Shown one piece after another: positions 1 through 64,000 of a stretch of 64,000 bases of DNA. A model generated the notes under the pieces. The model saw only the letters and a list, made by a program, of their open reading frames with translations. It was not told the DNA's origin and did no database searches. Both the position numbers and the translations under genes were made by a program. Location: contig NZ_PDJQ01000001.1 in assembly GCF_002563855.1 (NCBI RefSeq), positions 1,736,001 to 1,800,000 of the forward strand, read 5' to 3'. How positions within the stretch are numbered: position 1 is the stretch's first letter; each line of letters begins with the position of its first letter. This stretch comes from Tepidiforma thermophila. GTDB lineage: Bacteria > Chloroflexota > Dehalococcoidia > Tepidiformales > Tepidiformaceae.

Positions 1-146
1 CGGCATGGTGCGGGCGCGCAGCAACGGCGCTGGCGCGCCGGGACCGCTGCCGCATCGAGCGGGTCGAGCGGGACGGTGTCGAACGGGCGCTCATCGTCAA
101 CTGGCGCCGGGAGCCGCGCTCGGCCATGAAACGCATCCTGCTGTGA
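1..146 (+). CDS. C-terminal fragment of an unidentified protein
   Basis: An open frame runs in from the left edge and ends at a TGA. It gives about 47 residues, rich in Arg and Glu, ending in KRILL. The start lies outside the window and no family is recognisable. It could be the tail of a basic cytosolic protein or chance coding in GC-rich DNA. A lipoprotein gene begins 65 bp downstream in the same direction. Confidence 0.4.
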   Translation, partial: AWCGRAATALARRDRCRIERVERDGVERALIVNWRREPRSAMKRILL

Positions 147-210
147 CAAGGTCTCGCGGGCGTCAACGGGCCTGAACGCCCGCATCCGGTGGACGGTGTA
201 CCATGCCTCC

Positions 211-633
211 GTGCGTTCGCAATTCGTTGCCGCCGTCCTCCTCCTGGTGCTCCTGGTTGCCGCTGCGTGCGGCGGCGACGACGAGGGCAGCGAGCCCCGC
301 GGAACCGGCAACGACACCGACTACCTCCGGGCGGTTTGCATTGGCATTGACCGCGTCACCGATGCACTCATCAGCGCGACCACGCCCGAGGCCATCGCCG
401 CGGTCATTGAAGAATTCGCGGCGACCATGCGGCAAATCGACCCGCCGCCGGACCTCACCGAGTACAACCGGCAGTTTGTCGCCTATCTCGAGGCAGCGTT
501 GAAAGACCCGACGTCGGTCGTTACTACACCGCCGCCGCTGCCGCCCGACGACGTCCGGCGGCGGCTGGCACAGCTCGAGCCGCAAATCCCGGAGTGCCGG
601 GAGCCCACCTTCTTCAGCCGCGGGCTCGAGTAG
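211..633 (+). CDS. Small secreted lipoprotein of unknown function
   Basis: The product of about 140 aa starts with a short basic and hydrophobic signal peptide ending in the lipobox VAAAC, so it should be lipidated on the Cys and anchored at the outer face of the membrane. The mature part starts GGDDEG and is mostly helical, with no recognised catalytic motif. I chose GTG at 211 over the in-frame GTG at 196. It gives a normal-length signal peptide and lies exactly 6 nt after TACCAT (199-204), a -10-like hexamer typical of the leaderless starts in this window. The architecture resembles the lipoprotein at 44500-44988. Function unknown. Confidence 0.75.
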   Translation: MRSQFVAAVLLLVLLVAAACGGDDEGSEPRGTGNDTDYLRAVCIGIDRVTDALISATTPEAIAAVIEEFAATMRQIDPPPDLTEYNRQFVAYLEAALKDPTSVVTTPPPLPPDDVRRRLAQLEPQIPECREPTFFSRGLE

Positions 634-658
634 GGCGCCCCGAAACGGAACGCAGGCG

Positions 659-664
659 TATACT
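659..664 (+). promoter_or_regulatory. Candidate -10 element for the aminotransferase gene
   Basis: TATACT lies 35 nt before the aminotransferase ATG. No convincing -35 hexamer is visible at 17-18 nt. The implied leader would hold the GAGGAG ribosome binding site. Confidence 0.35.
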
Positions 665-699
665 TTCGGAAACCCCGGGCCGCCGGGACGAGGAGACCC

Positions 700-1626
700 A
701 TGCCGACACCGTACGCGTACTTCCAGGGAAAAATCGTGCCGCTGAGCGAAGCCAAGATCGGCGTCATGACCCACGCCTTCAACTACGGTACGGCGGTATT
801 TGAAGGGATCCGGGGAAACTGGAACGAAGAGGACCAGACGGTTTACCTCTTCCGCATGCGCGAACACTTCGAGCGGCTCCAGCAGAGCGCCAAGATCCTC
901 ATGCTCCAGATGCATGACTCGGTCGACCGCCTGTGCGAAATCGCGGTCGAGCTCGTCGAACGGAGCGGCTTCACTGAGGACGTCTACCTGCGGCCGATGG
1001 TCTACCTGTCGAGTGAGCAGCTCGGCGTGCGCCTGCATAACCTTGAAAGCGACACCCTCATCTTCCTCACGCCGTTCCCGGCCTACCTCCCCGAGGTCGC
1101 GCGCTGCCATACCAGCACGTGGCGCCGCGTCCAGGATACCGGCATCCCGCCCCGCGCCAAGGTGACGGGCATCTATGTCAACAGCGCCCTCGCCAAGACC
1201 GAAGCCAACGCCAATGGCTTCGACGAGGCCATCATGCTCAACGAAAACGGCCATGTGTCCGAGGGCAGCGGCGAGAACATCTTCATCGTGCGCAACGGTC
1301 GGCTGATTACGCCCACCCCGGCCGATAACGTGCTCGAAGGCATCACCGCGAAGAGTGTGATCGAACTCGCCCGGAACGAACTCGGCATCGAGCTGGTTGA
1401 GCGGGAGATTGACCGCACGGAGCTCTACATCGCCGATGAGGTCTTTATGACCGGCACGGCCGCGCACCTCACCCCCGTCGTCGAAATCGACCGCCGTCTC
1501 ATTGGGGACGGCCGGCCCGGCCCTATCACCCAGAAGCTCAGCCAGCTCTACTACGACTGCATCCGGGGCAAGAACGAAAAGTACCGCGCATGGTGCACGC
1601 CGGCACGCATCCGCGTCGCGAACTGA
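700..1626 (+). CDS. ilvE: Branched-chain amino acid aminotransferase (fold-type IV PLP enzyme)
   Basis: This 308-aa protein is a full-length class IV aminotransferase. It should transfer the amino group between glutamate and the 2-oxo acids of leucine, isoleucine and valine in the cytosol. The PLP lysine is K154 in RAKVTGIY. The phosphate-binding segment SEGSGENIF is near residues 187-195, and the N-terminal GTAVFEGIRG is typical of IlvE. The ATG is preceded by GAGGAGACCC. D-amino acid aminotransferase and aminodeoxychorismate lyase share the fold, but the length and N-terminal motif favour IlvE. A threonine dehydratase homologue lies about 1 kb away, though no other branched-chain biosynthesis gene is nearby. 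Confidence 0.93.
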   Translation: MPTPYAYFQGKIVPLSEAKIGVMTHAFNYGTAVFEGIRGNWNEEDQTVYLFRMREHFERLQQSAKILMLQMHDSVDRLCEIAVELVERSGFTEDVYLRPMVYLSSEQLGVRLHNLESDTLIFLTPFPAYLPEVARCHTSTWRRVQDTGIPPRAKVTGIYVNSALAKTEANANGFDEAIMLNENGHVSEGSGENIFIVRNGRLITPTPADNVLEGITAKSVIELARNELGIELVEREIDRTELYIADEVFMTGTAAHLTPVVEIDRRLIGDGRPGPITQKLSQLYYDCIRGKNEKYRAWCTPARIRVAN

Positions 1627-1655
1627 CTGCGACCGTTTTTCGGCCGCCCCGCGCA

Positions 1656-2531
1656 ATGGGCGTCATCATTGGTGGCGCCTTCGCAGCCTGGGCGGCAGCC
1701 GTCGCGGTGATTGCCGGCAATATCGCGTGGGGCGCCTCGCCAGAGTTCAAGACATTTCTCGCCTGGCTCGTGGCGGCAGGCGCCTTCCTGCTGGCGTTGT
1801 TGTTCGCCGCCTGGGCCTATGCGGTAGGTTCGCTGGCCTACACCATCCGTCCAGACGCCCTCGAGATCCGCTGGGGGTGGCGCCGGGTCGTCGTACCCAT
1901 CGCCTCCATCCAGCGGCTGGTCCCCGGCCGGACCCTTGAGCCGCCGGAGGTACAGGGGCTCAACTGGTGGGGCTGCCACGTCGGCGCTGGCGACGTGAAG
2001 CGTGTCGGCTACACGCTGTTCTACTCGACGCACGCTGAGCCGGAGGAGCTGCTGTACGTCGTCACCGACGGCGAGGCATACGGGCTCACGGTGCAGGACC
2101 AGGCGGCATTTGCCGAAGCGATCCAGGCTCGCGCCGCGCTCGCGCCCGTTGAAGAGCGGGGCGAACAGCGGTCGCTGCGCGTTGGGCCGGCTGCCCTTCC
2201 CCTCTGGCAGGACCGGGTTGCGCTCTGGGCTGTCGGGCTTGGCGGCGCACTCTGTGCAGTGGTCTGCGGGTACGTGTTCGCTTCCTACCCCGGGCTGCCG
2301 GAGGTCGTCGAACTCTCCTTCCCCGCCCTTGGCGGCATCGTCCGGGTGGGTGACCGGTCGGAACTCCTGGGCATCGCCTACCTCGCCGCCGCCATCTACG
2401 CCGGCAACGTCCTTGCCGGGGCGGCGCTGCACGCCTTCGAGCGCGCAGCCGGGCTCTGGCTCTTCACAAGCGGAGCGCTCCTGCAGGCCGTGCTCTTCGG
2501 AGCGGCACTTATCGCATTTGCTAATGCCTGA
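1656..2531 (+). CDS. Membrane protein with a bacterial PH-like domain
   Basis: The protein has about 291 residues. Two N-terminal hydrophobic segments (about residues 3-30 and 38-62) lead into a beta-rich cytoplasmic region, LAYTIRPDALEIRW and onwards to about residue 175, that resembles the bacterial PH domain (bPH) family. Several further hydrophobic stretches follow to the C-terminus. The start ATG lies 29 nt after the ilvE stop. A longer frame begins inside ilvE, but its first 22 residues look like antisense-type filler. Function is unknown; bPH membrane proteins are often linked to envelope stress or permease-like roles. Confidence 0.75.
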   Translation: MGVIIGGAFAAWAAAVAVIAGNIAWGASPEFKTFLAWLVAAGAFLLALLFAAWAYAVGSLAYTIRPDALEIRWGWRRVVVPIASIQRLVPGRTLEPPEVQGLNWWGCHVGAGDVKRVGYTLFYSTHAEPEELLYVVTDGEAYGLTVQDQAAFAEAIQARAALAPVEERGEQRSLRVGPAALPLWQDRVALWAVGLGGALCAVVCGYVFASYPGLPEVVELSFPALGGIVRVGDRSELLGIAYLAAAIYAGNVLAGAALHAFERAAGLWLFTSGALLQAVLFGAALIAFANA

Positions 2532-2585
2532 GGCGCCCCCTTGAGCCGTGCGCGGAGCCGCCCCACGCGATAACATGAACGGCAG

Positions 2586-2660
2586 GCCCCCGTAGCTCAG
2601 CGGATAGAGTGTCGGCCTCCGGAGCCGAAGGCGCAGGTTCGATTCCTGCCGGGGGTACCA
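2586..2660 (+). tRNA. tRNA-Arg (anticodon CCG)
   Basis: A complete cloverleaf is visible. The acceptor stem GCCCCCG pairs with CGGGGGT, the D arm is GCTC/GAGT, the anticodon loop CTCCGGA carries CCG, the T arm contains GGTTCGATTCC, and the terminal CCA is encoded. It decodes CGG, a common arginine codon in this GC-rich genome. Confidence 0.97.
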
Positions 2661-2698
2661 GCTGCATCGCAGCATCGCCGTCCCGCGGCTGACTGCCC

Positions 2699-3673
2699 TT
2701 ACCTGCTCCCTGCGAGGAGCGCCCCGAGCGCCCTGGGGTCCACGTTCCCGCCCGAAATGACCACGCCGACCCGGCTGCCGCGCGGAATGGCCAGCCGGCC
2801 TGCCATGAGGGCGGCCACGCCGAGCGCGCCGGTCGGCTCCACGACCATCTTTGCGCGCAGGGCGAGGAACCGCACCGCCGACCGGATTTCATCGTCCGTC
2901 GCGGTCACGACCCCCGAGACCAGCTTCGAGACAACGGCGAAAGTGAGCTCCCCGGGCTGCCGGGTCCGCGCCCCGTCCGCGATGGTCGATGGCGGGTCGA
3001 TGAGCACCGGCCGGCCGGCGGCTAGGCTCTGCACCCAGTCGTCGCCGTCCGCCGGCTCTACGCCGAAGACGTTCGCTGAAGGGATGAGCGTACGAACGAC
3101 CGTCGCGATGCCGGAGAGAAGGCCGCCGCCGCCCAGCGGTGCCACAACTGCCTCGAGCGGGCCGGTTTCTGCCAGCAGTTCGAGCGCCAGCGTGCCCTGT
3201 CCCGCCATGACCGCCACATCATCGAACGCCGGTACCGGTACCGCGCCGGTTTCGGCTGTGTAGTGCGCCACGAGGTCCGCGGGGAGCGCCGAGCGCCGGT
3301 CGTACAGCTCAACCGATGCGCCGTATGCCCGGGCCGCATCCAGCTTTGCCGCCGGGGCGTCGTCCGGCATGAAGATGGTCGCCCGCACGCCGAGCAGGCG
3401 GGCAGCCAGCGCCACTCCCTGGGCGTGGTTTCCGCTTGAGGCAGCCACGACCCCGCGGGCGCGCTCGCTGGCCGAGAGCTGGGCGAGCCGGTTGTAGGCT
3501 CCGCGAATCTTGAACGAACCGGTCCGCTGCTCGTTCTCACACTTCAGGAACACCCGCAGCCCTGTCAGTTCGTCCAGGTGGCGGCTCGTCGCGAACCGGG
3601 TGCGGTGCACCACGGGCGCGACCCGGTCGTACGCGCGCAGGATGTCGGCGAACTGGAGCGGCAGCGGTTCCAC
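2699..3673 (-). CDS. Threonine/serine ammonia-lyase, PLP-dependent, without an ACT domain
   Basis: The 324-aa protein is a fold-type II PLP enzyme of the threonine dehydratase family. It should convert L-threonine (or L-serine) to 2-oxobutyrate (or pyruvate) and ammonia. The PLP lysine is K55 in TGSFKIRGAYN, SSGNHAQG is at about residues 79-86, and the glycine loop GGGGLLSG starts at 182. It ends after the catalytic domain with no C-terminal ACT-like regulatory domain, so feedback inhibition by isoleucine is not expected. The GTG start at 3673 fits the family N-terminus. The frame continues upstream but would overlap the divergent gene at 3770. Serine racemase is a possible alternative. Confidence 0.88.
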   Translation of the reverse strand: MEPLPLQFADILRAYDRVAPVVHRTRFATSRHLDELTGLRVFLKCENEQRTGSFKIRGAYNRLAQLSASERARGVVAASSGNHAQGVALAARLLGVRATIFMPDDAPAAKLDAARAYGASVELYDRRSALPADLVAHYTAETGAVPVPAFDDVAVMAGQGTLALELLAETGPLEAVVAPLGGGGLLSGIATVVRTLIPSANVFGVEPADGDDWVQSLAAGRPVLIDPPSTIADGARTRQPGELTFAVVSKLVSGVVTATDDEIRSAVRFLALRAKMVVEPTGALGVAALMAGRLAIPRGSRVGVVISGGNVDPRALGALLAGSR

Positions 3674-3769
3674 GGCCCCGAAGGCTACGGCCGCCTCCGC
3701 TCGATCGCCAGCGTTCCTGCGCTCGGCGCGGTATGATCGCGACGGCGGGGGCATTCCTGGGGGCAACCA

Positions 3770-4762
3770 ATGGCCCTGCCGGTGAACCGTACCTCCCCTC
3801 CGGGCGGTCCAGCTGAACGGACACCATGGGAATTCCTGCTGGCCGTGGCCGCCGCGACCGGAGCCTTCGTCTACCTGCTCGCCGTCGTCGCCGGGCACAT
3901 GGTGCCCGACTCCACCGGCGCCGGAACACGCGCCGCCGGGACGGGCGGGTCCGCCGGGCATTTGGTTGACGCTTCCCGTGCCGCCGGCCCGTCCGGCGGC
4001 GACCAGGCCGCTGCCCTTGAAGCGGCCATCCGGGCCGTCCTCACGACAGACGAAGCGGCATCCACTGGCGTCGCGGTGATGACCCCAGGAGGCGAATGGC
4101 TCGGCGGGCTCAACCCCGACCTCCCGGGATACGCCGCCAGCACCTTCAAGCTCGCCATCCTGCTGGAAGCCGAGCGACGCGTCAGCGCCGGCGTCCTCAG
4201 CTACACCGACCGCATACCGGTCACCGATGAGGCCCGCGCCGAAGACCTCGGCACCATTGACCGGTTGCCCGTCGCACCCGATGGGACAGTCTCCCTTGGC
4301 GAGGCGCTGGAGGCCATGATCACGTTCTCCGACAACGCCTCCGCGGTCGCTCTGTTGCGGTTCCTTGGCCCGGGAGAGATCGACGCTTCACTCCGCGCGC
4401 TCGGGGCTGAGCGGTTCTCAGTCAACGACCCTGGCCTCCCCACGACTGCTCGCGACCTGGCGTTCGTCCTTGCGGCCATCGCCCGCGGTGACGGGATGTC
4501 GGCGGCGCAGCGCGACCACGCCCTGGAGCTCCTTACCGCTCAGGAGGTGCGGGCCGGAATCCCCGCTGCGCTCGACGGCATGCCGGGCGTGCTCCGCGTC
4601 GGAAATAAGACCGGCACCTGGCCCGGCGCCACCCGTGATGTCGCGTTCGTGCAGACCGAGCGCGGCGCATACGTGATTGCGGTCATGGCCGAGGGCGACT
4701 GGAACTGGGAACTCGTAAGGCGGGTTGCCCGCGCGGTCCACGACCAGCTGACCGTGCGCTGA
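3770..4762 (+). CDS. Membrane-anchored class A beta-lactamase-fold serine hydrolase
   Basis: The 330-aa product has one transmembrane helix at about residues 20-42, a Gly/Ala-rich linker, and a penicillin-recognising domain outside the membrane. The three family motifs are present: STFK (nucleophile S124), SDN (187-189) and KTG (280-282). The omega-loop Glu of true class A beta-lactamases (the ExxLN motif) is not visible between SDN and KTG; that stretch reads AERFSVNDPGLPTT. Efficient deacylation of beta-lactams is therefore doubtful. A DD-peptidase-like or esterase role on cell wall material is possible. A candidate -10, TATGAT, lies at 3732-3737, and the start follows a G-rich leader. Confidence 0.85.
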   Translation: MALPVNRTSPPGGPAERTPWEFLLAVAAATGAFVYLLAVVAGHMVPDSTGAGTRAAGTGGSAGHLVDASRAAGPSGGDQAAALEAAIRAVLTTDEAASTGVAVMTPGGEWLGGLNPDLPGYAASTFKLAILLEAERRVSAGVLSYTDRIPVTDEARAEDLGTIDRLPVAPDGTVSLGEALEAMITFSDNASAVALLRFLGPGEIDASLRALGAERFSVNDPGLPTTARDLAFVLAAIARGDGMSAAQRDHALELLTAQEVRAGIPAALDGMPGVLRVGNKTGTWPGATRDVAFVQTERGAYVIAVMAEGDWNWELVRRVARAVHDQLTVR

Positions 4763-5100
4763 CTTCCAGGTGATGGCCGCTTCGCAGCGCCTTTCCGGCA
4801 TGGGGGATGGTATTTTGAACTGTGACGTATCCTCGATTGCGAGACCGGTGGAGGCGGCACCACGGCGCAGAGCCGGGCTTGAACCGCTCGGCGGCCGGTG
4901 CGGCCGCGCCCCGTGCAACAGACGCCGCCACCCCGGTTGGCCCCGTCGGGTGTTCGAAGCTTGTCTGGCCCGGCTGTCACCCTGCGGCCTGTGCTCCGGC
5001 CGCGGGTCCTCCGTCGCGGTTTCGGCGGCAGGTGAGGCTTGCGCTCCGTTCTCCGCTCCTTGGGATACACTGGCGGCAGTGCGGCACTCGGAGGTGCGTT
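4763..5100. other. Intergenic stretch without a recognised gene
   Basis: These 338 bases separate the beta-lactamase-fold gene from the monooxygenase gene. Open frames exist on both strands but give Arg/Pro/Ala-rich filler with no domain. The right end contains GGAGGTG, the ribosome binding site of the next gene, and an A/T-rich GGATACACTGG near 5055 that could be part of a promoter. No tRNA, riboswitch or strong hairpin was recognised. Confidence 0.5.
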
Positions 5101-5424
5101 GTGTTCATTGCGATGAATCAGTTCAAGGTGAATCCCGGGCGCGAGGCCGACTTCGAAGCCGGCTGGCGGACCCGTGAGAGCTATCTTTCCGAAGTCCCGG
5201 GCTTCATCCACTTCGCCCTGCTGAAGGGCGACGAGCCCGGCGACTACATCTCCCACACCATTTGGGAGTCGCGGCAGGCGTTCGTCAACTGGACCCAGTC
5301 CGACGCCTTCCGCAGGGCGCACGCCGGCGGCATGCCGGACGGCATCCTCGCTACCCACCCGCGCGCCCGCTTCTACGAGGCCGTGCTGGAGCAGGGTGCC
5401 CCGCTGGCGGCTTCCCGTGCCTGA
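5101..5424 (+). CDS. Antibiotic biosynthesis monooxygenase (ABM) domain protein, heme-oxygenase-like
   Basis: This 107-aa protein is a single ferredoxin-like ABM domain with family features: MNQFKVNPGREADFEAGW at the N-terminus, PGFIHFALLKGDEP in the middle and HTIWESRQAFVNWTQSDAF. The family includes small cofactor-free monooxygenases and IsdG/HmoA-type heme oxygenases; the substrate cannot be told. The GTG at 5101 has an excellent GGAGGTG site 6 nt upstream, so the longer upstream frame is rejected. Its stop overlaps the start of the following methyltransferase gene by 8 nt, so the two are probably translationally coupled. Confidence 0.85.
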   Translation: MFIAMNQFKVNPGREADFEAGWRTRESYLSEVPGFIHFALLKGDEPGDYISHTIWESRQAFVNWTQSDAFRRAHAGGMPDGILATHPRARFYEAVLEQGAPLAASRA

Positions 5425-6067
5425 CGCCGCCGAAGAACTTCCCGAACTGCGCCCCGAGTACTTCGCGCGCGAGGACGAGTCCGACGACGCCCTCTTCTAC
5501 CGCGAGCCCCGGCTGGTCACCCATCTCGACGACGCGGCCACGGCAGCGCTGACCGACTTTTACGGCCGCATCATCCCGCCCGGCAGCCAGGTGCTCGACC
5601 TGATGTCGAGCTGGGTCTCCCACCTCCCGGAGGAGCTCCAGCTCGGTCCGGTGGCCGGGCTCGGCATGAACCGCGTCGAGCTGGAAGAGAACCCCCGCCT
5701 GACCGAGCGGGTCGTCCAGGACCTGAACCGCGAGCCGGCGCTCCCGTGGCCGGATGCCACCTTCCACGCTGTCATCTGTTCCCTTTCAGTCCAGTACCTC
5801 ACCAGGCCGGCGGAGGTCTTCGCTGAGGTTGCCCGGGTCCTGGTCCCGGGCGGCATTGTTGCCGTGGCCTATTCGAACCGATGCTTCCCTACCAAGGCGG
5901 TAGCGGTCTGGCGCGCTCTCGACGACCGCGACCATGCTGAGCTGATAGCGCTCTACCTTGCCCATGCCAGGGGATTTGGACAGCCCAGGGCATTTAACCT
6001 CAGCCCCGGACCGGGTGCGGACCCGCTCTATTGCGTCATCGCGCAGCGGGAGCCGGTGCCGGCATAA
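5417..6067 (+). CDS. Class I SAM-dependent methyltransferase
   Basis: The product of about 216 aa has a Rossmann methyltransferase core: motif I is GSQVLDLMSSW, motif II/III is seen in GLGMNRVELEEN, and the acidic strand is followed by FHAVICSLSVQYLTRP and the post-III loop RVLVPGGIVAVAYSN. Motif I lacks the usual GxGxG. The substrate is unknown. GTG at 5417 overlaps the end of the ABM gene; a GTG at 5396 is possible. The 3' end overlaps the convergent modC gene by about 30 bp. Confidence 0.85.
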   Translation: MPDAAEELPELRPEYFAREDESDDALFYREPRLVTHLDDAATAALTDFYGRIIPPGSQVLDLMSSWVSHLPEELQLGPVAGLGMNRVELEENPRLTERVVQDLNREPALPWPDATFHAVICSLSVQYLTRPAEVFAEVARVLVPGGIVAVAYSNRCFPTKAVAVWRALDDRDHAELIALYLAHARGFGQPRAFNLSPGPGADPLYCVIAQREPVPA

Positions 6068-7124
6068 CGTGCAGGTCCTCCGGCGGAAGCTCGAGTGTCC
6101 AGCTCTTCCGCGACCGGACATCGAGCACGTCGTACGGCCGCGAGGCAAGTTCGACTACTAGGCGCGGGCCTGCACCGTCTGGTTCGAAGTGAAGGATGCG
6201 GCTGTTCCCGTAGTCAAACTCCCGAACGATGCGCGCCGGCAGCGCGTTGACGGTCGGAGTGCCGCGGCGCATCACCACACGCTCCGGCCGAATCATCACG
6301 TCCACCGCCTGGCCCGGTGCCGGGTCGCCGCTCCAGCTGGCTGCCAGGCCTTCCCAGCCGGCGGCAGTGAAGACCAGCGTCGACTCGTTTCGGCGGATGA
6401 CGGTGGCCGGGAACACATTCACCGCCCCCAGCAGCTCGGCTACCCGCCGGTTTGAGGGCGCCCGGAAGACCGCGTCGCGGGGCCCGGCCTGGAGCACCCG
6501 GCCGCCATCGAGGACCGCCAGCCGATCGGCGAGCAGGTGCGCCTCCCGCAGATCGTGCGTCACGAAGATGATGACGAGCTCGCGCTCCCGGGCCAGGTCG
6601 TTCAGGAGCACTCGCAAGTCCTGCCGGAGCGCCTCGTCCAGGGCCGAGAACGGCTCATCCAGGAGCAGCACCCGGTGACCGGGGGCAAGCGCCCGGGCCA
6701 GCGCAACACGCTGCGCCTGGCCTCCGCTCAGCGACCCGATCCGCCGCTGTTCGAACCCGGCCAGGCCGAATCGCGCAAGCAGCGCTGAGGTCACCGCATC
6801 CTTGTCCGCCCGGCTGTGGTCTCGCAGCCCAAAAGCAACGTTCTGGCGAACCGTCAGGTGGGGGAAAAGTGCGGGACGCTGGCCCGCGTACCCAAATCCT
6901 CGCCGGTGCGGCGGAACGGAAATGCCTGCCGCGCGGTCGAACACTGCGGCCCCCTCAACGGCAATGCGCCCCGCGTCGGGCTCGACAATCCCGGCGATGG
7001 CCCGCAGAGTGAGCGATTTCCCCGACCCTGACGGTCCGAACAGGACTGTGACACCCGGAGGCGCTTCGAGCTGGATTTCGAGCTCGAAAGCTCCGCGCTC
7101 CAGGCGAAACCGTGCCTCAAGCAT
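6036..7124 (-). CDS. modC: Molybdate ABC transporter ATP-binding protein with TOBE/mop domain
   Basis: This 362-aa ATPase energises the transporter formed with the neighbouring permease and binding protein. Walker A GPSGSGKS is at residues 30-37, the signature LSGGQ at 132-136, and Walker B LLLDEP at 153-158, followed by an H-loop (VTHD). The C-terminal 80 or so residues (GTPTVNALPARIV onwards) look like a TOBE/mop oxyanion-binding domain, as in ModC. The gene overlaps the end of modB by 8 nt. Sulfate/thiosulfate CysA is the main alternative, but a single permease and a ModA-type binding protein favour molybdate or tungstate. Confidence 0.88.
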   Translation of the reverse strand: MLEARFRLERGAFELEIQLEAPPGVTVLFGPSGSGKSLTLRAIAGIVEPDAGRIAVEGAAVFDRAAGISVPPHRRGFGYAGQRPALFPHLTVRQNVAFGLRDHSRADKDAVTSALLARFGLAGFEQRRIGSLSGGQAQRVALARALAPGHRVLLLDEPFSALDEALRQDLRVLLNDLARERELVIIFVTHDLREAHLLADRLAVLDGGRVLQAGPRDAVFRAPSNRRVAELLGAVNVFPATVIRRNESTLVFTAAGWEGLAASWSGDPAPGQAVDVMIRPERVVMRRGTPTVNALPARIVREFDYGNSRILHFEPDGAGPRLVVELASRPYDVLDVRSRKSWTLELPPEDLHVMPAPAPAAR

Positions 7125-7800
7125 CCTGGCCGTGGCTCCGCCGGACTGCGGCGTGGAGGGCGACCGTCAGGAGCGTGACCAGCACGAACCCGATGATGAG
7201 CGCAATGAGCGAAAGTTCGTTCGCAAGCCGATTGTCCCCGGCGAGGTGCGCGTCGTAGATCGCGGCCGGAAGCGTCCGCGTCCGGCCGGGGATGCTGGAC
7301 GCAACAACCACGGTGGCGCCGAATTCGCCCAGGGCGCGGGCGAATGCGATGAGCGATGCCGCCACCAGCGCCGGCCAGGCCAGCGGAACGACGACGAACA
7401 GGAAAAGCCGCCACGGAGCGACAAGCGTCCGGCCCGCAAACAGGATCTCCTCGTCGAGCTGTTCAAACCCGGCCGTCGCGGTCCGTACGTAGAGCGGCAG
7501 CGAGACCACGGCTGCCGCCAGCGCTGCGCCCGGCCACGTGAAAACAAGCTGCACACCGAGGTCGTCAAGCAGGAACCGGCCCACCGGGCTTTCGCGACCC
7601 AGGAGCCAGAGCAGGTAGTAGCCAACGGCTGTCGGCGGCAGCACCAGTGGCAGAAGACTTGCCGCCGAAAGCACTTGGGCTACAGGCGGCCGCGCCCGGG
7701 CAATCAGCCATGCGAGCGGCGTGCCCACCGCGACACACGCCGCTGTGGCCGAGGCTGCGACAAGCAGGGAGATCCGGAGCGGGTCGCCCCAGGTGTCCAA
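7117..7800 (-). CDS. modB: Molybdate ABC transporter permease
   Basis: The 227-aa integral membrane protein has about five or six hydrophobic segments and the EAA-like loop SLIAFARALGEFGATVVVA, which matches the ModB consensus and docks onto ModC. Only one permease gene is present, so a homodimer is expected. The start appears to be TTG at 7800, preceded by AGGGAGTAGG overlapping the modA stop codon, implying coupled translation from modA. Confidence 0.9.
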   Translation of the reverse strand: MDTWGDPLRISLLVAASATAACVAVGTPLAWLIARARPPVAQVLSAASLLPLVLPPTAVGYYLLWLLGRESPVGRFLLDDLGVQLVFTWPGAALAAAVVSLPLYVRTATAGFEQLDEEILFAGRTLVAPWRLFLFVVVPLAWPALVAASLIAFARALGEFGATVVVASSIPGRTRTLPAAIYDAHLAGDNRLANELSLIALIIGFVLVTLLTVALHAAVRRSHGQDA

Positions 7801-7805
7801 ACGAC

Positions 7806-8642
7806 CTACTCCCTGGCTGGCTCGAAGCCGTAGGTTGCCAGCACCCGCTGGCCGCCGGGGTCGAGCAGGTACTGCAGCGCGCAGCGGGCGGTACGCTCGG
7901 CCTCTGTTCCCCGAATGACGACGCCCGCCTGGGTAATCGGCTCATGGAGAGCCTGAGGGACCAGCAGGTAACCGTCCGCACCGCGGCCAATCACCAGCGC
8001 AAGCGCGACGATTCCGGCATCGGCGTTCCCGTTGTCGACATATTCCACCGCCTGGCGGACGTTTTCGCCCAGGACGAGGCGGCCCTCCACCCGGTCGAGG
8101 ATGCCGGCGCTGCGAAGCGCATCATAGGCGGCCCGGCCGTACGGGGCGTGGTCGGGATTCGCGATGGCGATGGTCCGATACCGGGCATCGGAGAGGTCCT
8201 CCAGTGATGACGGCAACGGCACGCCGGCCCGGGTAACGACTGCCAGGCGGCCGCGCCCATAGATCGCCGCGGAAGCCGGGGCAGCCCGACCCGAACGAAC
8301 AACTTCCGCGACGTAGGACGTGTCGGCTGAAAGGAACAGGGCAAACGGTGCCCCGGAGGAAATCTGCCGCGCCAGCTGGCCCGAGGAGCCGTACGTCGTC
8401 GTCATAGCCGTCGCGCAGTGGGCCTCGATGGCGGGGCGAAGCGCCTCGAGCGCGAGCCGCAGGTCTGCCGCTGCTGCGACTGCCAGGCGCGGGGAGGACC
8501 GCTCATCGGCGGCCGCACCAGCTGCGACGTCGGTGACATACGCAACCGGCGGCCCGGCTCTGTCGCCGCCGGTGCCGCACCCGGCAATCGTAGCGAGGAA
8601 GACCAGCAACGGGATCCTGGTGACGGGAAACAGCCGCCTCAC
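7806..8642 (-). CDS. modA: Molybdate-binding lipoprotein of the ABC transporter
   Basis: The product (278 aa from GTG at 8642) begins with a signal peptide ending in the lipobox ATIAGC, so it is a membrane-anchored binding lipoprotein, as expected for a monoderm-like cell. The mature part has ModA features: AAAADLRLALEAL, TTTYGSSGQLARQI, APFALFLSAD and IANPDHAPYGRAA. It should bind molybdate or tungstate outside the cell and deliver it to ModBC. It is the first gene of modABC, behind a 396-bp leader. The frame stays open upstream, but that part is Gly/Arg/Ser-rich and not signal-like. Confidence 0.9.
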   Translation of the reverse strand: MRRLFPVTRIPLLVFLATIAGCGTGGDRAGPPVAYVTDVAAGAAADERSSPRLAVAAAADLRLALEALRPAIEAHCATAMTTTYGSSGQLARQISSGAPFALFLSADTSYVAEVVRSGRAAPASAAIYGRGRLAVVTRAGVPLPSSLEDLSDARYRTIAIANPDHAPYGRAAYDALRSAGILDRVEGRLVLGENVRQAVEYVDNGNADAGIVALALVIGRGADGYLLVPQALHEPITQAGVVIRGTEAERTARCALQYLLDPGGQRVLATYGFEPARE

Positions 8643-9038
8643 GCCACCACCCCGGCTGGCCCGGCCTGAAGTCTCCTCCCGGTTTCCGCCGCGGCAGCGC
8701 TCGCGGGCGGCACCCGGCGGCACTCCAGTGTGCCCCTGAGCGGTGCCATCCGTCCGGGCCTGCCAGCGGGAGCTGCCGTTCGACCAGGCCAGTTGCCTGG
8801 ACCCGAAGCAGGGTGAACCGCCTCCTTGCCGGGTTGAGGCCTCCCCCGGGACAAGGGCTGCGTTGGAGCCGAACTCGGCAGCGCTTCGCCCTCCCACGCA
8901 ACTCGAGGCAGGCCCGCAGGTCGACTGCCGCGCCCCGGGTTGGGTTTCTGAGCAGGCGAGTCTGAAAACCGGTAAGCGGTGAACGAGTGGCCCGGCCAGC
9001 TCAACACAGCCACAGCATAACCGGCGCCCCGCAATTCG
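8643..9038. other. Long non-coding leader between modA and the Nudix regulator gene
   Basis: These 396 bases lie upstream of modA (minus strand) and downstream of the Nudix gene, which is also read on the minus strand. Read toward modA they contain a 6-bp hairpin CCAGGC/GCCTGG with loop AACTG, a 5-bp hairpin GGCAC/GTGCC, and GGAGGAGACTT close to the start codon. Frames through it have no domain. The length and structure suggest a regulatory leader, but I could not match it confidently to the Moco or any other riboswitch consensus. Confidence 0.4.
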
Positions 9039-9665
9039 CTAGAGAATCATCGGCTTGCGGCTGGTGAACTCATACAGCATCGCGGGGCGGTGCGCTCCCT
9101 GCTTCTCGAACCGCCCGGTGGGCCGCACGATGCCGAGCCCCACGACTCGTCGCCGGAAGTTCCGCTTGTCCAGCCGTTCGCCGAGGATCGCCTCGTACGT
9201 TTGCTGCATCCGAGTCAGCGTAAACCGCTCCGGGAGCAGGCTGTACACGACATTCGTGTACTCCAGCTTGTTGCGCAGCCGCTCTTCGGCATAGGCGATG
9301 ACCCGGTCGTTCTCGAAGGCGGTCGGCGGCGTCGGGTGGACCGGATGCCACGCCGGGCGCCATTCGCTCTCGCTGCGCAGCCGTGTCCGCCCGATGTCGA
9401 CCAGCGCGAAATACGAAACGACCACCTCTGCCTTCCCTTCGCCCAGGCGATCGAAGGTGTACAGCTGCTCCAGGAAGACATCCGAAACGCCCGTTTCGTC
9501 CTCCAGCTTCCGGCGGGCTGCCGCGTCGAGCGTCTCGCCGGGCAGGAGCAGGCCGCCGGGGAGCGCCCATTCTCCTTTGCACGGCTCCGCCGCCCGTTCG
9601 ATGAGCAGAACGTTGAGGCGGTCCTGTCGGACTGTGAAGATAACGACCACAACGGCGACGGCCAC
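9039..9665 (-). CDS. NrtR-like regulator: Nudix-fold domain plus winged helix
   Basis: The protein (208 aa from GTG at 9665) has an N-terminal Nudix domain and a C-terminal winged-helix domain (FTLTRMQQTYEAILG, then LDKRNFRRRVVGLGIV and RPAMLYEF), the layout of NrtR-family ADP-ribose-sensing repressors of NAD metabolism. The Nudix box GGLLLPGETLDAAARRK...EDETGV departs from consensus: the Glu after Arg is Lys and one of the paired Glu is Asp, so hydrolysis is probably lost and the domain likely senses a ligand. The start lies 6 nt after TACACT, a leaderless-type arrangement. No NAD gene is adjacent, so its target is unknown. Confidence 0.8.
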   Translation of the reverse strand: MAVAVVVVIFTVRQDRLNVLLIERAAEPCKGEWALPGGLLLPGETLDAAARRKLEDETGVSDVFLEQLYTFDRLGEGKAEVVVSYFALVDIGRTRLRSESEWRPAWHPVHPTPPTAFENDRVIAYAEERLRNKLEYTNVVYSLLPERFTLTRMQQTYEAILGERLDKRNFRRRVVGLGIVRPTGRFEKQGAHRPAMLYEFTSRKPMIL

Positions 9666-9710
9666 GGATGGAGTGTATCCCGGCCTGCGCAACGGTCTGC
9701 CCTGCTGCTG

Positions 9711-9740
9711 GTGACGGTACTCCCCGGCCGGCCATACAAT
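9711..9740 (+). promoter_or_regulatory. Candidate promoter for tRNA-Ser and miaB
   Basis: GTGACG (9711-9716) and TACAAT (9735-9740) are 18 nt apart and end 17 nt before the tRNA-Ser 5' end, as expected for a housekeeping promoter. Confidence 0.55.
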
Positions 9741-9757
9741 GAGGCTGAGGCGGCACT

Positions 9758-9847
9758 GGAGGGGTCGCATAGTGGTCTAGTGCGCCCGCCTGCTAAGCGG
9801 GTTCCGGGGTAACTCGGTCGAGGGTTCGAATCCCTCCCCCTCCGCCA
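9758..9847 (+). tRNA. tRNA-Ser (anticodon GCT)
   Basis: Acceptor stem GGAGGGG pairs with CCCCTCC, the anticodon stem CCCGC/GCGGG encloses loop CTGCTAA with anticodon GCT, a long class II variable arm follows, and CCA is encoded. It reads AGC/AGU serine codons. It ends only 17 nt before miaB, so both may share a transcript. Confidence 0.97.
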
Positions 9848-9864
9848 CGCTTCACCTGGTTCCC

Positions 9865-11157
9865 ATGACCCAACGCTTCTATCTCTGGACGGTCGGTTGT
9901 CAGATGAACAAGGCGGACAGCGAAAAGCTGGCCGCCGGCTTCCTGCGCCTCGGGCTCAGGCAGGTCGACCGCATGGAACGGGCCGACATCATTGTCCTGA
10001 ACACCTGCAGCGTCCGCCAGCACGCCGAAGACCGCGCCTACTCCAAGCTCGGCCGCATCCGGCAATTGAAGGCGGAGCGGCCCGGCATCAAGGTCGCTGT
10101 CATGGGCTGCATGGTCGGACTCAAGACCGACGAACTCGAAAAACGGTTCCCGCAGGTCGATGTCTTCGCCCGGCCCCAGCAGTTCGACCCGATTATGGCG
10201 CTCGTCGAAGAACCCGCCGAGGACCTCGGCGGAGAGTTCTGGCCGCGCACCTACGCCGTGCCCGAGGGGCCAACGGCGTACGTTCCCGTGGTGCACGGCT
10301 GCAACAAGTTCTGCACGTACTGCATCGTCCCGTACCGGCGCGGCCGGGAACGGAGCCGGCCGATCGATGAGATCGTGCGCGAGGTGGCCTACCTCACGGC
10401 CCACGGTGTACGCGAAGTCACCCTGCTGGGGCAAACTGTCGAGGCGTACGGACACGACCTGCCCGACCAGCCGGACCTCGGCGACCTCATGCGGGAACTG
10501 TCGAAGCTCGAACGGCTCGACCGCATTCGATTCCTCACGTCCTACCCGAAGGATATGACCCGGCCGATCCTCGAGGCGGTCGCAGAGCTGCCGAAGGTCA
10601 TGGAGTGCTTCTCGCTCCCGGTCCAGGCGGGCAGCAACGCGGTCCTCGAATCGATGCGCCGCGGGTACACGCGGGAGGAGTACCTCGAGAAGATTCGCGA
10701 GGTGCGCGAGCTGATGCCTGGCGCCGGTATCACCACCGACGTCATCGTCGGCTACCCCGGCGAAACCGAAGCCGATTTCGAGCAGACGCTTTCGCTTCTC
10801 GAAGAGGTGCGGTTCGACAAAGTGCATGTGGCGGCCTACTCCCCGCGGCCAGGAACGATCGCGTGGCGCAAGCTCCCTGATGATGTGCCCGCCGATGTCA
10901 AGTCGGAGCGCCTGCACCGCGTCGAAGCACTCGAAGCCCGCATCTCGGAGGAGCTGAACCGCGCGTACGTCGGCACGGAACAGGAGATCCTTGTCGAGGG
11001 CATCCGGAACGGGCAGCCGTTCGGCCGGACCCGGACGGGCAAGCTGACGCATCTCGACGCACCGGCCCGCATCGGCGAGCTCGTCAGGGTGCGGATAGAC
11101 CATGCCGGGCCGTTCTCGCTGCGTGGCACACCGGTCGACGCCCTCGCCCTCGTCTGA
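9865..11157 (+). CDS. miaB: tRNA-2-methylthio-N6-dimethylallyladenosine synthase
   Basis: The 430-aa radical SAM methylthiotransferase adds a methylthio group to i6A37 of tRNAs reading UNN codons. The UPF0004 domain carries the auxiliary cluster cysteines C12, C48 and C82. The radical SAM motif GCNKFCTYC holds C146, C150 and C153, and a C-terminal TRAM domain for tRNA binding starts near residue 365. The length is normal for MiaB. No Shine-Dalgarno is evident; the start is close behind the tRNA. Paralogues RimO and MtaB are less likely given the VGCQMNKADSE N-terminus. Confidence 0.93.
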   Translation: MTQRFYLWTVGCQMNKADSEKLAAGFLRLGLRQVDRMERADIIVLNTCSVRQHAEDRAYSKLGRIRQLKAERPGIKVAVMGCMVGLKTDELEKRFPQVDVFARPQQFDPIMALVEEPAEDLGGEFWPRTYAVPEGPTAYVPVVHGCNKFCTYCIVPYRRGRERSRPIDEIVREVAYLTAHGVREVTLLGQTVEAYGHDLPDQPDLGDLMRELSKLERLDRIRFLTSYPKDMTRPILEAVAELPKVMECFSLPVQAGSNAVLESMRRGYTREEYLEKIREVRELMPGAGITTDVIVGYPGETEADFEQTLSLLEEVRFDKVHVAAYSPRPGTIAWRKLPDDVPADVKSERLHRVEALEARISEELNRAYVGTEQEILVEGIRNGQPFGRTRTGKLTHLDAPARIGELVRVRIDHAGPFSLRGTPVDALALV

Positions 11158-11318
11158 GGATCGCAAGCCAAATATTCCGAGAAGCGGTGGCAAACTCAGG
11201 GCACTCTGGAGCCTTGGGAGGTTCCCCGGCAACGCAGGCAGGGCCGTGGCCGTCGCACAGCAGATGGCTGTATCCCGGCTCTGTCTACCCGGTTGGGAAG
11301 TGTTCGATTCGGGGAAAC

Positions 11319-11392
11319 TGGAGCGGGCGGCGGGAATCGAACCCGCACCTCAACCTTGGAAGGGTCGCGCGCTGCCACTACGCCACGCCCGC
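11319..11392 (-). tRNA. tRNA-Gly (anticodon TCC)
   Basis: On the minus strand the acceptor stem GCGGGCG pairs with CGCCCGC, the anticodon loop CTTCCAA carries TCC, the T arm contains GGTTCGATTCC, and CCA is encoded. It decodes GGA and GGG. Confidence 0.97.
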
Positions 11393-11482
11393 ATCGGCCC
11401 GATGTGCTCGGGTCGCTCGGTATGATGCTACCAGACCTGCGCCCTGGGCACGCGTCCCGCACCGATCGTACGATTCAACGCC

Positions 11483-12577
11483 GTGCGCGTCCTGATCCTT
11501 GAGCCGTACCCGGGATGGCGGTGGGTCAGCATTCACCGCTTCGCGGAGACCACGGCGACAATCCTCAGAGACTTCGGCGTGGACGTGACCCGGGCCAGGG
11601 CGCCGTGGTGGGGGTGGTATGTTTTGCGCCATCCGTCCGCCGCGGGATGGCGGAGAGCGTCGGCTGTTCGGGCAGCCATGGCCGGCGGCATCGACAGCGT
11701 CCTCATCGCCGACGTGGCGCTGGCGCACCATGCGCCGCTCTTCCGCCGCACCCGCGTGGTGGTGGCAGTGCACGGGCTCCTCGCTCTTGACCCCGAGCGG
11801 TACTGGGCTGGCCGGCTCGAGCGGGTGACGAAACCACTCGCCCTGAAGGTGCCGTTTTCCCGGCTGCGGGCCGCCGATGCCCTGCTGGCGGTCTCCGGCT
11901 CCGTCGCCCGGGATGTCCGGGACCGACTCTCTGTACCCCCGGCCCGGACCCGCATTGTGCCGAACGCTCTGCCAGGAGGTCTCATACGAATGCCTCGGGA
12001 GGTGGCTGAGGAGACCCTGGCTCGCAATGGGCATCCGCTCCCGGGCGGTGCCCGTGTGCTCTCAGTGGGACACACCGTCGGCTACAAGAATCTTCCGCTG
12101 CTGATCGACGCAATGTCCGAGCCCCGGATGCGCGGCGCCGTCCTCGTGCGGGTTGGCGAGCGGTTCAACCGTCAGCTCAGACAAAAAGCCCGAGCGCTCA
12201 TTGCTGAAGGCCGCCTGGTTGAGCTGGGTCCCCTCTCGGGTGAGTGCCTGTCGGCCGCCTACTCCGCGTGCGACGTCCTGGCCCAGCCGAGCGTGGCGGA
12301 AGGCTTCGGCTATCCCGTCATTGAAGCTCAAGCCTGTGGCCTGCCGGTGGTGTGCAGCGATGGTGGGGCGCTCCCCGAAATCGCAGGAGATGGTGCCATC
12401 GTCATCTCTCTTGCTTCCGCCGACCCGGCGGCAGAATTTGCCCGGGCGCTGGCGCGAGTACTGGGTGAGTCCGGATTGGCGGAACGGCTGCGGCTCGCGG
12501 GCTGCCGCAACGTCGAGCGATTCGCCCCGTCGTCGGTCGGTCCACAGCTCATCGAGGCTCTCTCCCCCGTGGCGTAA
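11483..12577 (+). CDS. GT4-type glycosyltransferase
   Basis: This 364-aa cytosolic protein has a GT-B fold. The C-terminal half carries the family 4 signatures: RVLSVGHTVGYKNLPLLIDA, ACDVLAQPSVAEGFGYPVIEAQACG with the EGFGYPVIEA nucleotide-sugar motif, and GLPVVCSDGGALPEI. It should transfer a sugar from an activated donor, probably onto a surface polysaccharide or glycolipid. The GTG start is 8 nt after TACGAT (11469-11474). A flippase gene follows after 25 nt and two further sugar-transfer genes face it. Confidence 0.87.
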   Translation: MRVLILEPYPGWRWVSIHRFAETTATILRDFGVDVTRARAPWWGWYVLRHPSAAGWRRASAVRAAMAGGIDSVLIADVALAHHAPLFRRTRVVVAVHGLLALDPERYWAGRLERVTKPLALKVPFSRLRAADALLAVSGSVARDVRDRLSVPPARTRIVPNALPGGLIRMPREVAEETLARNGHPLPGGARVLSVGHTVGYKNLPLLIDAMSEPRMRGAVLVRVGERFNRQLRQKARALIAEGRLVELGPLSGECLSAAYSACDVLAQPSVAEGFGYPVIEAQACGLPVVCSDGGALPEIAGDGAIVISLASADPAAEFARALARVLGESGLAERLRLAGCRNVERFAPSSVGPQLIEALSPVA

Positions 12578-12602
12578 GGCCGGCCGGCGCTACCATGCCG
12601 GC

Positions 12603-13910
12603 GTGGGCATCGCCGCCGGCAGCCTGGTCGCGCTCATCTTTCGCTTCGGGTCCACCTTTCTCTGGGCGGTCATCGGGGTCCTGACGGCCCGCACGCTTAC
12701 GGTCGAGGACCGCGGCGCCTATGCCTCGGCCGTCGTCTTCACCTCGGCTGTCGGCGGAATTACAAGCCTCGGCGCGGCCACGGGCTATTTCGTCGCCAAC
12801 CGGAAGCGCGACCCGGCCGAGGTCGCGGGCAACGCGCTCCTGCTGGCCCTGCTGGCTTCGGCCGTCTCTGCGCTATGCGGCGTGGCCGTGTGGCTGCTCG
12901 TGCCGGGGGAAATCGGGCGGCTCGCGCTGCTCGCCGGGCTGCTCCTGCCGCCGAACATCGTCCGCAATAGCCTGAACGGCGTCGTCCTCGGGGAGGGGCG
13001 ACTCCTGCGGTTCAACCTCCTGGCGAACCTGCCAGTGGCTGCCGGGTTTGTCCTGCTCACGCTGGTGCTCCTTGTGTGGTCAAACCGCACCGCCGAGGCC
13101 GCGCTCGCAGCATGGACACTGGCCCAGTACGTTGGGCTGGCTCCGTTTGTGCTCCAGGGCAGGGACTGGCTGACCTGGCCGCTGCACCGTCGTCCGCGGC
13201 GCGACCTCATCGTTGGCATGCTGCGATTTACGGCAGTGAGCGGTCTCGCGGGGGTAGTGGGCCTGCTCAACTACCGTATCGACCTGCTCCTCGTTGTCTC
13301 ACTCGATAGCCGCGAAGCGGCCGGTATCTACGCCTCCGCCATCGCCGGCGCTGAGGCGCTTTGGCTGTTCTCTTCGTCGATCGCGATGGCCTCATTTGCG
13401 CGGGTGGGGGCGGAATCCCGCGAGGAGGCAGCACGGATTACCGCGGCCGGGGTGCGTCACACGGGCCTCATCGTGACAGCCGGGGCGGCCGCGCTCGCGC
13501 TGGTGGCGCCCTGGGCCGTGGTGTTCCTCTTTGGGCCCGACTACCGAGCAGCTGCGCTCCCGCTGCGCATCCTGTGCATCGGCACGCTGCTTTACGCTCC
13601 CCAGTCGCTGCTGAACAACTACTTCGCCAACCAGCTCGGACGCCCGGGCATTGCCCTTTTGCTCGGACTCATTGCGCTCGCCATCAGCGTCGGGGCTGGC
13701 CTGATCCTCATCCCCGCATATGGATTCGTCGGGGCCGCGTGGGCGACAACACTGAGCTACCTCGTCTCCGGCTTCGCAGCAATCGGTCTCTTCATTTGGC
13801 TGGCGCCGGTCCGCTGGTCCGACCTCTGGCGGCTGCGGCGCGACGACCTTGCCCGGTATCCCCGGCTCGCGCGTGACCTTGCCATTCGCGCCCGGCGCGT
13901 CGGCAGTTAG
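12603..13910 (+). CDS. Polysaccharide flippase (Wzx/MOP superfamily)
   Basis: The 435-aa protein has about twelve hydrophobic segments and the general pattern of O-antigen or capsule flippases (early conserved TARTLTVEDRGAYASAVVF; late VAPWAVVFLFGPDYRAAALPLRIL). It should move a lipid-linked oligosaccharide across the membrane. GTG at 12603 is used because it follows TACCAT by exactly 6 nt and begins the first membrane helix; the frame extends upstream into the glycosyltransferase gene. Its stop overlaps the convergent gene's stop, sharing bases in TTAG. Confidence 0.85.
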   Translation: MGIAAGSLVALIFRFGSTFLWAVIGVLTARTLTVEDRGAYASAVVFTSAVGGITSLGAATGYFVANRKRDPAEVAGNALLLALLASAVSALCGVAVWLLVPGEIGRLALLAGLLLPPNIVRNSLNGVVLGEGRLLRFNLLANLPVAAGFVLLTLVLLVWSNRTAEAALAAWTLAQYVGLAPFVLQGRDWLTWPLHRRPRRDLIVGMLRFTAVSGLAGVVGLLNYRIDLLLVVSLDSREAAGIYASAIAGAEALWLFSSSIAMASFARVGAESREEAARITAAGVRHTGLIVTAGAAALALVAPWAVVFLFGPDYRAAALPLRILCIGTLLYAPQSLLNNYFANQLGRPGIALLLGLIALAISVGAGLILIPAYGFVGAAWATTLSYLVSGFAAIGLFIWLAPVRWSDLWRLRRDDLARYPRLARDLAIRARRVGS

Positions 13911-15445
13911 CGGCTGGATGCCCGGGCGGCCCGCCGGCGGGCGGTGCGGTCGGTTCGCTTGCGCGGGCTGAAGCGGGGTCCCGGCCTCGTACGGGCGTCC
14001 GAAGCTTGCGTCGTGCCCCCGCCCAGGCGTGTGCCGAGCCAGGTTGCGACGATCGTCAGGGTCCAGGCCAGCACGACCGACCAGCGGACCGGCTCCGGAA
14101 CGTTCCACGCCCGGTTGATGGAGATCTGCCAGTTCAGCGCCAGGATGGGGAGGAAGGCGGCTGCGCTCCAGCTCGCGGCCCACCAGAGCTGCCAGCGGCT
14201 CGCGCCGATCGCCGCGAACGGCAGAAACCAGACCAGGTACCACGGCAGATACCCCGGCGACGCAGCGAAGAGGAACAGTCCCACGACAAGCGCGACCGCG
14301 CAGGCAAGGTCCCGGCCCGTCTGCAGGGGGTGTACCGCTGCTACGGCAGCAAGGATGGCCAGGGCGATGACGTAGCCGAACAAGACCAGGCGGTCGTTCC
14401 CGAGCTCCCCGAGTGAGAACAACCCCGAGACCACGCCCCACGGATTCGTCGGGGCCACCGCAGTGGCCGGACCGAGTGTCCCATTGCGCACTGGTGCAAA
14501 ATCAAATGCGTAGGCCGCCAGCAGCAGCAGCCCCAGCCCGGCGGCGGCCGCGACGACCGCCTTCCGCCAGCGGGGAAACCAGTACGCCGCGAGCAGCGGA
14601 GCGACCAGCAGCAGGGCGTATTTGCAGAGCACCGATGCGATGCCGGCAGCAACTGCTCCGGCCCGGTGGCGCCAGCCGGGTTCGATCGCAAGGCCGAGTG
14701 CCACGACGCCGAAGAATGCCATCAGCGTGTCGTTATGGCCGTCGCCAGGGTATTGCCAGAGCATCATCGGGTTGAGCCCGATGAACCCGGCGGTGAAAGC
14801 GGCGTTCCCTCCCAGCCGTCGTGCAACCATGGCCGCGGTGATGGCCGTCGCCAGGAGAAACACGCCGGCGACGACCTTTTGGCCGAGGAGATTGGCCCGG
14901 AATCCATCGCCGACGAACGGGAGCGGCGCACCTCCGATGACGTACGCGAGCGGGCCGTAGCCGCTTGGGCTGTCGCGGTAGACCCGCACTTCGTTCGCGA
15001 CCGGGTCATCGACCTTCGAAGGGGTGCCGCCGAAGTCGGCCGGCCACTTGCCGTGCAGCCAGAACGTCCGCACGTCCGCAGCGAGGTGCACGGCGTCCGG
15101 GGAGGTGAGCGGCATCGCCGGGAGCATCGCCGCGCTGCACAGGACGATCCCGCCGATGGTGGCCGGGAGCGCATAGCGGAACCCCTGCGCCAGCGCCCAG
15201 AGCGCCGCGGCGTACCCGACGAACATCAGGACGATCAGCACGAACGTGTCGATCAGGTCCGGGATGCCGCCGCGCAGGACCCGCGAGATACCGGCCCGCG
15301 CCACGACGTCGATGTCGTTTGCCAGGCTCACCCGCGTCGCGATACCGAAAAACAGCACAGTCGCCAGCAGCAGAACGCCCCCGGCGAACACGCCGGCTGT
15401 CCAGCTGAGCCCCAGCAGGTTATCGTCCGGGCGCGCGTTGGCCAT
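13907..15445 (-). CDS. Polytopic membrane GT-C-type glycosyltransferase (GT87/mannosyltransferase-like)
   Basis: The 512-aa protein is dominated by about eleven to thirteen membrane helices. A long extracytoplasmic loop after the third or fourth helix contains ADVRTFWLHGKWPAD and a PSGYGPLAYVIGG segment, typical of GT-C enzymes that use polyprenyl-phosphate sugars. It probably adds a sugar to a surface glycan outside the membrane; the exact family (GT87, GT39 or relative) is uncertain. A basic Arg-rich tail ends the protein. Its start overlaps the upstream GT2 gene by 26 nt, so the pair forms an operon. Confidence 0.78.
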   Translation of the reverse strand: MANARPDDNLLGLSWTAGVFAGGVLLLATVLFFGIATRVSLANDIDVVARAGISRVLRGGIPDLIDTFVLIVLMFVGYAAALWALAQGFRYALPATIGGIVLCSAAMLPAMPLTSPDAVHLAADVRTFWLHGKWPADFGGTPSKVDDPVANEVRVYRDSPSGYGPLAYVIGGAPLPFVGDGFRANLLGQKVVAGVFLLATAITAAMVARRLGGNAAFTAGFIGLNPMMLWQYPGDGHNDTLMAFFGVVALGLAIEPGWRHRAGAVAAGIASVLCKYALLLVAPLLAAYWFPRWRKAVVAAAAGLGLLLLAAYAFDFAPVRNGTLGPATAVAPTNPWGVVSGLFSLGELGNDRLVLFGYVIALAILAAVAAVHPLQTGRDLACAVALVVGLFLFAASPGYLPWYLVWFLPFAAIGASRWQLWWAASWSAAAFLPILALNWQISINRAWNVPEPVRWSVVLAWTLTIVATWLGTRLGGGTTQASDARTRPGPRFSPRKRTDRTARRRAARASSR

Positions 15446-16655
15446 CGGAAACCTCCGCCGGGGTCCGCCGGGTTGGATCCCACGCCTGCACCCGGGCGGT
15501 TGCCAGGGCCCAGATGCCGATGGGGAACCAGAGCAGGCTGAGCACGCCGTGCCGCAACGCGAGTTCGACGCCGCGGCGGTTTAGTGTGAGCAGGCGCTCC
15601 CGGACGGCGATGATGCCGGGCACCAGCCATTCCGCAGCCGTTACCGGGAGGGCGATGGCCATCGGCAGTGCGCCTGCCCGGCGCGTAAGCGCATGGAGAG
15701 CCACCATGCTTGCGCCGAGCCGGGTGAGCATCCGGGTCGGGACGAGCAGGTAGGCCGCCAGGTCGAGCGCGCGCAGGTCGCCCCGCGCCGCGCGCAGGGC
15801 AAGGGCCGGCCAGTACCGCGCAACCACGAGGAGGTGGCCGCGAACCCACCGCAGCCGTTGCCGGACGGAGGTACGGAGGTCGCGTGCCTCTCCGACGGCG
15901 ACGCGGGCATCGGAGACATACGTGACGGGAACGCCGCGCAGCGCCAGCCGGGCCGTCAGCTCGAGGTCCTCAGTCAGGGTCGTCACCTTCGGAAGCTCTT
16001 CCCGCAGGAGCTCGGGCCGGATGAACCAACCGCAGCCGCTGATTGTGGTTCCGAGGCCAAGGGCCTCACGCGGCTGCCACCAGAAGAGGTTGCGGGCTTT
16101 GCGGCCGAACCCGTACCCCTCCGCCGTCCACTCCGGGTCGCCGATGGGAACGGTTTCGACCTGGAGGCAATCGGTCCCGGGCCCGCGCCCGGCGATCGCG
16201 CGCAGGAGGCCCGGTTCAGCCCGCGCATCCGCGTCGAAGATGCCGATGAAGTCGTAGCCGTCACCGATACGCTCCAGCGCGGCCCGGATGGCCAGCGCCT
16301 TCCCGGGGACCGCCGAGTGCACGTCAATCACCTCCGCGCCACTGGCCCGCGCGATCTCAGCCGTCCGATCGGTGCAATTGTGCGCCGCAACAAAGACGTC
16401 GCGCAGTTCGGAGGGATACTCCTGTCCGAGCAGGTCCCCCACGACGCGTCCTACGACGCGTTCCTCGTCGCGGGCGCACACGACCAGGGCGAAACGCGGA
16501 CGCCAGCCGGGCGGCGGCTCGGCCGGCGCCGCTGCCGTTTTCCGCTTCAGGTACCCGGCCAGGGTCACAGCCGACTGGTATGCCGATACCGCGAGGGCCA
16601 GGGATTCGGCCGTCCTCCACGCGACGGTTGCCAGCGTACGCAGCCTGCCCACCAC
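15420..16655 (-). CDS. Family 2 glycosyltransferase, processive-type, membrane-bound
   Basis: The 411-aa protein has a cytosolic GT-A domain (residues about 50-290) flanked by hydrophobic segments. Visible motifs are ALVVCARDEE, the metal-binding FDADA, SGCGWFIRPELL, the acceptor-site TEDLEL and QRLRWVRG (the QxxRW motif). Together these mark a cellulose- or hyaluronan-synthase-like GT2 that may polymerise or initiate a polysaccharide. A CATAAT hexamer lies 5 nt before the chosen GTG. It overlaps the downstream membrane transferase gene and faces the GT4 and flippase genes. Confidence 0.87.
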   Translation of the reverse strand: MVGRLRTLATVAWRTAESLALAVSAYQSAVTLAGYLKRKTAAAPAEPPPGWRPRFALVVCARDEERVVGRVVGDLLGQEYPSELRDVFVAAHNCTDRTAEIARASGAEVIDVHSAVPGKALAIRAALERIGDGYDFIGIFDADARAEPGLLRAIAGRGPGTDCLQVETVPIGDPEWTAEGYGFGRKARNLFWWQPREALGLGTTISGCGWFIRPELLREELPKVTTLTEDLELTARLALRGVPVTYVSDARVAVGEARDLRTSVRQRLRWVRGHLLVVARYWPALALRAARGDLRALDLAAYLLVPTRMLTRLGASMVALHALTRRAGALPMAIALPVTAAEWLVPGIIAVRERLLTLNRRGVELALRHGVLSLLWFPIGIWALATARVQAWDPTRRTPAEVSDGQRAPGR

Positions 16656-16723
16656 CCGCCATTATGCGTATTCGTCCAGTCCCGTCGACCGTCAGCACAG
16701 TGTGCCGCCCAATGAGCACGGCC

Positions 16724-16743
16724 CCGGGGAAGCCTTTCCCCGG
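16724..16743 (-). terminator. Hairpin between the GT2 and acyl-CoA dehydrogenase genes
   Basis: CCGGGGAA and TTCCCCGG form an 8-bp stem with a 4-nt loop just after the end of the minus-strand acyl-CoA dehydrogenase gene. No T-run follows, so its activity as an intrinsic terminator is uncertain. Confidence 0.45.
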
Positions 16744-16773
16744 CGCCGTGGGATGGCTCGAACAGCGCCGAAA

Positions 16774-17934
16774 TTAGCCGCGCGGCAGGCCGAGACCCCG
16801 AGTGGCGATGATATTCTTCTGCACCTCCGTGGTGCCGCCGGCAATCGTCGCGGAAACCGCCTGCATGTAGCCCATCGATGCGCGGTTTCGGATGTTGCCG
16901 TACATCCCGTAAAGGTGCATGGAGAGGTTCGCGATGCGCTGGCTGAGCTCGCTGGTGAAGAGCTTGCACATGCTCGCCTCGTAGTTCGGGATCTTCCCCG
17001 CGGCCTGCATCGAGACAACGCGGTAGCTCAGCATCTTCGCGACCTCAGCCTCAATCCAGCGGTCGGCGAACTCGCGCCGCACGCTGTCGCTGTGGAACTT
17101 CGCCTCCTTGCCCTGCTTCGCCTGGCGCATCAGCCCCTCGAGCTGCTTGCGGATACCCACAGCAGACCCGATGGACGAGCGTTCGAAGTCCAGCGTGGTG
17201 GTGCCGACGTACCAGCCGCGGTTCTCTTCGCCGACACGGTTCTTGACGGGCACGCGCACGTCTTCGAAGAACACCTCGTTGAACGTCTGGGTGCCGGCAA
17301 GGGTCGTCAGGGGCCGCACGGTGATGCCGGGCGACTTCATGTCCACCAGCAGGTAGGTGATGCCGCGGTGCTTGGGCGCGTCCGGGTCGGTGCGCACCAG
17401 CATGTACATCCAGTCCGCGAACTGGGCGCCCGTCGTCCAGATTTTCTGGCCATTAATGACATAATCATCGCCATCGCGGACGGCGCGGGTTTGCAGGCTG
17501 GCGAGGTCGGAGCCGGCCCCGGGTTCGCTGTAGCCCTGGCACCAGATCACCTCGCCCCGCAGGATTTTGCCGAGGTGCTCTTCCTTCTGCTCCTCGGTGC
17601 CATGCTCGATGAGGGTCGGCCCGATCATCATCACGCCGAAGCCGCCGACGTTGGCGGGCAGCCCGGCCTCGGCGAACTCCTCGTTCATGATGAACTGCTC
17701 GACGACACTCATGTCAGCACCGCCGTACTTCTTCGGCCAGGCGGGTGCGATCCAGCCCTTGGCTGCCAGCTTGTCGCGCCATTCCTTAATGGCGCCCATC
17801 CGCGCGAAGAGGCCGCCTTCTCCGCCACCCTCGCTGCCGGCGCGGAGGGCAGCAGGCGCCTCCTTCTCGATGAACTCGCGGACTTCCTTGCGCCATGCCG
17901 CTTCGCGTTCGTTATCGCCGAGATTGATGGCCAT
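16774..17934 (-). CDS. Acyl-CoA dehydrogenase
   Basis: The 386-aa flavoprotein should oxidise an acyl-CoA to the 2-enoyl-CoA, passing electrons to ETF. The N-terminal helical domain (GWIAPAWPKKYGGADMS), the FAD-contact stretch WCQGYSEPGAGSDLASLQT, the beta domain (YVINGQKIWTTGA) and the C-terminal helices are all complete. The pattern resembles long-chain or CaiA/FadE-type enzymes found with CoA-transferases. ATG at 17934 has AAGGAAG 6 nt upstream. The gene is transcribed away from the MBL-fold and acyl-activating genes, suggesting a local lipid or carboxylic acid function. Substrate unknown. Confidence 0.9.
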   Translation of the reverse strand: MAINLGDNEREAAWRKEVREFIEKEAPAALRAGSEGGGEGGLFARMGAIKEWRDKLAAKGWIAPAWPKKYGGADMSVVEQFIMNEEFAEAGLPANVGGFGVMMIGPTLIEHGTEEQKEEHLGKILRGEVIWCQGYSEPGAGSDLASLQTRAVRDGDDYVINGQKIWTTGAQFADWMYMLVRTDPDAPKHRGITYLLVDMKSPGITVRPLTTLAGTQTFNEVFFEDVRVPVKNRVGEENRGWYVGTTTLDFERSSIGSAVGIRKQLEGLMRQAKQGKEAKFHSDSVRREFADRWIEAEVAKMLSYRVVSMQAAGKIPNYEASMCKLFTSELSQRIANLSMHLYGMYGNIRNRASMGYMQAVSATIAGGTTEVQKNIIATRGLGLPRG

Positions 17935-18235
17935 ACGTCTTCCTTTGCTGCTGTCGTGTCTCCCGGAAGGGGAGTTCCGTTTCCCGATTGTGGATGACAG
18001 GTCCCCGGCCCGCAAGCGAACGCCGTTCGAATTCTGTGAGCGCGCTCTCGATAGCTTCCTCGAGAAACTTCAATGGACGCCCGCTTCCCGGCTCGCGACG
18101 CTCGTGATAACCTTCACATTGTCCCACCCGGGTGCGGTGGCCGGAATTGGTTCTGTCCCTTCTCCTACTGCTCTGCTTCCATCTGCCCTCCGGCCGGCCA
18201 CCGCACCGCCCCTCCCTCTGCTATCCTTCCGGCGC
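17935..18235. other. Divergent promoter region
   Basis: About 300 bases separate the divergent acyl-CoA dehydrogenase and MBL-fold genes. TATCCT at 18222-18227 lies 8 nt before the MBL ATG and could be a -10 for a leaderless transcript. No convincing operator or coding frame was found. Confidence 0.4.
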
Positions 18236-18994
18236 ATGACCAAACCAGCCCTCAATCGTCGTCCCGCGTGGCAGGAGCTCAGGCCTCTGCCCTTTCGCCC
18301 CTGCATAGAGGTCGTTCCCGGGCTTTACCAGGTTCGGACCCGGGCATCCCGCGCGTACCTGGTCGTCGATGCGGGCATCACCGTCATTGATACCGGCGCC
18401 CCGGGGTCGGGGGAGCGTATTCTCGAAGCCGTCCGCGACATCGGCCGTTCGCCCGAAGACATCCGCGACATCATCATCACCCACGCGCACATCGACCATG
18501 TCGGCGGCCTCCCTGAACTCCAGCGGTGGGTGCCGGCGCGCACCGGGATTCACCTGGCTGAGGCGCGCGACGTCGAAAGCGACGAACCCCTGCCAAATCC
18601 GTTCGCGCACGCCCTGCTTGCGCGGATTTGTGAACCGTATCTGTTGCGGGTCGATCCGGGCCCCGCGCGCATCGACGTCTACCTCCGTGATGGCGACGAA
18701 TTCCCGGCGCTTGGCGGGATGCGCATCATCCACGTCCCCGGTCACACGCCGGGCTCCATCGCCCTTCACTTCCCCGAGCGCGGTGTGCTGATTGTTGGCG
18801 ATGCTATGCAGTATCGATTCGGCAGGCTCATGCCCCCGCACCGCCTGTTCACCCGTGATATGGCCCAGGCTACCGCCTCCATCCGCAGGCTGGCGGAGCT
18901 GGATTTCGACACCCTCTGTTTCAGCCATTTCCGGCCCATCGTCCGTGACGCCGACCTGAAGGTGCGCGAGTTCGCGCGCTCCTTGCCTGCATGA
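18236..18994 (+). CDS. MBL-fold metallo-hydrolase
   Basis: The 252-aa protein has the metallo-beta-lactamase fold. THAHIDHVGG is the HxHxDH dinuclear metal motif, VPGHTPGS and GDAMQ supply further ligands, and FSHFRP gives the last His. Such proteins hydrolyse thioesters, lactones or phosphoesters. The gene's stop overlaps the next start in ATGA, so it is translationally coupled to the acyl-activating fusion; a thioesterase-like role on acyl-CoA or acyl-ACP is a reasonable inference. Confidence 0.87.
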   Translation: MTKPALNRRPAWQELRPLPFRPCIEVVPGLYQVRTRASRAYLVVDAGITVIDTGAPGSGERILEAVRDIGRSPEDIRDIIITHAHIDHVGGLPELQRWVPARTGIHLAEARDVESDEPLPNPFAHALLARICEPYLLRVDPGPARIDVYLRDGDEFPALGGMRIIHVPGHTPGSIALHFPERGVLIVGDAMQYRFGRLMPPHRLFTRDMAQATASIRRLAELDFDTLCFSHFRPIVRDADLKVREFARSLPA

Positions 18995-21441
18995 ACACGC
19001 TCGTCGAGCTGCTCGAAGCTTCGGCAGCGCGCTACCCCGACCGCGTGGCGCTGACGATGCGGGCCGGCGTGCGCGCCACGCGGTACACCTACGCCGAGCT
19101 GCTGCGACGCTCGCACGCCTGGGCCCGCCTGCTGGCCAGCCGCGGAGTGAGCAAGGGGGACCGGGTCATCGCCTGGGCCCCGAACCAGCCCGAGTGGGTC
19201 GCCGCGATGTTCGGCACGTTCATCGCCGGCGGCGTGCTGGTGCCGCTCGATGTGCGCAGCTCGCCGGAGTTCGTTGCCCGCGTTGTGGCAAGGGTTGAGC
19301 CGAAGGCAGCTTTCGCCGGACGAAGCCAGGCCGAGGAACTTGCCCGGCTCGAGGTGCCGGCCCTCGTTCTCGAGGGCGTGCGCCCGCCGCTCGATGGGCC
19401 GTTCCTTGGCCCTCCGCTGTCGGGAGCCGACCTGGCAGAAGTCATCTTCACCTCCGGCACCACCGGCGACCCGAAGGGCGTGATGCTGACCCACCGGAAC
19501 ATTGTCGCCAATGTCGAATCCGGCCTGTCGGTCATCGATATCGGCCCGGGGACGCGCATGCTGTCGCTGCTTCCGCTGAGCCATATGTTCGAACAGACTG
19601 CCGGCTGCTTCGCGCCCATCGCAGCCGGCGCCGCCGTCTGTTACCCGGCGAGCCGGCAGCCCGCATCCCTGAGCCGCGTCATGCAGGAAGGGAAGCCGAC
19701 CGTGATTATCGGCGTGCCGCAGGTGCTCAGCCTGCTGATGGCCGGCATCGAGCGGGAGGCGGCGGCCCACGGCCGCCTGGGCCTCCTCCGGATGATGCGC
19801 CGCATTTCCCAGCCGCTCCCTGCGCGCGGGCGGAGGCTCGTCTTCCACCCTGTTCTTTCGCGGTTCGGTGGTGCGCTGGACTTCGTCGCCAGCGGGGGCG
19901 CCCCCCTCGACCCCGAGGTCCAGCTCAAGTGGGAAGCGATGGGCATCGCCGTCGTGGAGGGGTACGGAACGACCGAGTGCGCACCCATCGTCACCATCAA
20001 CCCGCGCGAAGACCGGCGCGTGGGGAGCGTCGGGCGACCGCTGCCGGGCCAGCAGGTGCGTATCGCCGATGACGGCGAGGTCCTGACGCGCGGGGAGAAT
20101 GTCTTCATCGGCTACTGGCAGGCGCCCGAGGCGACCGCAGCGGCGTTCGATGGCGACTGGTACCGCACCGGTGACCTTGGCTACCTGCAGGATGGCTACC
20201 TCTACCTCAAGGGCCGGAAGAAGGACCTCATCGTCCTCGCCGACGGACAAAATGTGTACCCGGAGGATATCGAAGCGGTCCTCCGGCGGCAGCCAGGCGT
20301 AACCGACGCAGTCGTCCTCGGGCTCGCCGTCGATGGGCAGGTTCGTCTTCACGCCGTCATTGCGGAGGCCGCGCCAGGGTCAGCTGCGGAAGCAGTCCGG
20401 CGCGCGAACCAGCAGCTCGATGCGCGCCAGCAGATCCTCGGCTGGAGCACCTGGCCGGAGCCGGATTTCCCGCGGACACACACGCTGAAGGTGCGCCGGC
20501 CGCTGGTCGAGGCGTACCTCCGCGAACACCAGCCGCCGCCGGCACCCCCGCAGCAGGAGGTTGCCGACCCGCTTCTCCGCATCATCGCGGCGCTCCGCCG
20601 CACCGACGCACCGCTCGACGATGCGACGAACCTTGGGGCAGACCTCGGGCTCGATTCACTGGCCCGGGTCGAGCTGCTCTCTGCTGTTGAAGACGAGCTG
20701 GGCGTCTACGTGGACGATGCCGACGTCGGCCCGCAGACTACCATCGGTGAGCTTCGGCGCATGGTAGCCAAAGGCGAACGGAAGGTGCGCATCCGAAAGT
20801 TCCCCACCTGGCCGCGCTGGCGCACGGTCCAGTGGCTTCGGCACGCCCTCCTCTCCTTTTTTGTGTTCCCGCTCCTCCGTATTGGCTACAGCGTGGAGGT
20901 GCGCGGCCGGGAGCGGTTCGCGACCGTTCAGCAGCCCTGTCTCATCATCGCCAACCACAACATGCACCTCGACCAGGCGATGCTCCTGCGGAGCATGCCC
21001 CCCGGCTTCCGGCGCCGGGTGGCGATCGCAGCCGCGGCCAGCGACATCTTCGGAAACCGGTTGCGCGGCTTTTTCGCCAGTCTGCTGGGGAACGCCTTCC
21101 CGTTCGCCAAAGAGGGGTCCGGCGTCCGCGAGAGCCTGGAATACGTCGCGAAGATGCTTGGCGAGGGGTGGAACGTGCTGATCTTCCCCGAGGGGAAGCT
21201 GACCGTCATCGGTCCAATGCAGCCCTTCAAGTCGGGCACGGGCTTGCTCGCGGTCGAGACCGGCGTCCCGGTTTTGCCGATGCGGATCGATGTGCTCCGG
21301 CCGGGCTTCTACGAAGGGAAGTGGCTGCCCCACCCGCGGGCGCGGGTGCGCGTCAGCATCGGCGAGCCGATCCGGTTCGAACCCGGGACCTCGTACCAGG
21401 AGGCAACGCGGCGGCTGGAAGAAGCGGTCCGGAACGCCTGA
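18991..21441 (+). CDS. Fusion of acyl-activating enzyme, acyl carrier domain and PlsC-type acyltransferase
   Basis: The 816-aa protein has three domains. Residues 1-510 are an ANL adenylating domain with SGTTGDPKG (155-163), GYGTTE, YRTGDLG and the C-terminal catalytic Lys K500 in THTLKVRR. Residues about 530-595 are a phosphopantetheine-binding carrier with S556 in LGLDSLARV. Residues about 610-816 are an acyltransferase with NHNMHLD (His656/Asp661) and FPEG (732-735). It should activate a fatty acid, hold it on its own carrier and transfer it to a lysophospholipid or glycerol phosphate. E. coli Aas has the reverse domain order and lacks the internal carrier. It is coupled to the upstream MBL hydrolase. 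Confidence 0.9.
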   Translation: MNTLVELLEASAARYPDRVALTMRAGVRATRYTYAELLRRSHAWARLLASRGVSKGDRVIAWAPNQPEWVAAMFGTFIAGGVLVPLDVRSSPEFVARVVARVEPKAAFAGRSQAEELARLEVPALVLEGVRPPLDGPFLGPPLSGADLAEVIFTSGTTGDPKGVMLTHRNIVANVESGLSVIDIGPGTRMLSLLPLSHMFEQTAGCFAPIAAGAAVCYPASRQPASLSRVMQEGKPTVIIGVPQVLSLLMAGIEREAAAHGRLGLLRMMRRISQPLPARGRRLVFHPVLSRFGGALDFVASGGAPLDPEVQLKWEAMGIAVVEGYGTTECAPIVTINPREDRRVGSVGRPLPGQQVRIADDGEVLTRGENVFIGYWQAPEATAAAFDGDWYRTGDLGYLQDGYLYLKGRKKDLIVLADGQNVYPEDIEAVLRRQPGVTDAVVLGLAVDGQVRLHAVIAEAAPGSAAEAVRRANQQLDARQQILGWSTWPEPDFPRTHTLKVRRPLVEAYLREHQPPPAPPQQEVADPLLRIIAALRRTDAPLDDATNLGADLGLDSLARVELLSAVEDELGVYVDDADVGPQTTIGELRRMVAKGERKVRIRKFPTWPRWRTVQWLRHALLSFFVFPLLRIGYSVEVRGRERFATVQQPCLIIANHNMHLDQAMLLRSMPPGFRRRVAIAAAASDIFGNRLRGFFASLLGNAFPFAKEGSGVRESLEYVAKMLGEGWNVLIFPEGKLTVIGPMQPFKSGTGLLAVETGVPVLPMRIDVLRPGFYEGKWLPHPRARVRVSIGEPIRFEPGTSYQEATRRLEEAVRNA

Positions 21442-21451
21442 GGCGCTGGCC

Positions 21452-21733
21452 TCAGGACGCGCCGCCGGCGACCGCGGGCACGATGCTCACCTCGTCCCCG
21501 TCCTTGAGGGCCGTCTGGAGCCCGTCCAGGAACCGGACGTCGTCGCCGTTAACATAAATGTTGACGAACCGCCGAATCTGCCCGGCTTCGTCGACCATCC
21601 GCTCCTTGATGCCCGGGTAGGCACTCTCGAGGTTGTCGACGAGCAGCGCGAGGGTCGCTCCTTCCGCCGTCACCGTCGGCTGATTCCCGGTGAGCGGTCG
21701 GAGCGGCTGGGGAATGCGGACATGAATCGGCAC
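21452..21733 (-). CDS. MoaD/ThiS-like ubiquitin-fold sulfur carrier with masked diglycine
   Basis: The 93-aa protein has the beta-grasp pattern of MoaD/ThiS/CysO carriers, with FVNIYVNGDDVRFLDG and LKDGDEVSIVPAVAGG near the end. The diglycine (residues 90-91) is followed by Ala-Ser instead of ending the chain. Activation by an E1-like enzyme would need removal of these two residues, probably by a JAMM-type peptidase. It is the last gene of the operon with the NIL protein and threonine-synthase-like enzyme, behind a SAM riboswitch, so it probably donates sulfur for a sulfur amino acid rather than molybdopterin. No E1 or JAMM gene is in the window. Confidence 0.85.
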   Translation of the reverse strand: MPIHVRIPQPLRPLTGNQPTVTAEGATLALLVDNLESAYPGIKERMVDEAGQIRRFVNIYVNGDDVRFLDGLQTALKDGDEVSIVPAVAGGAS

Positions 21734-21805
21734 GGTCTGTTCCTTCCTTGCGTCTTCGGAAATTGATCACATGCGGCATAGTGATTGCAACGCGGAGGGG
21801 CCTGC

Positions 21806-22048
21806 TTAACCCTCGACCACATCGCCCGTCACCGGGTCGACCCGGACCCCGCGCTCCTGGGCCCAGGCGATGCTGCGTTCGATCTCATCCGGTTCACCCT
21901 CGAGCTCGAGCACAACCCACCCCGTTTTCTCGTCAACGTCGGCCATCCGGACGTTGGTGATGACCTGGAACTCGTGGCCGAGGCGGTAGATGATCGGCTC
22001 CCGGATGAGGTTTTCGGGAAAGGTAAACCGGACACGTTTGACGGCCAT
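21806..22048 (-). CDS. NIL-domain protein
   Basis: This 80-aa protein is a stand-alone NIL domain, a ferredoxin-like fold first seen at the C-terminus of the methionine importer ATPase MetN, where it binds methionine and inhibits transport. Diagnostic features are VRFTFPENLIREPIIYRLG, VRMADVDEKTGWVVLELEG and the AWAQERGVRV end. Its ATG overlaps the stop of the threonine-synthase-like gene (ATGA), so the two are coupled. Ligand-responsive control of the neighbouring enzyme, or a structural role in sulfur transfer, is inferred. Confidence 0.88.
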   Translation of the reverse strand: MAVKRVRFTFPENLIREPIIYRLGHEFQVITNVRMADVDEKTGWVVLELEGEPDEIERSIAWAQERGVRVDPVTGDVVEG

Positions 22049-23292
22049 CAGGCGACTCCCTGTGCCAAACGGGCACCGTAGGCAGCTTCGAAGCTCTCAA
22101 TCGTGGCGTCAATCTCGAGCGGCGGGTTGAGCGCCTCGGCCACTGCTTCGACCGTCTTGAACCCGGCGCCCGTGATGAACGCCACGGTGAGCTCGTCAGG
22201 GTGAATTCTGCCCTGTTCGGCCAGCTGCTTCAGCGAGGCGATGGTGACGCCGCCTGCCGTCTCGGCGAAGATCCCTTCCGTTTCGGCCAGCAGCTTCATC
22301 CCGGCAACGATCTCGTCGTCGGTCACGCTCCCGCAGGCGCCGCCCGTCTCCTTGAGCTGCACGAGGCTGTAATAGCCGTCGGCCGGGTTGCCGATTGCGA
22401 GCGATTTGGCGATCGTGTTCGGCCGCTGCGGACGGAAGTTCATCGAACCTTCCTGCCACGCGGTCGCGACCGGCGAGCAGCCGGCAGCCTGTGCCCCGCT
22501 CATCCGCGTCTTCGGCTCATCGATGAGTCCGGTCTTCCAGAGCTCCTGGAGCCCCTTACGAATCTTCACGAAGAGCGAACCGCTCGCAATCGGTACGACG
22601 CAATGGTCGGGGGCCCGCCAGCCGAGCTGTTCGGCAACCTCGAAGCCGAGCGTCTTCGAGCCTTCCGAGTAGTACGGGCGGACATTCACATTGACGAACG
22701 CCCAGTTGTACGAGCCGGCCAGCTCGGCGCAGAGGCGGTTCACCGCATCGTAGTTGCCGCGCACCTTCACCAGCGTCGGCCCGTAGATGCTCGAACCGAG
22801 CACCTTCCCCAGTTCGAGGTCGTGCGGAATGAACACGACAGCCTCCATCCCGGCTGCAGCGGCGTGCGCGCTCACGCTGTTCGCAAGGTTGCCCGTGCTG
22901 GCGCAGGCCAGCTTGTCGTACCCCAGCTCCCTGGCGCGGCTGGCTGCGACCGCCACCACGCGGTCCTTGAACGACCAGGTCGGGTTGACCGTGTCGTTCT
23001 TGATGTACAGGTGGTTCAATCCCAGCGCCTTGCCCAGGTTCTTCGCCCGAATGAGCGGAGTAAATCCGGCCCCGATATCGATGGCAGCATCCGGGTCGCA
23101 CGGCAGGTAGTCCCGGTAGCGCCACAGTGAGGCCGGCCCGCGCTCGATCCGGTCCCGGGAAACCGACTTCCGAATGGCGTCGTAGTCGTACGTAACCTCA
23201 ACCGGCCCGAAGCAGAAGTCGCACACGTGTCGCGCTTCGAGCGCGTACTCACGGTGACACTCGCGACAACGGAGATTTTTGGCAAAGCTCAT
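22048..23292 (-). CDS. Threonine-synthase-like PLP enzyme with N-terminal zinc ribbon
   Basis: The 414-aa fold-type II PLP enzyme has an N-terminal Cys4 zinc ribbon (C9, C12, C24, C27) and the PLP lysine K109 in NPTWSFKDR. The phosphate-binding STGNLANS, seen as CASTGNLANSVSAHA, and the C-terminal TGAGFKTVEAV are family features. Classical ThrC converts O-phosphohomoserine to threonine; here the residue two before the Lys-Phe pair is Trp where NPTGSFKDR is usual. With a SAM-I riboswitch upstream and NIL and sulfur-carrier genes downstream, sulfhydrylation of O-phosphohomoserine or a related ester is a serious alternative to threonine synthesis. ATG at 23292 has GGGAGGAAG upstream. Confidence 0.85.
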   Translation of the reverse strand: MSFAKNLRCRECHREYALEARHVCDFCFGPVEVTYDYDAIRKSVSRDRIERGPASLWRYRDYLPCDPDAAIDIGAGFTPLIRAKNLGKALGLNHLYIKNDTVNPTWSFKDRVVAVAASRARELGYDKLACASTGNLANSVSAHAAAAGMEAVVFIPHDLELGKVLGSSIYGPTLVKVRGNYDAVNRLCAELAGSYNWAFVNVNVRPYYSEGSKTLGFEVAEQLGWRAPDHCVVPIASGSLFVKIRKGLQELWKTGLIDEPKTRMSGAQAAGCSPVATAWQEGSMNFRPQRPNTIAKSLAIGNPADGYYSLVQLKETGGACGSVTDDEIVAGMKLLAETEGIFAETAGGVTIASLKQLAEQGRIHPDELTVAFITGAGFKTVEAVAEALNPPLEIDATIESFEAAYGARLAQGVA

Positions 23293-23378
23293 GCTCTTCC
23301 TCCCTGAGCGGTGGGCCCGCAGCAGCCCCGGCGCGGCTGCGCAGTGCTCGGCGGGCAACGGCGTCGACGGTACGGGAG

Positions 23379-23397
23379 GCCCCTCCTCGTGAGGGGC
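23379..23397 (-). promoter_or_regulatory. Hairpin in the riboswitch-controlled leader
   Basis: GCCCCTC and GAGGGGC form a 7-bp stem with a 5-nt loop, about 85 nt upstream of the start codon and about 80 nt after the SAM-I aptamer. No T-run follows, so it could be a GC-only terminator, part of a translation-control platform, or neutral. Confidence 0.4.
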
Positions 23398-23478
23398 TAG
23401 AGCATGACCATTCGGCCCAGGAACTCAACCATCTCGGCATCTCCTCGTTCCGCGTGGGCCGTGTTTCGGAGCGAAGTC

Positions 23479-23592
23479 GCTCTCATCTTTCCCCCAGGGA
23501 GAACCCGGGAGGCCGGACTTGGCACCTTACCCATCCGGGCAGGTTGCCGGGGTTTCATCGGGCCGGTCCCTCAACCCCATCTCGATACGAGC
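23479..23592 (-). promoter_or_regulatory. SAM-I riboswitch aptamer
   Basis: Read on the minus strand, all conserved SAM-I (S-box) blocks are present in order: the P1 5' side with ATCGAGA, then GAGGGACCGGCCCGATGA, AACCCCGGCAACC, AGGTGCCAAGTCCGGC and the closing GGAAAGATGAGAG. The aptamer is about 114 nt long and 187 nt upstream of the threonine-synthase-like gene, with nothing between but leader. SAM binding normally turns expression off. The hairpin GAGCGA/TCGCTC at 23469-23482 shares bases with the 3' side of P1 and could be the alternative structure. Confidence 0.95.
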
Positions 23593-23621
23593 GGCCACGT
23601 TCGCGGGATTTCTACCAATGC

Positions 23622-23639
23622 TAGCACGACGGCGTGCTA
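23622..23639 (-). repeat. Inverted repeat between the lipoprotein gene and the SAM riboswitch
   Basis: TAGCACG and CGTGCTA form a 7-bp inverted repeat with a 4-nt centre. It lies after the lipoprotein stop and just before the riboswitch, on the same strand. It could end the upstream operon or act as an operator; a TAGCAT hexamer (23623-23618, minus strand) overlaps it and could be the -10 for the riboswitch transcript. Confidence 0.45.
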
Positions 23640-23659
23640 ACGCGACAACCAGTTATGCC

Positions 23660-25027
23660 TCAGGTTACCGGCTCCAGGCCCAAAGCGCGGATGACCTCGA
23701 CCAGGTCAGCGATGTCAAACACCCGGCCGAGCAGGTCATCGAGCTGGCGCAGGTCGAATGGGTCTCCCGCGCCAATCCCCGCTGCGGTTGCGAGCACGGT
23801 CATGTATGCAGCCGCCAGCGGTTCCGTCGGCGACTCGAGGGTCGTGACCGTCGGGTACGCCTGCGCGACAAATTCCGCGAATGAGCGCTGCGGGGCGTTC
23901 GTGTCGGGGAGAACTTTCATGACTCCCGGAGAGCGGAGCACGCCGATCGACTCGGGCCACACACCTCCACTGTTGATGAAGGCGAGAGCATCAATCCGCA
24001 GCTCTCTGGCGAGCCGGGTACGCTCCCTGACCAGTGATGGGTCGGCCGCGAGGAGCTGTAGATACAGGAGGGTGTCGAAGGCCGTCGCAGCCACTTCTTC
24101 GACTTTGCTGTCGAAACGGTCGCAGTGCACGGCCTCATGCGCGAGGAGCGGCATGAGGAGCTCGATCCGCTCGTCACGCAGGCCCGGGTCGACCGATAGA
24201 ACCCGGGCGCCGTTGCCCGCGTAGGTCACCCGGGCGAGCAGCCGCTCGCTCCCCGGCGGAGGGCGAAAGTCGATCGACGCTGCCGGGAGCCCGGTACAGT
24301 TCTGTGCTGTCAGGAGATCGGCGAGGGCAGGTTCGGCGAATGTGCCGACAAGCCCGGCGAGCGCAGCCCGGAGTTTCGGGGACGGCACGACCGCAGCCGG
24401 GATTGCGTCATAGATCGCGAGGGCTTCGACGATACTCGCCGCAGCCATCCCCCGCTGCCGGAGGTGGCGCTCGAGCTCGAGCCGCATCATGGCGGGGTCA
24501 TCGGCGGCCGGGTCCGGCGGGCGCGGTGATGGCGGGTCGAAGAACGCTGGGTCCGCCGGCGTGAGCGCGGCGGATGCCAGCAGCGCGATGACTGGCTCGA
24601 GTCCACCGGTCACCTCAGCATCAATGGTCCCGGCGGCGCCCGGAGCGAACGCCCGCCGCGAAATCCGCAGCGTGCTCCCCCTCGTCACAAGTGCGTCGAC
24701 CTCGAGCACTACCTGTCGCCGGTCGGCCGGGCTCCGTTCGGCATGCCTGACCAGCACACGCTTCGTGCTGCCGTCGGCCTGCAGCACATCAACCTCGAAA
24801 TGGGATGCGAGCGGGATCCGGGACTCGGCGGGGACCGCCGGGCCATCGAATGTGACGGTCACGGCGGTTCGTGTGGTTGCCAGGCCATCCTCTCGCACGC
24901 GCTCAGCGGTTACGGAGACAACCCCGGGGATGGTAGGCGCCGCACGTTCCTCCCTGCACCCCGACAACAGGACAAGCAGGACCCATCCGCTCAACCCGAG
25001 AAGCAGGCGAGCGCGAGTCCCGCCCAT
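23660..25027 (-). CDS. Large lipoprotein with a HExxH metallopeptidase-like motif
   Basis: The 455-aa product has a signal peptide ending LLSGC (lipobox Cys24), an Ig-like beta region at about residues 35-140 (TVTFDGPAVPAES, VLEVDALVTRGSTL), a proline-rich linker, and a helical C-terminal half with LLAHEAVHCDRFDSKVEE. HEAVH at 297-301 with nearby Glu310/311 looks like a zinc site, so a surface peptidase is possible, but no known family was recognised. It begins one nucleotide after the enoyl-CoA hydratase gene ends, on the same strand. ATG at 25027 begins the signal peptide. Confidence 0.75.
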   Translation of the reverse strand: MGGTRARLLLGLSGWVLLVLLSGCREERAAPTIPGVVSVTAERVREDGLATTRTAVTVTFDGPAVPAESRIPLASHFEVDVLQADGSTKRVLVRHAERSPADRRQVVLEVDALVTRGSTLRISRRAFAPGAAGTIDAEVTGGLEPVIALLASAALTPADPAFFDPPSPRPPDPAADDPAMMRLELERHLRQRGMAAASIVEALAIYDAIPAAVVPSPKLRAALAGLVGTFAEPALADLLTAQNCTGLPAASIDFRPPPGSERLLARVTYAGNGARVLSVDPGLRDERIELLMPLLAHEAVHCDRFDSKVEEVAATAFDTLLYLQLLAADPSLVRERTRLARELRIDALAFINSGGVWPESIGVLRSPGVMKVLPDTNAPQRSFAEFVAQAYPTVTTLESPTEPLAAAYMTVLATAAGIGAGDPFDLRQLDDLLGRVFDIADLVEVIRALGLEPVT

Positions 25028-25028
25028 A

Positions 25029-25820
25029 TCAGCGGCCCCGGTAGTTCGGTTTTCGCTTCTCGGCGAAGGCGCGCGGCCCTTCCTTTGCATCCTCGGTGGC
25101 CATGAGGCGTGTCAACAGCAGCTCTTCGAACGCGAGACCGTGGTCGAGCGGCATATCGAGCCCCCGCCGGATTGCCTCCTTCGCCGCCCGGACGGCGAGC
25201 GGGCCGCGCTCGCAGATGACGCCCGCGATCTGAAGGGCGCGGTCCATCAGCTCGTCCTTCGGCACGATGTGGGAAACGAGACCGATGCGGAGCGCGGTTT
25301 CGGCGTCGATCTGTTCTCCCGTCAGGATCATGTAGTTTGCCCACGCCGCCGGGATCGCCCGCGGCAGTCGCTGTGTGCCTCCAGCGCCCGGCATAATCGC
25401 CCACCGCACTTCCGGGAGGCCGAACCGGGCATCCGGTGTGCAGATGCGGATATCGCAGGCGAGGGCGAGTTCGAGGCCGCCCGCAAGGCAGTAGCCGTGA
25501 ATGGCGGCGATGATCGGCTTGTCAATCGTCATCCGCCGGGTGAAGCCCCCGAAGGGCACCGGTTTCCCGCCCTCAAACTGGTTCTCTCCGCGTGCAGTCG
25601 CGACGAGGTCCATCCCCGTGGAAAACGCCTTCTCCCCGGCACCGGTCAGGATTGCTACCCGGAGCGCATCGTCATCCCGGAAGTCGCACCAGGCGCGGTA
25701 CATCTCGCTCGAGGTCTGCGCATCGATGGCGTTCAGGGCCTGCTCGCGATTGATGGTGATGAGCGCAATCGCATCACGTTTTTCATAACGGATGTTCGAG
25801 AAGCCGGGCTCAGACATCAT
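25029..25820 (-). CDS. Enoyl-CoA hydratase/isomerase (crotonase) family protein
   Basis: The 263-aa protein has the crotonase fold. The oxyanion-hole and CoA-binding segment is GYCLAGGLELALACDI, and the second catalytic region is GLPEVRWAIMPGAGGTQRLPR. Both hydratase glutamates (in GGLELA and LPEV) are kept, so hydration of a 2-enoyl-CoA in beta-oxidation is likely. Two ATGs are adjacent; AGGAG lies just upstream and its spacing slightly favours the second (25817). The HExxH lipoprotein gene follows after 1 nt. Confidence 0.9.
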   Translation of the reverse strand: MMSEPGFSNIRYEKRDAIALITINREQALNAIDAQTSSEMYRAWCDFRDDDALRVAILTGAGEKAFSTGMDLVATARGENQFEGGKPVPFGGFTRRMTIDKPIIAAIHGYCLAGGLELALACDIRICTPDARFGLPEVRWAIMPGAGGTQRLPRAIPAAWANYMILTGEQIDAETALRIGLVSHIVPKDELMDRALQIAGVICERGPLAVRAAKEAIRRGLDMPLDHGLAFEELLLTRLMATEDAKEGPRAFAEKRKPNYRGR

Positions 25821-25873
25821 CGGGCTCCTGCAGGTCTTCGGCGGCAGAATACTCCGCGGGAGTCGCCCTTGCG

Positions 25874-26380
25874 ATGGATGTCTACCTCGAAGTAAAGCTG
25901 AAGCCCGGCGGTGAGCGCCGCGAATACCCGACCCGGCTCGTGCACCTCGGCCGCGGCTTCGTCATCGTGCGATTCGAGATGCAACGCGGAGGCGGTCCGC
26001 CCGATATCCCGGTTTCCGTGCCGCCCGGCTCCGTCTCTCTCGGCTATTTCTGGGCGCGCCGGCCCTACAACCTCTACCGCTGGCGCGACCCGAGCGGCCG
26101 GCTGATCGCGCACCGCTTCGACGCTGTGGCCGACGTCGCCATCGCACCGGAAAGCGTCACCTACCGCGACCTCGTGCTCGACTGGTGGGTGCTCCCCGGA
26201 GACGTGCTCCTGGAGGAGGACCGGGAGGAGTTCGAAGCGCTCGCCGGTGCCGGCCTGCTTTCGGCGAAGGACCTGGCTGCCGCGCGCGCCGCCGACCGCG
26301 AGGTCCACGCCCGCTATCGCCACATCATCGACGAGGCTGCCCGGCTCGAGGCCCGCTACGCCCGCGCCCGCAAGGCGTAG
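25874..26380 (+). CDS. DUF402 family protein
   Basis: The 168-aa cytosolic protein matches the DUF402 pattern: YRDLVLDWWVLPGDVLLEEDREEFEAL with a conserved acidic patch, followed by a helical tail of alternating Ala/Arg/Glu. Some family members hydrolyse nucleoside di- and triphosphates or fluoroacetyl-CoA with divalent metals. The gene is divergent from the enoyl-CoA hydratase and is followed by a small membrane protein gene. A second DUF402 gene occurs at 42471-43115. Confidence 0.8.
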   Translation: MDVYLEVKLKPGGERREYPTRLVHLGRGFVIVRFEMQRGGGPPDIPVSVPPGSVSLGYFWARRPYNLYRWRDPSGRLIAHRFDAVADVAIAPESVTYRDLVLDWWVLPGDVLLEEDREEFEALAGAGLLSAKDLAAARAADREVHARYRHIIDEAARLEARYARARKA

Positions 26381-26389
26381 AATGCACCC

Positions 26390-26614
26390 ATGCCCCGCCT
26401 GCTCCGGCCCTACGTCAACGCCTTCCTCCTTGGCTTCATCGCGACCTTCATCGCCTTCCTCTTTGTGCGATTCAACGCGTCCGATGTGATGCTCGGCGTG
26501 GTCATCGGGGCCGTGGGCGGCGCCCTGGCGCTTGTGGGGTACGGGTACCTGAACCGGAAGTTCGGGACCCCTGAGGTGCTATACGACAAAGACGGGAACC
26601 CGGTCCGCCGATAA
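26390..26614 (+). CDS. Small membrane protein, two helices
   Basis: The 74-aa protein has two predicted helices (about 9-27 and 33-53) and a short charged C-terminal tail (GTPEVLYDKDGNPVRR). No family is recognised. TAGAAT at 26378-26383 ends exactly 6 nt before the ATG, so it is probably read from a leaderless transcript even though the preceding gene ends only 9 nt away. Confidence 0.7.
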   Translation: MPRLLRPYVNAFLLGFIATFIAFLFVRFNASDVMLGVVIGAVGGALALVGYGYLNRKFGTPEVLYDKDGNPVRR

Positions 26615-26622
26615 CGTTTCGT

Positions 26623-26651
26623 TTGTGAGCCCCTTACCGTCGCGGTAGACT
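26623..26651 (+). promoter_or_regulatory. Promoter of the coaE operon
   Basis: TTGTGA (26623-26628) and TAGACT (26646-26651) are separated by exactly 17 nt, 31 nt before the coaE start. This is the best housekeeping-type promoter seen in the window. Confidence 0.65.
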
Positions 26652-26682
26652 GGTAGTTCAGACATCGCAGCCGGAGTCCCTC

Positions 26683-27303
26683 GTGCACGTAATCGGGCTG
26701 ACGGGCGGCATCGCCAGCGGCAAGTCAACCGTGACCAGTTTCTTCCGTGAACGCGGCATCCCTGTCATCGATGCCGACATCCTCGGTCACCGCACCTATG
26801 ACCCGGGCACCGAAACCTACCAGAAGGTTGTCGAAACGTTCGGCCAGGACGTGGTTGCCGCCGACGGGACGATCGACCGGAAGGTGCTGGGGAGCAAGGT
26901 ATTCGGCCGGCCCGAGGAGCTGAAAAAGCTCACCGATATCGTCTGGCCCGGCATCCGACGGCTTGCCAGCGAGCAGCTCGCCGAGTTCGAGGCCGCGGGA
27001 AACGAACTTGTTGTCCTCGAGGCGGCGGTGCTCCTGGAGGCGGGCTGGGAAGACCTGGTCGACGAGATTTGGGTCGTCGTGGTCGACCCGGAAATCGCGG
27101 TCCAGCGCTTGGCCGCCCGCAACGGACTTGACCCTGATGCCGCGCGCGCCCGCATCGCCTCGCAGCTTACGAACGAAGAGCGCATTGCCCGGGGTGACGT
27201 CATCATCGAAAACAACGGCACGCTGGACGAGCTGAACGCGCGCATCCAGCAGGCTTGGGATTCACTTCAGGAACGGCTGCGGGCAGCAGCCGGGAGGAAT
27301 TAG
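26683..27303 (+). CDS. coaE: Dephospho-CoA kinase
   Basis: The 206-aa P-loop kinase performs the last step of coenzyme A synthesis, phosphorylating dephospho-CoA at the 3' ribose hydroxyl. The P-loop GLTGGIASGKST is at residues 5-16; DADILGHRTYDPG supplies the catalytic Asp; LLEAGWEDLVDEIWVVVV is the lid region. Length is normal. The GTG start follows CGGAG. It leads a run of same-strand genes with small gaps (3 nt to the AAA ATPase), although CoA synthesis has no obvious link to the ATPase/vWA pair. Confidence 0.95.
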   Translation: MHVIGLTGGIASGKSTVTSFFRERGIPVIDADILGHRTYDPGTETYQKVVETFGQDVVAADGTIDRKVLGSKVFGRPEELKKLTDIVWPGIRRLASEQLAEFEAAGNELVVLEAAVLLEAGWEDLVDEIWVVVVDPEIAVQRLAARNGLDPDAARARIASQLTNEERIARGDVIIENNGTLDELNARIQQAWDSLQERLRAAAGRN

Positions 27304-27306
27304 CCA

Positions 27307-28194
27307 GTGGCTGACAACGGGTCTGTCCAGGGAGCAACCATCTACGCCGTCGAGGAGTACACCGTACAGGAGGAACCCTACTACCTCCCGATCGGCGACG
27401 AAGTCCAGCTGTTCGAAACCGCCTACCGGCAGCGCATCCCGGTACTGTTGAAGGGCCCGACCGGTGCCGGCAAGACCCGCTTCGTTGAATACATGGCCTA
27501 CCGGCTGGGTCGCCCCATGATGAAAATCTCTTCCCGTACCGGCGAGGAAGTTGAGCACCGGATGCCCCTTATTACCGTCGCCTGCCACGAAGACCTCACC
27601 GCCAGCGACCTGGTGGGACGGTATCTTCTCGACACCGACGGCACCCGCTGGGTCGACGGTCCGCTCACCCGAGCGGTCAAGGTCGGCGCAATCTGCTACC
27701 TCGACGAGGTGGTCGAAGCGCGCAAGGACACCACCGTCCTCATCCATCCGCTCACCGACTACCGCCGCCTCCTCCCGATCGAGAAGCTCGGCCAGGTGAT
27801 CGAGGCGGCCGAGGGCTTCCTGCTGGTGATCAGCTACAACCCCGGCTACCAGAGCGCGCTCAAGGACTTGAAGCACTCGACGCGGCAGCGCTTCATCGCG
27901 ATCGAATTCAACTACCCGCCGCGCGACGCCGAAGCAAAAATCATCGCGCGCGAGTCAGGCTGCGATGAGCGCACCGCGATGGACCTCGCCCGCCTTGGCG
28001 AAAAGGTGCGAAACCTGAAGGAGCACGGGCTCGGCGAGGGTGTGAGCACCCGTCTGCTGGTCTACGCAGGCCGCCTCATTGCGCAGGGCATCGCCCCTCG
28101 GCGCGCCTGCCAGGTCGCCATCACCTGGGCCCTCACCGACGACTCCGAAGTGCAGCGCTCCATCGAAGAGGTGGTGACGAGCATCTTCGAGTAG
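27307..28194 (+). CDS. MoxR-type AAA+ ATPase of the CbbQ/NorQ family
   Basis: The 295-aa ATPase has Walker A GPTGAGKT (50-57), Walker B AICYLDEV (about 128-135), a sensor region [15 protein letters not shown] with the arginine-finger HSTRQRF, and the C-terminal CbbQ helical part. Relatives work as hexamers with a vWA partner to remodel an enzyme: CbbQ/CbbO on Rubisco, NorQ/NorD on nitric oxide reductase. The giant vWA protein two genes downstream is the likely partner, while a metallophosphoesterase is inserted between them. The target enzyme is not in the window. Confidence 0.9.
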
Positions 28195-28202
28195 GGGCAG
28201 CT

Positions 28203-28814
28203 GTGCGCCTCGGCATCGTCTCCGATATCCACTGCAACATCCAGGGCCTCGAACGGGCGCTTGAGCTGATGGCACCGTTCGACCAGCTCTGGTGTGCCGG
28301 GGACAGCGTTTTCCAGTTCCGCTGGTCGAACGAAGTGGTCGCCCGGCTCCGTGAGCTGGATGCCGTGGTCGTGCTCGGCAATCACGAAGAGACCCTGCTC
28401 GGCCCCGATGGCCAGCGCGCGCTCTCCAGCCCAAAGGTCGACCAGGACCTGGTGGCCTGGCTCCGGCAGCAGCCGTACCGGGTCGAGCGGATGGTCGACG
28501 GCAAGAAGGTCATGATGACCCACGGTTCCCCGTGGGAGCCCTGGAAGGACTACCACTACCCGCACGAACCGATCTGGGCGCGAGCAGCCGAGCTGCCTTG
28601 TGACGTGCTCATCGTGGGCCACACCCATTACAAGATGGCACTCCGCGTGGGGGACGTTCTGGTGATTAACCCCGGCTCGGCCGGGGACCCGCGGGACCAC
28701 CGCAACGACTTCCAGCTCTCCTGCGCGACCTGGGACACGACAACCGGGGAAGTCGTCTTCTACGATTACCCTGACCCGACCCGCAATTTCGTCCGGCATT
28801 CGGGGGAGCAGTGA
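28203..28814 (+). CDS. Calcineurin-like metallophosphoesterase
   Basis: The 203-aa protein has the full YfcE/MJ0936-type dimetal phosphoesterase motif set: SDIHCN near the start, AGDSV, LGNHEE, MTHGSPWE and VGHTHYKM. It should hydrolyse a phosphodiester or phosphomonoester; the substrate is unknown. A GTG start follows GTAGGGGCAG, 8 nt after the ATPase stop. Its place between an AAA+ ATPase and its vWA partner suggests a shared pathway or only co-transcription. Confidence 0.88.
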   Translation: MRLGIVSDIHCNIQGLERALELMAPFDQLWCAGDSVFQFRWSNEVVARLRELDAVVVLGNHEETLLGPDGQRALSSPKVDQDLVAWLRQQPYRVERMVDGKKVMMTHGSPWEPWKDYHYPHEPIWARAAELPCDVLIVGHTHYKMALRVGDVLVINPGSAGDPRDHRNDFQLSCATWDTTTGEVVFYDYPDPTRNFVRHSGEQ

Positions 28815-28896
28815 CCCGCACCTTCTCCGCATTTGCTCCATCCCCCGCCGACTCAGCGCATCGCCACGGCAAGGAGGTCGTCGCCGAAGCCAGCCT

Positions 28897-31800
28897 ATGT
28901 CCATCGTGACCGAACTCCTCGCCCGCCACCAGGAACGCCTTTCCGGCTTCCCCGCGCCGCTCCAGCAGCAGTTCGAAGCCGGCCTCCGTGCCTTGGCCGG
29001 CCGGCTTAGCCCCTCACAGCTCCAGGCCTGGGCCGAGACCGGCATGGAGCTCACCGCCCTCAGCCTCCGCAGCTGGGAAGCCGCTGTCGAGTACTTCAAG
29101 GCCGGCACGGCCTATCCCGAGTTGGCGACCTGGGATGCGATCGAGACCGTCGGCCGCGACGCGCTGCAGATGGCGGCCGAATCGGCGCCGCTGGCCGTGT
29201 CGTTCCTTCGCGCTGCCCCGGCTGCCATGCAGGCGATTGGTCCCGGCCACATGCACGCCTGGGCCGAGCTCGGCCGGCGGCTGTACAAGGGCAACTGGAA
29301 GAGCTCCTCCCTCGCTGCCCAGTTTTACGAAGTCGCGCCCGAGCTCTTCCGCATCATCCGCATGGGCCAGGCCTCCCGGCTGGTCATCTTCATCGATGAG
29401 CTGGCCCGGCACAGTTACGAGCTGGCGAGCGCCTGCCTTGCCTCGGCACCGGCGGTGCTCGCCCGGCTGGAAGAGGACGACCGGCTCCCGTTCATCACGT
29501 TCGCGACCGAGCTGGCCCAGAGCTCGTGGGCCGACTCGCGCCTCTATTTCGACCGCGGCGTTCCGCTCCTCGAAAAGATCCACGCCCCCCTCCGGGAACG
29601 GTTCCTGCTGCTTGCAGCCCAGGCAGCCCGGGGCCACCAGCGCTCGGTCTTCCAGTACTTCGAGGATGCCGCCAACGCGCTCGGAGAGCTCGAACCGACG
29701 GACCATCAGCAGATCATCATGCTCGCCGAGCAGCTCGCCCCGTACTCGCCGTTCGCCGCGATGGACTTCATCACCGTCATGCCGACTGTCCTCCAGCGGA
29801 TCCGCATTGACGAGCTCGAAGCCTGGCAGCAGGCCGGGCTGCGCGTCCTCCAGGTCAGCCAGGAAGGCGGAGAGGCGTACTTCCGCCTCCAGTCGACCCG
29901 CGCCGAGGAGATCCTCGAAAACCTGTCCTCACGCGTTGAGCTGTCGCGAGTCGGCGAGGTGCTGCGTCTCTACTGCAAGGCGCTTACCGGCCGGAATGTG
30001 AGCATCCAGACAGCCGAAGCTCTTGCCGAAAAAGGCATCGGCTGGGTCGACGAGCACCGGGCAAGCACCGATGGGTCAACAATCTTCCTGCCTGAGCTCA
30101 TGGAGCGGTTCCCCGCGAAGGAAGACAACTTCGCCGCCATGAAGGTCTTTGCCACCCACCAGGCGGCCCACATCGAGTTTGGGAGCTTCGCCTTCGAGTT
30201 CCGGCGGCCGGGCAACGTCTTCCCGCTCCGTCGCGTCGCCTTCGCGCGCGAGCGCGAGCGGCCGGCGACGACTGACATGGAAGAGTTCTTCGACCTCTTC
30301 CCGGACCGTCAGCTGGCAAGCGACCTCTTTACCATCGCGGAAGATGCCCGCATCGATGCGCGGGTGAAGCACGAATACGGCGGCATCCGGCGGCAGCTGG
30401 TGCGCATGCAGGCCGAAGAACTCGAGCGGCGCCCCCAGATTGAACTGATGCCGCTGCGCAACGCCTTTGTCGAGAACCTCGTCCGCGCCAGCCTCGACGG
30501 CCTCCACCGGGTGCGGTGGCCGCGTGAGCGCGCGGATGAAATGAGCCGTGCCCTGGGCATCCTCCGCGCCGTGCAGCAGCCAGCGGCGACCGTGGAGGAC
30601 GCCGCGGAGGCGGCCCTTGCGCTGTACGAAATCGCCATCTCCATCCCGAACATCCGCGATGACCTCGATCCCGCTGACTGGGACTCCGTCGAGCCGATGG
30701 AGGCCGGGCAGGCGATGCCGATGGAGGCTGCCGGGGAGGAGGGTGGACAGGGCACACAGGCGCAGCTCGGCGGCAGCGGCGAGGGCGACGAGGAGTACGA
30801 GAGCCCGCAGGAGATCGACTTCCGGGGCGACTTCAAGCCGGAGCTCGTTGACCTGCTGATGAAGCTCCGGGAAAACGCCCAGGGTGGGCAGGCGGGCCAG
30901 CAGCAGACCATGCCGCTGACCCCGGAACAGCTCGCCGAGCTGCTTGCGAAGAGCGTCGAGATCGACCTCAACGCAATGGACGAAGGCGACCTCGACGCCT
31001 CCACCGGCATGTTCCTCTCGAATTTGATGAAGGAGGCCGGGACCCCGGCTTCGGAAAAGGGTGAACAGGGAGGCCAGCCGACCAGCGACCAGTCGACGGG
31101 CGAGAGCCCGGGAGAAGAGCCGCTCAAGCCGGTGGTCACTGTCTACTACTACGATGAGTGGGACTTCCGGGCCCAGGATTACAAGCCACGCTGGTGCGCC
31201 GTCAAAGAGGCCAAACTCGAGGAAGGCGACGAAGGCTTCTACGAAAAGGCCCTGCGCGAGCACGCCGGGCTCGTCGCCCAGACCCGCAAGCAGTTCGAGC
31301 TGATGAAGCCGGAGATGTTCCGGAAAATCAAGCGCCTCCCGGATGGCGAGGACTTCGACCTCGACTCAGCAATCGAATGGATGGTCGAAAAGCGCGCCGG
31401 CGCAAACCCGACAGAAAAGATCTACTGGCGCCGCAACAAAATCGAGCGCGACGTCGCCGTCGCGTTCCTCATCGACATGTCCGCCAGCACTGACGAGGAA
31501 ATCAACAAGCGCGACAAGCAGTTCGACGATGACGACTATGACGACCCCCGGAAGTATCTGAGCTGGTGGGTATCGAAACGTCGTCAGGAGCTTACGTCAC
31601 CGCCGAAGCGTATCATCGACCTTGAGAAGGAGTCGACCGTTCTCCTGATGACTGCACTGGAGACGATTGGCGACCAGTACGGTATTTACGGTTTCTCCGG
31701 TTACGGACGCGATAACGTCGAATTTTTCGTCATTAAGGACTTCGACGAGACGCTCGACCAGAAAATCAAGAACCGGCTTGACAAGGTCGTCCCGATTCGC

Positions 31801-32133
31801 TCGACACGAATGGGGCCGGCAATCCGCCACGCAACCTACAAACTCCTCCAGACCGACGCGAAGGTCAAAATCCTCTTCCTGCTTAGCGATGGCCGGCCCC
31901 AGGACCACGGCTACGGGCGCGACCGAACCGAGAAGGAATACGCCATCCACGACACCAAGCAGGCCCTGAATGAGGCCAAGCGCGAAGGCATCACCCCCTT
32001 CGCCCTCACCGTCGACCGTGCTGGCCATGACTACCTGAAGACCATGTGTGAAGACATGGGGTACGAGGTGGTCGCAGACATCGAGTCGCTGCCCAGCCGT
32101 CTGCCTGCGCTCTACCGCCGGCTGACGGAGTAG
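28897..32133 (+). CDS. Giant vWA-domain protein (CbbO/NorD-like) with N-terminal helical repeats
   Basis: The 1078-aa protein has three regions. Residues about 1-400 are repeated amphipathic helices with recurring Ala-, Trp- and Leu-rich patterns, probably a solenoid. Residues about 400-850 hold a CbbO/NorD-like middle region and an acidic, Gln/Gly-rich linker. The C-terminal von Willebrand A domain keeps the MIDAS residues D860-x-S862-x-S864, T970 and D998 in LLSDGRPQD, with a charged insertion after the first motif. CbbO proteins are usually near 700-800 aa, so this is unusually long. It should pair with the CbbQ/NorQ-type ATPase upstream to remodel an unknown metal enzyme. Confidence 0.85.
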   Translation: MSIVTELLARHQERLSGFPAPLQQQFEAGLRALAGRLSPSQLQAWAETGMELTALSLRSWEAAVEYFKAGTAYPELATWDAIETVGRDALQMAAESAPLAVSFLRAAPAAMQAIGPGHMHAWAELGRRLYKGNWKSSSLAAQFYEVAPELFRIIRMGQASRLVIFIDELARHSYELASACLASAPAVLARLEEDDRLPFITFATELAQSSWADSRLYFDRGVPLLEKIHAPLRERFLLLAAQAARGHQRSVFQYFEDAANALGELEPTDHQQIIMLAEQLAPYSPFAAMDFITVMPTVLQRIRIDELEAWQQAGLRVLQVSQEGGEAYFRLQSTRAEEILENLSSRVELSRVGEVLRLYCKALTGRNVSIQTAEALAEKGIGWVDEHRASTDGSTIFLPELMERFPAKEDNFAAMKVFATHQAAHIEFGSFAFEFRRPGNVFPLRRVAFARERERPATTDMEEFFDLFPDRQLASDLFTIAEDARIDARVKHEYGGIRRQLVRMQAEELERRPQIELMPLRNAFVENLVRASLDGLHRVRWPRERADEMSRALGILRAVQQPAATVEDAAEAALALYEIAISIPNIRDDLDPADWDSVEPMEAGQAMPMEAAGEEGGQGTQAQLGGSGEGDEEYESPQEIDFRGDFKPELVDLLMKLRENAQGGQAGQQQTMPLTPEQLAELLAKSVEIDLNAMDEGDLDASTGMFLSNLMKEAGTPASEKGEQGGQPTSDQSTGESPGEEPLKPVVTVYYYDEWDFRAQDYKPRWCAVKEAKLEEGDEGFYEKALREHAGLVAQTRKQFELMKPEMFRKIKRLPDGEDFDLDSAIEWMVEKRAGANPTEKIYWRRNKIERDVAVAFLIDMSASTDEEINKRDKQFDDDDYDDPRKYLSWWVSKRRQELTSPPKRIIDLEKESTVLLMTALETIGDQYGIYGFSGYGRDNVEFFVIKDFDETLDQKIKNRLDKVVPIRSTRMGPAIRHATYKLLQTDAKVKILFLLSDGRPQDHGYGRDRTEKEYAIHDTKQALNEAKREGITPFALTVDRAGHDYLKTMCEDMGYEVVADIESLPSRLPALYRRLTE

Positions 32134-32135
32134 CG

Positions 32136-32759
32136 ATGCGCCTGTTTCTCGTTCGCCATGGCGAATCGGAGGGGAATGCGCGCCGGGTTTTCCAGGGCCG
32201 GCTCGACTACGGCCTCACACCCCGTGGCGAGCTGCAGGCCCGCAGCCTGGCAGCGAGGCTGTCCGGCATGGAAGTCGTCCACTTTGCGACCAGTCCCCAG
32301 CGCCGGGCGCGCCTGACGGCCGAGATCCTCGGCTCGACCCTCGGCCGCACCGCCGTTCCGCTGCCGGAGCTTTCAGAGTACGACATCGGCGAGCCTTCCG
32401 GGCTGACTATTGCCGAGGTCCGGGAGCGGTACCCGGGCATCCTCGAGGCGCAGCGGCGAGGGGAGCGCGTTGAGTTCCCCGGCGAGGAAGGGCGGAACCG
32501 GTTCCAGGCGCGCGTGCGCCGCGCGCTCGACTTCCTGACGCGGTTCGACGGTGACGTCGTCGCGGTGACCCATGGGGGCATCGTCTCCGCCGCCTGCCAT
32601 ATCGTGACCGGCGTCGACCCGGTGCGGCGCGGTGTCTTTCACGTCGGCAACTGCTCGCTGACTGTCATCGAGCGGGACCGCACAGGGCGGCTGGTCCTCA
32701 CCCGGCACAACGACGCCTGCCATCTCGATGGGCTCGTCACAGCCTTCGATACCGGCTAA
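32136..32759 (+). CDS. Histidine phosphatase family protein (phosphoglycerate mutase-like)
   Basis: The 207-aa protein carries the catalytic LVRHGESEGN (His8), the second Arg in SPQRRARLTAE, the acid Glu in ELSEYDIGEPSG, and the C-terminal AVTHGG with the second His. These are 2H-phosphatases; candidates include alpha-ribazole phosphatase, broad phosphatase or phosphoglycerate mutase. It begins 2 nt after the vWA gene and is the last gene of the coaE-led run. Confidence 0.9.
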   Translation: MRLFLVRHGESEGNARRVFQGRLDYGLTPRGELQARSLAARLSGMEVVHFATSPQRRARLTAEILGSTLGRTAVPLPELSEYDIGEPSGLTIAEVRERYPGILEAQRRGERVEFPGEEGRNRFQARVRRALDFLTRFDGDVVAVTHGGIVSAACHIVTGVDPVRRGVFHVGNCSLTVIERDRTGRLVLTRHNDACHLDGLVTAFDTG

Positions 32760-32763
32760 CCAG

Positions 32764-33096
32764 CTACCGGCCTGCGCGCGTCTGCGCTTCGAGAATTGCG
32801 TTGGCGATGAGCCGTGCATGGGGGTAGGGCTTCCACCCCTGCGGCGTGTTGTAGTAGCGCGTGCCGCTCTGGTACTCGTCCGGCTCCCGTTCGCCGTACT
32901 CGACGTCGATGCCGTTGACGCGGATTGAGGGTGAACCGAGGAATCGCTTCGCCCGCGCATCCTCCATCCCGTCAACTTCGATGTACGTCACCTCAATGGA
33001 CGGGTCGGTCGCCTCAAGCGCGAGGCGGAGCGCCTCTTCCGCTTCGGGGCTGCGCCCGGTTGCTTTCGAGTACAGGAACTCAATCTTCACGGTCAT
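32764..33096 (-). CDS. Thioredoxin-fold protein without active-site cysteines
   Basis: The 110-aa protein resembles small thioredoxin-like proteins that carry a CxxC or single Cys after the first strand, followed by FLGSPSIRVNGIDVE. Here the position after the first strand reads YSKATGRSPEAEE and no Cys is present anywhere, so disulfide chemistry is excluded. It overlaps the end of rarA's start by 17 nt on the same strand and is co-transcribed downstream of rarA. Function unknown. Confidence 0.75.
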   Translation of the reverse strand: MTVKIEFLYSKATGRSPEAEEALRLALEATDPSIEVTYIEVDGMEDARAKRFLGSPSIRVNGIDVEYGEREPDEYQSGTRYYNTPQGWKPYPHARLIANAILEAQTRAGR

Positions 33097-34483
33097 CTGG
33101 CGTCGATTCGGCTCCTTCCGGGAGTGGTGCGTCGGCTTGCGGAAGCCCGGCGAGCAGGTTGCGCCATCGCTCGGACGCGGTCGCTTCCCACCCGGCTGCT
33201 CCCGGCTGGTAATACTCCCTGCCGGCGAGCCGTTCGGGCAAATGCGCCTGTCCGCGGGCAACGTGGCCCGGCTCGTCGTGGTCGTACCGGTAGCCTGCGC
33301 CGTAGCCGAACGCTGCCATCAGCCCCGTTGCGGCATTGCGCAGGTGCAGCGGGACCGGTTCGCCCGCGGTCGCGCGGGCATCCTCGAGGGCCCGGCCGAG
33401 AGCGGCGTAGGCGCTGTTGCTCTTCGGGGCGAGGGCGAGGTAGACCGCGCATTCCGCCATCGGGATCGCGCCCTCGGGCATGCCCACGAAGTGAACGGCC
33501 TGCTGGCAGGCGGTGGCAACAACCAGCGCCTGCGGATCGGCGAGCCCGATGTCCTCTGCCGCGAGGATGACCATGCGGCGAACGATGAAAAGCGGGTCCT
33601 CGCCCGCTTCGATCATCCGGGCCAGCCAGTAGAGCGCCGCGTGCGGGTCGCTCCCCCGCACGGACTTGATGAACGCTGAGATCGTGTCGTAGTGGGCGTC
33701 GCCCTGCCGGTCGTGGTACGGCCGCCGGTCCTGCAGCGCCCCGGTGATGTCCCCGGCGTCAATCGTTGCGCTCCTGCGCGCAAGCGCCAGGTCGGCAGCA
33801 ACCTCCAGCGCAGTCAGCGCCGCGCGGGCATCGCCATGCACGCTCCGCGCGAGCAGCGCCCGTGCTTGCGGGTCGAGAGCGAGGCCGAGTTTGCCGAGCC
33901 CGCGCTCCTGGTCGCTCAGTGCCCGGTCGACCAGGCTGCCGATGGCGTCCTCGCTGAGCGGCTGCAGCCGGACCACGCGAACCCGGCTCAGCAGCGGGGC
34001 AACCACTTCGAACGACGGGTTCTCGGTGGTCGCACCGATGAGCGTGATGGTCCCCTCTTCCACGTGCGGAAGCACCACATCCTGCTGCGCGCGGTTGAAG
34101 CGGTGGATTTCATCGATGAAGATGACCGTCCGCCGCCCGGCGCGGCGGGCGCGCTCGGCGTCGCCGATGATCCGCCGAAGGTCGGCCACGCCGGAGGTCA
34201 CTGCAGAGAGCGGAACAAACGCGGCATCGACGGAGCTGGCCAGGAGCCGGGCAATCGTCGTCTTCCCGCAGCCGGGCGGCCCCCAGAGGATCACGGACGG
34301 CAACCTGCCGCGGCGGGTCAGCTCGCGGAGCATCGACCCCGGCCCGACTGCAGCATCCTGCCCGAATACATCGTCGAGCGTCCGGGGCCGCATCCGCGCA
34401 GCCAGCGGGGCATCGGCCCCTCCCGCGACGGTCGGCTCGTCGCTGCCGAAATCAAAGCCGGATTGCAGCGGCGGGCGCTCCAT
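33080..34483 (-). CDS. rarA: Replication-associated recombination protein A (AAA+ ATPase)
   Basis: The 467-aa protein is a RarA/MgsA/WRNIP1-family clamp-loader-like ATPase that works at stalled replication forks. The N-terminal LAARMRPRTLDDVFGQ is diagnostic. Walker A GPPGCGKT is at 68-75, Walker B IFIDEIHRFN follows near 120, and GATTENPSFEVV and LLSRVRVVRL are the sensor and arginine regions. The C-terminal tetramerisation domain (DLALARR to HVARGQAHLPERL) is complete. It lies 5 nt after mutS2 on the same strand, so the DNA-maintenance genes share an operon. Confidence 0.95.
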   Translation of the reverse strand: MERPPLQSGFDFGSDEPTVAGGADAPLAARMRPRTLDDVFGQDAAVGPGSMLRELTRRGRLPSVILWGPPGCGKTTIARLLASSVDAAFVPLSAVTSGVADLRRIIGDAERARRAGRRTVIFIDEIHRFNRAQQDVVLPHVEEGTITLIGATTENPSFEVVAPLLSRVRVVRLQPLSEDAIGSLVDRALSDQERGLGKLGLALDPQARALLARSVHGDARAALTALEVAADLALARRSATIDAGDITGALQDRRPYHDRQGDAHYDTISAFIKSVRGSDPHAALYWLARMIEAGEDPLFIVRRMVILAAEDIGLADPQALVVATACQQAVHFVGMPEGAIPMAECAVYLALAPKSNSAYAALGRALEDARATAGEPVPLHLRNAATGLMAAFGYGAGYRYDHDEPGHVARGQAHLPERLAGREYYQPGAAGWEATASERWRNLLAGLPQADAPLPEGAESTPDDRED

Positions 34484-34488
34484 GGCCG

Positions 34489-36846
34489 CTAGCCTGCAAG
34501 CAGGGCGATGGTGACGCCATCGCCGCCTTCCGCTGCCGGCGCCGATTCGTAACTCCGGACGAGCGGGTGCCTCGCCAGGGCCTCGCGAATTGCCGCCCGA
34601 AGGGCGCCGGTGCCTTTCCCGTGGATGATTCGCACGAACGGCAACCCCGCGCGGTACGCCGCGTCGAGGTAGCTCTCGAACCGCTCCAGCGCGGCTTCGG
34701 CCCGCTGCCCGCGCAGGTCGAGCTCATGGCTGACCTGGGGACCCGCAGGAACAACCACCCTCCCGCCGGCCGGGTTCGGCTTCTCGATCCGGTCAATCCG
34801 GTCGATACTCACCTTCATCCGCAGGCTGCCGAACTGCACCTCGAGCCGGCCATCCTCCCCGGGTGCGGTCAGTGCCTCGCCGAGCTGCGGGATGTCCCGC
34901 ACGTGAACCAGGTCGCCGGGCTCGACCTCCCGGGTGATGACGGGTGAGGCAGCGGCGGCCCGCCGCACCACGGCCGCGCGCGCCAGCTGCTCCCGTTCGC
35001 GCTCGGCCTGCCGAAGGGCCTCCTGGGCAGCCACCGGGTCGAACTGGCGCTCCGCTGCGCGCCTCCGCAGCTGCTCGAGCTCCCGCCGCATCCGGGCGAG
35101 GGTGTCGTCAGCCTCGCGTTTCGCTTCGGCGATGACCGCGGCGCGTTCGTGTTCAATTGCTTCACGCTCCAGTGCGAGTTCCCGGCGGAGCCGCTCGGCC
35201 TCCTCGCGCGCGGCCTGGGCTGCGGCCCGGGCTGCCTCGGCCTCGCGCCGCTGGGTGCGGATTTCGGCGAGCAGCCCCTCCAGCTCGAAGTGGCCGGGCG
35301 CCAGTTGCTGTGAGGCCCGGTCGACCACCCGGGCATCGAGTCCAAGCCGCCGGGCGATGGCCAGGGCGTTCGACTGCCCCGGCAGGCCGACCACCAGGTG
35401 GTAGGTTGGGCTGAGCGTCTCGAGGTCGAATTCCACTGAGGCGTTCTCAAGCCGCGGGTCGCTGTGCGCGAAGACTTTCAGCTCGCCGTGATGGGTTGTT
35501 GCGACGAGGGTGGTCTCGCGGTCGAGCAGTTCCTCGATGACTGCCCGGGCGATGGCCGCTCCTTCGGCCGGGTCGGTCCCTGCGCCGAGTTCGTCGAGCA
35601 GCACGAGGGTATCGCGGTCGGCATCCCCGAGAATGTCGATGATGTTCCGCAGATGCGAGGAGAAGGTAGAGAGGCTCTGCTCGATCGACTGTTCGTCGCC
35701 GATGTCCGCGTAAATGCGCGGGTAGAACCGGACCCGGCTGCCGTCGTCGCACGGCACGCCCATACCTGCCTGCGCCATCAACGTGAGCAGGCCGATGGTC
35801 TTGAGGGCGACGGTCTTCCCTCCTGTGTTGGGGCCGGTGATGAGGATCCCTTGCGGCGACTCACCGACTGCCACATCGATCGGGACCACATTGCCGCGCA
35901 GCAGGGGATGGCGGGCGCGGCGGAGCTGCGTCGACCCTCCCGGGCCGAACCATTGGTCAACCTCGCCGGCCGGCGGGAGGGCCGCGCCCATCTTCCGCGC
36001 GAGGCGCGCTCTTGCATGGACCAGGTCGAGGTCTCCGAGTGACTCAACCGAGCGAAGGGCTTCCTCAGCCCGCGCGCCGAGCAGGTCGGTCAGCCGCTGC
36101 AGAACCCGGCGAACCTCCCGCTCCTCTGCCAGCCGGAGTTCCCGGACGGCGTTACCCGCCTCCACCACCGAGAGCGGTTCGATGAACAGCGTAGCGCCGC
36201 TCGACGAGACGTCGTGAACAATCCCGGGGACGGCGGAGCGGCTGTCGGACCGTACCGGGATGACCTTCCGGCCGTTCCGCTCGGTGAGGAGGCCCTCCTG
36301 GGCGGCACCCTTGCGCAGGGCATCAGCGAGCGCAGCCTGCGCCCGCTGTTCGAGGCGGGCTTCGGCTGCCCGGAGCTCGCGCCGTACGAGCGCCAGCTGG
36401 TCACTGGCTGCGTCGGTCACTTCGCCCCGCGGCGAGATAGCGCTCACGACCTCCTCGGCGAAGCTGCGGAAATCGCCGATGCGGTCCCCAATCGCGGCGA
36501 GCGTTGGCACGCGGTCGCGCACCTTCTCCAGGACGAGCCGGGCGCGGCGCGCGGTCGTGAGTACTTGCGCACACTCCAGGAGGGCGCCTGGTTCCAGCAT
36601 CTGCCCAATCGCTGCAGCGCGCAGGTGCGGCCGGATGTCCCGCGCACCGGAAAACGGGATGTCGATGCCCTGCTGGTCGAGCAGACGCATCTCCGCCGTC
36701 TCCTGGGCCAGCTCGCGCGCCCGCGCCCAGGTCGTTGCCGGGCGTAAGGCGCGAGCCTTCTCGGCGCCGATGCTGAACGCTGCCTCGGCGGCCAGCATGT
36801 CAAGGACCCGGTCGAACTCGAGAACGCGCAACGTGTGGTCGTTCAT
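34489..36846 (-). CDS. mutS2: MutS2 family endonuclease/ATPase
   Basis: The 785-aa protein has the MutS2 layout: an N-terminal clamp or core region, an ATPase with Walker A GPNTGGKT at about 338-345, Walker B TLVLLDELGAGTDP and GLPGQSNALAIARRLGL, a long Glu/Arg/Ala coiled coil at about 500-640, and a C-terminal SMR nuclease domain starting HELDLRGQRAEAAL with HGKGTGALRAAI. Such proteins suppress homologous recombination or act on collided ribosomes. The ATG at 36846 fits MutS2 N-termini; a longer frame is ignored. Confidence 0.95.
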   Translation of the reverse strand: MNDHTLRVLEFDRVLDMLAAEAAFSIGAEKARALRPATTWARARELAQETAEMRLLDQQGIDIPFSGARDIRPHLRAAAIGQMLEPGALLECAQVLTTARRARLVLEKVRDRVPTLAAIGDRIGDFRSFAEEVVSAISPRGEVTDAASDQLALVRRELRAAEARLEQRAQAALADALRKGAAQEGLLTERNGRKVIPVRSDSRSAVPGIVHDVSSSGATLFIEPLSVVEAGNAVRELRLAEEREVRRVLQRLTDLLGARAEEALRSVESLGDLDLVHARARLARKMGAALPPAGEVDQWFGPGGSTQLRRARHPLLRGNVVPIDVAVGESPQGILITGPNTGGKTVALKTIGLLTLMAQAGMGVPCDDGSRVRFYPRIYADIGDEQSIEQSLSTFSSHLRNIIDILGDADRDTLVLLDELGAGTDPAEGAAIARAVIEELLDRETTLVATTHHGELKVFAHSDPRLENASVEFDLETLSPTYHLVVGLPGQSNALAIARRLGLDARVVDRASQQLAPGHFELEGLLAEIRTQRREAEAARAAAQAAREEAERLRRELALEREAIEHERAAVIAEAKREADDTLARMRRELEQLRRRAAERQFDPVAAQEALRQAEREREQLARAAVVRRAAAASPVITREVEPGDLVHVRDIPQLGEALTAPGEDGRLEVQFGSLRMKVSIDRIDRIEKPNPAGGRVVVPAGPQVSHELDLRGQRAEAALERFESYLDAAYRAGLPFVRIIHGKGTGALRAAIREALARHPLVRSYESAPAAEGGDGVTIALLAG

Positions 36847-36892
36847 GCAATTCGAGCGTATCGAACGCTGCTGCGGCGCGAAACTCCCTGCC

Positions 36893-37819
36893 TTAGATGC
36901 GCCCCTCGCGCCGGGCCGCTGCGAGGAACTCGATCGTCCGGCGAACGGCGTCCGAGTCCCCGTCGACCGGGAACGGTGAGGCGTTGAAGTCGGTGACTCC
37001 GGCATCGGCCAGTTCGCGGAGCCGGGCCTCGACCTCCGCTTCCGAGCCGACAATGGCCACGTCCGCGGGCCCGGCCGCTCCCTCGACATCGAGCACGGCG
37101 CGGTAGGACGGCAGCTGCCCGTAGACCGCAAAGATGCGGGCCGCCGACTCACGCGCCCGGTCCGGGTAGTCCGTCACCGCGACCGGGAAACCAGCGACCA
37201 CCCGGGGCACCGGCCGGCCGGACTCGGCTGCGGCCGTGCGGATTGCCGGGATCGCCGTGTTGCGGAGATAGCTGGCGCCGCCCATCCAGGTCGCGGTGCC
37301 GTCGGCGAGCCGCCCCGCTAGCTTCAACATCTGCGGCCCCAGCGCCGCCACGACCACCGATGGGCGGGATACCCCGGGAACCGTAATCTGGGCCTGAACG
37401 CGGTACTCCTCGCCGCGGAACTGGACCTGCTTCCCTTCGAGCAGCGGGATGAGGACTGACAGGTATTCCCGCATGTGGCGGACCGGCTTCGAATAATCCA
37501 TTCCGAACATGCCTTCGATGACCACGCGGTGACTGAGCCCGATCCCAAGGGTAAAGCGGCCTCGAGTTGCCGCCGCCGCCGTCAGCGCCTGCTGCGCCAT
37601 CGCGACCGGGTGCCGCAGGTATGTCGGGACCACGAATGTCCCGAGTTCGATCCGCGATGTCTCCCTGCCTGCCACAGCAATGGTGGTGATGGCGTCCAGT
37701 CCAAAGATGTTCGGAAGCCAGGCAGAATCGAACCCTGCCTCTTCGGCTCGCTGGATCTGTCGGATGACGTCGTCGATGCCCTCGTTGCCGGTGATGCCGA
37801 TGCCGAGCCCGATCTTCAT
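36893..37819 (-). CDS. LLM-class oxidoreductase, F420-dependent type
   Basis: The 308-aa protein is a luciferase-like TIM barrel. It starts MKIGLGIGITGNEGIDDVIRQ, has IELGTFVVPTYLRHP, RFTLGIGLSHR and GGASYLRNTAIPAI, a pattern typical of F420-dependent actinobacterial-type family members. It likely uses F420 (or FMN) to reduce an unknown substrate. AGGAGG precedes the ATG. A second LLM enzyme of a different subgroup lies at 39996-41189. Confidence 0.87.
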   Translation of the reverse strand: MKIGLGIGITGNEGIDDVIRQIQRAEEAGFDSAWLPNIFGLDAITTIAVAGRETSRIELGTFVVPTYLRHPVAMAQQALTAAAATRGRFTLGIGLSHRVVIEGMFGMDYSKPVRHMREYLSVLIPLLEGKQVQFRGEEYRVQAQITVPGVSRPSVVVAALGPQMLKLAGRLADGTATWMGGASYLRNTAIPAIRTAAAESGRPVPRVVAGFPVAVTDYPDRARESAARIFAVYGQLPSYRAVLDVEGAAGPADVAIVGSEAEVEARLRELADAGVTDFNASPFPVDGDSDAVRRTIEFLAAARREGRI

Positions 37820-37900
37820 TGCGTACCTCCTGAATGTGGGGCTGAGCCTACGCATCCCCTCGGCTCCGGTGAAGCGCCGGCTCGCGTTAGACTGCGGTCT

Positions 37901-38686
37901 GTGCCCTACGCACGCGTGAACGGCGCCCACATCTACTACCGGCAGCACGGCTCCGGGCCAGACCTTGTGTTCATCCACGGGGCAGGCGGCAACCACCTGG
38001 CCTGGTGGCAGCAGGTCGCGGCCTTCACTCCCCGCTACCGGGTGACGACGTACGATGCGCGGGGCTGGGGCCTGTCGCGGGGCGACATGGCCGTGGGCCG
38101 CACAACCCTCGGGACCGACCTCCTTGCACTGCTGCAGCATCTCGGCATCGAGCGCGCCCACATCGTTGCCCAGTCGATGGGCGGCCGGGCGGTGGCAGGG
38201 CTCGCCCGCCTCGCGCCGGAGCGCATCGCTTCGCTCGTGCTGTGCGGGACGACCGCCGGCGCCACGAACGACCGCATCAGGGCGATGCAGCAGGAGCTGC
38301 GCGAGGACCGCGGCGGCGCGAGCCTCCGGGAGCAGGCGCTCGCGCCCGGGTTCGAAGCGGAAGAGCCCGCCCTGGCCCTGCTCTACCGGCAGATTAATGC
38401 GCTCAATCCGCCGAGGCCCCGTGGACTGCTGGGTCCGCCCCCGCCCGGCTATCGCGGCTCCATGCACGAACTCCTCTCCTCGCTGGGCGTGCCGATCCTC
38501 TATGTCGTCGGCGAGCACGACGCCATCACGCCGCCGGAGATGATTCTCGAAGCGGCTTCGCTCGTCAGCGGGGCCCGGGAGCACGTCATCGCTGGGGCCG
38601 GGCATTCGTGTTACTTCGAACGCGCCGCCGAGTGGAATGCCGTCGTCGGCGAGTTTCTCGAGGCCGTTCAGCGGGGAAACTGCTGA
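37901..38686 (+). CDS. Alpha/beta hydrolase
   Basis: The 261-aa protein has the alpha/beta-hydrolase fold: oxyanion HGAGGNHLAWW, nucleophile elbow VAQSMGGRA (Ser, with Ala replacing the first Gly of GxSxG), acid in VVGEHDAITP and the catalytic His in GAGHSCYFE. It resembles lactonases and esterases of the 3-oxoadipate enol-lactonase group. GTG at 37901 follows TAGACT (37888-37893) by 7 nt, a leaderless-type start. It is divergent from the LLM oxidoreductase gene. Confidence 0.87.
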   Translation: MPYARVNGAHIYYRQHGSGPDLVFIHGAGGNHLAWWQQVAAFTPRYRVTTYDARGWGLSRGDMAVGRTTLGTDLLALLQHLGIERAHIVAQSMGGRAVAGLARLAPERIASLVLCGTTAGATNDRIRAMQQELREDRGGASLREQALAPGFEAEEPALALLYRQINALNPPRPRGLLGPPPPGYRGSMHELLSSLGVPILYVVGEHDAITPPEMILEAASLVSGAREHVIAGAGHSCYFERAAEWNAVVGEFLEAVQRGNC

Positions 38687-38737
38687 GTTGCTGAGTGGTT
38701 GCCAGTAGGGGAATCCCCCGGTTATCGTCTACTCCCC

Positions 38738-38998
38738 ATGGCATGGCTGATGCGGTTCTACCGGGCGATCGTCGACGCCCTGCTGCGCCGTCAGCGCGAT
38801 GACGGCTGGGTCGAGCCGTCCAATGCCATCACGCGCGCGGTGCTCGCGGCCCCGTCGTCAATCGCCCTGCCGCCTATCGAGCCGCCAGTACGCCGGCAGC
38901 GGCGGACCGCCAGCATCATCGCGCTCAATGCGCGCCAGCAGCCCGTCACCCGAACCGGCCAGCGGACTCGCCGCCGGCGGGCCAACCGCGCCGCCTGA
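38738..38998 (+). CDS. Small basic hypothetical protein
   Basis: The 86-aa product begins MAWLMRFYRAIVDALLRR, a short amphipathic helix, and ends in a strongly basic Arg-rich tail (TRRRRANRAA). No domain is recognised. A TATCGT hexamer 9 nt before the ATG could drive it. The coding potential is plausible but not strong. Confidence 0.55.
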   Translation: MAWLMRFYRAIVDALLRRQRDDGWVEPSNAITRAVLAAPSSIALPPIEPPVRRQRRTASIIALNARQQPVTRTGQRTRRRRANRAA

Positions 38999-39027
38999 AC
39001 GGAGCCTCGCGGCGATATACTCTCTGT

Positions 39028-39246
39028 ATGGCGATCTACGAGTTCTACTGCCCGACCTGCCGCGAGAAGTTCGAGCAGCGGCGCCCGATGTCGGCGGTCA
39101 ACGAGCCGGCGTCCTGCTCGCGCGGCCACCGTGCGGAGCGGGTGCTTTCGATGTTCGCCGCACCGCGCGGCGCCGTCGCAACAGCCGATTCACCCGCCGG
39201 GGGGTGCTGCGGAGGGGGCGCGTGCGCCTGCGCGTCAGCGAACTGA
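39028..39246 (+). CDS. FmdB-family zinc ribbon protein with Cys-rich tail
   Basis: The 72-aa protein has the FmdB regulator-type zinc ribbon (MAIYEFYCPTCREKFEQRRPM with a second Cys pair partly replaced: ASCSRGHRAERVLS). The tail GGCCGGGACACASAN adds four cysteines, seen in some FmdB proteins, and may bind metal. TATACT ends 6 nt before the ATG. It overlaps the 3' end of the convergent membrane protein gene. Confidence 0.8.
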   Translation: MAIYEFYCPTCREKFEQRRPMSAVNEPASCSRGHRAERVLSMFAAPRGAVATADSPAGGCCGGGACACASAN

Positions 39247-39945
39247 CCTGCCTTCGCCCCGGGTCCTGGCAAGGTAGCCGGCGCACAGCGCCAGGACGGC
39301 CAGCGCCTCTACTGCCATGACGCCGCCCGCAAGGTAGGTCGTCTCCTGCCAAAACGGTTCCGGGAACATCTGGATGAGGCGGTCCGTGTCCGGGTCGAGC
39401 CGCCAGAGGTCGTTGCGGAATGCAATCTCGTGGAAGGTGGTCCAGGCCTGGTCGAAACCGGTGAGCGCGAACACCGCAATGCTTCCGACGACGACCGAAC
39501 CTGCTGCCAGCCCACCGAGCGACAGCTTCGCCAGGCCGCGCACCGACCGCTCGCCCGCCCAGACGACGGCCAGCGCGATGTACCCGAGAACCACGACAAG
39601 CGCGACCTCGTTAACTCGGTAGAGCGCGCGCAGCAGCTGCTTGACGTCGCGCATGTGGGCGACTTCGCGGTCGTTGAACAGCGCTTCCTCCACGCCGTTG
39701 ACGGTCACGACAATCCGCAAGTCGCGCGCGTCGTTCTCGAAGTAATCGATGATGTCGCGGGCTGCCCGGTCGAGTTCAGCCAGTGGCAGTTCGGTGCGCG
39801 CGGCCGAGTCGTGCGCCCGGAAGCCGCGCTCGTAGACCGCAACGTCGCTCGCCAGCCATCGCACCGGCGCGGTCACGATCAGCAATGGCAGCGCGGCCGT
39901 GTACGCTGCCGCCGCGAGGACCTGGACCGTTCGCACCATGCTCAT
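39235..39945 (-). CDS. TIGR01906/DUF1461-like integral membrane protein
   Basis: The 236-aa protein has an N-terminal helix, a soluble loop, and three to four further membrane helices. The loop VYERGFRAHDSAARTELPLAEL and the late NDLWRLDPDTDRLIQMFPEPFW are the signature of the DUF1461 (TIGR01906) family, found in actinobacteria, firmicutes and Chloroflexota. Function unknown. It converges on the FmdB gene with a 12-nt overlap. Confidence 0.82.
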   Translation of the reverse strand: MSMVRTVQVLAAAAYTAALPLLIVTAPVRWLASDVAVYERGFRAHDSAARTELPLAELDRAARDIIDYFENDARDLRIVVTVNGVEEALFNDREVAHMRDVKQLLRALYRVNEVALVVVLGYIALAVVWAGERSVRGLAKLSLGGLAAGSVVVGSIAVFALTGFDQAWTTFHEIAFRNDLWRLDPDTDRLIQMFPEPFWQETTYLAGGVMAVEALAVLALCAGYLARTRGEGRSVR

Positions 39946-39995
39946 TTTCCCGGCCCATCATGTGGGCAAGGGGGCGGGCGGGCAACCTTGGCGGG

Positions 39996-41189
39996 CTAGA
40001 CGTTGCCGCGCTGCATCCGGTTCAGCATCTCGGCAGGCAGCTGGACGCCGGCGTCGATGAACGCCTTTCCAATTGCTGCGGCGTTGGGGCCGAAGATGGT
40101 CGCCCGGTTGTCGGCGACGAACTTCTGGCTCGCGGCAATCCGTTCGTACTGGCCCTGGAACCGGGGAGCCACGTACCGCGCCCAAAGCTCGTAGCTGTGG
40201 AGCGTCTTCTCCCACGTCGCCCACTCGTGAGCCAGGCCGAGCAGGCAGCCGAATCCGCCAGAGAGTTCCAGCAGCCGCTCAATGGCTTCGATGGCATCGT
40301 CAGGGGTCCCAATGATGGCGCCGCCCCGCGCAACCGTCGATTCGACATCGCCGGGGTTCGAGGGGTCGGCCGGCCGCCCGAGGGTGTTCTCAAAGTACTC
40401 CTTGTTCCAGCGCATCATGCCCTCGGCGACATCCGCAAAGGCCTGTTCGCGTCTCTCGGCGAGATGAATAGGCATCACCAGGCGCCAGTCGTCGCGGTTG
40501 ATGGTCTTCCCGGCCTTTGTCGCTGCCTCCTCAGCCATCTCCCAGGTTTTCGAGAGCGAGATGAGGCCGCCCGGCTGGGATACCGCCACGCTGAGGATGC
40601 CGACGCCGTGCTTGCCGGCCGTTACGGGGCCGGCAGGCGAGAAGGTGCTCGCCACCGCCACCGGCATATGCGGATGGGTGTACGGCGCAAGCTGCAGCCG
40701 AGCCTCGCGGAGCGTGAACCATTCCGTCTCCATCGTGACCACTTCGCCGCGGAAGAGCCGGAGGATGACGCCGAGCGCCTCGTCCATCCGTGCCCGCTGC
40801 GTCATTGGGTCGATGCCGAGCATGTACGCATCGGAGGTCAGCGCGCCCGGGCCAACGCCGAACATCGCCCGGCCGCGCGTCATGTGGTCGAGCTGCACCA
40901 TCCTATCGGCCAGCATGAACGGGTGGTGGTAGGGCAGCGAGCTGACGCCCGTCCCAAGCTTGATGTGTTTCGTCCGCTGCGCCGAGGCCGCGATCATCAG
41001 CTCGGGCGATGCGATCAGTTCCCAGCCGGCGCTATGGTGCTCGCCAAACCACGCCTCGTCGTAGTCGAGCCGGTCGAGGTGGTCGATGAGCTCGAGGTCG
41101 CGCTGGAGCGCGACGGTCGGGTTTTCGCCCAGCCGGTGGAACGGTGCAAGGAAGATGCCGAAGCGCATGCGCGCGGGGCGGTAGGTCAT
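39996..41189 (-). CDS. LLM-class flavin-dependent monooxygenase (alkanal/limonene type)
   Basis: The 397-aa protein is a bacterial-luciferase-like TIM barrel with MRFGIFLAPFHRLGENP, DYDEAWFGEHHSAGWE, IKLGTGVSSLPYHHP and RGRAMFGVGPG. These match FMN-dependent alkanal, limonene or alkanesulfonate-type monooxygenases. A flavin reductase would be needed but none is adjacent. ATG at 41189 follows GGGAGGGAGAG; a hairpin at 41206-41222 overlaps that G-rich site. Confidence 0.88.
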   Translation of the reverse strand: MTYRPARMRFGIFLAPFHRLGENPTVALQRDLELIDHLDRLDYDEAWFGEHHSAGWELIASPELMIAASAQRTKHIKLGTGVSSLPYHHPFMLADRMVQLDHMTRGRAMFGVGPGALTSDAYMLGIDPMTQRARMDEALGVILRLFRGEVVTMETEWFTLREARLQLAPYTHPHMPVAVASTFSPAGPVTAGKHGVGILSVAVSQPGGLISLSKTWEMAEEAATKAGKTINRDDWRLVMPIHLAERREQAFADVAEGMMRWNKEYFENTLGRPADPSNPGDVESTVARGGAIIGTPDDAIEAIERLLELSGGFGCLLGLAHEWATWEKTLHSYELWARYVAPRFQGQYERIAASQKFVADNRATIFGPNAAAIGKAFIDAGVQLPAEMLNRMQRGNV

Positions 41190-41205
41190 GGTGCCGTCTC
41201 TCCCT

Positions 41206-41222
41206 CCCCGGCGGTGCCGGGG
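41206..41222 (-). promoter_or_regulatory. Hairpin over the LLM gene ribosome binding region
   Basis: CCCCGGC and GCCGGGG form a 7-bp stem with a 3-nt loop. On the minus strand the 3' arm runs directly into GGGGAGGGAGAG, the likely ribosome binding region of the LLM gene, so folding could limit translation. It is equally possible that it is incidental. Confidence 0.35.
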
Positions 41223-41415
41223 TCTTTAGCGTCGGCCGAAATAGTACCCGAACCGGCACCGAAATGCGCGTGCCCGGTGGACGCCCTAAACCACCGAGAC
41301 GCCGTGCCGCATGTCTGTCGGTCGAGGGCTACCCCGCCGATACCTGAGATGTAGGAATTTCGCGAGATGCCACGGCCGCCGCGGGGCGGCCTGCTCGCAG
41401 CACCGAGGAATCGCC

Positions 41416-42429
41416 ATGCCACCAGGGCGCGGGTTTTACGGCAGGGACTACCGGTCCCGGCGAAATGAGCGGCGGCTTGCCCCCTTTTACCTGCTCGCGG
41501 CTGTTCCTGTACTCGCGCTGTTCGCGTTCATTGGAATGCAGCTCACCGGCGGCCAGGATGCTCCGCCGGCCGCGGTCCCCGGCGGAGGGAGCCCGACCGC
41601 CGGCGGTAGCCCTGCAGCCGGGTCCAGCCCAACCAACACCCCGGCGCCTACCCGCCACCCGTCGTCGCGCGCCGGCGGCATGGGAGAAGGTACCTACCGG
41701 CCCGCCGCCAACCCGCCAAAACCCGACATCCGGGAGTATCTGATCGCCGGCGGGAAGCGGTTCGCGCTTCCCCTGACCGCCCATGCGGGCGTGGAGGACT
41801 ACTTTGGCACCGACCGGGGCAACGGCCTCCGCCACGCCGGGGTCGACTTTTCCCTCGTCGGCCTGAAGAACATCACGGTCCAGTCGGCGTGCGAAGGTGA
41901 GGTGGTCTCGACAGGGAGCGATGAGCGGTACGGGACCCACGTTGTGGTCGACTGCGGCGGCGGGTTCACAACGGTCTATGGATGGCTGCAGGGTCTTCGG
42001 GTGGCGAAGGGAAACCTGGTCAGCAAGTCGACCGTCATCGGCATCGGTGAACCCGGCGGCTTCCTGCACTTCGAAATCCGCTACCAGGGCCATCCCGTTG
42101 ACCCGGCCGACTTCGTGCAGATCCCGGGCCGGGAAGTCATCCCGTGGACACCCACGCCCACACCGACCCCAAAGCCAGAGGAGACGCCAACTCCCGAGCC
42201 GACGGCCACGAGCACGCCCAGGAGCGCACCTCCTGAGTCGGGAGGCACCCCTGGCGGCGGCCCGTCGGAGCCGACCCCGACAGCGCCCGCGCCCCCGACG
42301 GCAACCCCGACGCCGGAGCCGCCGACCCCGACGCCCACCATCACCCCGACGCCGACCCGGACGCCCACACCGACGCGAACGCCAGTGCCGCCAAAGGCCA
42401 CGCCGACGCCCTTGCCGCGGGCCTACTGA
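41416..42429 (+). CDS. Membrane-anchored LytM/M23-like protein with degenerate active site
   Basis: The 337-aa protein has a basic N-terminus, one transmembrane helix (about 21-43), a Pro/Ser-rich linker, an M23/LytM domain (about 112-240) and a long Thr-Pro-Glu tail. The domain keeps the zinc ligands H140 and D144 (RHAGVDFS) and the C-terminal His218 (FLHFEIR), but the first His of the usual HxH is Phe216 and the catalytic His of the usual YxHL is Trp190 (YGWL). Peptidase activity is therefore unlikely; an EnvC/NlpD-like structural or activating role at the wall is more plausible. GAGGA precedes the ATG. Confidence 0.85.
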   Translation: MPPGRGFYGRDYRSRRNERRLAPFYLLAAVPVLALFAFIGMQLTGGQDAPPAAVPGGGSPTAGGSPAAGSSPTNTPAPTRHPSSRAGGMGEGTYRPAANPPKPDIREYLIAGGKRFALPLTAHAGVEDYFGTDRGNGLRHAGVDFSLVGLKNITVQSACEGEVVSTGSDERYGTHVVVDCGGGFTTVYGWLQGLRVAKGNLVSKSTVIGIGEPGGFLHFEIRYQGHPVDPADFVQIPGREVIPWTPTPTPTPKPEETPTPEPTATSTPRSAPPESGGTPGGGPSEPTPTAPAPPTATPTPEPPTPTPTITPTPTRTPTPTRTPVPPKATPTPLPRAY

Positions 42430-42470
42430 GCCCTGTTCGCTGCAGCCCGGAGCTGGCACGATCGCCGAAC

Positions 42471-43115
42471 GTGAACCGATTCGAGCCGGGAGCCGTCGTC
42501 GCACTCCGGTATATCACCCGCGCTGACAGCACCGTTGGCATGAGCTGGCCGGCACGGGTCGTCGCCGATACTGACGCGCTGGTGGCGCTCTGGATTCCTG
42601 CCGGCGCTGAATATCGAGCCTGGCACCGGCCGCCGGGCGAGCCCCGCCGGCTCGTCCCCACGCGCTGGCGGCGGGAGACGCTGCGGCTGATGTTCCCCGG
42701 GGCTGCCCATTCCGTCTGGTGCTCCTGGGAAGACCCCGGCCGCCGGTTCCGGATGTACTACGTCAACTTCGAAGAGCCGTTCCGGCGGACGGCGATCGGG
42801 TTCGACACCAACGACCATGCGCTTGACATCGTCGTTTGGCCGGACTTCCGCTGGGAGTGGAAAGACCTCGATGAGTTCGAGGCACTCGTTGCATCGGGTG
42901 TCTTCACACCTGACTTCGCCCGGGCGGTTCGCGCCGAGGCGGGCGGGGTCATCACGGCGATTGAGCGGCGGGCAGCCCCGTTTGATGGCGGTTGGGTCGG
43001 CTGGCAGCCGCCCGCGGAGTGGACTGTTCCCGAACTCCCGGCCGGGTGGGACACCGTGCCGCCGGCGCCATGGGAGCGCAGGCTGTGGGCCTACCGGCCC
43101 GACCGAGGCCGTTGA
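42471..43115 (+). CDS. DUF402 family protein
   Basis: The 214-aa protein has the DUF402 beta-barrel pattern: MYYVNFEEPFRRTAIGFDTNDHALDIVVWPDFRWEWKDLDEFE with the conserved Asp/Glu cluster. Family members include nucleotide phosphatases and a fluoroacetyl-CoA-related thioesterase; the true substrate here is unknown. The GTG start follows CACGAT by 8 nt. It is longer than the first DUF402 protein in this window and ends in a Trp-rich tail. Confidence 0.82.
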   Translation: MNRFEPGAVVALRYITRADSTVGMSWPARVVADTDALVALWIPAGAEYRAWHRPPGEPRRLVPTRWRRETLRLMFPGAAHSVWCSWEDPGRRFRMYYVNFEEPFRRTAIGFDTNDHALDIVVWPDFRWEWKDLDEFEALVASGVFTPDFARAVRAEAGGVITAIERRAAPFDGGWVGWQPPAEWTVPELPAGWDTVPPAPWERRLWAYRPDRGR

Positions 43116-43140
43116 CGGACCAGCTGCCGGGGCGGACGAT
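43112..43140 (+). promoter_or_regulatory. Candidate promoter for the His-rich FmdB gene
   Basis: TTGACG (43112-43117) and GACGAT (43135-43140) are 17 nt apart and the -10 ends 6 nt before the ATG, so transcription would start at or next to the start codon (leaderless). Confidence 0.55.
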
Positions 43141-43146
43141 CGGGCC

Positions 43147-43488
43147 ATGGCACTCTATGAATACGTCTGCGCGTCGTGCGGCACCCGGACCGAGAAGCGG
43201 ATGCCGATGTCCGAAGTTCTCCAGTTCATCCCCTGCCCGAAGTGCGGCAGGCAGGCGGCGAAGGCGTTCGGGCGGTTCGTTCTCGTAGGCCTTGCACAAC
43301 CGGGCGTCGAGGACGGCCCGGCCCCCTGGGAAGACGGCGGGAACGGGGAGCGAGCCGAAGGGCATTCCCACGAGTGGGGCGGTCACACTCACTCGCACGG
43401 GCACAGCCACGGGCACAGCCACGGTCACAGCCACGGACCGGGTGGCCATTCACACTCGCACAGCTGGGATGACGTCGACCTCGATTGA
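43147..43488 (+). CDS. FmdB-family zinc ribbon protein with His-rich metal-binding tail
   Basis: The 113-aa protein begins with an FmdB zinc ribbon (YEYVCASCGTRTEKRMPM and FIPCPKCGRQA, two CxxC pairs). The C-terminal third is a histidine-rich run of HSHG units followed by GGHSHSHSWDD. Such tails bind nickel, zinc or copper and are seen in metallochaperones. The combination could be a zinc-responsive regulator or a metal store. The tail is coded by near-identical 12-nt repeats. Confidence 0.85.
   Translation: MALYEYVCASCGTRTEKRMPMSEVLQFIPCPKCGRQAAKAFGRFVLVGLAQPGVEDGPAPWEDGGNGERAEGHSHEWGGHTHSHGHSHGHSHGHSHGPGGHSHSHSWDDVDLD
43396..43436 (+). repeat. 12-nt tandem repeats coding the His-rich tail
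   Basis: Three units close to CACGGGCACAGC (starting at 43396, 43408 and 43420) and a partial fourth encode the alternating His/Gly/Ser tail. The third unit has one T substitution. Slippage could change tail length between strains. Confidence 0.8.
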
Positions 43489-43503
43489 CCGAGCCCTCGC
43501 CGG

Positions 43504-44379
43504 TCAGTCGCGGCCCACGCTGGGGAGCACGGCCCGGAACGGTCCGACTGCTCCGCTCCCTTCGGGCGGCGGACCCGGGTAGGCCGCAGCCATTGCTGCT
43601 TTGTCGTCCTCTTTCAGCACATTCCGCTGCTCACGCGCCCTGAGCGACGGGTACATCACCGCCTGTCGCTCAGCATCGGTGCAGCTGCTGCTGCCGGTGC
43701 AGGGGTGGCCGAGGCCCGCGCCGTGCCCCAGCTCGTGCAGGATCGTCGACGCGAGGTCGAATTGCCCCGGCCCCAGGCTGTCGCTCTGCCCCCAGTCGAC
43801 GTTCGCGTTGAGCTGAATGTCGAATTCGACGAGATTGCCGTTCGGCCCGCCCGACCAGACCGTGCAGGTGATGCCGAGCGTGCCCGTTGGCAGGGAGGTC
43901 ACGAAAGTGACCGTGTTCCGCCCGTCGAGCTGGCGGTTGCCCACATCGCATGCCCCAGACCCGCCTGAGGTCGTGCCCGAGTAGGAGAATGCGAATGCCG
44001 AGCCAGGGATGTTCGACCACTGGTCCACCGCATTTCGGAGTAAATCCTCCACCGGGATGCCTTGCGGGGCGCCTGTGGGGTTGTACCACACCGCGACCGG
44101 CAACGCCGACGACGCCCAGCGATTCGGATTCAGCCTGAACGCCGCTGAGCTGTCCGGTGGAGGTGGCGAAAGGTCGTCATCGCCGGCCCAGGTCAGCACG
44201 TGTACCGTCGTGTACAGTCCCGCTGCGGCAGGCGCCGTCCCCGGAATCCCTTCGCGGACCTGGCCGGCGGCAAGGACGACGGCGAGCGTGAAGGCTGCAA
44301 CAAGCCCCACTGTGAGCGCCGTCGAGCGCATCCGCCTGGGCGGTACCGGGGTCTCGAGGGGCGGAGTCGTCTGCCTCAT
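43504..44379 (-). CDS. Matrixin-like zinc metalloprotease, membrane-anchored or secreted
   Basis: The 291-aa protein has an N-terminal transmembrane segment (about residues 20-40) and a metzincin domain with HELGHGAGLGH (215-225; zinc His215, His219, His225 and catalytic Glu216). The Met-turn follows as AVMYPS at about 240-245. It should cleave extracellular proteins. A short Pro/Gly-rich C-terminal end follows. The family name is by motif only. A CATAGT hexamer lies about 8 nt before the ATG. Confidence 0.88.
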   Translation of the reverse strand: MRQTTPPLETPVPPRRMRSTALTVGLVAAFTLAVVLAAGQVREGIPGTAPAAAGLYTTVHVLTWAGDDDLSPPPPDSSAAFRLNPNRWASSALPVAVWYNPTGAPQGIPVEDLLRNAVDQWSNIPGSAFAFSYSGTTSGGSGACDVGNRQLDGRNTVTFVTSLPTGTLGITCTVWSGGPNGNLVEFDIQLNANVDWGQSDSLGPGQFDLASTILHELGHGAGLGHPCTGSSSCTDAERQAVMYPSLRAREQRNVLKEDDKAAMAAAYPGPPPEGSGAVGPFRAVLPSVGRD

Positions 44380-44446
44380 CGTCAGGAACTATGCGTCACC
44401 CGCCCCAGGGCGCGCTACCAGAAAGCGTCAACTCGAGGAAAAGCAG

Positions 44447-44472
44447 GCGGGACCGGCCTGGGCCGGTCCCGC
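44447..44472 (-). terminator. Rho-independent terminator of the lipoprotein gene
   Basis: A perfect 12-bp inverted repeat (GCGGGACCGGCC and GGCCGGTCCCGC, 2-nt centre) is followed on the minus strand by CTGCTTTTCC, just after the lipoprotein stop. Confidence 0.75.
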
Positions 44473-44499
44473 GCCATTGGCCGTAAGGAGCCGTCGGGC

Positions 44500-44988
44500 T
44501 CAGTTCGTGAAGAGCTCCGCCTTCTGGCAGTCGGCATTGCTGGCAGCAATCTTGCTCAGCCGCTCCTCGGCGCCCTTCGGCGGCTCGGGGAAGGGCGAGT
44601 CCTGCTGGAAGATGGCGGCGTTCGCGTCGCCCTTCTTCATGGCGGCGACAGCCTCGTCGAGCGACTTGCTCGCTTCGCTATGCCACTGTTTGAGGTCGGA
44701 TGGGGGCTTCGCGGTTTTAAACGACTTCGCGAAGCTCTCGAACGGCTCGGCGAGCTTCTTGACAGCTTCCTCCTCGCTCTGGACGTTGGCGAGGCTCGCG
44801 AAGAGCTTCGTCAGGTCATCCTGGAACTGGGCGCCGGCCTTGCAGATATCGGCGACGAACTTCTCGTCGGAGCCGGTGCCGCCTCCTCCGCCTCCGTCAC
44901 TGTCGCCTCCGCACGCGCCGAGCAGCAGCGCCCCGAGGAGGGCGGGCACAAGGATGAACCCGGCCCGTAGGTGGACAAATCTCTTCAA
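44500..44988 (-). CDS. Small secreted lipoprotein
   Basis: The product (about 162 aa) has a signal peptide LKRFVHLRAGFILVPALLGALLLGAC with lipobox LLGAC, then a Gly-rich linker and a helical domain with Lys/Glu-rich heptads and two Cys. It is built like the lipoprotein at 211-633. I prefer TTG at 44988 because AAAGGAG lies 8-9 nt upstream; the ATG at 45015 has no such site. Function unknown. Confidence 0.75.
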   Translation of the reverse strand: MKRFVHLRAGFILVPALLGALLLGACGGDSDGGGGGGTGSDEKFVADICKAGAQFQDDLTKLFASLANVQSEEEAVKKLAEPFESFAKSFKTAKPPSDLKQWHSEASKSLDEAVAAMKKGDANAAIFQQDSPFPEPPKGAEERLSKIAASNADCQKAELFTN

Positions 44989-45121
44989 ACTCGTGTCTCC
45001 TTTCGATGAGGCCATGCCCCGGGGTCATGCTGTTCCCGCAGCAGCCTACGAGCAAATGTTCGGCCGCATCCGCGCGCGCTGAAGACCGGATTGCGGCAGG
45101 ACCGCTGATTTCCGGACAAAC

Positions 45122-45153
45122 AGTGCGGGGACCCGTTGCTGGGTCCCCGCACT
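45122..45153 (-). terminator. Rho-independent terminator after the acyl-CoA dehydrogenase gene
   Basis: AGTGCGGGGACCC and GGGTCCCCGCACT form a 13-bp stem with a 6-nt loop; on the minus strand GTTTGTCC follows. It sits 24 nt after the acyl-CoA dehydrogenase gene ends. Confidence 0.7.
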
Positions 45154-45177
45154 CACATGCTGTACCGAAGCAGTGAC

Positions 45178-46287
45178 TCAGATCTCCAGCATCTGGGCGA
45201 CGCGCTCGCGGTGGTAGTCACCATCGCCCCAGAAGAGTTCCGCGCGCTTCTGGCGGCGGAAATACAGCTGGATGATGTAGTCCTTGGTGAAGCCGATGCC
45301 GCCGTGAATCTGCTGGCCGTGGGCGACCACCCGCCGGCTGGCATCGCTGCACCAGGCCTTGGCCATGGCGGTGTCCATGTCCTGCGAATCTTCGTTTTCG
45401 CTGGTCGCCCAGGCTGCCTTGTACATGATGAACCGCATGCCGTCGACGTCGGTCACCATGTCTGCGGCCTTGTGCTGAATGGCCTGGAACGAGCCGATCG
45501 GGCGGCCGAACTGGACGCGCTCCTTCGCGTAGTTGACCGAGATCTCGAAGTCGCGCTGGGCGAGGCCCACCAGATACGCGCACTCGAGGCAGGTCGCCAT
45601 GTTGCGGAGCCGCGACGCTGTCTTGTCGTCCATGTCGATGACGTCAGCGGCCGGCACCTTCACATCCTTGAAGACCACTTCGCACTGCTTGTCGCTGGCG
45701 ATGGTCTTGAGGACGGTGATGCTGATGCCCTCTGCCGTGCGTGGGACGATGAACGTGCTGAGCCGGCCGTCCGGCTTCCAGGCAACGACGTGCAGGTAGT
45801 CAGCGACGTGCGCATCGGGAACGAACAACTTGGTGCCGTTGAGCACGTACTCGCTTCCGCTCTGCGTGGCCTTCATCTCGACGCCTTCGCGGTCCCAGCG
45901 GCCGGAGGGCTCGGTGATCGCGTAGGTGTGGATCGCGGTCCCGTTTGCGATGTTGGGGAGGTACTTCTTCTTCTGCTCGTCGGTCCCGGCGAGGATCAGT
46001 TCAGCCGCGCAGACCTGGTTCGGGATGAACGGCCCGGGCACGAGCGCCCGCCCAAACTCCTCGACGAGGATGCAGAGGTCGAGGAAGGAGAACCCGGCGC
46101 CGCCGTACTCCTCCGGGATCATCAGGCCGTGCCAGCCGAGCTCCGCCATTTTCTTCCAGAGCTCAGGGCTGTAGCCCTTTTCGTCCTCTTCCATTGCGCG
46201 GACGTGCTCTTCCGGGCACTCCTTCTCGAGGAACTCACGGGCGGAGTTCTTCAGCAGTTCCTGTTCTTCGCTGAGGCCAAGGTCCAT
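45178..46287 (-). CDS. Acyl-CoA dehydrogenase
   Basis: The 369-aa flavoprotein has the complete family fold: MDLGLSEEQELLKNSAREFLEKE, the substrate-side GWHGLMIPEEYGGAGFS, ITEPSGRWD, the beta domain YVLNGTKLFVPDA and the C-terminal QIHGGIGFTKDYIIQLYFRR. It should desaturate an acyl-CoA and reduce ETF. The pattern resembles FadE-type enzymes of steroid or branched-acid catabolism, often heteromeric with a second subunit; the dehydrogenase at 16774 is a possible partner but is not adjacent. The acetyl-CoA synthetase gene lies 134 bp upstream on the same strand. Confidence 0.9.
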   Translation of the reverse strand: MDLGLSEEQELLKNSAREFLEKECPEEHVRAMEEDEKGYSPELWKKMAELGWHGLMIPEEYGGAGFSFLDLCILVEEFGRALVPGPFIPNQVCAAELILAGTDEQKKKYLPNIANGTAIHTYAITEPSGRWDREGVEMKATQSGSEYVLNGTKLFVPDAHVADYLHVVAWKPDGRLSTFIVPRTAEGISITVLKTIASDKQCEVVFKDVKVPAADVIDMDDKTASRLRNMATCLECAYLVGLAQRDFEISVNYAKERVQFGRPIGSFQAIQHKAADMVTDVDGMRFIMYKAAWATSENEDSQDMDTAMAKAWCSDASRRVVAHGQQIHGGIGFTKDYIIQLYFRRQKRAELFWGDGDYHRERVAQMLEI

Positions 46288-46421
46288 TCGTTCTGCGTCC
46301 CTTTCGATGTGTCGTGACCGCGCCCCGCGCGGTCCGCCGAACCCGGTTCGGCCCGGTGTCCTTGTTGCGGCCGGATTGTAACAGGAACGTTCGCCCCGCG
46401 CGAACGGCCTGCAACGCCTGC

Positions 46422-48386
<1,965 letters not shown>

Positions 48387-48463
48387 GGGTCATCCTCCTG
48401 GTGCTGCGTGCACGGGTAGGGTCTCAGCGGTGAATTCTACTGAAGGGCGATGCTGCATCAGCG

Positions 48464-49789
48464 TCAGGGCACGCTGGGGTCGTACTCCTCGGCAATGTGT
48501 CCACCGGCCTTCAGCGCGTCGTACTCGGCGTCGCTCACCTTCAGCAGTTCGCGGTAGACGTACTCGTTGTGTTCGCCGAAGCAGACCGGCGGCTGGTAGA
48601 ACTCGACCGGGGTCTTTTCGAACTTCCAGAGCGGACCAACGTACTCGTGCGTCCCCGCGTCGCGGACGGTCTGTTGCCGGAAGAAATCGCGCGCCCGCAA
48701 GTGAGGATCGTCGAACATTCGCGACGCTTCGAGCACCGGCGTCGCAGCGATCCCGCGGGACTGGAGCAGGTGCATCATCTCGTAGTCGTCCCGTTCGCGG
48801 GTCCACTCGGCGATGTGGGCATCGATCTCGCGGAAGTGCGCGGCCCGGCCCTCGTTGGTCGCAAAGCGCGGGTCGAGCGCCCACCCCGGCGACCCCATCG
48901 CCTCCACGAACTGCTGCCACTGGGCATCGTTCTCGATGTGGATGGCGATCCAGTGGTCGTCCATGGTTGTCGCGTCGCCGGGGGATTTTGCCGGGTAGAC
49001 ACCGCACGGGTACCGCCCGTGCACGTCGCGGTTCCCGATGGCCGACTGCACGTTCCGGTTCATCGAATAGTCCATGATGGCGTGGGTGAACATCGCGGCG
49101 GCGTTCTCGGCCTGGGCGATCTCAATCGTCTGTCCCTCGCCCGTCCGGTCGCGATACCAGAGAGCTGCCATCACCGCGAATGCCCCCTGGGCGCCCGCCA
49201 TGTAGTCACCGGAGTAAATGGCCGTGTTCGCCGAGGGGTCGGCGTCGTCGTACCCGCGGAGGAGGGTGTGGCCCATCACCGCCTCGAGGTGGACGCCGAG
49301 CGCGCGCGCGTCCTTGTAGGGCCCGGTAAGCCCGTAAGCCGGCACCCGTACGATGATGAGTCGCGGGTTCGTATCACGGAGCCACTCCTCCGTGATGCCG
49401 AGTTTCTCCAGCGTTCCGACGGCGTTGTTCTCATAAACGACGTCGGAGATGGCGACCAGCCGGCGAAGGATGTCCTTTCCCTCGGGCCGCCGGAGGTCGA
49501 CGGTGAAGCTCTTCTTGTTCCGGTAGAGGCTGACGAACGTCGGGTTGTAGTTCCACGGCCGCGGCCCCACCTCATTGCGGGGGAGGCCGCCGCTCCAGGC
49601 AATCGACCGCTCAAGCAGAATCTGCGGCGGCCGGGCCATCATCCCGCGGGTCATCGGCTGGAAGACGAACGGATTCTCAGGCTTGATTACCTCCGCGCCG
49701 AGGTCGCCGAGCAGCATCGTCGCGAACGGGCCGGCCCACACTACGCACAGGTCAATGACCCGGATGCCCTCCAGCGGCTTTGGACTCAT
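48464..49789 (-). CDS. CaiB/BaiF family CoA-transferase (first of a pair)
   Basis: The 441-aa protein is a class III CoA-transferase, which moves CoA between carboxylic acids. Family features are IRVIDLCVVWAGPFATMLLGDLGAEVIK at the N-terminus, NPTFVSLYRNKKSFTVDLRRPEG, and the central RTGEGQTIEIAQAENAA. The ATG overlaps the stop of the paired gene (ATGA) and has GGGAGGTG upstream. Pairs of this family can form heteromers, e.g. in succinyl-CoA transfer to malate or benzylsuccinate-type acceptors. Substrates unknown. Confidence 0.88.
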   Translation of the reverse strand: MSPKPLEGIRVIDLCVVWAGPFATMLLGDLGAEVIKPENPFVFQPMTRGMMARPPQILLERSIAWSGGLPRNEVGPRPWNYNPTFVSLYRNKKSFTVDLRRPEGKDILRRLVAISDVVYENNAVGTLEKLGITEEWLRDTNPRLIIVRVPAYGLTGPYKDARALGVHLEAVMGHTLLRGYDDADPSANTAIYSGDYMAGAQGAFAVMAALWYRDRTGEGQTIEIAQAENAAAMFTHAIMDYSMNRNVQSAIGNRDVHGRYPCGVYPAKSPGDATTMDDHWIAIHIENDAQWQQFVEAMGSPGWALDPRFATNEGRAAHFREIDAHIAEWTRERDDYEMMHLLQSRGIAATPVLEASRMFDDPHLRARDFFRQQTVRDAGTHEYVGPLWKFEKTPVEFYQPPVCFGEHNEYVYRELLKVSDAEYDALKAGGHIAEEYDPSVP

Positions 49790-50991
49790 CGTGCACCTCC
49801 CGCAGCACAAACCTGCGCAATGGTCGCGTCATCGAGGCCGGCCTCCCGGAGGACCTCCTCGGTGTGCTGACCGAGCAGCGGGGCGGGCCTTCGGAGCTTC
49901 CAGCCGCCCTTTCCCATGATGAACGGGCGGCCGGGGAATTCGACGTCGCCGAGCTCCGGGTGGCGCGTGTGTGCCCAGAAGCCGCGCCCGCGGAAATGCT
50001 CGTCCTCGAAGAGGTCCTCCATGCTGAAGAGCGGCCCGCAGAGCACCTTTGCTCTCCGCGCCTCTGCCCAGATCTCGCGCTTGGTGCGCTCCAGGCACCA
50101 GGTGAGGAAGTAGGTGTTCCACTCCTCGATGACGTAGGGGTCCAGCCGCTTGACCGGGTCCTGGAACTGCGGCTGCTGGTTCCAGTCGGGGTGGCCGAGC
50201 ATATCATCGACCCGGTCCGGCCGGAGCGCTGCGTTGGTGAACTCCACGTACCCATCGGCGCAGGGATAGATGCCCTGGGGCATGCCGGCCCCGCCGCCGG
50301 CTGCCCGGATGGTCTTCCGTCCGCTGAACTGGTAGGCGATAGCAGTCGCGTGGCGCCGGTCGACTCCCCCGAAATGGGTCTCCGCGAGCGAGATGTCGAC
50401 GTGCTGGCCGATGCCGAACCGCTTTGCTGCCCAGAGCGCGGCCATAATTGCAACGGACGCCGCTGCACCCGATTCGAACAGCGCAGCGGTGCCGGCCATC
50501 TTGACCGGCTCCCGCTCAGTCAAGCCCATGGAGTACATCTCGCCGGCGAACCCGTAGAGGGTGAGTTCGCTCAGCCGGTAATCGCGGTAGGGGCCCGTTT
50601 GGCCGAAGTTCGAGATGGACACCACCGGCAGCGAAGGGTTTATCCGGCGGAAGAAGTCGAGACCGACCCCGAGCCGGTCGAGCGTGCCGGGTGCGAAACT
50701 CTCGACCACGATGTGAGACCGCTTCGCAAGCGCCTCGAGCGCAGCCTTCCCGGCTGGTTCGCGCAGGTCGAGCACGACCGATCGCTTGTTGCAGTTGAGG
50801 TAGAAGAACAGCCCGCTCCGCTCGGGATGGGGCTCGCCGCCTTTGAAGGGCGGGAGCATGCGGGCAATGTCGCCTCCGGGCTTTTCGACCTTGATCACAT
50901 CCGCGCCGAGGTCGGCCAGCAGCCGTGTCGCGTAGGGGCCGGCGATATGGTGCGTCAGGTCGAGGACGCGCACGTCATCCAGCGCCTGCAT
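49786..50991 (-). CDS. CaiB/BaiF family CoA-transferase (second of a pair)
   Basis: The 401-aa protein has VRVLDLTHHIAGPYATRLLADLGADVIKVEKP, FFYLNCNKRSVVLDLREPAGK and GIGQHVDISLAETHFGG, all class III CoA-transferase features. ATG at 50991 lies 8 nt after AGGAGG; the GTG 9 nt further up overlaps that site and is not used. It is translationally coupled to the downstream partner. The divergent gene at 51146 encodes an unrelated class of CoA-transferase. Confidence 0.88.
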   Translation of the reverse strand: MQALDDVRVLDLTHHIAGPYATRLLADLGADVIKVEKPGGDIARMLPPFKGGEPHPERSGLFFYLNCNKRSVVLDLREPAGKAALEALAKRSHIVVESFAPGTLDRLGVGLDFFRRINPSLPVVSISNFGQTGPYRDYRLSELTLYGFAGEMYSMGLTEREPVKMAGTAALFESGAAASVAIMAALWAAKRFGIGQHVDISLAETHFGGVDRRHATAIAYQFSGRKTIRAAGGGAGMPQGIYPCADGYVEFTNAALRPDRVDDMLGHPDWNQQPQFQDPVKRLDPYVIEEWNTYFLTWCLERTKREIWAEARRAKVLCGPLFSMEDLFEDEHFRGRGFWAHTRHPELGDVEFPGRPFIMGKGGWKLRRPAPLLGQHTEEVLREAGLDDATIAQVCAAGGAR

Positions 50992-51085
50992 CGGATTCAC
51001 CTCCTGCTCTGCCGCCTGCCCGGCGGCACGCGGAATCTACCAGAGTGACCGGCCCGGGTGAACTGCCTCTTGCGATGCGGGCAGG

Positions 51086-51091
51086 TAGAAT
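51086..51091 (+). promoter_or_regulatory. Candidate -10 for the 4-hydroxybutyrate-type CoA-transferase gene
   Basis: TAGAAT lies 54 nt before the ATG in the divergent intergenic region. The -35 region is not convincing. The leader would include GGAGGAG. Confidence 0.35.
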
Positions 51092-51145
51092 CCCCCGTCA
51101 GCCCGGGCGGTCCTTCCGCCCGCACATCTCACGGAGGAGCGCCCT

Positions 51146-52615
51146 ATGGCTGTCCGCTACCAGAACTGGCGCGACGAGTACAAGTCGCGCCAGAAATCCC
51201 TCGACGAGGCGATGCAGGTTATCAAGGGAGGCGACCTCGTCGGCATCACCATCCTGTGCCCCGGCCCGCTGGTGCAGGCGTTCATCGAGCGGGCAAAGCA
51301 GCTCGGCAACGTCAATATCCGCACCCTCGCTCCCAACTACCCGGACCTCTTCAACCCGGACCTCTTCAAAGGTGAGCGGGAGATCGAGCTCTTCATCGGC
51401 GATGCCATGCGGCCGGCCCACGATGCCAAGATTGCAACCTACCTGCCGAACACCTTCATGCTCGGCATGAAGGCCTTCGACAATGGCCGGCCGGAAGCCC
51501 GCATCCCCGACGTCTTCCTCACCCCGTGCAGCCCCCCGAACGAGCATGGCTACGTCCACTTCGGGCCGCACATGTGGCAGCGCAAGAGCTACGCGAAGCG
51601 GTGCAAGCACACCATCGCCATCGTCGACCCGAACATTACGCCGGTATACGGCGATGTCTGGATGCACGTCTCCGAGATTGAGACCTTCGTCGAGGGCGTG
51701 ATGAAGCCGGTCGACATCCCGGCGATGGAGGAGCGCGTCCGCACTCTTGCGAAAGAGGAGGACCGGCCGGCGCTGCTCGACATCATGAAGCGGGCCACGC
51801 CCGACCAGCTCGCGCTCGTCGAAACGACGTTTCATACCTTCCCGCCGTCGCTCCTCGGGGCGGCGCTCGGCATCGCGGAGGTCGACCCAGCGGCCCAGGC
51901 CATCGCCGACAACCTGCGGCAGATCATCCGCGACGGCGACACCATCCAGGTTGGTGTCGGCCAGCCGAGCCAGCTGATGTTCCTGGCGGGCGCCTTCGAC
52001 GACGCGAAGCACCTCGGCATCCACACGGAACTCGGCTCACCGGGCCTGGCAAAGCTGTGGGCGCGGGGCATCGTCGACGGCTCGAAGAAGACGCTCTTCC
52101 CGGGGAAGTCCGTGGCGGTGGCGTGGACCGGCTGCGACGGTGAGGACCTCAAGATCATCGCTGGCAACCCGGCCTTCGAACTGCACCAGCACGACATCAT
52201 CCTCAACCCGGCCTTCATGTCGCAGAACCACCAGATGACCTCGATAAACAGCGCCATCGCTGTGGACCTGCTCGGTCAGATCGCGAGCGAGGACCGGTTC
52301 GGCGGCCACATGGTGAACGGCACGGGCGGCCAGCCCGATACCCACATGGCCGCCGCCATGTGCAAGAACGGCCGCGCCATCACCGTCATGCGCTCGACCG
52401 CGATGGACGGGACCATCTCGAAGGTTGTCGCGAAGCACGAAGCCGGGACGCTCGTCACCATCCCGCGCTACCTCGCGGACACCATCATCACGGAGTACGG
52501 GGTGGCTCGCCTGCTGGATAAGAACCACCGGCAGCGTGCCGAAGAGCTGATTTCGATCGCCCACCCGGATTTCCGGGCGGAGCTCCGAAGGGAAGCCCAA
52601 GAGCTCTGGGGGTAA
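51146..52615 (+). CDS. Acetyl-CoA hydrolase/4-hydroxybutyrate CoA-transferase family protein
   Basis: The 489-aa protein is a class I-type CoA-transferase of the Cat1/AbfT family, transferring CoA from acetyl-CoA or similar to a carboxylate. The two-domain fold is visible: an N-terminal part (GDLVGITILCPGPLVQAFIERA) and a C-terminal part with IHTELGSPGLAKL, where Glu is the expected catalytic residue, plus NGTGGQPDTHMAAA. GGAGGAG precedes the ATG. It is divergent from the CaiB/BaiF pair, so CoA-transfer chemistry is concentrated here. Confidence 0.9.
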   Translation: MAVRYQNWRDEYKSRQKSLDEAMQVIKGGDLVGITILCPGPLVQAFIERAKQLGNVNIRTLAPNYPDLFNPDLFKGEREIELFIGDAMRPAHDAKIATYLPNTFMLGMKAFDNGRPEARIPDVFLTPCSPPNEHGYVHFGPHMWQRKSYAKRCKHTIAIVDPNITPVYGDVWMHVSEIETFVEGVMKPVDIPAMEERVRTLAKEEDRPALLDIMKRATPDQLALVETTFHTFPPSLLGAALGIAEVDPAAQAIADNLRQIIRDGDTIQVGVGQPSQLMFLAGAFDDAKHLGIHTELGSPGLAKLWARGIVDGSKKTLFPGKSVAVAWTGCDGEDLKIIAGNPAFELHQHDIILNPAFMSQNHQMTSINSAIAVDLLGQIASEDRFGGHMVNGTGGQPDTHMAAAMCKNGRAITVMRSTAMDGTISKVVAKHEAGTLVTIPRYLADTIITEYGVARLLDKNHRQRAEELISIAHPDFRAELRREAQELWG

Positions 52616-52618
52616 GCG

Positions 52619-53632
52619 TCAGCCGTCGTTTGCCCGCTGCGTCGCGAGCTCGGCCTCGCGGCGCAGCGCCCACGGCGAGAGCCGTTCATGCCCGATAACA
52701 AGCAGGGCCGCACCGATGAGGCTCACCGGGACCACGTTGACCAGGTGCGCGAGGATGGCAAAGCTCAGTGCCCGCGCCTCAGGAACGCCGAAGGGGAGCA
52801 GCGATGCCGTCGCAGCGATATGAAAGACCCCGATAGCGCCCGGGGAACTCGGGAGGAGCATCGCCAGGTTGGTCGTGCAGGTGAGCAGGACGGCCACGGC
52901 AAACGGCGCGTCGATGTTCAGCGCCTTCATCAGCAGATAGTTGATGGCGAAAGCAGCGACCCACGCCGTCCATGACCAGCCCCAGATGGGGACGACGCGG
53001 TCGCGGGCAAACAGCCGGGCGATTCCATCGACGAACGATGCCGCTTCCGCCCGGACGCGCTGGTTCGCCGGGAGCCGGCGTCGCAGCCGTTCCGAATGCG
53101 CCACCGCGTTGAGGCGGGTGCGGAAAACCCCAGCGACTGCGATCGCAACCGCAAGCCCCGCGATGACGACCCACGCCGCAGTCTTGAGACCCTCGTACCG
53201 CGCCGGGACGGGCAGGAACGGGGCCACCGCGAGAAAGCACAACATCAGGGTGATCGTGTCGGTGACGCGCTCGGTCAGCATCGACGAGAGGACGTGGCCC
53301 AGCCGGATTCCTGGCTGCCGGGAGGTCATCGCCACGCGGGCGACGTCCCCGAGTCTTGCCGGCAGGACGTTATTCAGCAGGAAGCTGATGTGGAGAATGC
53401 GGTAAAGGCGCGGCGTCGTCACCGGCGATGCCTCGGGCAGGAGCAGGCGCCACCGGACAGTCTTTGCAATGAGCGACGCGACGAGGCAAAGAACAGCGAG
53501 CCCGACGAAGACCGGGTCGGCCGCCCGGAGCGAGGTGACGGTCGGCGTCCAGGGGATCACCTGCCATAGCAGCACCACCGAGATGGCGGTGACGGCGAAA
53601 CCGGGCGCCGAGCTGGCGAGCGAGCGTACCAC
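52619..53632 (-). CDS. UPF0104/lysylphosphatidylglycerol synthase TM-like membrane protein
   Basis: The 337-aa (or 347-aa) protein has about seven to eight hydrophobic helices with the family's conserved LNNVLPARLGDVARVAMT and LLPSSPGAIGVFHI. PF03706-like proteins occur alone as putative lipid flippases or membrane-lipid modifiers; the catalytic C-terminal domain of MprF is absent. GTG at 53632 has an AG-rich AAGGGAAAGG upstream; GTG at 53662 is possible. It is divergent from the PAP2 gene and ends 4 nt after the CoA-transferase gene. Confidence 0.82.
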   Translation of the reverse strand: MVRSLASSAPGFAVTAISVVLLWQVIPWTPTVTSLRAADPVFVGLAVLCLVASLIAKTVRWRLLLPEASPVTTPRLYRILHISFLLNNVLPARLGDVARVAMTSRQPGIRLGHVLSSMLTERVTDTITLMLCFLAVAPFLPVPARYEGLKTAAWVVIAGLAVAIAVAGVFRTRLNAVAHSERLRRRLPANQRVRAEAASFVDGIARLFARDRVVPIWGWSWTAWVAAFAINYLLMKALNIDAPFAVAVLLTCTTNLAMLLPSSPGAIGVFHIAATASLLPFGVPEARALSFAILAHLVNVVPVSLIGAALLVIGHERLSPWALRREAELATQRANDG

Positions 53633-53703
53633 TGCCCTTTCCCTTCGAATACAGCGTGCCACAACCCTTCCGCTGGGGAAAACCGCGGGCTACGCTGGTA
53701 GGC

Positions 53704-54690
53704 GTGTCGGTCGTTGCTGAATCTCGCGGGACTGCCCGGTGGGGCCGCCTGAAGCTACCGCCCCTGCCCGAGCTGCCCGCGACTCGCTCAGGCCGGGTTC
53801 TGCTGGCCGCACAGGCCGCCGTTCTGCTCGCGATGACCGGGACCGTCGCCACGCGTACCTGGCAGGACCATACCTGGTTCGGCTTTCTGCTCGTGGGCCT
53901 TGCATTTGCCCTCTGGCTGCCTGAAGCGCGGCAGCGACGGGTTCGGCGCTGGTGGTTCATCTACGTCGCCGGTATCTTCGTTTACACTCTCCTCCGCGCT
54001 TACGCAGATGAAGCCGGCGCTCCCGTGCGGGTCGCCTACCCCATCTCGTTCGACCGCTGGCTCTTTTTCGGCACGGACCCGACCCTCTGGCTGCAGCACC
54101 GCTTCTTTGACCCGCGCGACATCGGCCTCCTGGACTACCTCGCCGTGGCGACGCACTGGTCGTTCTTCGTGGCGCCCCACGCGCTGGCCGTCGGCGTCTT
54201 CGTCCTTCAGCGGCGCCACTTCCCGCGCTTCGCGCTGCTCACCGTCGGGACGATGTGGCTGGGTCTCATCTTGTTTTTCGTTGTGCCGACGGCGCCGCCG
54301 TGGTTTGCGTCCGAGGTTGGGGAGCTGGCCGGCGTCCGGCGGATCATGGACTACGTCGGAGGCTCCATTCATGGCAGCGCGTACTCGTCGCTGTATGCCG
54401 CGCTCGGCGAGCCGAATTCTGTGGCTGCCATGCCGTCAATTCACATGGCGGTGACATTCGCCATGTACCTCTGGGGACGGCGCCACCTGCCGCGGTTCGC
54501 ACCGCTCCTGCTTGCGTACTGCGCGGTTATGGCAGTCTCGCTCGTCTACCTCGGCGAGCACTATGTGGCCGACCTGCTCGCCGGCATGGCCTGCGCGGTC
54601 GCCGCGTGGCTGGCGGCAGTACGGTTCGCGCCCGAGCTGATCGAGCCGCCTAGGCTGCCCGCTGATACAGGTTCACGCCGGCTGTCCTGA
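53704..54690 (+). CDS. AUR1-type PAP2 phosphatase/transferase, membrane-bound
   Basis: The 328-aa protein has about six helices and the PAP2 signature: PSIHMAV and GEHYVADLLAG, which carry the active-site His and Asp/His residues, plus HWSFFVAPHAL and VPTAPPW seen in inositol phosphorylceramide synthase-like members. It should act on a lipid phosphate or transfer a phospho-alcohol group to a lipid. GTG at 53704 is 7 nt after TACGCT. Its 3' end overlaps the convergent cheR by 41 bp. Confidence 0.85.
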   Translation: MSVVAESRGTARWGRLKLPPLPELPATRSGRVLLAAQAAVLLAMTGTVATRTWQDHTWFGFLLVGLAFALWLPEARQRRVRRWWFIYVAGIFVYTLLRAYADEAGAPVRVAYPISFDRWLFFGTDPTLWLQHRFFDPRDIGLLDYLAVATHWSFFVAPHALAVGVFVLQRRHFPRFALLTVGTMWLGLILFFVVPTAPPWFASEVGELAGVRRIMDYVGGSIHGSAYSSLYAALGEPNSVAAMPSIHMAVTFAMYLWGRRHLPRFAPLLLAYCAVMAVSLVYLGEHYVADLLAGMACAVAAWLAAVRFAPELIEPPRLPADTGSRRLS

Positions 54691-55444
54691 GCCCGATATC
54701 GCCTGACCGCATAATCATCTCGCTCCCACCGACGAACAGCACGCCTCCCGGCCGCAGCGCCCTGCTGAATCCCGCGTAGATGTGTTGTTTCGCTTCGTCA
54801 GTGAAATAGATGACGACGTTCCGGCAGAGGATGAGGTCGAGGTCGGATGGGTACGGGTCTTTCAGCAGGTCATGCCGGCGGAAGGTGACCTTGCGCCGGA
54901 TGGCGTCCACCACCCGGTACGTGCCGTCCTCCTGGATGAAGTACTTCTTGAGGTATTCGGGGGGCACCGAACGCACTTCCGACGGGAGGTAGCCGGAGCC
55001 GTCTTTCGCGCGGGAGAGGATGGGCATGTCGACGTCGGTCGCGAGGATGCTGTGACGGCCGGCAGAGTCCATCCGGTCAAGGATCATCGCGACCGTATAC
55101 GGTTCGCAGCCGATCGAGCACCCCGCGCTCCAGATCTTGAGGGTGCGCCGTTCGCGGAGGAGCTGGGGGAACCATTTCGTCTCGAGCTCGCGGAACCGTT
55201 CGGGCTGGCGGAAGAACTCGCTGACGTTGATGGTGAGCGTGTCCCGGACTTCGTCGAGCAGCTTCGGGTCGTTCCCAATGGCGCGCGCGAAGGCGCTCCA
55301 CGACGTGATGCCGCGCCGGGTCATGAGCGAAGCCAGTCTCCGCTTCATCTGTGGCTCTTTGTACTGGCCCAGCGGGACGCCGATAGCTGCCTCGAGCGCC
55401 CGTCGGAACGAGAGCCACTGGGGGTCGTGCTCAATCTCCTTCAT
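54650..55444 (-). CDS. cheR: Chemotaxis protein-glutamate methyltransferase
   Basis: The 264-aa CheR uses SAM to methylate glutamates of chemoreceptors. The N-terminal helical domain ends with NVSEFFRQPERF, the SAM site is IWSAGCSIGCEPYTVAM, and LILCRNVVIYF and GGVLFVGGSE follow. It is the last gene of the che operon; its ATG overlaps the cheB stop in ATGA. No MCP receptor gene lies in the window. Confidence 0.94.
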   Translation of the reverse strand: MKEIEHDPQWLSFRRALEAAIGVPLGQYKEPQMKRRLASLMTRRGITSWSAFARAIGNDPKLLDEVRDTLTINVSEFFRQPERFRELETKWFPQLLRERRTLKIWSAGCSIGCEPYTVAMILDRMDSAGRHSILATDVDMPILSRAKDGSGYLPSEVRSVPPEYLKKYFIQEDGTYRVVDAIRRKVTFRRHDLLKDPYPSDLDLILCRNVVIYFTDEAKQHIYAGFSRALRPGGVLFVGGSEMIMRSGDIGLRTAGVNLYQRAA

Positions 55445-56529
55445 GATGCCTGCCTCCCCGGCACGCTGGCCGCGAGCGCCTGCGCGATACGATCGAGCGG
55501 CAGCTGGCGCGCATGGCGCGTCCGCTCAAACGTGACGCGCGGCATCCCGTATACGACGCTGGTCGCTTCGTCCTGCGCGAAGACGTGCCCACCGGCTGCC
55601 TCCACCCGGGCTGCCCCGTCGGCGCCGTCGCGGCCCATGCCGGTGAGGATCGCGACGCTCACCGAGCCACCGAACACCTCCGCCACCGAGAACAGGGTGA
55701 CATCGACGCTCGGGCGTACGCCGTGGACCGTCGGGCCCTGGTCCAGCCGAACCCGGCGGTCGCGGCCTACCAGCAGGTGGTAGTCGCCCGGAGCCACGAA
55801 CACCTTCCCGTGGACGAGCTGGTCGCCCTGCTGTGCTTCCGCAACCGGGAGAGGAGACATCCCGTCCAGCCGCCGCGCGAGGGCGCCGGTAAAGCCGGGC
55901 GGCATATGCTGCACAACGATAACTGCGGCGTTCAGCCCCGCCGGGAGATTGGGGATGACCTGGGTGAGCGCCGGCGGTCCGCCGGTGGAGGAGCCGATCA
56001 CCACCACGTAGTTCGCGGGGGTCTGACCGGCCGCCACGGGCAGCCGGACTGGTGGACGGAAGGGAGCAGCGGCAGGAGCTGCAGGTGCCAGTCTGCGCTT
56101 GAGGACGCGCGCATGGCTCGCGCGCTGCACTGCTTCGAACAGCTTCTCCCCGACATTCACCAGGTCGGCGCTAAGACCGGAAGGCTTCCCGACACACTCG
56201 ACCGCGCCGGCCTCCAGCGCGCGAATCGCGGTCTCTGTCCCTTCGTGGGTCAGGGTCGAGACCATCACAATCGGCGTCGGGACGGCCTGCATGATCTCCC
56301 GGACTGCTGACACACCATCCATCCGCGGCATTTCGACGTCCATCGTGATGACGTCGGGCCGGAGTTCGAGCGCCTTCTTGACTGCATCGAGCCCGTCCGT
56401 GGCGTGTCCCACGACCTGGACGCCCGGGTGCGCCGTCAGCAGCCGCTCGATGGCCCGGCGCATGAACGCTGAGTCGTCCACGATCAGGACGCGAATGGGC
56501 CGCGCGGGGGATGGTGCAGGGAATGCCAC
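55441..56529 (-). CDS. cheB: Chemotaxis response regulator protein-glutamate methylesterase
   Basis: The 362-aa CheB has a receiver domain (VLIVDDSAFMRRAI; phosphoacceptor Asp in VITMDVEMPRMDG), an Ala/Pro linker and a methylesterase domain with IGSSTGGPPAL (catalytic Ser), VQHMPPGFT (His) and ILTGMGRDGADGA (Asp). It removes methyl groups from receptors and balances CheR. It lies 15 nt after cheY. Confidence 0.95.
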   Translation of the reverse strand: MAFPAPSPARPIRVLIVDDSAFMRRAIERLLTAHPGVQVVGHATDGLDAVKKALELRPDVITMDVEMPRMDGVSAVREIMQAVPTPIVMVSTLTHEGTETAIRALEAGAVECVGKPSGLSADLVNVGEKLFEAVQRASHARVLKRRLAPAAPAAAPFRPPVRLPVAAGQTPANYVVVIGSSTGGPPALTQVIPNLPAGLNAAVIVVQHMPPGFTGALARRLDGMSPLPVAEAQQGDQLVHGKVFVAPGDYHLLVGRDRRVRLDQGPTVHGVRPSVDVTLFSVAEVFGGSVSVAILTGMGRDGADGAARVEAAGGHVFAQDEATSVVYGMPRVTFERTRHARQLPLDRIAQALAASVPGRQAS

Positions 56530-56544
56530 GGCCGACCCTCCCGG

Positions 56545-56901
56545 TTAGTTGCAGAGCTTTGAGACGGCGGCAAGGACGCGGTCGGCCTCCGCCGGCTTCA
56601 CAAGGAAGTCCTTCGCCCCGTTCTTAACGGCCTCCAGCACGATCTGCTGCTGACCAAGCGCCGTCACCATTGCGACCTTTGCGTTCGGGTCGACCTTCCG
56701 AATCTCTTTGAGCGCCGTCAGGCCGTCCATCTCCGGCATGGTGATGTCCATCAGGACAGCGTCGGGCTTCACCGCCTGGTACTTCTCGAGCGCCTCCAGC
56801 CCGTTCTCCGCCTGGATAACTTCGTACCCGGCCTCCGTGAGGATCTTCGACATCCTCATGCGCATGAAGGCGGCATCGTCGACAACGAGAATGGTTGCCA
56901 T
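56545..56901 (-). CDS. cheY: Chemotaxis response regulator
   Basis: The 118-aa single receiver domain has the acidic pair VVDDAAF, phosphoacceptor Asp52 in VLMDITMPEMDG and the Lys in FLVKPAE. When phosphorylated by CheA it should bind FliM, whose gene is 4 kb away and divergent, and be dephosphorylated by CheC/CheX. GGAGA lies before the ATG. Confidence 0.93.
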   Translation of the reverse strand: MATILVVDDAAFMRMRMSKILTEAGYEVIQAENGLEALEKYQAVKPDAVLMDITMPEMDGLTALKEIRKVDPNAKVAMVTALGQQQIVLEAVKNGAKDFLVKPAEADRVLAAVSKLCN

Positions 56902-56911
56902 CGCTTGTCTC

Positions 56912-57418
56912 CTACAATTCGCTGGCCTGTGAAGCGGCCGTTCGGACGAAGGTTTTGCCGGTGGCGACGTGGACCTCCATCGTGCGGCCTTTCGTGCCTC
57001 CGAGGTCCGCCGCGACCACGCGGATGCCGTGGTGCTTCAGCCGTTCGGTTATGGCTTCGGCATTCCGGACGCCGATCTTGAATTTCTCTGCGTTGGCGGC
57101 GCCGAGCACCGCAGCTCCGCCTGCAACCTTGACGACCAGCCGCCGCTTTACGGCTCCAGACTCAATGAGCCGCTGGAGCAGGAGGTCCACGCCGGTGTCC
57201 GCGAACCTGGCTGGCTCCCGGTCGTCTACCCGTTTGCCGTCCGAAGAGGGCAAAAGAATATGCGCCAGGGCTGCGACCTTCGCTTCCGGGTCGTAGCAGC
57301 TGATGCCGACGCAGGAGCCCAGGCCATAGGCAACGAGGATGTCGTTCGGGTCGCGGCTGACAGCCAGTTGCCCGATGCCCACCGAGACTCTTCGGGCTTC
57401 GGCAGTGACCGCTGTCAT
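56912..57418 (-). CDS. cheD: Chemoreceptor glutamine deamidase
   Basis: The 168-aa CheD deamidates receptor glutamines to glutamates and binds CheC. The catalytic Cys36 in YGLGSCVGISCYD and His53 in ALAHILLPSS are present. The C-terminal KIGVRNAEAITERLKHHGI with Asp/Gly-rich GGTKGRTMEVHVATG is complete. Its start overlaps the cheC stop (ATGA), so CheC and CheD are made together, as expected for partners. Confidence 0.94.
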   Translation of the reverse strand: MTAVTAEARRVSVGIGQLAVSRDPNDILVAYGLGSCVGISCYDPEAKVAALAHILLPSSDGKRVDDREPARFADTGVDLLLQRLIESGAVKRRLVVKVAGGAAVLGAANAEKFKIGVRNAEAITERLKHHGIRVVAADLGGTKGRTMEVHVATGKTFVRTAASQASEL

Positions 57419-58008
57419 GCTGCTACCCTCTCAAGCGCCCCCAGTGAGGCAGGGTCGGGTGCCACGATCAGGAGCCCGGCAGTCTGACCCTTCTGGTCCT
57501 CGAAGACGGCGTCCATCATGACCACGTCGCCCCCCTGCGAGAGGACTTCCGCGTAAACCGTCTCCACGAGCGCGATGGCCATATCGTGAATGACCTGCGG
57601 CGGGCTGGGGTGCAGGATAAGATTGAGCCGGTCGGCCAGGGCATTGACAAACGCCGAGCCGACGATGTTCCCCAGCTCCGCAATCGCCGAGCAGGACATC
57701 TCATCCGGCTCGCTGGTTGTCCCGGGCGGGTTGCCCACCATCAAGTCGACGCATTCAAGGGCGCGCGGCTCTGGAAACAGGAGCATGACGTGCCCGGTGA
57801 TGTCCCCGGAAATTGACAGGTACGAGCCGAGGACGACCGCATCCTCCCCGCCCACCGCGTCGCAGGCATCATCCTTGGTGCCGACCCGGATGTTTGGCAC
57901 GTGGATGGCGATCTCCTGGCCCATCAGTCCGCTCAGGCCTCGGCCCGCGCGGGTCGCCCCATCGGCTGCGACCAGCGTCAGCGTTGGTATCAGGTCATCG
58001 ACGGCCAC
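57415..58008 (-). CDS. cheC: CheC-like CheY-P phosphatase
   Basis: The 197-aa protein is in the CheC/CheX/FliY phosphatase family. One active-site block is clear: SAIAELGNIVGSAFVNALAD (Glu and Asn). The first block expected near the N-terminus of two-site CheC is not visible there, so only one site may work. It should dephosphorylate CheY-P, with CheD as regulator. GTG at 58008 has GGGAGGAACC upstream; the longer frame is filler. Confidence 0.85.
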   Translation of the reverse strand: MAVDDLIPTLTLVAADGATRAGRGLSGLMGQEIAIHVPNIRVGTKDDACDAVGGEDAVVLGSYLSISGDITGHVMLLFPEPRALECVDLMVGNPPGTTSEPDEMSCSAIAELGNIVGSAFVNALADRLNLILHPSPPQVIHDMAIALVETVYAEVLSQGGDVVMMDAVFEDQKGQTAGLLIVAPDPASLGALERVAA

Positions 58009-58048
58009 AGGTTCCTCCCTCTGGTATGAATGTCGGCACGGGCAACCG

Positions 58049-60154
58049 TCATGCCGGGACGGCCATGGCAGCCTGTTCGTTGACGAGGCTGGCGATATCA
58101 ACGATGAGGCCGAGCGTTCCGTCGCCAAGGATCGTGGCGCCGGTCAGCCCTTTCCTGGCTCCGAGCATGTCGCCCAGCGACTTCACGACCACGTCCTGCT
58201 CGCCGAGCAGCCGGTCGACGATGAACGCGGCCTGGCGGTCGCCGTGGCGAGCGGCCACGACGAAGTAGCCGTCGGTCGGCAGCACCCGCGGCCGGTGGTC
58301 GCCCAGCGCGGCGGCCAGGTCGATCATCGGCAGGAGGCGCTGGCGGAGCCGCAGCATCTTCCGCCCGCCGACCGTGTGGACGTCGGCCCCCCGGTCCGAC
58401 AGCGCCTCGGTGACCGAGACAAGCGGGATCGCGTACACGGTCCCGTTGGCCGACACCATGAGCGCCTTCGTCGTCGCCAGCGTCAGCGGCAGCTGGATGA
58501 TGACCTCGGTGCCCTTGCCGGGCGTGCTGCTGACGGTAATCTGGCCGTTCAGGCGCTCAATGTTCGTGCGGACGATGTCCATGCCGACACCACGGCCCGA
58601 GACGTCCGTGATTTCCTTCGCGGTCGAGAGGCCCGGCATGAAAATCCACTGGACGACCTGGTCGTCGGGCGCCGCCTCGGCGGCCTCTCGGCTCATCAGC
58701 CCCTTCTCGACGACTTTTCTGCGCAGCGCGGCCGTATCGATCCCGCGGCCGTCGTCGCGAACCGAAAGGTAGATGTAGGTCTCCTGGTTCCAGGCAGTAA
58801 CCGAAATTGTCCCGGTCTCCGGCTTGCCGGCAGCCCGGCGCTCCTCGGGCGACTCGATGCCGTGGTCGACAGCGTTGCGGAGGATGTGGACCAGCGGGTC
58901 GGAAATCTCCTCAATCACCGAGCGGTCCAGTTCGGTCTCCTCGCCGGCGGTCAGCAGGTCCACCTTCTTCCCGCACTTCACCGCAACGTCCCGTACCAGC
59001 CGCGGGAGCCGGGACAGCACCGACCGCACCGGGAGCATTCGGCTCCGCATGATCTGGTCCTGCAGCTCATCGGTGACGCGGGCCAGGTGGGCGGTGGTCT
59101 CCTCGAAGTTGTCCATTAGCTCGCTGAGGTTCGAATCGCGGAGGACGCCGCTCAGCTGTTCGCGCACCTGCTGTAGCCGGGTACGGTCGATGACCAGCTC
59201 TCCGACGAGGTTCATGAGCCCGTCAAGGCGTTCGACGTCAATACGGACAGATTGGGAGGCCTTTCGGCCGGCGGCCGGTCGCGGCCCGTCTGCGATGGAG
59301 TCATGACGCTGAACAGCCGTCTCCGCTCGCCGCTCCGGCAGCTGCTGCGGCTCGTGCCTGAAGCCTTCGATTGTGCCGGCCGCCTCACCGGGTGGCACCG
59401 GCTTGCAGCGAACCTCGGCGACGTCGCTGACAGCTTTCAGTGCTGCAGAAATTTGCTCGTCGGTGTGGCGGGTGACGAGCAGCGCGGCCATCTGGTACTC
59501 GCCGCCTCCGGACTCGATCACATCACGGTCCGGCCAGCAGACAGCGACTTTGCCGATGCTCTCCATCTCCTGGAGCACCTGGTAGCAGCGGATCGATGGG
59601 AGCTGACAGTCGCTGGCGATGGTCACATCGACAAACGAGATGCCGTGGCCCTGCTCAATGTCCTCCCAAAACGGCTCGAGCACGCCTGCCGGGACACGGT
59701 AAACCGGCGGAGCAGCCACATCGGCGGGGGCCAGGGCAGGCGCCTCGCCATCGAGCACGGCCATCAGGTCGGCTTCAAGCCGTTCCGTTTCGACGCCCGA
59801 GTCGACGCGGGTGACGACCTCGTTGGCCAGCACACGGAGCGCGTCGAGCCCGGCGAGCAGTGCGTCAACGACGTCCGACGTGGGTGCACGCCGGCCCTGC
59901 CGGACGGCGTCCAGGACCGTCTCCATCGCATGGGTCAGCGAAGCCATCTTCTTGTGTCCGATGGTGGCGCTGGAGCCTTTGAGCGTATGGGCAGCCCGGA
60001 AGATGCGCTGCACGAGCGCCGGGTCGGGCTCACCCTCGAGCTGGACGAGCGACTGGTCGAGCAGCTCAATCTGCTCCTCAGCTTCTTCCAGGAAGAGCTT
60101 CAGGTCGTCGTCATCGAGGTCGAACTGGAGGGGAGTACCTTTTGAGTTGGGCAT
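58049..60154 (-). CDS. cheA: Chemotaxis histidine kinase
   Basis: The 701-aa CheA has an Hpt domain with phosphorylated His56 in AAHTLKGSS, a linker containing a P2-like region, a dimerisation domain (VRIDVERLDGLMNLVGELVIDRTRLQQ), the ATP-binding domain with HILRNAVDHGIE, DDGRGID and GRGVGMDIVR, and a C-terminal CheW-like domain. It passes phosphate to CheY and CheB. It sits between cheW and cheC in the operon. Confidence 0.95.
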   Translation of the reverse strand: MPNSKGTPLQFDLDDDDLKLFLEEAEEQIELLDQSLVQLEGEPDPALVQRIFRAAHTLKGSSATIGHKKMASLTHAMETVLDAVRQGRRAPTSDVVDALLAGLDALRVLANEVVTRVDSGVETERLEADLMAVLDGEAPALAPADVAAPPVYRVPAGVLEPFWEDIEQGHGISFVDVTIASDCQLPSIRCYQVLQEMESIGKVAVCWPDRDVIESGGGEYQMAALLVTRHTDEQISAALKAVSDVAEVRCKPVPPGEAAGTIEGFRHEPQQLPERRAETAVQRHDSIADGPRPAAGRKASQSVRIDVERLDGLMNLVGELVIDRTRLQQVREQLSGVLRDSNLSELMDNFEETTAHLARVTDELQDQIMRSRMLPVRSVLSRLPRLVRDVAVKCGKKVDLLTAGEETELDRSVIEEISDPLVHILRNAVDHGIESPEERRAAGKPETGTISVTAWNQETYIYLSVRDDGRGIDTAALRRKVVEKGLMSREAAEAAPDDQVVQWIFMPGLSTAKEITDVSGRGVGMDIVRTNIERLNGQITVSSTPGKGTEVIIQLPLTLATTKALMVSANGTVYAIPLVSVTEALSDRGADVHTVGGRKMLRLRQRLLPMIDLAAALGDHRPRVLPTDGYFVVAARHGDRQAAFIVDRLLGEQDVVVKSLGDMLGARKGLTGATILGDGTLGLIVDIASLVNEQAAMAVPA

Positions 60155-60223
60155 GCGGCGGCGCTCCTACACGGAGAAAGGTCACGGGGAAGGGTCGGTA
60201 CGCCCGGTCCGCCGGGCAGCCCG

Positions 60224-60724
60224 TCAGGCGGCGCGGGAGAGGTCCGCGTACTCTTCCACCGCGGCCGGCAATACGCCGTCCAGGTCGATCAACGACACCA
60301 GGCGGTCCTCGAGCTTGGCAATCCCTCGGAGGTAGACGTTGTCGACGCCGGCAACGATTGCGCTAGGGGGCTCGATCTGGTCACCGGGAATGCGCATCAC
60401 CTCGCTCACCGCGTCGACGATGAGGCCGACCATCCCGTTGGCGCTATTGACGACGACGATGCGGGTTTCCGGCGTGTATTCGCCGGCAGGCACGCCGCAC
60501 CGCTTCCGGAGGTCGACGACCGGCACGACTCGGCCGCGCAGGTTGGTAATCCCCTCCACCCAGTAATCGGCGCCCGGGATCGCGGTGATGGTCTGCATCC
60601 GCACAATCTCCTGGACGGCCTGGATATCGAGGGCGTAGTACTCTTCGGCGAGCTTGAAGATCACGACGTGCTCTTCGCTGGCGGGAAGCCCAGTCGAATC
60701 AGCGGCAGTTTCGGGCCTGGCCAT
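60224..60724 (-). CDS. cheW: Chemotaxis coupling protein
   Basis: The 166-aa protein is a single CheW domain (FKLAEEYYALDIQAVQEIVRMQTITAIPGADYWVEG, NLRGRVVPVVDL, IVVVNSANGMVGLIVDAVSEV). It couples receptors to CheA. GGAGG precedes the ATG. It is the first gene of the operon, divergent from fliM. Confidence 0.94.
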   Translation of the reverse strand: MARPETAADSTGLPASEEHVVIFKLAEEYYALDIQAVQEIVRMQTITAIPGADYWVEGITNLRGRVVPVVDLRKRCGVPAGEYTPETRIVVVNSANGMVGLIVDAVSEVMRIPGDQIEPPSAIVAGVDNVYLRGIAKLEDRLVSLIDLDGVLPAAVEEYADLSRAA

Positions 60725-60885
60725 GAGAAAACCTCCATGAGAATCCCGGCGCTGTGCACCGGGGCGCTACAGAAAGCTACGAACGTTCCGGTCCCCCCGG
60801 GCATCCGAACCTTCCCCCAATGCGCCCCCGGATCTCCCCTAACCCGTCCCGCGGCCGTGGGGGATTCTTCACCTGTGGGGTAGGG

Positions 60886-60909
60886 AATCCGCGGATTTCG
60901 TGCCGATAG
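60886..60909 (+). promoter_or_regulatory. Palindrome and sigma28-like -10 before fliM
   Basis: AATCCGCGGATT (60886-60897) is a perfect 12-bp palindrome, possibly an operator. GCCGATAG (60902-60909) closely matches the flagellar sigma28 -10 box GCCGATAA and lies 37 nt before the fliM ATG. No TAAA -35 box is convincing at the proper distance. The region is between divergent cheW and fliM. Confidence 0.4.
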
Positions 60910-60946
60910 TCGATACAGGGACACTGCTGGAGGAGGCAGGCTGCCA

Positions 60947-61996
60947 ATGGCATCGGAGAACGCCGTCCTCACCCAGCGCGAGATTGATGCGCTCCTCAGC
61001 GCCGATGTCAGCCAGCTCGACGCTGACACCATCGTCGCGATCCCGCCCCCTGCCCGGAAGGACTCCGGCGGGCGCCGCGTCAAGCCGTACGATTTCCGCC
61101 ATCCCGAAAAGCTGTCGAAGGAGCAGCTCCGCGGACTGCAGATCATTCAGCAGGGTGTGGCCAGCTCCATGGCCGCGAACTTCTCGGCACGCCTCCGGGC
61201 CCCGGTCGAGTCGCGGCTCAGCGCGCTCGAACGCGGCATCTACGAGGAGTACGTCAGCCAGCTTGGCACCCAGTCGGTGGTCATCATCATCGATATGTCC
61301 CCGCTGCAAGGGTACGCGGTAACCGCCTTCGGCCTGGATGTGGCCTTTGGGATCATCGACCGCCTCCTCGGCGGCAAAGGAAAGGGCGCACCGCGGGTCC
61401 TGAATCGCGACCTCACGGATATCGAGATCGCGCTCATCCGCCATATCGGCATGGACGTGGCGCGCTCGCTGATCGAGCCCTGGGCGCGCATCGTCGAGCT
61501 GACTCCCGACGTATCCGAACTCGCCCTTGGCCCGCAGGTGATGCACGCCATCCCGCCCTCGGAGTTCGTTATCACTGCCTGGTATGAAATCCGGCTGGCG
61601 GAACAAACAGGCGGCATTTCCCTCTGTTTCCCGCTCACGATCCTCGAGCAAATCCTGCCGAAACTGACCGGACAGAGCCTGTTCGATAACCGGCCGTCCC
61701 GGCGCGCGAAGGAAGAGGAGCGAGTCCGCGAGGAGCAGGTCCTCCCGATGAACGTGTTGGTCCGGGCGATTCTCGGCGGAGCGCGGGTACCGGCAGTCGA
61801 CCTCGCCCGGCTGGAACCGGGAGACATCATCGTCCTCGACCAGGAGGTCGAGGATCCGCTCAGGGTGATGGTCGGCAACTGCGAGCGCTTCGCTGGCATC
61901 CCGGGCACACGTGGCCGAAAACTCGCGCTACAGGTGACGGGACTCGTTGACGATGATGGATGGGTGAGACCCTTTGGGGATGGCGCCAATGGCTAG
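60947..61996 (+). CDS. fliM: Flagellar motor switch protein
   Basis: The 349-aa FliM has the N-terminal CheY-P-binding helix VLTQREIDALLSAD, the CheC-like middle domain (PYDFRHPEKLSKEQLRGLQ to IWYEIRLAEQ-type end) and the C-terminal SpoA domain (VRAILGGARVPAVDLARLEPGDIIVLD). It should be part of the switch complex that sets rotation direction. GGAGGAGG lies before the ATG. fliN, fliG and other flagellar genes are not in the window. Confidence 0.94.
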   Translation: MASENAVLTQREIDALLSADVSQLDADTIVAIPPPARKDSGGRRVKPYDFRHPEKLSKEQLRGLQIIQQGVASSMAANFSARLRAPVESRLSALERGIYEEYVSQLGTQSVVIIIDMSPLQGYAVTAFGLDVAFGIIDRLLGGKGKGAPRVLNRDLTDIEIALIRHIGMDVARSLIEPWARIVELTPDVSELALGPQVMHAIPPSEFVITAWYEIRLAEQTGGISLCFPLTILEQILPKLTGQSLFDNRPSRRAKEEERVREEQVLPMNVLVRAILGGARVPAVDLARLEPGDIIVLDQEVEDPLRVMVGNCERFAGIPGTRGRKLALQVTGLVDDDGWVRPFGDGANG

Positions 61997-62339
61997 CACG
62001 ATTCCCATCCGCGCGGTCCTCATGTCGTCGGAGATTATGAACGGCGGGACCGGGTTCCACCGTCTCGTCTTCAAGGTCGATGGCGGCCGTGCCGGGATGT
62101 CGACCGTCACCGTGCTGATCTCACAGGACGCGCACCGGAAGCTCGTCCAGCAGATGACACGTGCGCGGTTCGCACCCGTCGAGAAGGCCACGCTTCTGAA
62201 GACCTGGGCACGATGGGAGCTGGCCATGCGGCTCGAGGAGTACGGGATGCTTCCGTCCACGGTAACAATCACCTCTCGCGATATCGACGACTTCGGCGCC
62301 TACGCCTGCGACCTCGGCCGCACGTTGCAGGTCGGGTGA
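61989..62339 (+). CDS. Unknown small protein between fliM and cheX
   Basis: The 116-aa product (MASTIPIRAVLMSSEIMNGG from ATG 61989) has no recognised domain. It shows alternating strand-like segments (RLVFKVDG, STVTVLISQDAH) and helical parts (MTRARFAPVEKATLLKTWARWELAM). The start overlaps the fliM stop; ATG at 61980 or TTG at 61974 are alternatives. Its place between two motility genes suggests a flagellar or chemotaxis accessory role, inferred from position only. Confidence 0.65.
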   Translation: MASTIPIRAVLMSSEIMNGGTGFHRLVFKVDGGRAGMSTVTVLISQDAHRKLVQQMTRARFAPVEKATLLKTWARWELAMRLEEYGMLPSTVTITSRDIDDFGAYACDLGRTLQVG

Positions 62340-62387
62340 GCGCGGCGGCCGACTGCAACGCCATCCCTCGTCTAACAGGAGGATTCC

Positions 62388-62909
62388 ATGCACGCCCGTA
62401 TCACCGTTGCCGAAGCCGCGCAGGCCGCCGCAGAAGCAGGCGACAAAGCGCGCATCGAACTCGTTGCCCCGTTCGTCGAGGCAGCAGCCCGCGTCATCCA
62501 GCAGGAGTGCGGCGAAAAGGTGACCCGCGGCCAGCTCCATCGGGTCCGCTCCCCCCAGACGACGAACGACGTCTCCGTGCTCATCGCCATTACGGGCGGG
62601 GTTGCAGGACTCGTCATCTATTCGATGACGGAGGCCACCGCGATGCAGTTTGCCTCGCGGATGATCGGTGAACAGGTTCAGCAATTCGACTCGCTTCCGC
62701 AAAGCGCCATTGCTGAGCTGGCGAACATGATTACCGGCCAGGCGAGCATTGCGCTCGAGCGGAACGGGTTCCCGAGCGATATGTCGCCGCCGGTCCTCCT
62801 GCTCGGCAAGGGCAGCAGCATTGCAACGCTGAACCTCACTCGCCTGGTCGTGCCGCTCGTCGTTTCGTTCGGCGAGTTCACCATCGACATCGCCATTAAG
62901 GAAGTCTGA
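62388..62909 (+). CDS. cheX: CheX-type CheY-P phosphatase
   Basis: The 173-aa protein has the CheX fold with one active-site block SAIAELANMITGQAS (Glu and Asn) and the preceding VSVLIAITGGVAGLVIYSM. CheX dimers dephosphorylate CheY-P. Together with CheC across the divergent promoter this gives two distinct phosphatases. AGGAGG precedes the ATG at a spacing of 6-7 nt. Confidence 0.9.
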   Translation: MHARITVAEAAQAAAEAGDKARIELVAPFVEAAARVIQQECGEKVTRGQLHRVRSPQTTNDVSVLIAITGGVAGLVIYSMTEATAMQFASRMIGEQVQQFDSLPQSAIAELANMITGQASIALERNGFPSDMSPPVLLLGKGSSIATLNLTRLVVPLVVSFGEFTIDIAIKEV

Positions 62910-62951
62910 GCCCGGCTGGAGCGTTGGATGCCCGGGCGGTAGCATCGCCCT

Positions 62952-63191
62952 GTGACCAGCGATCGCCCGCGCCGCCGACGCCGGATTGATGTCCCTGCCG
63001 CCTCGCTGCCCCGTCCGACCCCAGTCCGGGCAGCCCCTCAGGCGGCCCCAAGTCGGCGTGCACCGGTCGGTCGACCGCTCCATCATGTGAACCGCGATTA
63101 CGGCTACGTGCGGCGGGACCTGCTCGGCATCCTCGTTGTCGGGCTCATCAGCTTCGGCTTCATCGGCGCGATGAGCTTCGTCGTCCGGTAG
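62952..63191 (+). CDS. Small single-helix membrane protein
   Basis: The 79-aa protein has a long basic and Pro-rich N-terminal region and one hydrophobic helix at the end (LLGILVVGLISFGFIGAMSF). No family is recognised. The GTG start is 6 nt after TAGCAT (62940-62945), a leaderless-type arrangement. It converges on the J-domain-like gene with a gap of about 11 bp. Confidence 0.65.
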   Translation: MTSDRPRRRRRIDVPAASLPRPTPVRAAPQAAPSRRAPVGRPLHHVNRDYGYVRRDLLGILVVGLISFGFIGAMSFVVR

Positions 63192-63202
63192 CGGCCCCCC
63201 AT

Positions 63203-63943
63203 TCAGCGCAGGTTCATATAGGCCAGGTAGGCGCCAATTCCCGCAGGGAGCACCCCGTACAGCCAAACCTGCGGAACCAGCAGCGCCATCACGCCCCAGG
63301 CGATGACAATGCCGGCGATAGCGAAGGCAACGACCGCGGGGCCCCGCTTCCGTCCGGTGGCAACCTCGAGCACCCGTGTGAAGGCATACCCCAGCCCAGC
63401 GCCGACGAAGATCGCAAAGAATCCGAACGTAAACGGCAGGAGAATGAGGCCCCAGGCGAGCCCCATCACAACTCCGCCGATGAGCGAGGCCGCTGCCGCC
63501 CGAACCATCCCGCCAGCAGTGAGCGTGTAAATCGGGTTCCTGGCGATCCGGGCGCAATCCCGGCAACGCGCGCCGACGGGCGTCTGCACAAGGCAGCGGG
63601 GGCAGATGGGGGTTCCGCAGCGGCTGCAGCGCAGGGCAGTTTCGACCCCGGGATCGCGCGGGCACACGACAACCGTGCCCGGCGGCGGCGCGTCGGCGAC
63701 CACGGTCGCCGCAGGGGCGCCGCGGCGGCCGGCGTCGTACTCGGCCCGCCTCCGGGGGTCTCCCAGGACAGCCCACGCCGCATCGAGTTCGCGGCGCCGC
63801 TCGCGGATTCTCGGGTCGGGGTCCGCACCGTACCGAGCCGAGAGGCTCCGATAGGCCGCCTCGATGACCTCCTGGCTGGCGTTCGGCGAAACCTCGAGCA
63901 CCTCATACAGGTCGCGCTCAGGCGGAGACTCCTGTGCCGGCAT
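63203..63943 (-). CDS. J-domain-like protein with zinc finger and membrane helices
   Basis: The 246-aa protein begins with a J-domain-like helical hairpin (DLYEVLEVSPNASQEVIEAAYRSLSARYGADPDPRIRERR, a typical DnaJ pattern), but the HPD tripeptide that stimulates DnaK is replaced by GAD. A zinc site follows (LRCSRCGTPICPRCLVQTPVGARCRDC, CxxC pairs like a B-box or rhomboid-linked ribbon), then four to five membrane helices. A DnaK co-chaperone role is doubtful; it may be a membrane-linked scaffold. The ATG is 6 nt after TACGAT. Confidence 0.8.
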   Translation of the reverse strand: MPAQESPPERDLYEVLEVSPNASQEVIEAAYRSLSARYGADPDPRIRERRRELDAAWAVLGDPRRRAEYDAGRRGAPAATVVADAPPPGTVVVCPRDPGVETALRCSRCGTPICPRCLVQTPVGARCRDCARIARNPIYTLTAGGMVRAAAASLIGGVVMGLAWGLILLPFTFGFFAIFVGAGLGYAFTRVLEVATGRKRGPAVVAFAIAGIVIAWGVMALLVPQVWLYGVLPAGIGAYLAYMNLR

Positions 63944-64000
63944 TCGATGATCGTAGCCGCTGGAACGTAAAGGGGAACGGAACCAGGGGCTACCCGCGCA

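Follow-up and report, generated by a model that had tools for sequence, protein, structure and literature searches.

The window (the whole stretch of 64,000 nucleotides of Tepidiforma thermophila DNA that was analysed) encodes an 816-residue protein, P0002, in which an acyl-activating AMP-binding domain, an acyl-carrier domain (ACP) and a PlsC-type acyltransferase are joined in one chain, and across the genomes studied its neighbour, an MBL-fold metallohydrolase (P0001 in the window), follows the acyltransferase and not the carrier, because it stays by PlsC in three genomes where AMP-ACP is absent. On balance, P0002 is probably a self-loading acyl-ACP synthetase/acyltransferase, resembling Aas with a built-in carrier. 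New here is that an MBL gene adjoins the fused gene at 40 of the 48 loci inspected (a set biased to the best matches and to the window's genus), whether in tandem, divergent or convergent layout, and that it lies beside a stand-alone PlsC gene in three genomes that have no AMP-ACP at the locus. Equally new, the MBL-linked acyltransferases mostly carry PEG[K/R]LT in block III, like Aas and unlike ElbD or canonical PlsC. The main interest lies in the MBL-PlsC link and the tethered carrier, not in the domain order.

A conserved fusion with its own acyl carrier

The features of the locus, which belongs to a single-contig genome of 2.74 Mb, are listed in Table 1. Most of what the initial annotation had read from the locus held up: the 816-residue open reading frame carries Pfam AMP-binding, PP-binding and Acyltransferase domains, the proposed carrier residue S556 is the serine of a GLDSL motif inside the PP-binding domain, the catalytic residues are intact, the upstream MBL gene overlaps the fusion by four bases (ATGA), and the domain order is opposite to that of Aas, which in E. 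coli MG1655 has PlsC at residues 15-137, AMP-binding at 233-568 and no PP-binding domain. When 25 diverse fused proteins were aligned, S556, E329, D395, R409 and K500 were invariant and the phosphate loop 154-162 was conserved, while H656 and D661 of the HX4D motif, present in the window protein, were intact in 22 of the 25 relatives. P0002 thus has the features of ANL acyl-activating enzymes (the TSGTTG..K loop, T154-K162, and the catalytic C-terminal lysine, K500), of phosphopantetheine carriers (the DSL serine, D555-S556, within the PP-binding domain) and of AGPAT/PlsC enzymes (HX4D, H656 and D661, and EG, P733-E734-G735). Its AlphaFold model has a mean pLDDT of 85.

Table 1. Coordinates and basis of the features discussed (window positions unless a genome or locus is named)
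Feature	Position	Strand	Basis
Acyl-CoA dehydrogenase, divergent	16774..17934	-	Pfam
MBL-fold metallohydrolase, P0001, 252 aa	18236..18994	+	PF00753 E 8.5e-33; HxHxDH complete
ATGA, overlap of MBL stop and fusion start	18991..18994	+	sequence
AMP-binding/ACP/PlsC fusion, P0002, 816 aa	18991..21441	+	ORF, Pfam, conservation
AMP-binding (acyl-activating) domain, aa 8-376	19012..20118	+	PF00501 E 4e-82
AMP-binding_C_3 C-terminal subdomain, aa 412-505	20224..20505	+	PF23562 E 8e-4, just under cut-off
K500 codon, C-terminal AMP subdomain	20488-20490	+	K500 in 25/25 relatives
Acyl-carrier PP-binding domain, aa 534-590	20590..20760	+	PF00550 E 1e-7
S556 codon, acyl-carrier domain	20656-20658	+	S556 in 25/25 relatives
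PlsC/AGPAT acyltransferase domain, aa 635-766	20893..21288	+	PF01553 E 3e-18
H656-X4-D661 of acyltransferase domain	20956-20973	+	motif table
Block III PEGKLT of acyltransferase domain	21187-21204	+	motif table
Separate canonical PlsC of host	G000:C1:1353405-1353776		genome search
~110-aa protein after fused or PlsC-only gene	L064 4168-4530, L176 6442-6771, L175 6111-6449, L187 5952-6272, L188 8406-8726		

The domain search across genomes proposed along with that annotation found the same order, with a hit over all three domains in about 50 of 400 genomes spread across some 20 families of Chloroflexota, a figure that is our own count and in which a few matches are clipped by contig ends. Since the three domains are conserved over these genomes, chance or artefact can be excluded as the origin of the fusion. 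Within the window genome's own family, the full-length fusion was present in 16 of the 37 genomes searched. Among the matches listed, full-length fusions also occurred in Acidobacteriota, Bacteroidota and Verrucomicrobiota, although presence outside Chloroflexota was only sampled and the matches listed there were mostly plain AMP-binding proteins.

Some arrangements depart from the simple one. At L059 (G239:C305, 983-7633) one MBL gene is flanked by two AMP-ACP-PlsC fusions in tandem, the upstream copy being divergent (~32% identity, block III PQGTHA). Six loci, mostly of large-genome Chloroflexota (L047-L052), hold stand-alone AMP-binding proteins of 520-560 aa, followed directly in at least three of them by an rsmI-like gene, as judged by its N-terminal sequence. 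We considered whether these represent a split operon with AMP, ACP and PlsC as separate neighbours and rejected this: they look like losses, because they are nested in the fusion clade and no ACP or PlsC of the fusion kind lies within ~3 kb.

The MBL hydrolase accompanies the acyltransferase

P0001 has the HxHxDH motif together with the distal His and Asp metal ligands of MBL-fold hydrolases, and H83, H85, D87, H88, H170, D189 and H231 were invariant among 21 relatives. Its AlphaFold model (pLDDT 93) matched LACTB2, GloB-type enzymes and PqsE with Z scores of 22-24; the fold search returned generic MBL relatives only, and no NCBIfam equivalog cut-off was reached.

The four-base stop/start overlap with the fusion is common to most loci of the window genome's family, where the pair stands in tandem; elsewhere the MBL gene is divergent (L021-L024, L026) or convergent (L017), and this variation argues that the link is not merely one inherited operon layout. 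A reverse search of the 400 genomes pointed the same way, with 25 of the best 27 MBL matches (at least 290 bits) lying beside a fusion. The other two were in G335, on another contig, the fusion of this genome ending near a contig edge, and in G247, beside a stand-alone PlsC. Of the eight fused loci at which no MBL gene was found, one (L032) is at a contig end, and the MBL is missing beside fused forms with a degenerate or other-type acyltransferase. In G011 and G023, it directly precedes a stand-alone PlsC gene at a locus without AMP-ACP. The PlsC-only sequences of the family fall within the family's fused clade, and the neighbours of G011 and other PlsC-only members match the fused locus of sister genomes, sharing with it a ~110-aa protein, a type IV leader peptidase homologue and sometimes an acyl-CoA dehydrogenase (approximate gene calls, made with a simple script based on codon bias). 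Given these shared neighbours and the nesting of the sequences, the simplest reading is that such members would have lost AMP-ACP and kept MBL and PlsC.

These patterns bear on two accounts of what the MBL does. According to the first, MBL and PlsC would remodel one lipid as a deacylation/reacylation pair, with AMP-ACP as an optional self-loading donor that some lineages dropped. The persistence of the MBL where AMP-ACP is absent is consistent with this, and so is the way it tracks both the block III motif and a single acyltransferase clade that holds every MBL-linked sequence (SH-aLRT 97); action of this MBL on lipids would nevertheless be a proposal from sequence, and we regard the pair as unlikely. 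The known lipid hydrolases with an MBL fold, such as NAPE-PLD, belong to another MBL branch, which speaks against the pair.

The second account, raised when the locus was first annotated, is that the MBL hydrolyses stalled or wrong acyl groups off the carrier. Translational coupling with the fusion and the presence of the MBL-fold thioesterases GloB and PqsE among the structural matches would fit such an editor, but a match of this fold is common to MBL hydrolases in general, no MBL was found beside eight fused genes, and in G011, G023 and G247 the MBL adjoins a PlsC that has no carrier. This pairing without a carrier, together with the single MBL-linked PlsC clade, argues against a role mainly in carrier editing, which as a general function is not supported and which we consider improbable. 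No relevant paper on an MBL-type enzyme that edits acyl-ACP turned up in a literature search.

Several further genes around these loci deserve mention. A relative of the acyl-CoA dehydrogenase that lies upstream in the window (cluster C3) is also found by the locus in L064, L174, L175 and L188, a candidate functional link. The ~110-aa protein comes directly after the fusion gene, or after PlsC where this stands alone, in several family genomes, often near the type IV leader peptidase homologue, and had no Pfam match in the two copies tested. In the window, at 21452-23358 (-), three genes in a row encode a ThiS/MoaD-like sulfur carrier (93 aa), an 80-aa NIL-domain protein and a threonine-synthase-like PLP enzyme. 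Together they hint at an amino-acid synthase that depends on a sulfur carrier, as opposed to ordinary threonine synthesis. At 27307-32133 (+), a CbbQ/NorQ-type AAA ATPase gene and one small gene precede a gene for a 1078-aa VWA protein, forming a MoxR/VWA-like pair.

Acyltransferase type and proposed function

The only PDB sequence match of the PlsC domain, and its nearest solved sequence, was PlsC of T. maritima (5KYM, E 8e-9). Block III corresponds to motif 3 (xxEGxx), which is listed with the motifs that serve substrate recognition and activity (PMC8753187). In the MBL-linked clade it is mostly PEG[KR]LT, with the variants ELT, NLF and DRT, compared with PEGRIT in Aas and with the PEGTRS that canonical PlsC has in related genomes. 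We tried and rejected the idea that the fusion is the organism's sole PlsC. Since the host genome encodes canonical PlsC and PlsY separately, the fusion is auxiliary to them.

Three fused relatives (L045, L058, L060) have NYQ in place of NHX4D, SPEGNP in block III and no MBL. Their acyltransferase is probably inactive or repurposed, to judge from these residues, and since they lost HX4D some lineages may use the fusion for something else.

For P0002, we propose that the AMP-binding domain would adenylate a free fatty acid, that the acyl group would then be loaded on S556 of this same protein through its phosphopantetheine and that the C-terminal PlsC domain would move it to the hydroxyl of a lysolipid. 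The acceptor would more likely be of the lysophospholipid type than lysophosphatidic acid, a weak indication that comes from the likeness of block III to that of Aas; this likeness involves about three residues and may be convergent. The fusion would act beside, not instead of, the canonical PlsY/PlsC route, and the co-encoded MBL would belong functionally to the acyltransferase half. Conservation of the catalytic residues and of the architecture speaks for this self-loading reading, as does an AcpS-type phosphopantetheinyl transferase gene that adjoins the fusion in relative G046. Against it, the PlsC half occurs without AMP-ACP in several genomes of the family and can thus apparently accept acyl groups from another donor.

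In a broader and more tentative form, for which the odds are low, MBL and PlsC would be the core of a Chloroflexota lipid-remodelling module with AMP-ACP as a removable self-loading front, a tethered-carrier counterpart of LplT/Aas. No earlier description of an MBL partner for such a module was found in the literature searched. If the self-loading proposal is true, fatty-acid salvage and lipid acylation would proceed within a single polypeptide by way of a tethered carrier, and P0002 would offer a smaller enzyme than ElbD for asking whether an acyltransferase draws acyl groups from its own carrier. The conserved MBL partner, in following the acyltransferase, connects lipid acylation with an MBL hydrolase in a way that is open to testing.

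Relation to ElbD and ether lipids

The implication of the initial annotation that the domain order is novel was not borne out. ElbD has the same order, which makes the layout one of a known kind. A literature search by domain words for AMP-binding/PlsC/ACP fusions found nothing. A review (PMC9131029) gives the domains of ElbD as FAR1-like, ACS, ACP and AGPAT-like, and a sponge survey has the same order (PMC9426513). According to the review, ElbD-like homologues of some other phyla are mostly without FAR1, and the ACS and ACP activities of ElbD were confirmed in vitro while acyltransferase activity was not detected (PMC9131029); of these results, the confirmed activities favour our proposal for P0002 and the undetected one counts against it. 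The domain order is therefore already known, from ElbD and from FAR-less ElbD-like proteins in other phyla. In our searches, myxobacterial open reading frames of ~1500-1800 aa matched residues 3-808 of the fusion at ~35% identity, and one of them had the ElbD architecture by Pfam, with FAR (NAD_binding_4), AMP-binding, PP-binding and Acyltransferase domains.

P0002 could accordingly be asked to be an ElbD-type enzyme that holds acyl groups for alkyl or alkenyl ether lipids, with the reductase supplied by another protein. Besides the domain order, the use of ElbD-like genes as ether-lipid markers and the ElbD matches that a Black Sea survey reported in Chloroflexota (PMC11868695) favour this, but some carriers of ElbD showed no ether lipids (PMC11868695), block III differs from that of ElbD, and Pfam found no FAR domain (NAD_binding_4 or Sterile) in P0002, a match that L155 and L152 do have, nor was one noticed among the neighbours examined. 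The AMP-binding domains of the Chloroflexota fusions form a clade of their own (SH-aLRT 100; it includes one acidobacterial protein on a long branch) that stands apart from myxobacterial ElbD. In quick trees, for which the tested groups were named after the first tree was seen, a clade of Chloroflexota fusions plus ElbD was rejected (p-AU 0.006), while a single clade, and thus one shared ancestry, of all AMP-ACP-PlsC proteins was not (p-AU 0.256). In view of these trees, we did not assign P0002 to ElbD; it would work like ElbD and may be a distant relative, and we think the ether-lipid role improbable. BLAST matches to ElbD in Chloroflexota need not signify ether lipids.

A role of AMP-ACP in loading some unusual acid to make a specialised metabolite outside the membrane, as the NRPS-like domain logic and the fused relatives with a degenerate HX4D could suggest, is highly improbable: no biosynthetic cluster was seen near the copy in the window or near the relatives inspected, and the identified neighbours are mostly housekeeping genes.

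Comparison with known systems

P0001 shares its fold and metal-binding residues with MBL-fold hydrolases such as GloB/YcbL, LACTB2, PqsE and TTHA1429, from which it differs at the level of sequence (~16-26% identity in structural alignments). ElbD of Myxococcus xanthus and other myxobacteria combines AMP-binding, ACP and a PlsC-type domain in one chain in the same order as the fusion; however, it has an N-terminal fatty acyl reductase that P0002 lacks and PEGTRS in block III (PEGTR in nearly all ElbD) instead of PEGKLT, and the short flanks examined showed no MBL partner. With PlsC, the 1-acyl-G3P acyltransferase, the fusion has the acyltransferase domain and HX4D in common, whereas canonical PlsC, which carries PEGTRS, has a gene of its own in the host genome. 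Aas of E. coli makes acyl-ACP and then acylates lysophospholipid, using a separate holo-ACP (PMC11416262). The fusion would unite the same two enzyme activities in one chain, and its PEGKLT resembles the PEGRIT of Aas, but the defining layout of Aas, with PlsC first, AMP-binding second and no covalent carrier, is not that of P0002, in which the order is reversed and a PP-binding domain, which Aas does not have, would stand in for the separate holo-ACP.
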